Assembly: GCA_016209155.1 (NCBI GenBank)
Contig: JACQWU010000118.1
Location: 1 to 11,399 of the forward strand
Direction: 5' to 3'
Source: Candidatus Desantisiibacteriota bacterium
GTDB lineage: Bacteria > JACRDZ01
Length of the DNA stretch: 11,399 nucleotides
The notes below the pieces were generated by a model that searched no databases, was not told the origin of the DNA, and saw nothing but the letters and a program-made list of their open reading frames with translations. This document shows, one piece after another, positions 1-11,399 of the stretch. Numbering within the stretch: position 1 is the first letter of the stretch; the number at the start of each line of letters is the position of its first letter. The position numbers and the translations under genes are program-made.

Positions 1-2
1 AG

Positions 3-902
3 CTCGTTAATAGTATTCCCGGACTTGAGAATGCGGAAAGAATAAGGCCGGGCTATGCAATTGAATATGATTTTTGTCCGCCGTATCAGATTAAAGCGAC
101 TTTAGAAACAAAAAAAATTGAAGGTTTATATTTTGCGGGACAGATAAACGGTACTTCAGGTTATGAAGAAGCCGCAGGACAGGGTTTGGTAGCAGGCGCA
201 AATGCTGCTTTAAAAATACAGAAAAAAGAGCCTTTTGTTTTAAATCGCGCGGAAGCATATATCGGAGTTTTGATTGATGACCTCATAACAAAAGGTACAC
301 AGGAACCTTACAGAATGTTCACATCCCGCGCTGAATACAGACTTATTCTGCGTCAGGATAATGCTGATTTAAGATTAATGCAAAAAGGCTTTGAACTTGG
401 GCTTGTCCCAAAAGATACATATAAACATATGCTGGATAAAAAAAATAAGATTGATGATGAAAAAAAAAGGCTGCGAAATGTATTTATATATCCTGTAACT
501 TCCAATCAGGAGTTTTTGAAAAAACACGGATATCCGGAAATAAAAGAAAAACATGATCTTTTAAATATACTTAGAAGGCCGAATATAACTTATAATGATC
601 TCGGCGATATAGATGAAGAAAGTAAAAAAACATCCAAAGAAATAAAAGAACAGGTAGAAATTGAAGTTAAATACGAAGGATATATTGAAAGACAAAAAAG
701 ACAAATTGAAGAGTTTGAAAAATTAGAATCATGGAGAATACCTGCGTCTTTAGATTATAAAGATATTCAGGGTATTCCGGCTGAATGCAGGCAGAAACTT
801 GATACGATTAAACCTGCAAATCTGGGGCAGGCTTCCCGTGTGTCAGGAGTAAGCCCGGCTGATATTGCCGTACTTATGATATACTTAAAAAGACATAATT
901 AA
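3..902 (+). CDS. mnmG: tRNA uridine-5-carboxymethylaminomethyl modification enzyme MnmG, C-terminal part (5' truncated by window)
   Basis: This is the last 299 codons of MnmG (GidA); the frame is open from base 3, so the start lies left of the window. MnmG is an FAD protein that works with the GTPase MnmE to modify uridine 34 of certain tRNAs at carbon 5. The family signatures seen are the FAD-domain motif GQINGTSGYEEAAGQG near codons 47-62, followed by TSRAEYRLILRQDNADLRL. The C-terminal helical tail has the typical QASRVSGVSPADIAVLM, used for MnmE and tRNA contact. A full MnmG is about 620 residues, so roughly half is present. An internal TTG at 186 is not a start, because conserved sequence continues upstream. 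The stop at 900-902 is followed 10 bases later by ribD, so the genes may be co-transcribed. Identification is near certain. Confidence 0.97.
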   Translation, partial: LVNSIPGLENAERIRPGYAIEYDFCPPYQIKATLETKKIEGLYFAGQINGTSGYEEAAGQGLVAGANAALKIQKKEPFVLNRAEAYIGVLIDDLITKGTQEPYRMFTSRAEYRLILRQDNADLRLMQKGFELGLVPKDTYKHMLDKKNKIDDEKKRLRNVFIYPVTSNQEFLKKHGYPEIKEKHDLLNILRRPNITYNDLGDIDEESKKTSKEIKEQVEIEVKYEGYIERQKRQIEEFEKLESWRIPASLDYKDIQGIPAECRQKLDTIKPANLGQASRVSGVSPADIAVLMIYLKRHN

Positions 903-909
903 AAGAGGG
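903..909 (+). promoter_or_regulatory. Shine-Dalgarno site of ribD
   Basis: The purine run AAGAGGG lies directly after the mnmG stop and 3 bases before the ribD ATG at 913. It fixes the ribD start and implies read-through from mnmG, since the 10-base gap leaves no room for a promoter. Confidence 0.6.
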
Positions 910-912
910 AAA

Positions 913-2001
913 ATGAATAATAAACATTATATGCAATTAGCGTTAAAACTGGCGGAAAAAGGGATAGGAAATGTAAGCCCTAATCCTCCTGTGGGTGCGT
1001 TAATTGTAATAAATAATAAGATTATAGGAAAAGGATACCATGAAAAATATGGTTCTTTTCATGCGGAGATTAATGCTCTTTCAAATGTAAAAAATTCTGC
1101 GGGTTCGACCCTTTTTGTAACTCTTGAACCCTGCTGTCATTATGGAAAAACACCGCCATGCACCGAAGCTATTTTAAAATCCGGAATAAAAAAAGTAGTA
1201 ATCGGGATGAAAGACCCTAATCCGCTGGTTGCAGGAAAAGGGATAAATATTTTAAAAAAGCATGGGATTAGTGTTGATGTTGAAAATCTTAATGGCAAAA
1301 TAGATATATTTTATGAATATTTTAAAAAATTTATAACATCAGGGATGCCGTTTATAACATTAAAGATGGCAATGACACTTGATGGAAAAATTGCAACGGT
1401 ATCAGGTGATTCCAAATGGATTTCAAGTGAAAAGTCCCGTTATCTGGTACATCAATTACGCAAAAGGAGTGATGCGATTCTTGTGGGATCGAATACTGTA
1501 ATACATGATGATCCAAAGCTTACTCCGTATCTGATCAAAAATAATACATTTATGCCCCTGCGAATAATTCTTGATCCCAACTCAAGGGCACCTTTAACCG
1601 GCAACGTATTTAAAGATGGTAATCCAACACTTTTAGTAATAGATAAAAAAGTATCAATAGATAAAAAGAAAATATTGAATCTGCCAAATGTTGAAATTTT
1701 ACCGATATCTGTTTTTAATAATAAATTTGATTTGCATGAATTATTATATAAACTCGGCAAGAAAGGAATAACAAGCATTTTTGTTGAAGGAGGATCCTCT
1801 ACAAGCGGTGCTTTTTTTGAAAAAAAACTGGTGGATAAAGTCATATTTTTTATAGCTCCAAAAATTTTTGGAGGAAAAAACGCGCCAACCCCTGTTGGAG
1901 GAATTGGTGTACAAAAAGCAAAAGATGCAATAAAACTTGATAAAATATGTATAAAAAAAATTGATTCTGATATAATGATAACAGGTTATCCTGTGTATTA
2001 A
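913..2001 (+). CDS. ribD: Bifunctional diaminohydroxyphosphoribosylaminopyrimidine deaminase / 5-amino-6-(5-phosphoribosylamino)uracil reductase
   Basis: RibD carries out the second and third steps of riboflavin synthesis in the cytoplasm: deamination of the GTP cyclohydrolase II product, then NADPH-dependent reduction of the ribosyl side chain. The 362-residue length is normal. The N-terminal deaminase domain (about 1-145) has the zinc site: His50 in FHAEINAL, with Glu52 as proton shuttle, and Cys74 and Cys83 in LEPCCHYGKTPPC. The C-terminal reductase domain (about 146-362) has LKMAMTLDGKIA, SDAILVGSNTV..DDPKLT and the VEGGSSTSGAFF loop. Both halves look intact. It starts 10 bases after mnmG and ends 13 bases before ribE, which points to one transcript. 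No FMN riboswitch was seen upstream. Confidence 0.97.
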   Translation: MNNKHYMQLALKLAEKGIGNVSPNPPVGALIVINNKIIGKGYHEKYGSFHAEINALSNVKNSAGSTLFVTLEPCCHYGKTPPCTEAILKSGIKKVVIGMKDPNPLVAGKGINILKKHGISVDVENLNGKIDIFYEYFKKFITSGMPFITLKMAMTLDGKIATVSGDSKWISSEKSRYLVHQLRKRSDAILVGSNTVIHDDPKLTPYLIKNNTFMPLRIILDPNSRAPLTGNVFKDGNPTLLVIDKKVSIDKKKILNLPNVEILPISVFNNKFDLHELLYKLGKKGITSIFVEGGSSTSGAFFEKKLVDKVIFFIAPKIFGGKNAPTPVGGIGVQKAKDAIKLDKICIKKIDSDIMITGYPVY

Positions 2002-2011
2002 GAAGGAGAGA
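2002..2011 (+). promoter_or_regulatory. Strong Shine-Dalgarno site of ribE
   Basis: AGAAGGAGAG directly follows the ribD stop and sits a few bases before the ribE ATG at 2015. It is the strongest SD match in the riboflavin cluster. Confidence 0.7.
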
Positions 2012-2014
2012 ATC

Positions 2015-2653
2015 ATGTTTACAGGTATTATTGAAGAAGTGGGAAAGATAAAAAAAATTGAATATGACGGTGAAGGCCGAAAATTAATAGTAGAAGCGCA
2101 TAAAATAATGTCTGATATAAAACAAGGTGAGAGCATTGCGCTTGATGGAGTATGCCTTACTGTTGAATCATGGGGCAAAGATTTTTTTGTTGTATATGTC
2201 ATGCCGGAAACAATGAAAAAAACAGGCTTTCTTAATCTCAAGGTCGGACAATTAATAAATCTCGAAAAAGCGCTTCCGCTAAATGGCAGACTTGGGGGAC
2301 ATTTTGTTCAGGGACATGTTGATACAACAGGGACTATCACTCAGATTATCCCTGACAGTAAAGCTAAAATTATAAAAATATCTATTCCTTTTGAATGGAA
2401 CAAATACCTTGTCCCAAAGGGTTCAATAAGTATTAACGGTATAAGTCTTACAATAATAGAAGCAGAGAAAGATTTTTTCACCGTTTCTATTATTCCTCAT
2501 ACACAGAATATTACCAATATTGGAAACAAAAAAATTCATGATACAGTAAATATAGAATTTGATATTTTAGCTAAACATATAGTAAAATTAGTTACTCCAA
2601 TGGTTTCTTCCGGACTGACACTGGATAAAATAAAAGAAATGGGGATAAGATAA
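2015..2653 (+). CDS. ribE: Riboflavin synthase, alpha subunit type
   Basis: Riboflavin synthase dismutates two molecules of 6,7-dimethyl-8-ribityllumazine to riboflavin and the pyrimidinedione that is recycled. It is usually a homotrimer in the cytoplasm. At 212 residues it has the normal length and the two tandem lumazine-binding repeats. Repeat one starts with the canonical MFTGIIEEVG and contains SIALDGVCLTV and GGHFVQGHVDTTG (residues 94-106). Repeat two contains GSISINGISLTI (136-147) and IIPHTQNITNIG. The start is supported by an AGAAGGAGAG site 3-12 bases upstream. The symbol follows the ribDE-BA-H naming; the same enzyme is called ribC in E. coli. The next gene, ribBA, follows only after a repeat-bearing 210-base gap. 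Confidence 0.96.
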   Translation: MFTGIIEEVGKIKKIEYDGEGRKLIVEAHKIMSDIKQGESIALDGVCLTVESWGKDFFVVYVMPETMKKTGFLNLKVGQLINLEKALPLNGRLGGHFVQGHVDTTGTITQIIPDSKAKIIKISIPFEWNKYLVPKGSISINGISLTIIEAEKDFFTVSIIPHTQNITNIGNKKIHDTVNIEFDILAKHIVKLVTPMVSSGLTLDKIKEMGIR

Positions 2654-2680
2654 TATATACAACAAATTTATTGGAATATT

Positions 2681-2770
2681 TGTAGGGGCACCCCTTGCGG
2701 GTGCCCTAAATATAGGGACCATAAATAAACAATATAGCGAAGCAGGGCAGGTGCAAGACCTGCCCCTACA
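2681..2770. repeat. Inverted pair of REP-like hairpins (BIME-like) between ribE and ribBA
   Basis: The element is bounded by exact 10-base inverted repeats, TGTAGGGGCA at 2681-2690 and TGCCCCTACA at 2761-2770. Each end is itself a hairpin headed by GTAG. The left unit has GTAG at 2682-2685, stem GGGCACCC at 2686-2693, loop CTTGC at 2694-2698 and GGGTGCCC at 2699-2706. The right unit reads on the minus strand as GTAG (2766-2769), stem GGGCAGGT, loop CTTGC, ACCTGCCC, covering 2745-2765. Stems are perfect 8-mers and the loops are identical, while the stem sequences differ. A GTAG head plus a hairpin in inverted pairs is the known architecture of REP/BIME elements moved by RAYT transposases. It could also attenuate transcription or block mRNA decay between ribE and ribBA. 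Confidence 0.85.
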
Positions 2771-2805
2771 TTACCCATAAATTTGCTGATACCCAATAAG
2801 TTTAA

Positions 2806-2835
2806 TTTACAATATATAATAAAATATGATATAAA
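2806..2835 (+). promoter_or_regulatory. Possible sigma70 promoter of ribBA
   Basis: TTTACA at 2806-2811 and TATAAA at 2830-2835 are separated by 18 bases, about 28 bases before the ribBA ATG. The region is very AT-rich and also holds other TATAAT-like hexamers (2815-2820, 2836-2841), so the exact boxes are uncertain. A separate promoter is plausible because the hairpin pair separates ribBA from ribE. Confidence 0.35.
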
Positions 2836-2863
2836 TATAATTTCATTACAAAAGGATTAAAAA

Positions 2864-4066
2864 ATGCATTTTGATAAAATTGAAGACATTATTAAAGATA
2901 TAAAAAAAGGGAAAATGGTAATAGTTGTTGATGATGAGGATCGCGAAAATGAAGGGGATCTTGTCATGGCAGCGGAAAAAGTCACTCCGTCAGCAATAAA
3001 TTTTATGGCTAAATACGGCAGAGGACTTATATGTATGCCGCTTTTGAGTTCACGACTGGATGAACTAAAAATACCTTCAATGGTACCGGATAACTCCGAT
3101 CATCTGGAAACAGCTTTCACAGTATCAGTTGATGCTAAACCGGAAACATCTACGGGCATTTCCGCTCATGACCGTGCGGCAACAATTAAAAAAATTATTG
3201 ATCCTTATGCAACACCAGAAGGTTTCGCACGCCCCGGGCATATTTTTCCTCTGCGTGCCCGTGACGGAGGAGTGCTCACCCGTGCAGGGCATACTGAAAC
3301 TGCTGTGGATCTTGCCAGAATGGCAAATCTATATCCCGCAGGTATTATTTGTGAGATAATGAATGATGACGGGCATATGTCACGTCTTCCTGAATTGAAA
3401 AAATTTGCCGCAGAACATAAATTAAAAATTATTTCAATTAAAGAATTAATAGAATACAGACAGAAAAAAGAGTGTTTTATAAGACGTATTACAGAAACAG
3501 TCTTACCTACAGCATTCGGAGATTTTAATCTGGTTTTGTATGGAACGACAATAGATGATAAAAATCATATTGCTCTTATTAAAGGGAAAATAGAAAAAGG
3601 GAAAAGTATCCTTGTGCGGGTACATTCGGAATGTCTTACCGGAGATACATTTGGTTCATTGCGCTGTGATTGCGGACAGCAGTTTAAACATTCAATGGAT
3701 TTGATAAACAGAGAAAAGTGCGGAGTTCTTCTTTATATGCGACAGGAAGGAAGAGGAATCGGTCTTGTGAATAAAATGAGAGCATACGCTTTGCAGGACA
3801 AAGGTATGGATACTGTTGAAGCAAATAAAGAACTTGGTTTTAAAGATGATTTAAGAGATTACGGAATAGGAGCACAGATACTGGCTGATCTCGGACTTTC
3901 GAAAATCAGACTTTTAACAAACAACCCCCGCAAAATAATCGGACTTGAGGGATACGGACTAAAAGTTGTTAAACGTGTCCCTATAGAAATCGCTCCTAAT
4001 AAAATGAATAAAAAATATTTAAACATAAAAAAAACAAAACTCGGACATATGATAGAAAATGTGTAG
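2864..4066 (+). CDS. ribBA: Bifunctional 3,4-dihydroxy-2-butanone-4-phosphate synthase / GTP cyclohydrolase II
   Basis: RibBA makes both starting units of riboflavin: DHBP from ribulose 5-phosphate, and the pyrimidine precursor from GTP. The 400-residue length is typical. The N-terminal DHBP synthase domain (about 1-200) has the acidic metal loop [10 protein letters not shown] (23-32), [15 protein letters not shown] (140-154) and [11 protein letters not shown] (164-174). The GTP cyclohydrolase II domain (about 205-400) has zinc ligands Cys257, Cys268 and Cys270 in [17 protein letters not shown], the RQEGRGIGL motif (293-301), [11 protein letters not shown] (330-340) and LLTNNPRK (350-357). 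All key residues expected for both activities appear present. An AAAGGA site at 2851-2856 supports the start. Lumazine synthase (ribH), often the next gene, is absent here; a mutase-like gene follows after 18 bases. Confidence 0.97.
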
Positions 4067-4084
4067 AGTACAAAGGGAAAAATA

Positions 4085-4918
4085 ATGATCCAAACTGCTA
4101 TTATGTTTGATGTTGATAGTACACTAACCCCGCCCCGCCAGCCGATTACAAAGTCAATGGTGGAAATTTTAAAAAAACTTAAAGTCCCATTTCATGTTGT
4201 TGCAGGCAGTCATATTTCTCTTTTAAATGAACAATTCTTCAAACCGCTTTATGAATTTGGTTTCAGAGGACAATTCAGCGCTTTTATAAGTAACGGTGCC
4301 ATACATTATAAATGCGATTATTCAAATAGCATGTCTATTACACTTGTTTCCGAATTCAATATTAAAAAACATCTTGGTGATGCTGACTATGATTTTTTAT
4401 CAAAAGTACTCAAAAAAACTTTGGAACTCAAAAAATTTCAATTACCGCCGTCTATAAAAGTAATAGGAGAAAGAATTGCCGATAGAATATCCATGGTTAA
4501 CTTTTGTCCTATCGGCAGAATGGAAAAAGAAAATATCGATATCCAAATTAACAGAAAAAATTTTAGCGTGTTTGACTGCAATAATGGATATAGAAAAGAA
4601 CTTATGACTTATCTTAATCAGGAATTAGCTCTGCTTATAAATAAAAAAAATCTGGAAATAATGCTTGGCGGACAAACATCCTTCGATATTGGCATCCGTG
4701 ATCAGGATAAAACAAACTCAATAAGAACTTTATTGAAAGAAGGAGTTAAAAGATTAATTTTTATCGGTGATGCTTTATTTGAAGGCGGTAATGATTATGT
4801 CATTCGAAAATTCATTCAAAAATGGCCTTCTGATTCCGAATGTCCGGTTGAAGCAATTCAAACAAATTCATGGGAACATACAAAAGAAATACTTTATGAA
4901 AATAAATTTGTTTCTTAG
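4085..4918 (+). CDS. HAD-superfamily protein resembling eukaryotic-type phosphomannomutase
   Basis: The 277-residue protein matches the HAD-IIB family that includes eukaryotic PMM1/PMM2, which interconvert mannose 6-phosphate and mannose 1-phosphate. Motif I is FDVDSTLTPPRQPIT, with nucleophile Asp9 and acid/base Asp11; the usual DxDGT glycine is replaced by Ser12. A cap segment RISMVNFCPIGR (134-145) resembles the PMM substrate-phosphate site RNGMLNVSPIGR. LGGQTSFDIGIRDQDK (194-209) resembles the PMM IGGQISFDV..WDK, and FIGDALFEGGNDYVI (226-240) supplies the metal-binding motif IV. PMM is about 250 residues, so the length fits. An AAGGGAAA site precedes the ATG. It lies 18 bases after ribBA and before another sugar-phosphate mutase. 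Alternatives are a sugar-phosphate phosphatase or, less likely, the riboflavin-pathway phosphatase. Family is confident; substrate is inferred. Confidence 0.8.
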   Translation: MIQTAIMFDVDSTLTPPRQPITKSMVEILKKLKVPFHVVAGSHISLLNEQFFKPLYEFGFRGQFSAFISNGAIHYKCDYSNSMSITLVSEFNIKKHLGDADYDFLSKVLKKTLELKKFQLPPSIKVIGERIADRISMVNFCPIGRMEKENIDIQINRKNFSVFDCNNGYRKELMTYLNQELALLINKKNLEIMLGGQTSFDIGIRDQDKTNSIRTLLKEGVKRLIFIGDALFEGGNDYVIRKFIQKWPSDSECPVEAIQTNSWEHTKEILYENKFVS

Positions 4919-4927
4919 GTGATAACA

Positions 4928-5004
4928 AGCAATGAGTGATGAGCAATTAGCAATGAGTGATGAGTGGTTTTTAACTCATTGCCCATTGCCAGGTACTCAT
5001 TGCT
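4928..5004. repeat. Cluster of direct and inverted AGCAATGAGT repeats
   Basis: A 16-base direct repeat, AGCAATGAGTGATGAG, occurs at 4928-4943 and 4949-4964. Inverted copies of its first part follow: ACTCATTGC at 4974-4982 and ACTCATTGCT at 4995-5004. The copies can nest as an outer stem (4928-4937 with 4995-5004) and an inner stem (4950-4958 with 4974-4982). It fills the gap between the two mutase genes. It may be a slippage-derived or dispersed short repeat; the fold could also affect transcript stability. Confidence 0.75.
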
Positions 5005-5024
5005 TCTTTTCATAACGGAGCCAC

Positions 5025-6965
5025 ATGAACTCAAAAGAAATTAAAATTAATCCATATGATGATAAATGGCAGAAAATTGAACTGACCGATTCGTTAATTG
5101 ATGCATATTCCCTTGCAAACTGGGCAAAAAACTTTTCCTTGATGACAGCCGGTTACCGTGATCAACTGGATCCGAAAGATGCGAATAATCCTGAAGTCGC
5201 ATTCAATTCTCTTACAATTGCCATAATGGGAGAAGCAAAAGCACGCGTTTTCAAGCAAAAACTTGCAGGAAACACACAAGCTCATGTGCATATTGGAGGA
5301 GAAACACGTCCCCATACGCAAGAATTTATAAGCATTTTATCCAGAATATACTCCGCACATAATATAAAAGTCCATCTGCGGGAACGGGTTAAAACAACTC
5401 CTATCTGGTATTCATCTTTCGGTGTTTTTTATAATGGGTTTGAAAGCGGTGAAAATCTCACAGCAAGCCATTCCCCGTTTTTTAAGGGCGGGTGGAAGCC
5501 TATGGATTCAATGGGGAAACAGCTTCTTGCTGAAGAAAAAGAAATTATCGCTGAAGTTCAAAATATCATCAAAAATAAGGATACAATCACTCTTGCCCCA
5601 TGGTCGCCAAATGAAAATATTTTAAATGATTTTGAGATTGACGAACCATATGTAGAGTACCAAAAATCCATTATTTTAGAAAAATCACAGGATGATATAA
5701 AGCAGGCAATAAAAAAAGGTTTCCGTTTCTCAATCTGTACATCCGGCGGTTCAATGAAAGCAACTACGGAACGATTATTTAATTTATTCGGAATAACAGA
5801 CGGGAAGCAGTATTTTTATGATGAAGAAGACTCCGAGTATCATCAAATCGGGAAGAAAGACGGTCCGGATCCAAGCAAACCGCAGGTTTATAAAAATATC
5901 GGAGCGCAGGAAATTATTCATAGTAATAAAGCAAACATTGTTTTAATCTGGGACCCTGACGGTGATAGACTAAATATTGTAACATCCGCATCCGCTGATA
6001 AAGCAAAATATTATAGTGAACTCGGGCTTGAAGTTGAAATATTACACAATAGCGATAAATGCATAGTGTATTTTACTCCAAATCAAATTTATTTAATGCT
6101 TACTTCATATAGAATTGATGTATTAAAAGCAACTAATCTCCTTAATACGTATGATTGGTTCGTTACAATTTCAATTTCCACTTCACGCTCAATTGAAGAA
6201 ATAGCCTTAGCAAATAATATCCCGGTTACTCATGTTCGTGTTGGATTTAAATATATGGGGACATTTGCAGAATGGATCGAAGCAAGATCCGATACCGCGG
6301 AATACTATACCTCCCCTACAGGTGAAAAAATAATACTCGGAAAAAACCCGAGAGCGCTGATTATGTGCGAAGAATCCGGAGGCGCGGTATTTGGCGGCAA
6401 AGATCTTTTAGAAAATAAATCCGGAACAAAAGGATTAATCTCTCTGCGTGAAAAAGATGGAATGCAATTGGGATTATTAACCCTTTCACTGGCAGCTTTT
6501 TTACATAATAATAATAATCAATCATTCGCTGATTATTATTGCAGTTTAATTAAAAAATACAATATTAAATATAAATATTTTAACAGATGTGATGTCCGTT
6601 TATACGATGAAAGCCTAACCGGCAATGATTTACAAAAAGCCAAATCAGCAGGAATTCAAAAACGTGATAAAACCATGGAATACTTTATGAGCCTTGCAAA
6701 ACGAGCTAATACAGGAGAATCTCTTGAAAATATTTGTAATGAAATTAATGCTATAATATTAAAATGTGATAAATTTTTACCAGCGATAAAACTTATTAAT
6801 CTTGCAGGGGAAGGAATCTTGGATGGTATTTTACTAGAATTCCAAACTTTTTGGTGCCTTATACGTGCATCTGGCACAGATGCCCTTCTTCGATATTATT
6901 TAGAAGGACAGAATAAAGAAGAAATTGAGGTTTACCAAAAGATATTGATTAGTTTAAAGATTTAA
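5025..6965 (+). CDS. Alpha-D-phosphohexomutase superfamily protein (phosphoglucomutase/phosphomannomutase-like)
   Basis: This 646-residue protein has the four hallmark loops of the alpha-D-phosphohexomutase superfamily, which moves a phosphate between C1 and C6 of hexoses via a phosphoserine. The active-site loop is TASHSP (146-151; TASHNP in most members), with Ser148 the expected phosphoserine. The metal loop is DPDGDR (310-315). The sugar-binding loop is CEESGG (448-453), with GFKYMG (407-412) before it. The phosphate-binding loop is RASGTDALLRYY (614-625). An N-terminal TAGYRD (41-46) matches the usual GT-GxRG region. It is about 100 or more residues longer than common bacterial members, with extra sequence around 165-300. 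CGGAG at 5016-5020 sets the start. Its neighbour 4085-4918 is a HAD-type mutase. The exact substrate cannot be read from sequence. Confidence 0.9.
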   Translation: MNSKEIKINPYDDKWQKIELTDSLIDAYSLANWAKNFSLMTAGYRDQLDPKDANNPEVAFNSLTIAIMGEAKARVFKQKLAGNTQAHVHIGGETRPHTQEFISILSRIYSAHNIKVHLRERVKTTPIWYSSFGVFYNGFESGENLTASHSPFFKGGWKPMDSMGKQLLAEEKEIIAEVQNIIKNKDTITLAPWSPNENILNDFEIDEPYVEYQKSIILEKSQDDIKQAIKKGFRFSICTSGGSMKATTERLFNLFGITDGKQYFYDEEDSEYHQIGKKDGPDPSKPQVYKNIGAQEIIHSNKANIVLIWDPDGDRLNIVTSASADKAKYYSELGLEVEILHNSDKCIVYFTPNQIYLMLTSYRIDVLKATNLLNTYDWFVTISISTSRSIEEIALANNIPVTHVRVGFKYMGTFAEWIEARSDTAEYYTSPTGEKIILGKNPRALIMCEESGGAVFGGKDLLENKSGTKGLISLREKDGMQLGLLTLSLAAFLHNNNNQSFADYYCSLIKKYNIKYKYFNRCDVRLYDESLTGNDLQKAKSAGIQKRDKTMEYFMSLAKRANTGESLENICNEINAIILKCDKFLPAIKLINLAGEGILDGILLEFQTFWCLIRASGTDALLRYYLEGQNKEEIEVYQKILISLKI

Positions 6966-6970
6966 TAAAT

Positions 6971-6989
6971 TTATAAAATTATTTTATAA
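6971..6989. repeat. Perfect AT-only palindrome overlapping the ribosome-binding site of the next ORF
   Basis: TTATAAAAT at 6971-6979 is exactly mirrored by ATTTTATAA at 6981-6989 around one central T. The right arm runs into the AAAGG site (6988-6992) of the ORF at 6999. It may be an operator, a weak stem or chance in AT-rich DNA. Confidence 0.4.
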
Positions 6990-6998
6990 AGGCATCTT

Positions 6999-7316
6999 AT
7001 GAATTCCATTAATAATTTTGAAAAACAAATTGAAATAGGACAATTAATATTTAAACCAGATCGTTTTTTAAAAATAGATCATAATCTTAATATATCTGTT
7101 TATGGTATAAATTTGGCGATTTGGCCACTTCCTCAACCTATAAAAGAAACCTATAATAAATTTCGCAATGAATTATTAAAGTTCGACCCAGTCAATATGT
7201 ATGTTTATCCTTATAAACAAACACATGGTGATGAAATTAAATTAACTGCAGAAACAAAACCTTATATGCGAGATGGAGATAAATTTTATCATAGTGTTAA
7301 ATTAGAAGGGCAGTGA
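6999..7316 (+). CDS. Small protein of unknown function, possibly a truncated 2H-phosphoesterase (2'-5' RNA ligase-like)
   Basis: This 105-residue ORF starts at ATG with AAAGG 6-10 bases upstream. It has no signal peptide or membrane segment. The segment INLAIWPLPQPIKETYNKFRNELLKFDP followed by YVYPYKQTHG (around 67-76) recalls the first half of 2H phosphoesterases, where a strand, a helix and an HxT/S motif occur in this order. Only one such histidine is present and no second HxT motif follows, so if the match is real the protein is a truncated remnant. Its TGA overlaps a GTG that begins the broken epimerase (GTGA overlap), which points to a former translationally coupled pair. I do not recognise it with confidence. 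Confidence 0.5.
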   Translation: MNSINNFEKQIEIGQLIFKPDRFLKIDHNLNISVYGINLAIWPLPQPIKETYNKFRNELLKFDPVNMYVYPYKQTHGDEIKLTAETKPYMRDGDKFYHSVKLEGQ

Positions 7317-7572
7317 TACTAATAAAAAAGAAAAAAATATTGGTTAGTGGTGGCCTTGGGTTTATTGGATCTCATATTATTAACAGATTGGTTGATTTAT
7401 ATGATATTGTGGTTATTGATTAAGATGACTCTCCTTCTGCATTAAAATTTATTGCTGAATATGAAAAAAAAATATTAAGGTATATACATTTAATATTGCT
7501 GATTACAAATTTTGGGATAAAATAGAACCATGTGATTATATTTTCCATGGTGCAGCTCTGTATTTTAAATAA
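7313..7572 (+). pseudogene. NAD-dependent epimerase/dehydratase fragment (extended SDR), with stop, frameshift and truncation
   Basis: From a GTG at 7313, overlapping the previous stop, the frame reads KKKKILVSGGLGFIGSHI, the GxxGxxG Rossmann motif of extended short-chain dehydrogenases such as UDP-glucose 4-epimerase. It continues to VVID, where a TAA at 7421-7423 interrupts what should be the second strand's acidic tip. Homology-like sequence goes on in the same frame to the A9 run at 7464-7472. It then shifts frame and ends as NIADYKFWDKIEPCDYIFHGAAL at a TAA (7570-7572). The HGAAL motif is the normal point about 80 residues into such enzymes, so some 220 residues are missing. Two independent lesions plus truncation make it a pseudogene rather than a small gene. 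Confidence 0.85.
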
Positions 7573-7574
7573 AT

Positions 7575-7603
7575 TTGACTTAACCACATCTTGAAGCTAT
7601 AAT
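7575..7603 (+). promoter_or_regulatory. Near-consensus sigma70 promoter placed for a leaderless start
   Basis: TTGACT at 7575-7580 and TATAAT at 7598-7603 are separated by exactly 17 bases and match 11 of 12 consensus positions. Only 8 bases separate the -10 box from the ATG at 7612. The expected transcription start at about 7610 leaves essentially no 5' leader, and no Shine-Dalgarno sequence is present. Confidence 0.8.
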
Positions 7604-7611
7604 AATTTATT

Positions 7612-7857
7612 ATGCCGCACACAACAAAATATATATTAACTAATAGTGATAAAAAAATTATTTCTCAAGCACTTTGGGATATAAATCTTTCTCCTGAAGA
7701 ATTTCTGGATATTATAAATGGTACGAGTAATAAAAAATGGCCTGTTAGGGGATTTTGTGTTGCCCGATTACTTGAGAGTGTTAATTGGTTCGATATTGTA
7801 AAGATTATTGAGCCAAAAAAAATATGCATGCCTTTCCAGAGGTTACTACAATCATAG
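7612..7857 (+). pseudogene. AbiE-like antitoxin remnant, 3' end lost at the junction with the toxin
   Basis: The 81-residue reading frame contains ALWDINLSPEEFLDIINGTS, then KWPVRGFCVARLLESVNWFDIVKIIEPKKI. This resembles the small proteins often encoded just before AbiEii-type nucleotidyltransferase toxins, with a WD start and a RLLE..W-D-KI helix. In those, another 30-40 residues normally follow. Here the similarity stops at an A8 run (7815-7822) and the last codons are out-of-frame toxin sequence. The gene has its own strong promoter (7575-7603) and no Shine-Dalgarno site. I infer a deletion that removed the antitoxin end and the toxin start. Assignment to the antitoxin family is from memory of such pairs and is moderate; the loss of an ordinary downstream boundary is directly visible. 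Confidence 0.6.
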
Positions 7858-8383
7858 ATATTCTGATGATCTTGACTATTTTATAAATGATTATGCTGAT
7901 TTTGAAAGAATAAGTGAAAGACAGATTGAAAAGTTAAAAAATATATTTCAAAATACTAAGATAGCTCTTAAAGATAAAAATTTTTACAGAATTTTTATTG
8001 GTGATGAAAATCTAAAAATTGAGATGATTAATGATGTCCCATCTCATATTGGACAGTTTATTACACATTCTTTAATTGGGTTAATAGATTCAAAAGAAAA
8101 TATCATTGCAAATAAATTAACAGCTGCTGTAGATAGATCCATGTCAAAGGATATTGTTGATATATATTTTCTTTTGAAGGATGGACTGAGTTTAAAGAGA
8201 GCCTTATTGGATGCTGACAGTAAAGCTGCCGGTATATCACCTTTACTTATTGCTAAAATTTTTGCAGAATTCCAATACAAAAACATTGATAACGAGATTA
8301 AATGGATTATACCTGTTTCGTCCCAAATAATAAAAAAATACATGATTGATGTTTCATTAGCTATTATTGAAGGCAGGATATAA
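7817..8383 (+). pseudogene. AbiEii/AbiGii-type nucleotidyltransferase toxin remnant, N-terminus missing
   Basis: In the +1 frame relative to the antitoxin, the sequence reads ACLSRGYYNHRYSDDLDYF, the second half of the GS-type nucleotidyltransferase core of AbiEii (DUF1814) proteins. Later it reads NKLTAAVDRSMSKDIVDIYFLL, the conserved KD-DLYFL region of the same family. Type IV AbiE toxins are GTP-binding nucleotidyltransferases. The preceding 40-50 residues, including the GG(T/S) motif, are replaced by antitoxin sequence (KKYACL), so the active site is incomplete although SDDLD is kept. A TTG at 7808 could start the frame but has no Shine-Dalgarno site. Removing one A from the A8 run at 7815-7822 would join both frames into one 256-residue ORF. 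The C-terminal end at 8383 looks natural. Confidence 0.8.
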
Positions 8384-8484
8384 TTATTCGTGAATCCTAA
8401 CCAGAACAAATAAAGATAAGGGCTGTCCAAAAAGGTGTCATTTCACATTTGATGCGGAATCCAGGTTTTAGAATAATGGTTTAA
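8384..8484. other. Non-coding stretch with IS-end-like and dispersed-repeat debris
   Basis: No gene is seen here. GGGCTGTCCAAAAAGG at 8420-8435 resembles terminal repeats of some insertion sequences (for example IS1182-like ends starting GGGCTGTCC), but no partner end or transposase was found nearby. It is followed directly by a degenerate palindrome at 8437-8464. Confidence 0.35.
8437..8464. repeat. Degenerate GTCATT...AATCCAG dispersed palindrome
   Basis: GTCATTTCACATTTGATG followed by CGGAATCCAG looks like a decayed copy of the common bacterial dispersed palindrome of the form GTCATTCCCGC...GCGGGAATCCAG. The G/C positions of the left arm have mutated. Recognition is from general familiarity with this repeat class. 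Confidence 0.45.
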
Positions 8485-8652
8485 ATACTAGATCCCCGCC
8501 TTCCTGTGAAACATACCAAGGAATTATACAGAACATTGTCTTGCAATAAAAAAATACGGATAATTGAAGGCGCCGGGCATAATGACTGGCCGAGGGTAAT
8601 TAGATCTTCAAATTGGAAAGAAATTATGAGCTTTGTAAGTGGAAATGATTAA
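8485..8652 (+). pseudogene. C-terminal tail of an alpha/beta hydrolase
   Basis: The in-frame stretch after a TAA at 8482-8484 reads DPRLPVKHTKELYRTL, then KKIRIIEGAGHNDWPRV, ending KEIMSFVSGND and a TAA at 8650-8652. This is the usual C-terminal end of alpha/beta hydrolases: the acid-loop D..LPV-H segment, the catalytic-histidine motif GAGHND, and the final helix. About 55 codons remain of an enzyme normally 250-300 residues long. There is no start codon context or upstream hydrolase sequence. The nucleophile elbow (GxSxG) is gone, so it cannot be active. Confidence 0.7.
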
Positions 8653-8667
8653 ACTAAAGTGTTTCCC

Positions 8668-8674
8668 GGGAGGA
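8668..8674 (+). promoter_or_regulatory. Shine-Dalgarno site that decides the start of the zinc-ribbon gene
   Basis: GGGAGGA ends 8 bases before the ATG at 8683. A GTG at 8659 in the same frame lies upstream of this site, so 8683 is the better start. Confidence 0.75.
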
Positions 8675-8682
8675 AAAGTATA

Positions 8683-9099
8683 ATGAAAAAATGCAGAGAT
8701 TGCCATCATGATATTAGCGAGCAGGCCTTTAGCTGCCCAAATTGCGGGGCACCTTATCCTGCCAAAGAAAAATGGGATGGGTGGGGATTTGAGTACAAAA
8801 GCGAAACAATTATCTTGGGATTACCTTTGCTTCATATTTCATTCAAATATCGGCCTAACAAAATACCGGTACCTGCCAAAGGTATAATCTCAATCGGGCA
8901 GTTGGGTATAGGAATAATCAATATTTCCCAATTTGGAGCAGGTATTATAAGCATAAGCCAATTTACAGTTGCTTTTTATGCTTTGGCACAATTTGCTATT
9001 GGATATTCCTTAATTGCACAGATAGGATTATATATTAATAAAGGATATGGACAGTTTGTTTGGAGTATTATTAAAATAATAAAACATATTGTGGCATAA
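8683..9099 (+). CDS. Zinc-ribbon protein with five hydrophobic decapeptide repeats, function unknown
   Basis: This 138-residue protein starts with a zinc ribbon: Cys4, Cys7, Cys18 and Cys21 in CRDCHHD...SCPNCG. After a linker (WDGWGFEYKS..) it has five head-to-tail ten-residue repeats from 67 to 116: GIISIGQLGI, GIINISQFGA, GIISISQFTV, AFYALAQFAI and GYSLIAQIGL. Glutamine recurs at 73, 83, 93, 103 and 113. The period is exact with no insertions. The repeats are hydrophobic and glycine-rich, so they could be membrane-embedded or form a small stacked-strand fold. A short tail with lysines follows. The start is set by GGGAGGA at 8668-8674. The gene is intact although it sits next to degraded genes. 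I do not recognise a function. Confidence 0.8.
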   Translation: MKKCRDCHHDISEQAFSCPNCGAPYPAKEKWDGWGFEYKSETIILGLPLLHISFKYRPNKIPVPAKGIISIGQLGIGIINISQFGAGIISISQFTVAFYALAQFAIGYSLIAQIGLYINKGYGQFVWSIIKIIKHIVA

Positions 9100-9115
9100 C
9101 CGGAGAGTTATAATT

Positions 9116-9195
9116 CAAGGTAGGTGCAATCTCCTGATTGCGATTTTTTTCATAATCGAACGAATTATCGCAATCAGGAGATTGCTCCTACCTTG
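9116..9195. repeat. Near-perfect 29-bp inverted repeat made of two REP-like hairpins
   Basis: Arms at 9116-9144 and 9167-9195 match as inverted repeats with a single mismatch (9125/9186), around a 22-base centre. Each arm contains its own hairpin after a GTAG head. The left reads GTAGGT (9120-9125), GCAATC, TCCT, GATTGC (to 9141). The right, on the minus strand, reads GTAGGA, GCAATC, TCCT, GATTGC (9191 to 9170). It has the same GTAGG head and inverted-pair layout as the element at 2681-2770 but a different stem. It lies between the zinc-ribbon gene and the ATPase promoter and could also act as a transcription barrier. Confidence 0.85.
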
Positions 9196-9219
9196 TGTTT
9201 TTGTATCTAAATAAATTGC

Positions 9220-9248
9220 TTGACAAGGAAAATTTATTCGGATAAAAT
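9220..9248 (+). promoter_or_regulatory. Near-consensus sigma70 promoter of the ATPase gene, placed for a leaderless start
   Basis: TTGACA at 9220-9225 is a perfect -35 box. TAAAAT at 9243-9248 follows after 17 bases, giving 11 of 12 consensus positions. The ATG at 9258 is 9 bases beyond the -10 box, so the expected start of transcription at about 9255 leaves a leader of a few bases. There is no Shine-Dalgarno sequence. An out-of-frame ATG at 9247 opens only a four-codon frame ending at 9261. Confidence 0.8.
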
Positions 9249-9257
9249 GCCCTTATT

Positions 9258-10397
9258 ATGAAAATTAAAAAAAGATTGTTTGAGCTTAATCTCCCCGCGG
9301 GAAAATCCGCTTTTTTGTGGGGGCCTCGAAAAGTCGGTAAAACTTACTGGATTTCTCACACACTTAAAAGCGCTACGATTATTGATTTACTTAAAACCGA
9401 TACTTTGGCGGAGTATGTTTCCCGGCCGGCATTATTACGCGAACGTTATCAGAATCAAAAAGGTTTTATCGTTATAGATGAAGTGCAGAAAGCTCCTCAG
9501 CTTTTGGATGAGGTCCACTGGCTTATTGAAAATAAAGGATTATCTTTTTTACTTACCGGTTCAAGCGCGCGAAAGCTGCGGCGCGGACACGCTAATCTAC
9601 TCGGCGGAAGGGCATGGAGAAAGACGATGTCTCCGCTATCTTATATGGAGGTAACAGATGTTGATCTGGAAAAAATTATGATTTCCGGTCTCCTGCCGTC
9701 TCATTATTTATCAACCAATCCTATTGAAGAACTCCGTGCTTATGTTGCCGATTATTTGAAAGAAGAAATCATTGCTGAAGCTCTTACACAAAACATACCG
9801 GCTTTTAACGAATTCCTGCATGTGGCCGCAATAACCTCAAGCGAGCTTATAAACTACATTAATATCGCCAGAGAAACCGGCGTTTCTCATAAAGTAATAC
9901 GCACATATTTTGATATTCTTGAGGATACATATCTTGGTTTTAGAATACCTCCCTGGAAAAAATCAAAAAACCGGCGCATGATCATTACTGAAAAATTTTA
10001 TCTATTTGATGTGGGTGTTGCTAATTATCTATCCCGCAGGCAGCCACTTATTGGCAGTTCTGAATTCGGTAAGGCATTCGAACATTATATCCTGATGGAA
10101 TTAAAAGCTTATCAGGCATATAAAAATCCCGATATACCGATAACCTTCTGGCGCACCAGTACAGGAAGAGAAGTGGATTTTATCCTGGGAGAAAAAGAAT
10201 TGGCTATTGAAATTAAAAGTTCTCCCCGCGTGCATGACGGAGATATATATTCACTCCAGGCCCTTCTCGAAGACGGGCCGGTAAAAAAACTTTGCCTTGT
10301 CTGTATGGAAAAAGAACCTCGTACTCTCGCAAGCAATATTCAAGTCCTTCCCTGGCAGATGTTTATTGAACAATTGTGGAGCGGTGAACTTCTGTAA
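9258..10397 (+). CDS. DUF4143-type ATP-binding protein (AAA_14 ATPase with nuclease-like C-terminal domain)
   Basis: The 379-residue protein has the typical layout of the common ATP-binding/DUF4143 family. The ATPase domain has Walker A GPRKVGKT (22-29), Walker B FIVIDEVQKAP (70-80), sensor LLTGSSARKLRR (99-109) and the GGRAW turn (116-120). The C-terminal DUF4143 domain has FGKAFEHYILMEL (270-282) and WRTSTGREVDFIL..AIEIKSS (298-322). Its Asp307, Glu318 and Lys320 fit a PD-(D/E)XK-like core. Length and motifs look complete. These proteins are abundant, often in many copies, in anaerobic bacteria and archaea; their role is unsettled. The gene has its own strong promoter, no Shine-Dalgarno site, and visibly more G/C-ending codons than the genes to its left, which fits recent arrival. 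Confidence 0.93.
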   Translation: MKIKKRLFELNLPAGKSAFLWGPRKVGKTYWISHTLKSATIIDLLKTDTLAEYVSRPALLRERYQNQKGFIVIDEVQKAPQLLDEVHWLIENKGLSFLLTGSSARKLRRGHANLLGGRAWRKTMSPLSYMEVTDVDLEKIMISGLLPSHYLSTNPIEELRAYVADYLKEEIIAEALTQNIPAFNEFLHVAAITSSELINYINIARETGVSHKVIRTYFDILEDTYLGFRIPPWKKSKNRRMIITEKFYLFDVGVANYLSRRQPLIGSSEFGKAFEHYILMELKAYQAYKNPDIPITFWRTSTGREVDFILGEKELAIEIKSSPRVHDGDIYSLQALLEDGPVKKLCLVCMEKEPRTLASNIQVLPWQMFIEQLWSGELL

Positions 10398-10462
10398 AGA
10401 AAAGTATTATTAAGGACTAATTTACTTAAGCTGCAAAACAGCAAAATTTATCCCGGAAAAAA

Positions 10463-11014
10463 CTAATTTGTATTATCTTTTTTTGAACTTATTTTTTCAA
10501 GTCTTTTCTTTTGATAATTTTCAACAATATTGAAAACAAGAAAATAGGCAATATAGGAAAACAATATGGAAACAATAGTATTTCCCAGTAAATAAATTAG
10601 TATCGTTGACTTCATGATTTTAGTAAAATCAAAATGTGAAAATGCGCTAAACGGTGTTTTCCAGTCAGTTGTCATATATGTTGTTTTAGCTTGTTTTAGT
10701 ATAAACCGCCAGTTAGTATTTGTAAATTTTCCGCCGATATAGGCGCTAATACCCCAGAAAAATGTAGTGGTAATAGGATTCATAATTAAAGAGCCGATAA
10801 AAGCAGCAGTTTTATTAGCTTTAAAGATTGCCGCAGTACCAACTGCGATAGGTATTCCCAGCATAAAAGTAGGGAAGATTCCCCAGAATACTCCGATTGA
10901 TGCACCCATTGCAATATTTCGAGGAGTATCGGGCAGCCGTTTTAATCTGTGTCCATAATATTTCGGGATTCTTAAAATTTTTTGCAGAAAATCTAATTTT
11001 TTTTTGTTATTCAT
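10463..11014 (-). CDS. DUF2062 family membrane protein
   Basis: The 183-residue protein matches the DUF2062 family. It has TPRNIAMGASIGVFWGIFPTF..GIPIAVG (about 30-59), then ANKTAAFIGSLIMNPITTTFFW (66-87) with the conserved NP-T, and a C-terminal hydrophobic segment (about 134-162) followed by a charged tail. It is probably an inner-membrane protein with about three to four membrane segments and a cytoplasmic basic N-terminus. The function of the family is unknown; some members are fused to or sit near glycosyltransferases. It converges with the ATPase gene across 65 bases without an obvious terminator and diverges from accD. The start at 11014 has no Shine-Dalgarno site but sits 6 bases from a strong -10 box. 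Confidence 0.9.
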   Translation of the reverse strand: MNNKKKLDFLQKILRIPKYYGHRLKRLPDTPRNIAMGASIGVFWGIFPTFMLGIPIAVGTAAIFKANKTAAFIGSLIMNPITTTFFWGISAYIGGKFTNTNWRFILKQAKTTYMTTDWKTPFSAFSHFDFTKIMKSTILIYLLGNTIVSILFSYIAYFLVFNIVENYQKKRLEKISSKKDNTN

Positions 11015-11020
11015 TTAGGA

Positions 11021-11049
11021 ATTTTAACCGTATTAAATTGATATGTCAA
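11021..11049 (-). promoter_or_regulatory. Near-consensus sigma70 promoter of the DUF2062 gene, placed for a leaderless start
   Basis: On the minus strand TTGACA (11049-11044) and TAAAAT (11026-11021) are exactly 17 bases apart. Only 6 bases (TCCTAA) separate the -10 box from the ATG at 11014. The predicted transcription start falls on or next to the start codon. Confidence 0.8.
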
Positions 11050-11083
11050 TAACAGAAAATGTTCAATTTGACTTTCCGCTGTT

Positions 11084-11112
11084 TTTTTGATACATTTCAT
11101 TACAATTATAAT
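11084..11112 (+). promoter_or_regulatory. Probable promoter of accD
   Basis: A perfect TATAAT at 11107-11112 lies 34 bases before the accD ATG. The position 17 bases upstream (11084-11089, TTTTTG) is a poor -35. TTGATA at 11087-11092 is a better hexamer but only 14 bases away. TTGACT at 11068-11073 with TACATT at 11091-11096 is a second 17-base option. The region is shared with the divergent DUF2062 promoter. Confidence 0.5.
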
Positions 11113-11134
11113 GTTTTTTAATCGATAATTGAAT

Positions 11135-11138
11135 GGAG
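11135..11138 (+). promoter_or_regulatory. Shine-Dalgarno site of accD
   Basis: GGAG ends 8 bases before the ATG at 11147, giving accD a conventional leader unlike its divergent neighbour. Confidence 0.65.
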
Positions 11139-11146
11139 AAGTAAAT

Positions 11147-11399
11147 ATGGCATGGTTAAGAAAAGAAATTCCTCACGGTTTATGGATAAAATGTGAAGGA
11201 TGCGATGAAATTATCTATCGTAAAGAATTAGAAAGAAATTTAAAGGTATGTCCTAAATGCAATTACCATTTCAGGCTCACATGGGAAGAAAGGGTTAATT
11301 TACTGATAGATAAGGATACGTTTATAGAATATGATACTCATCTGCAATCAAATGATCCATTAAAGTTTAAAGATCATAAAAAATATAAAGACAGAATAA
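11147..11399 (+). CDS. accD: Acetyl-CoA carboxylase carboxyltransferase subunit beta, N-terminal part (3' truncated by window)
   Basis: The first 84 codons of AccD, the beta half of the carboxyltransferase that passes the carboxyl group from biotin to acetyl-CoA to make malonyl-CoA for fatty acid synthesis. The sequence opens with IPHGLWIKCEGCDEII and KVCPKCNYHFRL, the AccD zinc ribbon with Cys16, Cys19, Cys35 and Cys38. It continues with TWEERVNLLIDKDTFIEYD and DPLKFKDHKKYKDRI, both standard for the family. A GGAG site at 11135-11138 sets the start. The catalytic crotonase-fold domain lies beyond the right edge. It is transcribed away from the DUF2062 gene. Confidence 0.97.
   Translation, partial: MAWLRKEIPHGLWIKCEGCDEIIYRKELERNLKVCPKCNYHFRLTWEERVNLLIDKDTFIEYDTHLQSNDPLKFKDHKKYKDRI

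Follow-up and report, generated by a model that had tools for sequence, protein, structure and literature searches.

REP sequences of the GTAG super-family, and their paired arrangements, the REPINs or BIMEs (Di Nocera 2013, PMC3733652; Bertels and Rainey 2011, PMC3116915), are short GC-rich palindromes with a GTAG head. They occur as facing pairs, in many copies, with a linked RAYT gene and with occasional in-frame copies inside genes. REP sequences have been described as species-specific (Quentin 2018, PMC6006769). TnpAREP subclass 2.4 of the same study corresponds to RAYT group 4 of Bertels 2017, and the presence of REPs in frame inside tnpAREP is a published feature of this subclass (Quentin 2018, PMC6006769). 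Palindromes in frame in protein genes are also a feature of the Rickettsia palindromic elements (RPE; as summarised in PMC3733652), but that summary does not mention a cognate RAYT with the element inside it. The TnpAREP enzymes of Stenotrophomonas (Sm) and Marinomonas (Mb) depend on the GTAG, on certain bases of the loop and on a stem without mismatches, while the stem sequence is largely free (PMC8266576). The published biochemistry covers groups 2 and 3, and in the literature no biochemistry was found for group 4 RAYTs.

Here, we describe REPINs with the loop CTTGC, one of which lies in a riboflavin gene cluster. They share all the named features of the GTAG REP and REPIN systems, and differ from them in that they occur in an uncultured lineage and that near-identical 25-mers recur across lineages reported as different phyla. 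The matching transposase has these hairpins within its gene as well, which makes the CTTGC REPINs a new family, with its cognate RAYT identified, of an established type of small mobile DNA. Taken by itself, the element in the riboflavin cluster is a mobile hairpin pair of the ordinary sort; it is of value as an entry to the group 4 RAYTs, which are common and many of which have their substrate within their own coding sequence.

The hairpin pair between ribE and ribBA

The window, the whole stretch of 11,399 nt that was analyzed, contains in this order mnmG (gidA, cut), ribD, ribE, a gap of 210 nt, ribBA, and further genes. The features at the junction are:

2015-2653, plus strand: ribE, riboflavin synthase, two lumazine-binding domains (PF00677, E 4.6e-49)
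2654-2863, plus strand: ribE-ribBA gap, 210 nt, with the REPIN inside
2681-2770, no strand assigned: REPIN, two GTAG REPs in inverted orientation with their heads outward (TGTAG ... CTACA), resembling a mobile unit
2682-2706, plus strand: left REP, head GTAG at 2682-2685, stem 2686-2693/2699-2706 (GGGCACCC/GGGTGCCC), loop CTTGC at 2694-2698
2707-2744, plus strand: spacer of 38 nt, with the part TAAATAAACAATATAGCG common to REPINs on contigs C104, C273 and C96
2745-2769, minus strand: right REP, head GTAG at 2769-2766, stem GGGCAGGT/ACCTGCCC, loop CTTGC
2864-4066, plus strand: ribBA, DHBP synthase / GTP cyclohydrolase II (PF00926 and PF00925)

As had been predicted, two GTAG-headed hairpins with perfect but unlike 8-bp stems and the same loop face each other in these 90 bases. 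The left arm reads GTAG-GGGCACCC-CTTGC-GGGTGCCC (plus strand, 2682-2706) and the right arm GTAG-GGGCAGGT-CTTGC-ACCTGCCC (minus strand, 2769-2745). Each head is preceded by a T. Both arms have the GTAG at the foot of a short palindrome by which GTAG REPs are recognized (GTAG or GTGG being allowed). The predicted difference between the stems was found, and could be narrowed to the inner four base pairs, the outer GGGC/GCCC being nearly invariant in the CTTGC family.

Folding of positions 2675-2776 as DNA yielded -21.6 kcal/mol, compared with -12.2 +/- 2.2 for shuffled sequences (z = -4.2; 0/200 shuffles were as good), and folding of the hairpin region as RNA gave z = -3.1 against shuffles. The DNA fold, together with the copy number in the genome and an empty control with the reversed pattern (see below), argues against a chance origin of the hairpins.

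The CTTGC family in the genome

The genome assembly comprises 3.08 Mb on 352 contigs and is 79% complete. The pattern GTAGGGGCN4CTTGCN4GCCC had 37 exact matches and 50 matches within two mismatches, while the same pattern read backwards had none. The original prediction had counted on a multi-copy element and on GTAG-linked hairpins elsewhere in the genome; 50 hairpins were found, and further GTAG-linked hairpin families exist.

The contig stretches that were read contain 18 facing pairs of the CTTGC family, the window's included. Their spacers form subfamilies, and the window pair groups with pairs on C104, C273 and C96 (two). The boundaries of the window unit were obtained from the alignment with these four members: the spacers align inside the units, whereas the 37-nt flanks directly outside are at 0.29-0.33 identity, which is chance level. 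Conserved spacers between chance flanks are the pattern that would be expected if inverted two-REP units had spread by moving as GTAG...CTAC.

The hairpins are dispersed and mostly intergenic, with 37 of 44 scanned copies outside ORFs of at least 100 amino acids. The seven inside ORFs include two in the cognate RAYT gene (see below), as well as in-frame copies in genes for a type I restriction R-subunit-like protein, a YgjP-like protein and a U32 peptidase. In-frame CTTGC-family REPs were seen in an HsdR-like (type I restriction R-subunit-like) and a YgjP-like ORF (L052, 14583-15728 and 11797-12576), a TIM-barrel ORF (L054, 1353-2186), a Big_5 ORF (L060, 1960-3762) and a U32 peptidase ORF (L068, 1842-3872).

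The cognate RAYT

Six Y1 transposases were found in the genome with PF01797; three of these are associated with GTAG hairpins of other families, and CTTGC hairpins accompany none of the six. PF01797 alone thus failed to find the cognate gene, because embedded hairpins split the domain. Success came with a profile built from 17 Y1 proteins that have CTTGC pairs inside their ORFs, which were collected by intersecting hairpin coordinates with Y1 matches in other genomes. It identified G000:C186:20295-20882 with an E value of 6.3e-68. The HUH motif and a single Tyr motif are both present in this one ORF, in the order MPNHLHG (HUH), VGAGLAPAL...RAGARPAPT, which is encoded by an in-frame CTTGC pair, and WQRNYYEHIIR (Tyr). 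Further CTTGC REPINs flank the gene on both sides. A Y1 gene flanked by the same hairpins had been anticipated; the in-frame pair inside its coding sequence had not.

NCBIfam and Pfam both point to a REP-associated tyrosine transposase with significant E values, but, because the insert splits the domain, the protein scores below the cut-offs of the two models, with 76.3 bits for NCBIfam REP_Tyr_transpos NF047646 (E 2.2e-21, curated cut-off 80) and 20.5 bits for PF01797 (E 5.6e-4, cut-off 23). The RAYT profile matches the TnpAREP structure 4ER8, which is also the best PDB match of the AlphaFold model of a relative, in which a confident core is combined with a low-confidence insert at about residues 100-148. 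By its features rather than by the published class HMMs, the C186 protein is assigned to the RAYT/TnpAREP enzymes of the subclass 2.4/group 4 type. With subclass 2.4 it and its relatives share the HUH and single-Tyr core, a variable insert between the HUH strand and helix alpha-C, in-frame REPs, two-arm and double-foot REP types, and a patchy spread across phyla. There is no difference in kind, and what is added here are frequencies, a comparison of the arms and an association between loop and linker.

At default thresholds, PF01797 misses or under-scores RAYTs with embedded REPs, the cognate gene included, and therefore this class may be under-annotated. A further RAYT of the same genome with its own REPINs (GGTCAGACATTCCTGTCTGAC; L076, G000:C89:3000-8500, 2133-3233, minus strand) shares a single open frame with pieces of a restriction-modification gene of the Eco57I type, which is split over three frames at this locus.

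Embedded hairpins in related RAYTs

Eighty GTDB loci and loci from genome searches yielded 100 RAYT ORFs with both the HUH and the Tyr motif. A GTAG hairpin lies between the two motifs in 89 of them, and an embedded hairpin was found in 57 of 69 RAYT loci of a second, new sample; these fractions are not unbiased, because resemblance to embedded RAYTs was the criterion by which both samples were chosen. Among the 89, the sense-strand GTAG is in codon phase 0 in 35 of 37 two-arm or single-arm inserts. Phase 2 would create a TAG stop, so that only phases 0 and 1 are informative. Double-foot inserts are common in both samples (32/89 and 26/57).

Of 386 genomes from across the domain, 89 have a match to the group 4-type RAYT profile (E <= 1e-20). 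The whole CTTGC hairpin pattern recurs in 25 of the 386, compared with one match for the reversed control. Across lineages, the hairpin class follows the similarity of the linked RAYTs, which is what co-inheritance alone would give.

In two RAYT ORFs (L140 and L135) the insert between HUH and Tyr contains tandem peptide repeats (QIQGEH... and RAGLEPVTN...), a picture that amplification of REP-derived segments within the gene for the transposase would give. At G206:C2:2300405-2302062, three adjacent matches to the RAYT profile follow each other on the same strand.

Covariation of the stems and comparison of the arms

Stem covariation was quantified with 38 distinct CTTGC hairpins from many lineages, for which the search pattern left the inner 4+4 nt free and prescribed the head, the loop and the outer stem. 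Of the inner stem cells, 123 of 152 pair, compared with a mean of 61 and a maximum of 85 in 10,000 shuffles. An independent count found 95.1% of the cells paired and 62 double-change cells, against 20.4 in shuffled and at most 18 in slid controls. The inner-stem covariation score was 0.462 versus 0.155 for shuffled sequences, with far lower values in the slid controls. Related sequences can inflate such counts; the 38 hairpins come from many families. Because the search fixed head, loop and outer stem, evidence for their constancy comes only from how often the pattern as a whole recurs. The original prediction had combined a compensated stem change with a fixed head and loop; the first part is borne out by the covarying inner pairs, and the second is in part a product of the search design. 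As far as comparison of sequences goes, the predicted reading, selection or enzyme recognition of structure plus GTAG, is supported, with the loop as a probable addition.

The embedded two-arm REPINs were compared with no loop imposed. Pairs of arms with the same loop and different stems outnumbered those with the same stem and different loops by 20 to 3 (p = 0.0005), and the inner stems differ in 42 of 49 (28/30 in the first and 14/19 in the second set). These values would also result if identical arms paired into one long hairpin and collapsed to a double-foot palindrome, so that divergence of the arms was selected for stability. The high frequency of double-foot forms agrees with this explanation, as does the suggestion of a central deletion as their origin (Quentin 2018, PMC6006769). 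However, identical arms exist (C220; L304, L316, L318 and L361), and in the window's genome pairs with the same stem, 3 of 18 versus 4.8 expected, are not significantly depleted (P = 0.16), so that selection for unlike stems inside this genome is not supported. Overall, we regard selection for stability as a rather unlikely cause of the unlike arms.

Loop and linker

Loops ending in GT accompany a W-x(1-3)-F motif in the linker between alpha-C and the Tyr. In the exploratory set, in which the motif was noticed, the motif was present with 20 of 25 GT-ending loops versus 0 of 64 others. At held-out new loci, for which the rule had been written down first, the numbers were 13 of 14 versus 1 of 43, and Fisher tests were strong in both sets. 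A RAYT tree built without linker and insert, however, contains only two to three supported independent contrasts, and therefore common descent could explain the association. For the same reason, the rule was rejected as proof of recognition. Tentatively, the alpha-C-Tyr linker of subclass 2.4/group 4 enzymes might read the REP loop, with W-x(1-3)-F ("WPPF") corresponding to GT-ending loops (CTTGT, CCATGT and CCCTGT) and linkers without the motif to CTTGC and other loops. If so, substrate and reader would be inherited together, because the gene has its own REPIN inside, and nature would have provided a series of enzymes with their matching hairpins from which a recognition code could be read.

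Proposed mechanism

The window element is very probably a REPIN of the CTTGC-loop family, in which two GTAG REP hairpins form an inverted dimer, and the explanation that we favour includes its mobilization in trans by a RAYT. It would most likely be non-autonomous and moved by the C186 RAYT. By analogy with IS200/IS605 and the studied TnpAREP enzymes, each arm would fold into a hairpin on single-stranded DNA, and the RAYT would recognize the GTAG, the paired stem and the loop bases, and would cut and rejoin beside the heads. The stem sequence would matter little as long as it is paired, and therefore the arms would differ by compensated changes. The sequence evidence for group 4 fits the same recognition logic as that of the Stenotrophomonas and Marinomonas enzymes. 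In dozens of cases enzyme and substrate can be matched, the head being fixed, the stem covarying and the loop specific to the class, so that the recognition of REPs by RAYTs becomes directly testable.

It is very improbable that, instead, the REPIN has lost its mobility and persists because of a host function such as mRNA stabilization or gyrase binding, with stem covariation arising from an RNA or cruciform function. Host roles of REPs have been described in enterobacteria (cited in PMC6006769 and PMC3733652), and the hairpins here lie at gene ends. But the hairpin class follows the linked RAYT across lineages, and hairpins lie inside RAYT genes and, in this genome, in ORFs of at least 100 amino acids in 7 of 44 cases. 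An additional host role is compatible with both observations.

The ribE-ribBA junction

The original prediction that the element separates ribE from ribBA held: the two genes are 210 nt apart in the window, with the REPIN in the gap, versus 0-8 nt in three same-phylum genomes, in which the printed junctions contain no hairpin. Because of these short, hairpin-free junctions, the gap is most simply taken as derived in the window's lineage; the relatives, however, belong to other families, and the REPIN does not account for the other 120 nt of the gap. The mobile REPIN would thus have entered the junction and parted genes that are nearly adjacent in relatives. Its activity and the direction and timing of its movement are inferred, and the altered relative expression of ribE and ribBA considered in the original prediction is a possibility.

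That the pair is a cis-acting RNA element of the riboflavin operon (an attenuator, terminator or FMN-type riboswitch) controlling ribBA is highly improbable: it does lie between rib genes and its transcript would hold two strong hairpins, but it matches no Rfam family, about 50 copies are dispersed at unrelated sites, it is absent from the same junction in the three same-phylum genomes, and a terminator or promoter role was rejected, as no terminator was found in the gap and promoter-like sites are at chance level there. A secondary effect of the REPIN on mRNA stability is possible.

Further features of the window

A second facing pair of GTAG hairpins (GTAGG[A/T]GCAATCTCCTGATTGC) is located at 9116-9195; its arms are 97% complementary. 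This second type has 17 matches within two mismatches in the genome, and its pairs on C34, C51 and C65 also differ by a compensated stem change (AATC versus AGTC). An imperfect 39-nt inverted repeat of AATGAG/GCAATGAG-like units lies at 4920-5012, between ORFs of 277 and 646 amino acids. The ORF at 7808-8383 matches an AbiEii-like nucleotidyltransferase (PF08843, E 8e-9) and may belong to a toxin-antitoxin pair of type IV or to a phage-defence pair.

Follow-up and report, generated by a model that had tools for sequence, protein, structure and literature searches.

Three genes in the 11,399-nucleotide stretch of DNA analyzed here (the window) start a few nucleotides behind a strong promoter and lack any Shine-Dalgarno (SD) site. 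Do they share one kind of promoter, and what could such an arrangement bring to these genes? Direct reading and a scan both identified TTGACT-17-TATAAT at 7575..7603 on the plus strand (TTGACT 7575-7580, TATAAT 7598-7603, then 8 nt and the ATG at 7612), TTGACA-17-TAAAAT upstream of an ATPase gene on the plus strand (TTGACA 9220-9225, TAAAAT 9243-9248, ending 9 nt upstream of the ATG at 9258) and TTGACA-17-TAAAAT at 11021..11049 on the minus strand (TTGACA 11049-11044, TAAAAT 11026-11021, 6 nt to the ATG at 11014), the latter being divergent from accD. As claimed in a preliminary description of this DNA, these are near-consensus sigma70 promoters with 17-nt spacers located 8, 9 and 6 nt before ATGs devoid of SD; an SD is present at seven other starts of the window. 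They are the only matches to 11 of the 12 promoter positions found by the scan in the window, the number of weaker matches (n = 55) being equal to that expected from shuffling (n = 51). The preliminary description also regarded them as one promoter common to the three genes. This part has to be abandoned, as each is merely near the sigma70 consensus, their flanks are unrelated and the palindrome described below is found at the 9220 promoter only (none was noted by eye at the 7575-7603 promoter). Its leaderless geometry and the coexistence with SD-led genes were supported, and this geometry is enriched in the genome.

The enrichment was evaluated at the genome scale. The pattern TTGACW-N15-19-TAWAAT-N4-12-ATG has 28 matches in the genome compared to five in the reversed control, and about 12 of these 28 open an ORF of at least 65 codons; the spacing between -10 box and ATG emphasized by the preliminary description is therefore above chance. 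Called genes were studied in a sample of 1.08 Mb in stretches that deliberately includes all contigs carrying a TTGACW/TAWAAT site at most 31 nt before an ATG; densities are biased by this choice of contigs, but ascertainment is the same for every distance of at most 31 nt. Among the called genes, promoters with 5/6 matches or more in each box, taken as strong, precede eight genes at a -10-to-ATG distance of 6 nt and none at 0-4 or 7 nt. None of these eight genes has an SD, nor has any of the 12 found at 5-9 nt. Promoters of SD-less genes number 23 at 5-9 nt compared to about 10 per 5-nt bin elsewhere, and an SD-like 4-mer precedes 51% of the called genes compared to 10% in a control region. 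Because of this spike at exactly 6 nt, the minority class of leaderless genes beside SD-led ones is real at the level of sequence, the transcription starts themselves being predicted from promoter geometry. The "accessory" label given to the three genes finds wider, though only suggestive, support: six of the nine leaderless genes with promoters matching 11-12 of 12 positions belong to the BrnT, Fic or DUF4143 types (about 8/42 for strong-promoter genes with longer leaders), and four of these six belong to one family.

Two of the three genes of the window give little hold for comparison between genomes. The ATG at 7612 opens an ORF of 81 aa (7612..7857, plus strand) that has no database family and no relative detected in the phylum. 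This ORF lies within a degraded stretch and runs out of frame into a downstream AbiEii-like ORF (7808..8383, plus strand) that lacks the N-terminal part of the profile (PF08843, 8e-9, profile 22-191 of 238). An intact AbiEii nucleotidyltransferase of an AbiE type IV toxin-antitoxin system at 7612-8383 was considered and rejected, as the match starts at profile position 22 of 238 and the upstream frame is closed; by its sequence, the AbiEii-like ORF is probably a truncated module. The gene starting at 11014 (10463..11014, minus strand) encodes a DUF2062 membrane protein (PF09835, 7.9e-29). No relative was found in the genome_contigs collection, and the phylum yielded only two weak ones, both without a leaderless promoter at the examined start codon.

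The ATPase gene, by contrast with the two other promoters of the window, carries a dyad-symmetric site that overlaps its promoter and that is conserved with covariation of both its centre and its arms. This palindrome of about 30 bp, a putative operator, is overlaid on the -35/-10/ATG arrangement and covers the promoter between the end of the -35 box and the start codon. In the window, it reads AAGGAAAATTTATTC|GGATAAAATGCCCTT (9225..9254, plus strand), with 11/15 symmetric positions and a dyad centre between 9239 and 9240; its consensus in relatives is AAGGGAAATTTATCCGGATAAAATTCCCTT. The centre is located 15-18 nt upstream of the start in relatives, hence a -10 box at 6-9 nt, and the position of the palindrome relative to the start is fixed in 48 of 56 loci. 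In the alignment of relatives, 74.7% of the cells are paired compared to at most 48% when the axis is slid by 1-3 columns. Double-changed cells amount to 61 compared to 36.5 in column shuffles, a value reached in none of 500 shuffles. Furthermore, the central pair (C-G, T-A or A-T) is complementary in 51/56 loci whereas 23 are expected; since these central bases could not pair within an RNA hairpin, the symmetry is a property of the DNA. The genome contains a single copy of the element, a search for a regulon having revealed no other promoter-like copy, and no matching palindrome was found at the 3' end of the ATPase gene. A blind search of the palindrome pattern in 386 genomes gave five matches, four of them in front of relatives of the ATPase gene, and none with the reversed control.

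Relatives of the ATPase gene were found at 70 loci in many phyla, and promoter and palindrome are retained across phyla. Close relatives (60-89% identity) from at least 12 phylum-level groups retain this -35/-10/ATG geometry. Pairwise blastn comparisons between phyla showed that DNA similarity sets in about 45 nt ahead of the ATG (42-52 nt in nearly all pairs) and continues through the stop codon; in the window, the conserved upstream unit corresponds to 9209..9257 on the plus strand. In the G001 copy, the 40 upstream nucleotides are identical save the last base and the whole alignment is 86% identical, with a 3-nt insertion that widens the -10-to-ATG distance to 12 nt, so that strict leaderlessness is not kept everywhere. 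ATPase relatives are carried by 318 plasmid records, including 129 conjugative ones. A nucleotide search of plasmids gave no match, and a search of viral contigs gave one distant relative only. As judged from these comparisons, a one-gene cassette moved horizontally across at least 12 phyla with its palindromic promoter. Neither the operator nor this spread was reported in the preliminary description.

The protein encoded by the cassette (9258..10397, plus strand) was assigned to the PDC-S01 family by PADLOC (1.4e-52). It combines an AAA_14 domain (PF13173, E 5.6e-20; Walker motif GPRKVGKT), a putative winged helix and a DUF4143 domain (PF13635, E 3.4e-30) with a PD-(D/E)XK-like motif (VDF...EIK), whose D307, E318 and K320 are invariant in 39 sequences. 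In the AlphaFold2 model (pLDDT 90.6), a helix pair (200-223) followed by a strand resembles a winged helix, and residues 1-261 match STAND ATPases, the nearest folds being STAND/NLR. In STAND/NLR proteins, the winged helix generally serves autoinhibition rather than DNA binding, with Orc1/Cdc6 as a counter-example. Columns of the protein alignment that follow the operator centre do not cluster in the HTH, and all of this is confounded by phylogeny: among the top columns, residue 216 of the putative recognition helix ranks first by raw mutual information, but by z it is surpassed by residues 301/302 of the nuclease-like domain. According to one report (PMC12988326), PDC-S01 ranks fourth in frequency among the defence systems and candidates of prokaryotes, and anti-phage activity is not yet validated for most PDCs.

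A second DUF4143 subfamily displays the same promoter/repeat layout with a different inverted repeat. Inverted repeats (p<=0.01) were found in 12/28 of its members compared to 1/56 control stretches, and the promoter lies 5-10 nt before the start in 11/19. The outcome within this subfamily is clear, but a broad sample of DUF4143 genes (one per genome) is only weakly positive (8/45 compared to 2/70 controls at p<=0.01), and a number of DUF4143 genes elsewhere start behind an SD.

We consider it fairly probable that, beside a leaderless minority in this genome, region 9220-10397 is a portable, self-controlled one-gene cassette combining a strong promoter, a palindromic operator and a leaderless start. 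A sigma70 promoter ending about 6-9 nt before the ATG would start transcription at the start codon or within 0-3 nt of it. With a leaderless start, the gene would not depend on the SD rules of its host, no ribosome-binding site being needed in a new one. A dimeric DNA-binding protein occupying the palindrome would obstruct RNA polymerase, and this putative operator probably acts by autorepression. The likeliest binder would be the ATPase itself because the operator is found only at its own gene and moves with it. Repression would hold the strong promoter in check until some trigger, perhaps invading DNA, releases it. The simplest alternative, which we find rather unlikely, is that these are ordinary leaderless promoters, with a palindrome that results from base composition or from constraint on the promoter and is bound by nothing. 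A -10 box located 6-7 nt before the ORF is indeed a well-known leaderless geometry (PMC12340547) and two of the three promoters of the window have no evident palindrome. However, such constraint does not fit a dyad covariation above both shuffle and slide controls, a palindrome fixed relative to the start, and the different repeat of the second subfamily.

Slightly less likely still, the palindrome could be an operator read by a regulator of the host or of a neighbouring gene. Its single occurrence per genome, at the ATPase gene, and its entry into unrelated hosts within a shared unit that holds no second gene argue against this, although the STAND winged helix is usually no DNA reader and the coevolution analysis did not find a direct link between HTH and operator. 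It is improbable that the palindrome is a site recognized by the ATPase/nuclease-like protein for a role other than repression, for instance as a terminus or target of a mobile unit, or for self-marking. The association of an ATPase with a PD-(D/E)XK-like domain, the relatives on conjugative and other plasmids and the sharp limits of the shared DNA at the palindrome and the stop codon would suit such a role, but selection on promoter and gene alone also predicts sharp limits and the palindrome has no 3' counterpart. Lastly, the right arm adjoins the ATG, so that a hairpin in read-through transcripts would sequester the start codon; we regard this as very improbable, since the covarying central pair is impossible in a hairpin and a transcript from the gene's own promoter would include no more than the final few nucleotides of the repeat.

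The self-controlled cassette may have wider significance. It is conceivable, though doubtful, that DUF4143/PDC-S01 ATPases are generally self-repressing leaderless one-gene cassettes, each subfamily having its own operator that would be read by the winged helix of the ATPase and released on sensing invasion. If so, sensor, effector and repressor would be a single protein. The conserved gene-specific operator offers a direct handle on the ATPase, as identifying its binding protein and the releasing signal would reveal what the ATPase senses. The cassette is also a concrete case of a gene that takes along working signals for the initiation of transcription and translation when moving between phyla that differ in SD usage.

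Several known systems share some of these features. The genes of Deinococcus-Thermus with a "-10 motif adjacent to ORF" (PMC12340547) similarly lack an SD, have their -10 box at about 6-7 nt from the start codon and coexist with SD-led genes. They account for about one third of the genes, show no functional bias and use TANNNT motifs, whereas leaderless genes are a minority here, with a complete -35 box and, in the case of the ATPase gene, a putative palindromic operator. The PDC-S01 candidates (AAA_14-DUF4143; PMC12988326) belong to the same family, with an ATPase fused to PD-(D/E)XK and much horizontal transfer; in the accessible portions of the literature located by the family name, we found no description of an operator or of a leaderless start. 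In AbiEi/AbiEii, inverted repeats also overlap the promoter of a mobile defence-type locus whose product represses its own promoter, a dedicated antitoxin binding 23-bp repeats (two in one system and four in the other) (PMC7319586). By contrast, the ATPase cassette has a single, partnerless gene and a single palindrome, which extends to the start codon. The cI gene of lambda is an autoregulated gene of a mobile element. Its mRNA is leaderless (mentioned in PMC9031893), but it encodes a dedicated phage repressor whereas the cassette found here encodes a candidate-defence ATPase.

The three promoters flagged in the preliminary description, at 7575 (+), 9220 (+) and 11049 (-), proved on direct reading and by a scan of the window to have exactly the claimed geometry, each ending 6-9 nt before an ATG. 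They are the only 11-of-12 promoter matches in the window, where Shine-Dalgarno (SD)-like sites precede seven other starts. The 9220 promoter lies before an ATPase gene (9258-10397, +). The one at 7575 precedes an 81-aa ORF amid gene remnants and an N-terminally truncated AbiEii, and the one at 11049 a DUF2062 gene for which no informative relatives were found; these two fit the leaderless class by geometry, without comparative support. The 7300-8650 region looks like a gene graveyard, since 8450-8650 holds a remnant resembling an alpha/beta hydrolase C-terminus (IIEGAGHNDWP...); a sugar-nucleotide epimerase-like remnant (VSGGLGFIGSHIINRLVDLYDIVVID*) that stops early occupies 7316-7560. Inverted repeats are found at 2684-2777, between ribE and a ribBA-like gene (gtaggggcaccccttgcgggtgcc...gcaggtgcaagacctgcccctaca), and at 9118-9195, directly upstream of the ATPase cassette, where the repeat is long and REP/BIME-like in look (taggtgcaatctcctgattgcg...cgcaatcaggagattgctcctacctt).

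The split between leaderless and SD-led genes proposed for this chromosome was borne out genome-wide by geometry and SD counts. In the whole genome (3.08 Mb, 352 contigs, 79% complete), a scan for promoters near ATGs revealed an enrichment, TTGACW-N15-19-TAWAAT-N4-12-ATG having 28 matches versus five for the reversed pattern. Genes were called with a codon model on 1.08 Mb (100 stretches), and strong promoters (both boxes ≥5/6, spacer 16-18) were placed by their distance to the start codon: eight genes have one at distance 6 and none at 0-4 or 7, and none of the 12 with one at 5-9 nt has an SD. With the -35 box at ≥4/6, SD-less genes show 23 promoters at 5-9 nt versus some 10 in each 5-nt bin at greater distances, and SD-led genes only one at 5-9 nt. 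SD-like 4-mers precede 51% of genes versus 10% in a control region. From the distance counts, the SD-less promoters at 5-9 nt and these SD frequencies, we infer that a leaderless minority exists alongside SD-led genes.

Among nine SD-less genes with 11-12/12 promoters at 5-9 nt, four encode DUF4143 ATPases and the others a BrnT toxin, a Fic protein, a small HTH protein, a 96-aa protein without family and a DUF2062 protein. Strong promoters with longer leaders precede 42 genes, of which about eight are antitoxin-like or DUF4143 and most others serve metabolism, secretion or other functions. This contrast is suggestive, the numbers being small and a single family dominant. BrnT-like toxin genes of this genome (L039:11814-12083 and L046:6349-6633) have leaderless promoters at 9 and 6 nt. 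About 18 DUF4143 matches occur in the genome; two copies (L251 on C323, L243 on C320) are broken by frame shifts or splits, one of them keeping an intact TTGACA-16-TATAAT-6-ATG promoter.

The ATPase carries AAA_14 and DUF4143 domains (Pfam) and matches the PADLOC phage-defence candidate PDC-S01 (1.4e-52). Both its Walker-motif residues and a D...E-x-K set of PD-(D/E)XK type are among the invariant positions. In the AlphaFold2 model (pLDDT 90.6), residues 1-261 resemble STAND-type ATPases (Pab2304, Z 14.8; SSO1545; plant NLRs; CED-4; APAF-1) and, more weakly, Orc proteins. A relative 91% identical comes from a different family within this phylum (genome G001), with DNA similarity from 49 nt before the ATG to 4 nt past the stop; 40 consecutive promoter nucleotides are identical apart from the last base, versus 86% identity over the whole alignment. 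Among bacterial and archaeal genomes, a scan revealed 70 loci with relatives, most at 60-89% identity, with record titles naming Elusimicrobia, Omnitrophota, Nitrospirae, Deltaproteobacteria/Desulfobacterales, Spirochaetes, Acidobacteria, Methylomirabilota, Verrucomicrobia, Planctomycetes, Firestonebacteria, Saganbacteria, Obscuribacterium and others. In nearly all cross-phylum pairs, the common DNA is confined to a stretch that starts some 42-52 nt before the ATG and ends near the stop codon.

When these upstream regions are aligned by start codons, TTGACA-16/17-TAwAAT is overlaid by a palindrome (consensus AAGGGAAATTTATCCGGATAAAATTCCCTT). Of 56 loci with ≥60% identity, 48 have their best dyad 15-18 nt ahead of the start codon, which puts the -10 box 6-9 nt before that codon. 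The palindrome is perfect over 36 bp in the L172 copy and symmetric at 11/15 in the window. The dyad centre is C-G, T-A or A-T, complementary in 51/56 loci versus 23 expected with independent columns. When 15 pairs were scored across 48 distinct sequences, 74.7% of cells were paired versus at most 48% once the partners were slid, and none of 500 shuffles reached the covariation score of 0.225. Because the two central positions could not pair in a hairpin, the symmetry is that of double-stranded DNA, a predicted site for a dimeric protein. A further palindrome, this one perfect (GTAGTTTTATCTAGATAAAACTAC), lies upstream of the -35 box in the Nitrospira copy (L200) and suggests two candidate operator sites. 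No other promoter in the sampled 1.08 Mb carries this palindrome. A degenerate pattern (up to two mismatches) matches once in the genome of the window, once in G001 and five times in 386 genomes, four of these directly before the same ATPase and the fifth accidental in look; the reversed control gave none. The site predicts the ATPase gene, which speaks for a role in cis, probably an autoregulatory one.

A second subfamily (28 relatives of a different DUF4143 gene, query included, 40-51% identity) has inverted repeats of other sequence over the -35 region, e.g., TTACAGATTGT...ACAATCTGTAA, GTGCAAATCG...CGATTTGCAC and GGACAAATTG...CAAATTGTCC. By dinucleotide shuffles, 12/28 reach p ≤ 0.01 versus 1/56 random stretches taken from these loci (p 4e-13, combined by Fisher's method). 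The best promoter ends 5-10 nt ahead of the start codon in 11 of 19 cases (p 1e-5), some members having SD-led starts instead. Generality over the whole DUF4143 family is not proved, because a one-per-genome sample is only weakly positive (8/45 versus 2/70). An inverted repeat with 19-bp arms (TTTATGTTATTTTAATATT / AATAATAAAATAACATAAA) immediately precedes the DUF4143 gene at locus L322.

The likeliest reading is that the cassette brings along a strong promoter, a candidate operator of its own and a leaderless start, and so would be expressed in any host, limited by its product; operator binding, repression, the start of transcription and the trigger are all putative. Leaderless starts and mobile genes under autoregulation are each known on their own, lambda cI being one example. 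AbiE genes are likewise mobile and autoregulated (PMC7319586). PDC-S01 is reported to rank fourth in frequency among prokaryotic defences and to have been transferred multiple times, its validation still pending (PMC12988326). In Thermus, a gene encoding AAA_14, DUF4143 and HTH motifs is reported to have risen 6.6-fold in an Argonaute-positive strain with a plasmid present (PMC4406477), a single data point that fits regulated expression. The 6-nt peak has the same -10-to-start geometry as that given by Zhong et al. for leaderless genes of Deinococcus-Thermus (PMC12340547). The combination of leaderless start and probable autoregulation on a single-gene defence candidate is, as far as literature searches reach, undescribed; DUF4143 is named in only one open paper, COG1373 in seven and PDC-S01 in three.
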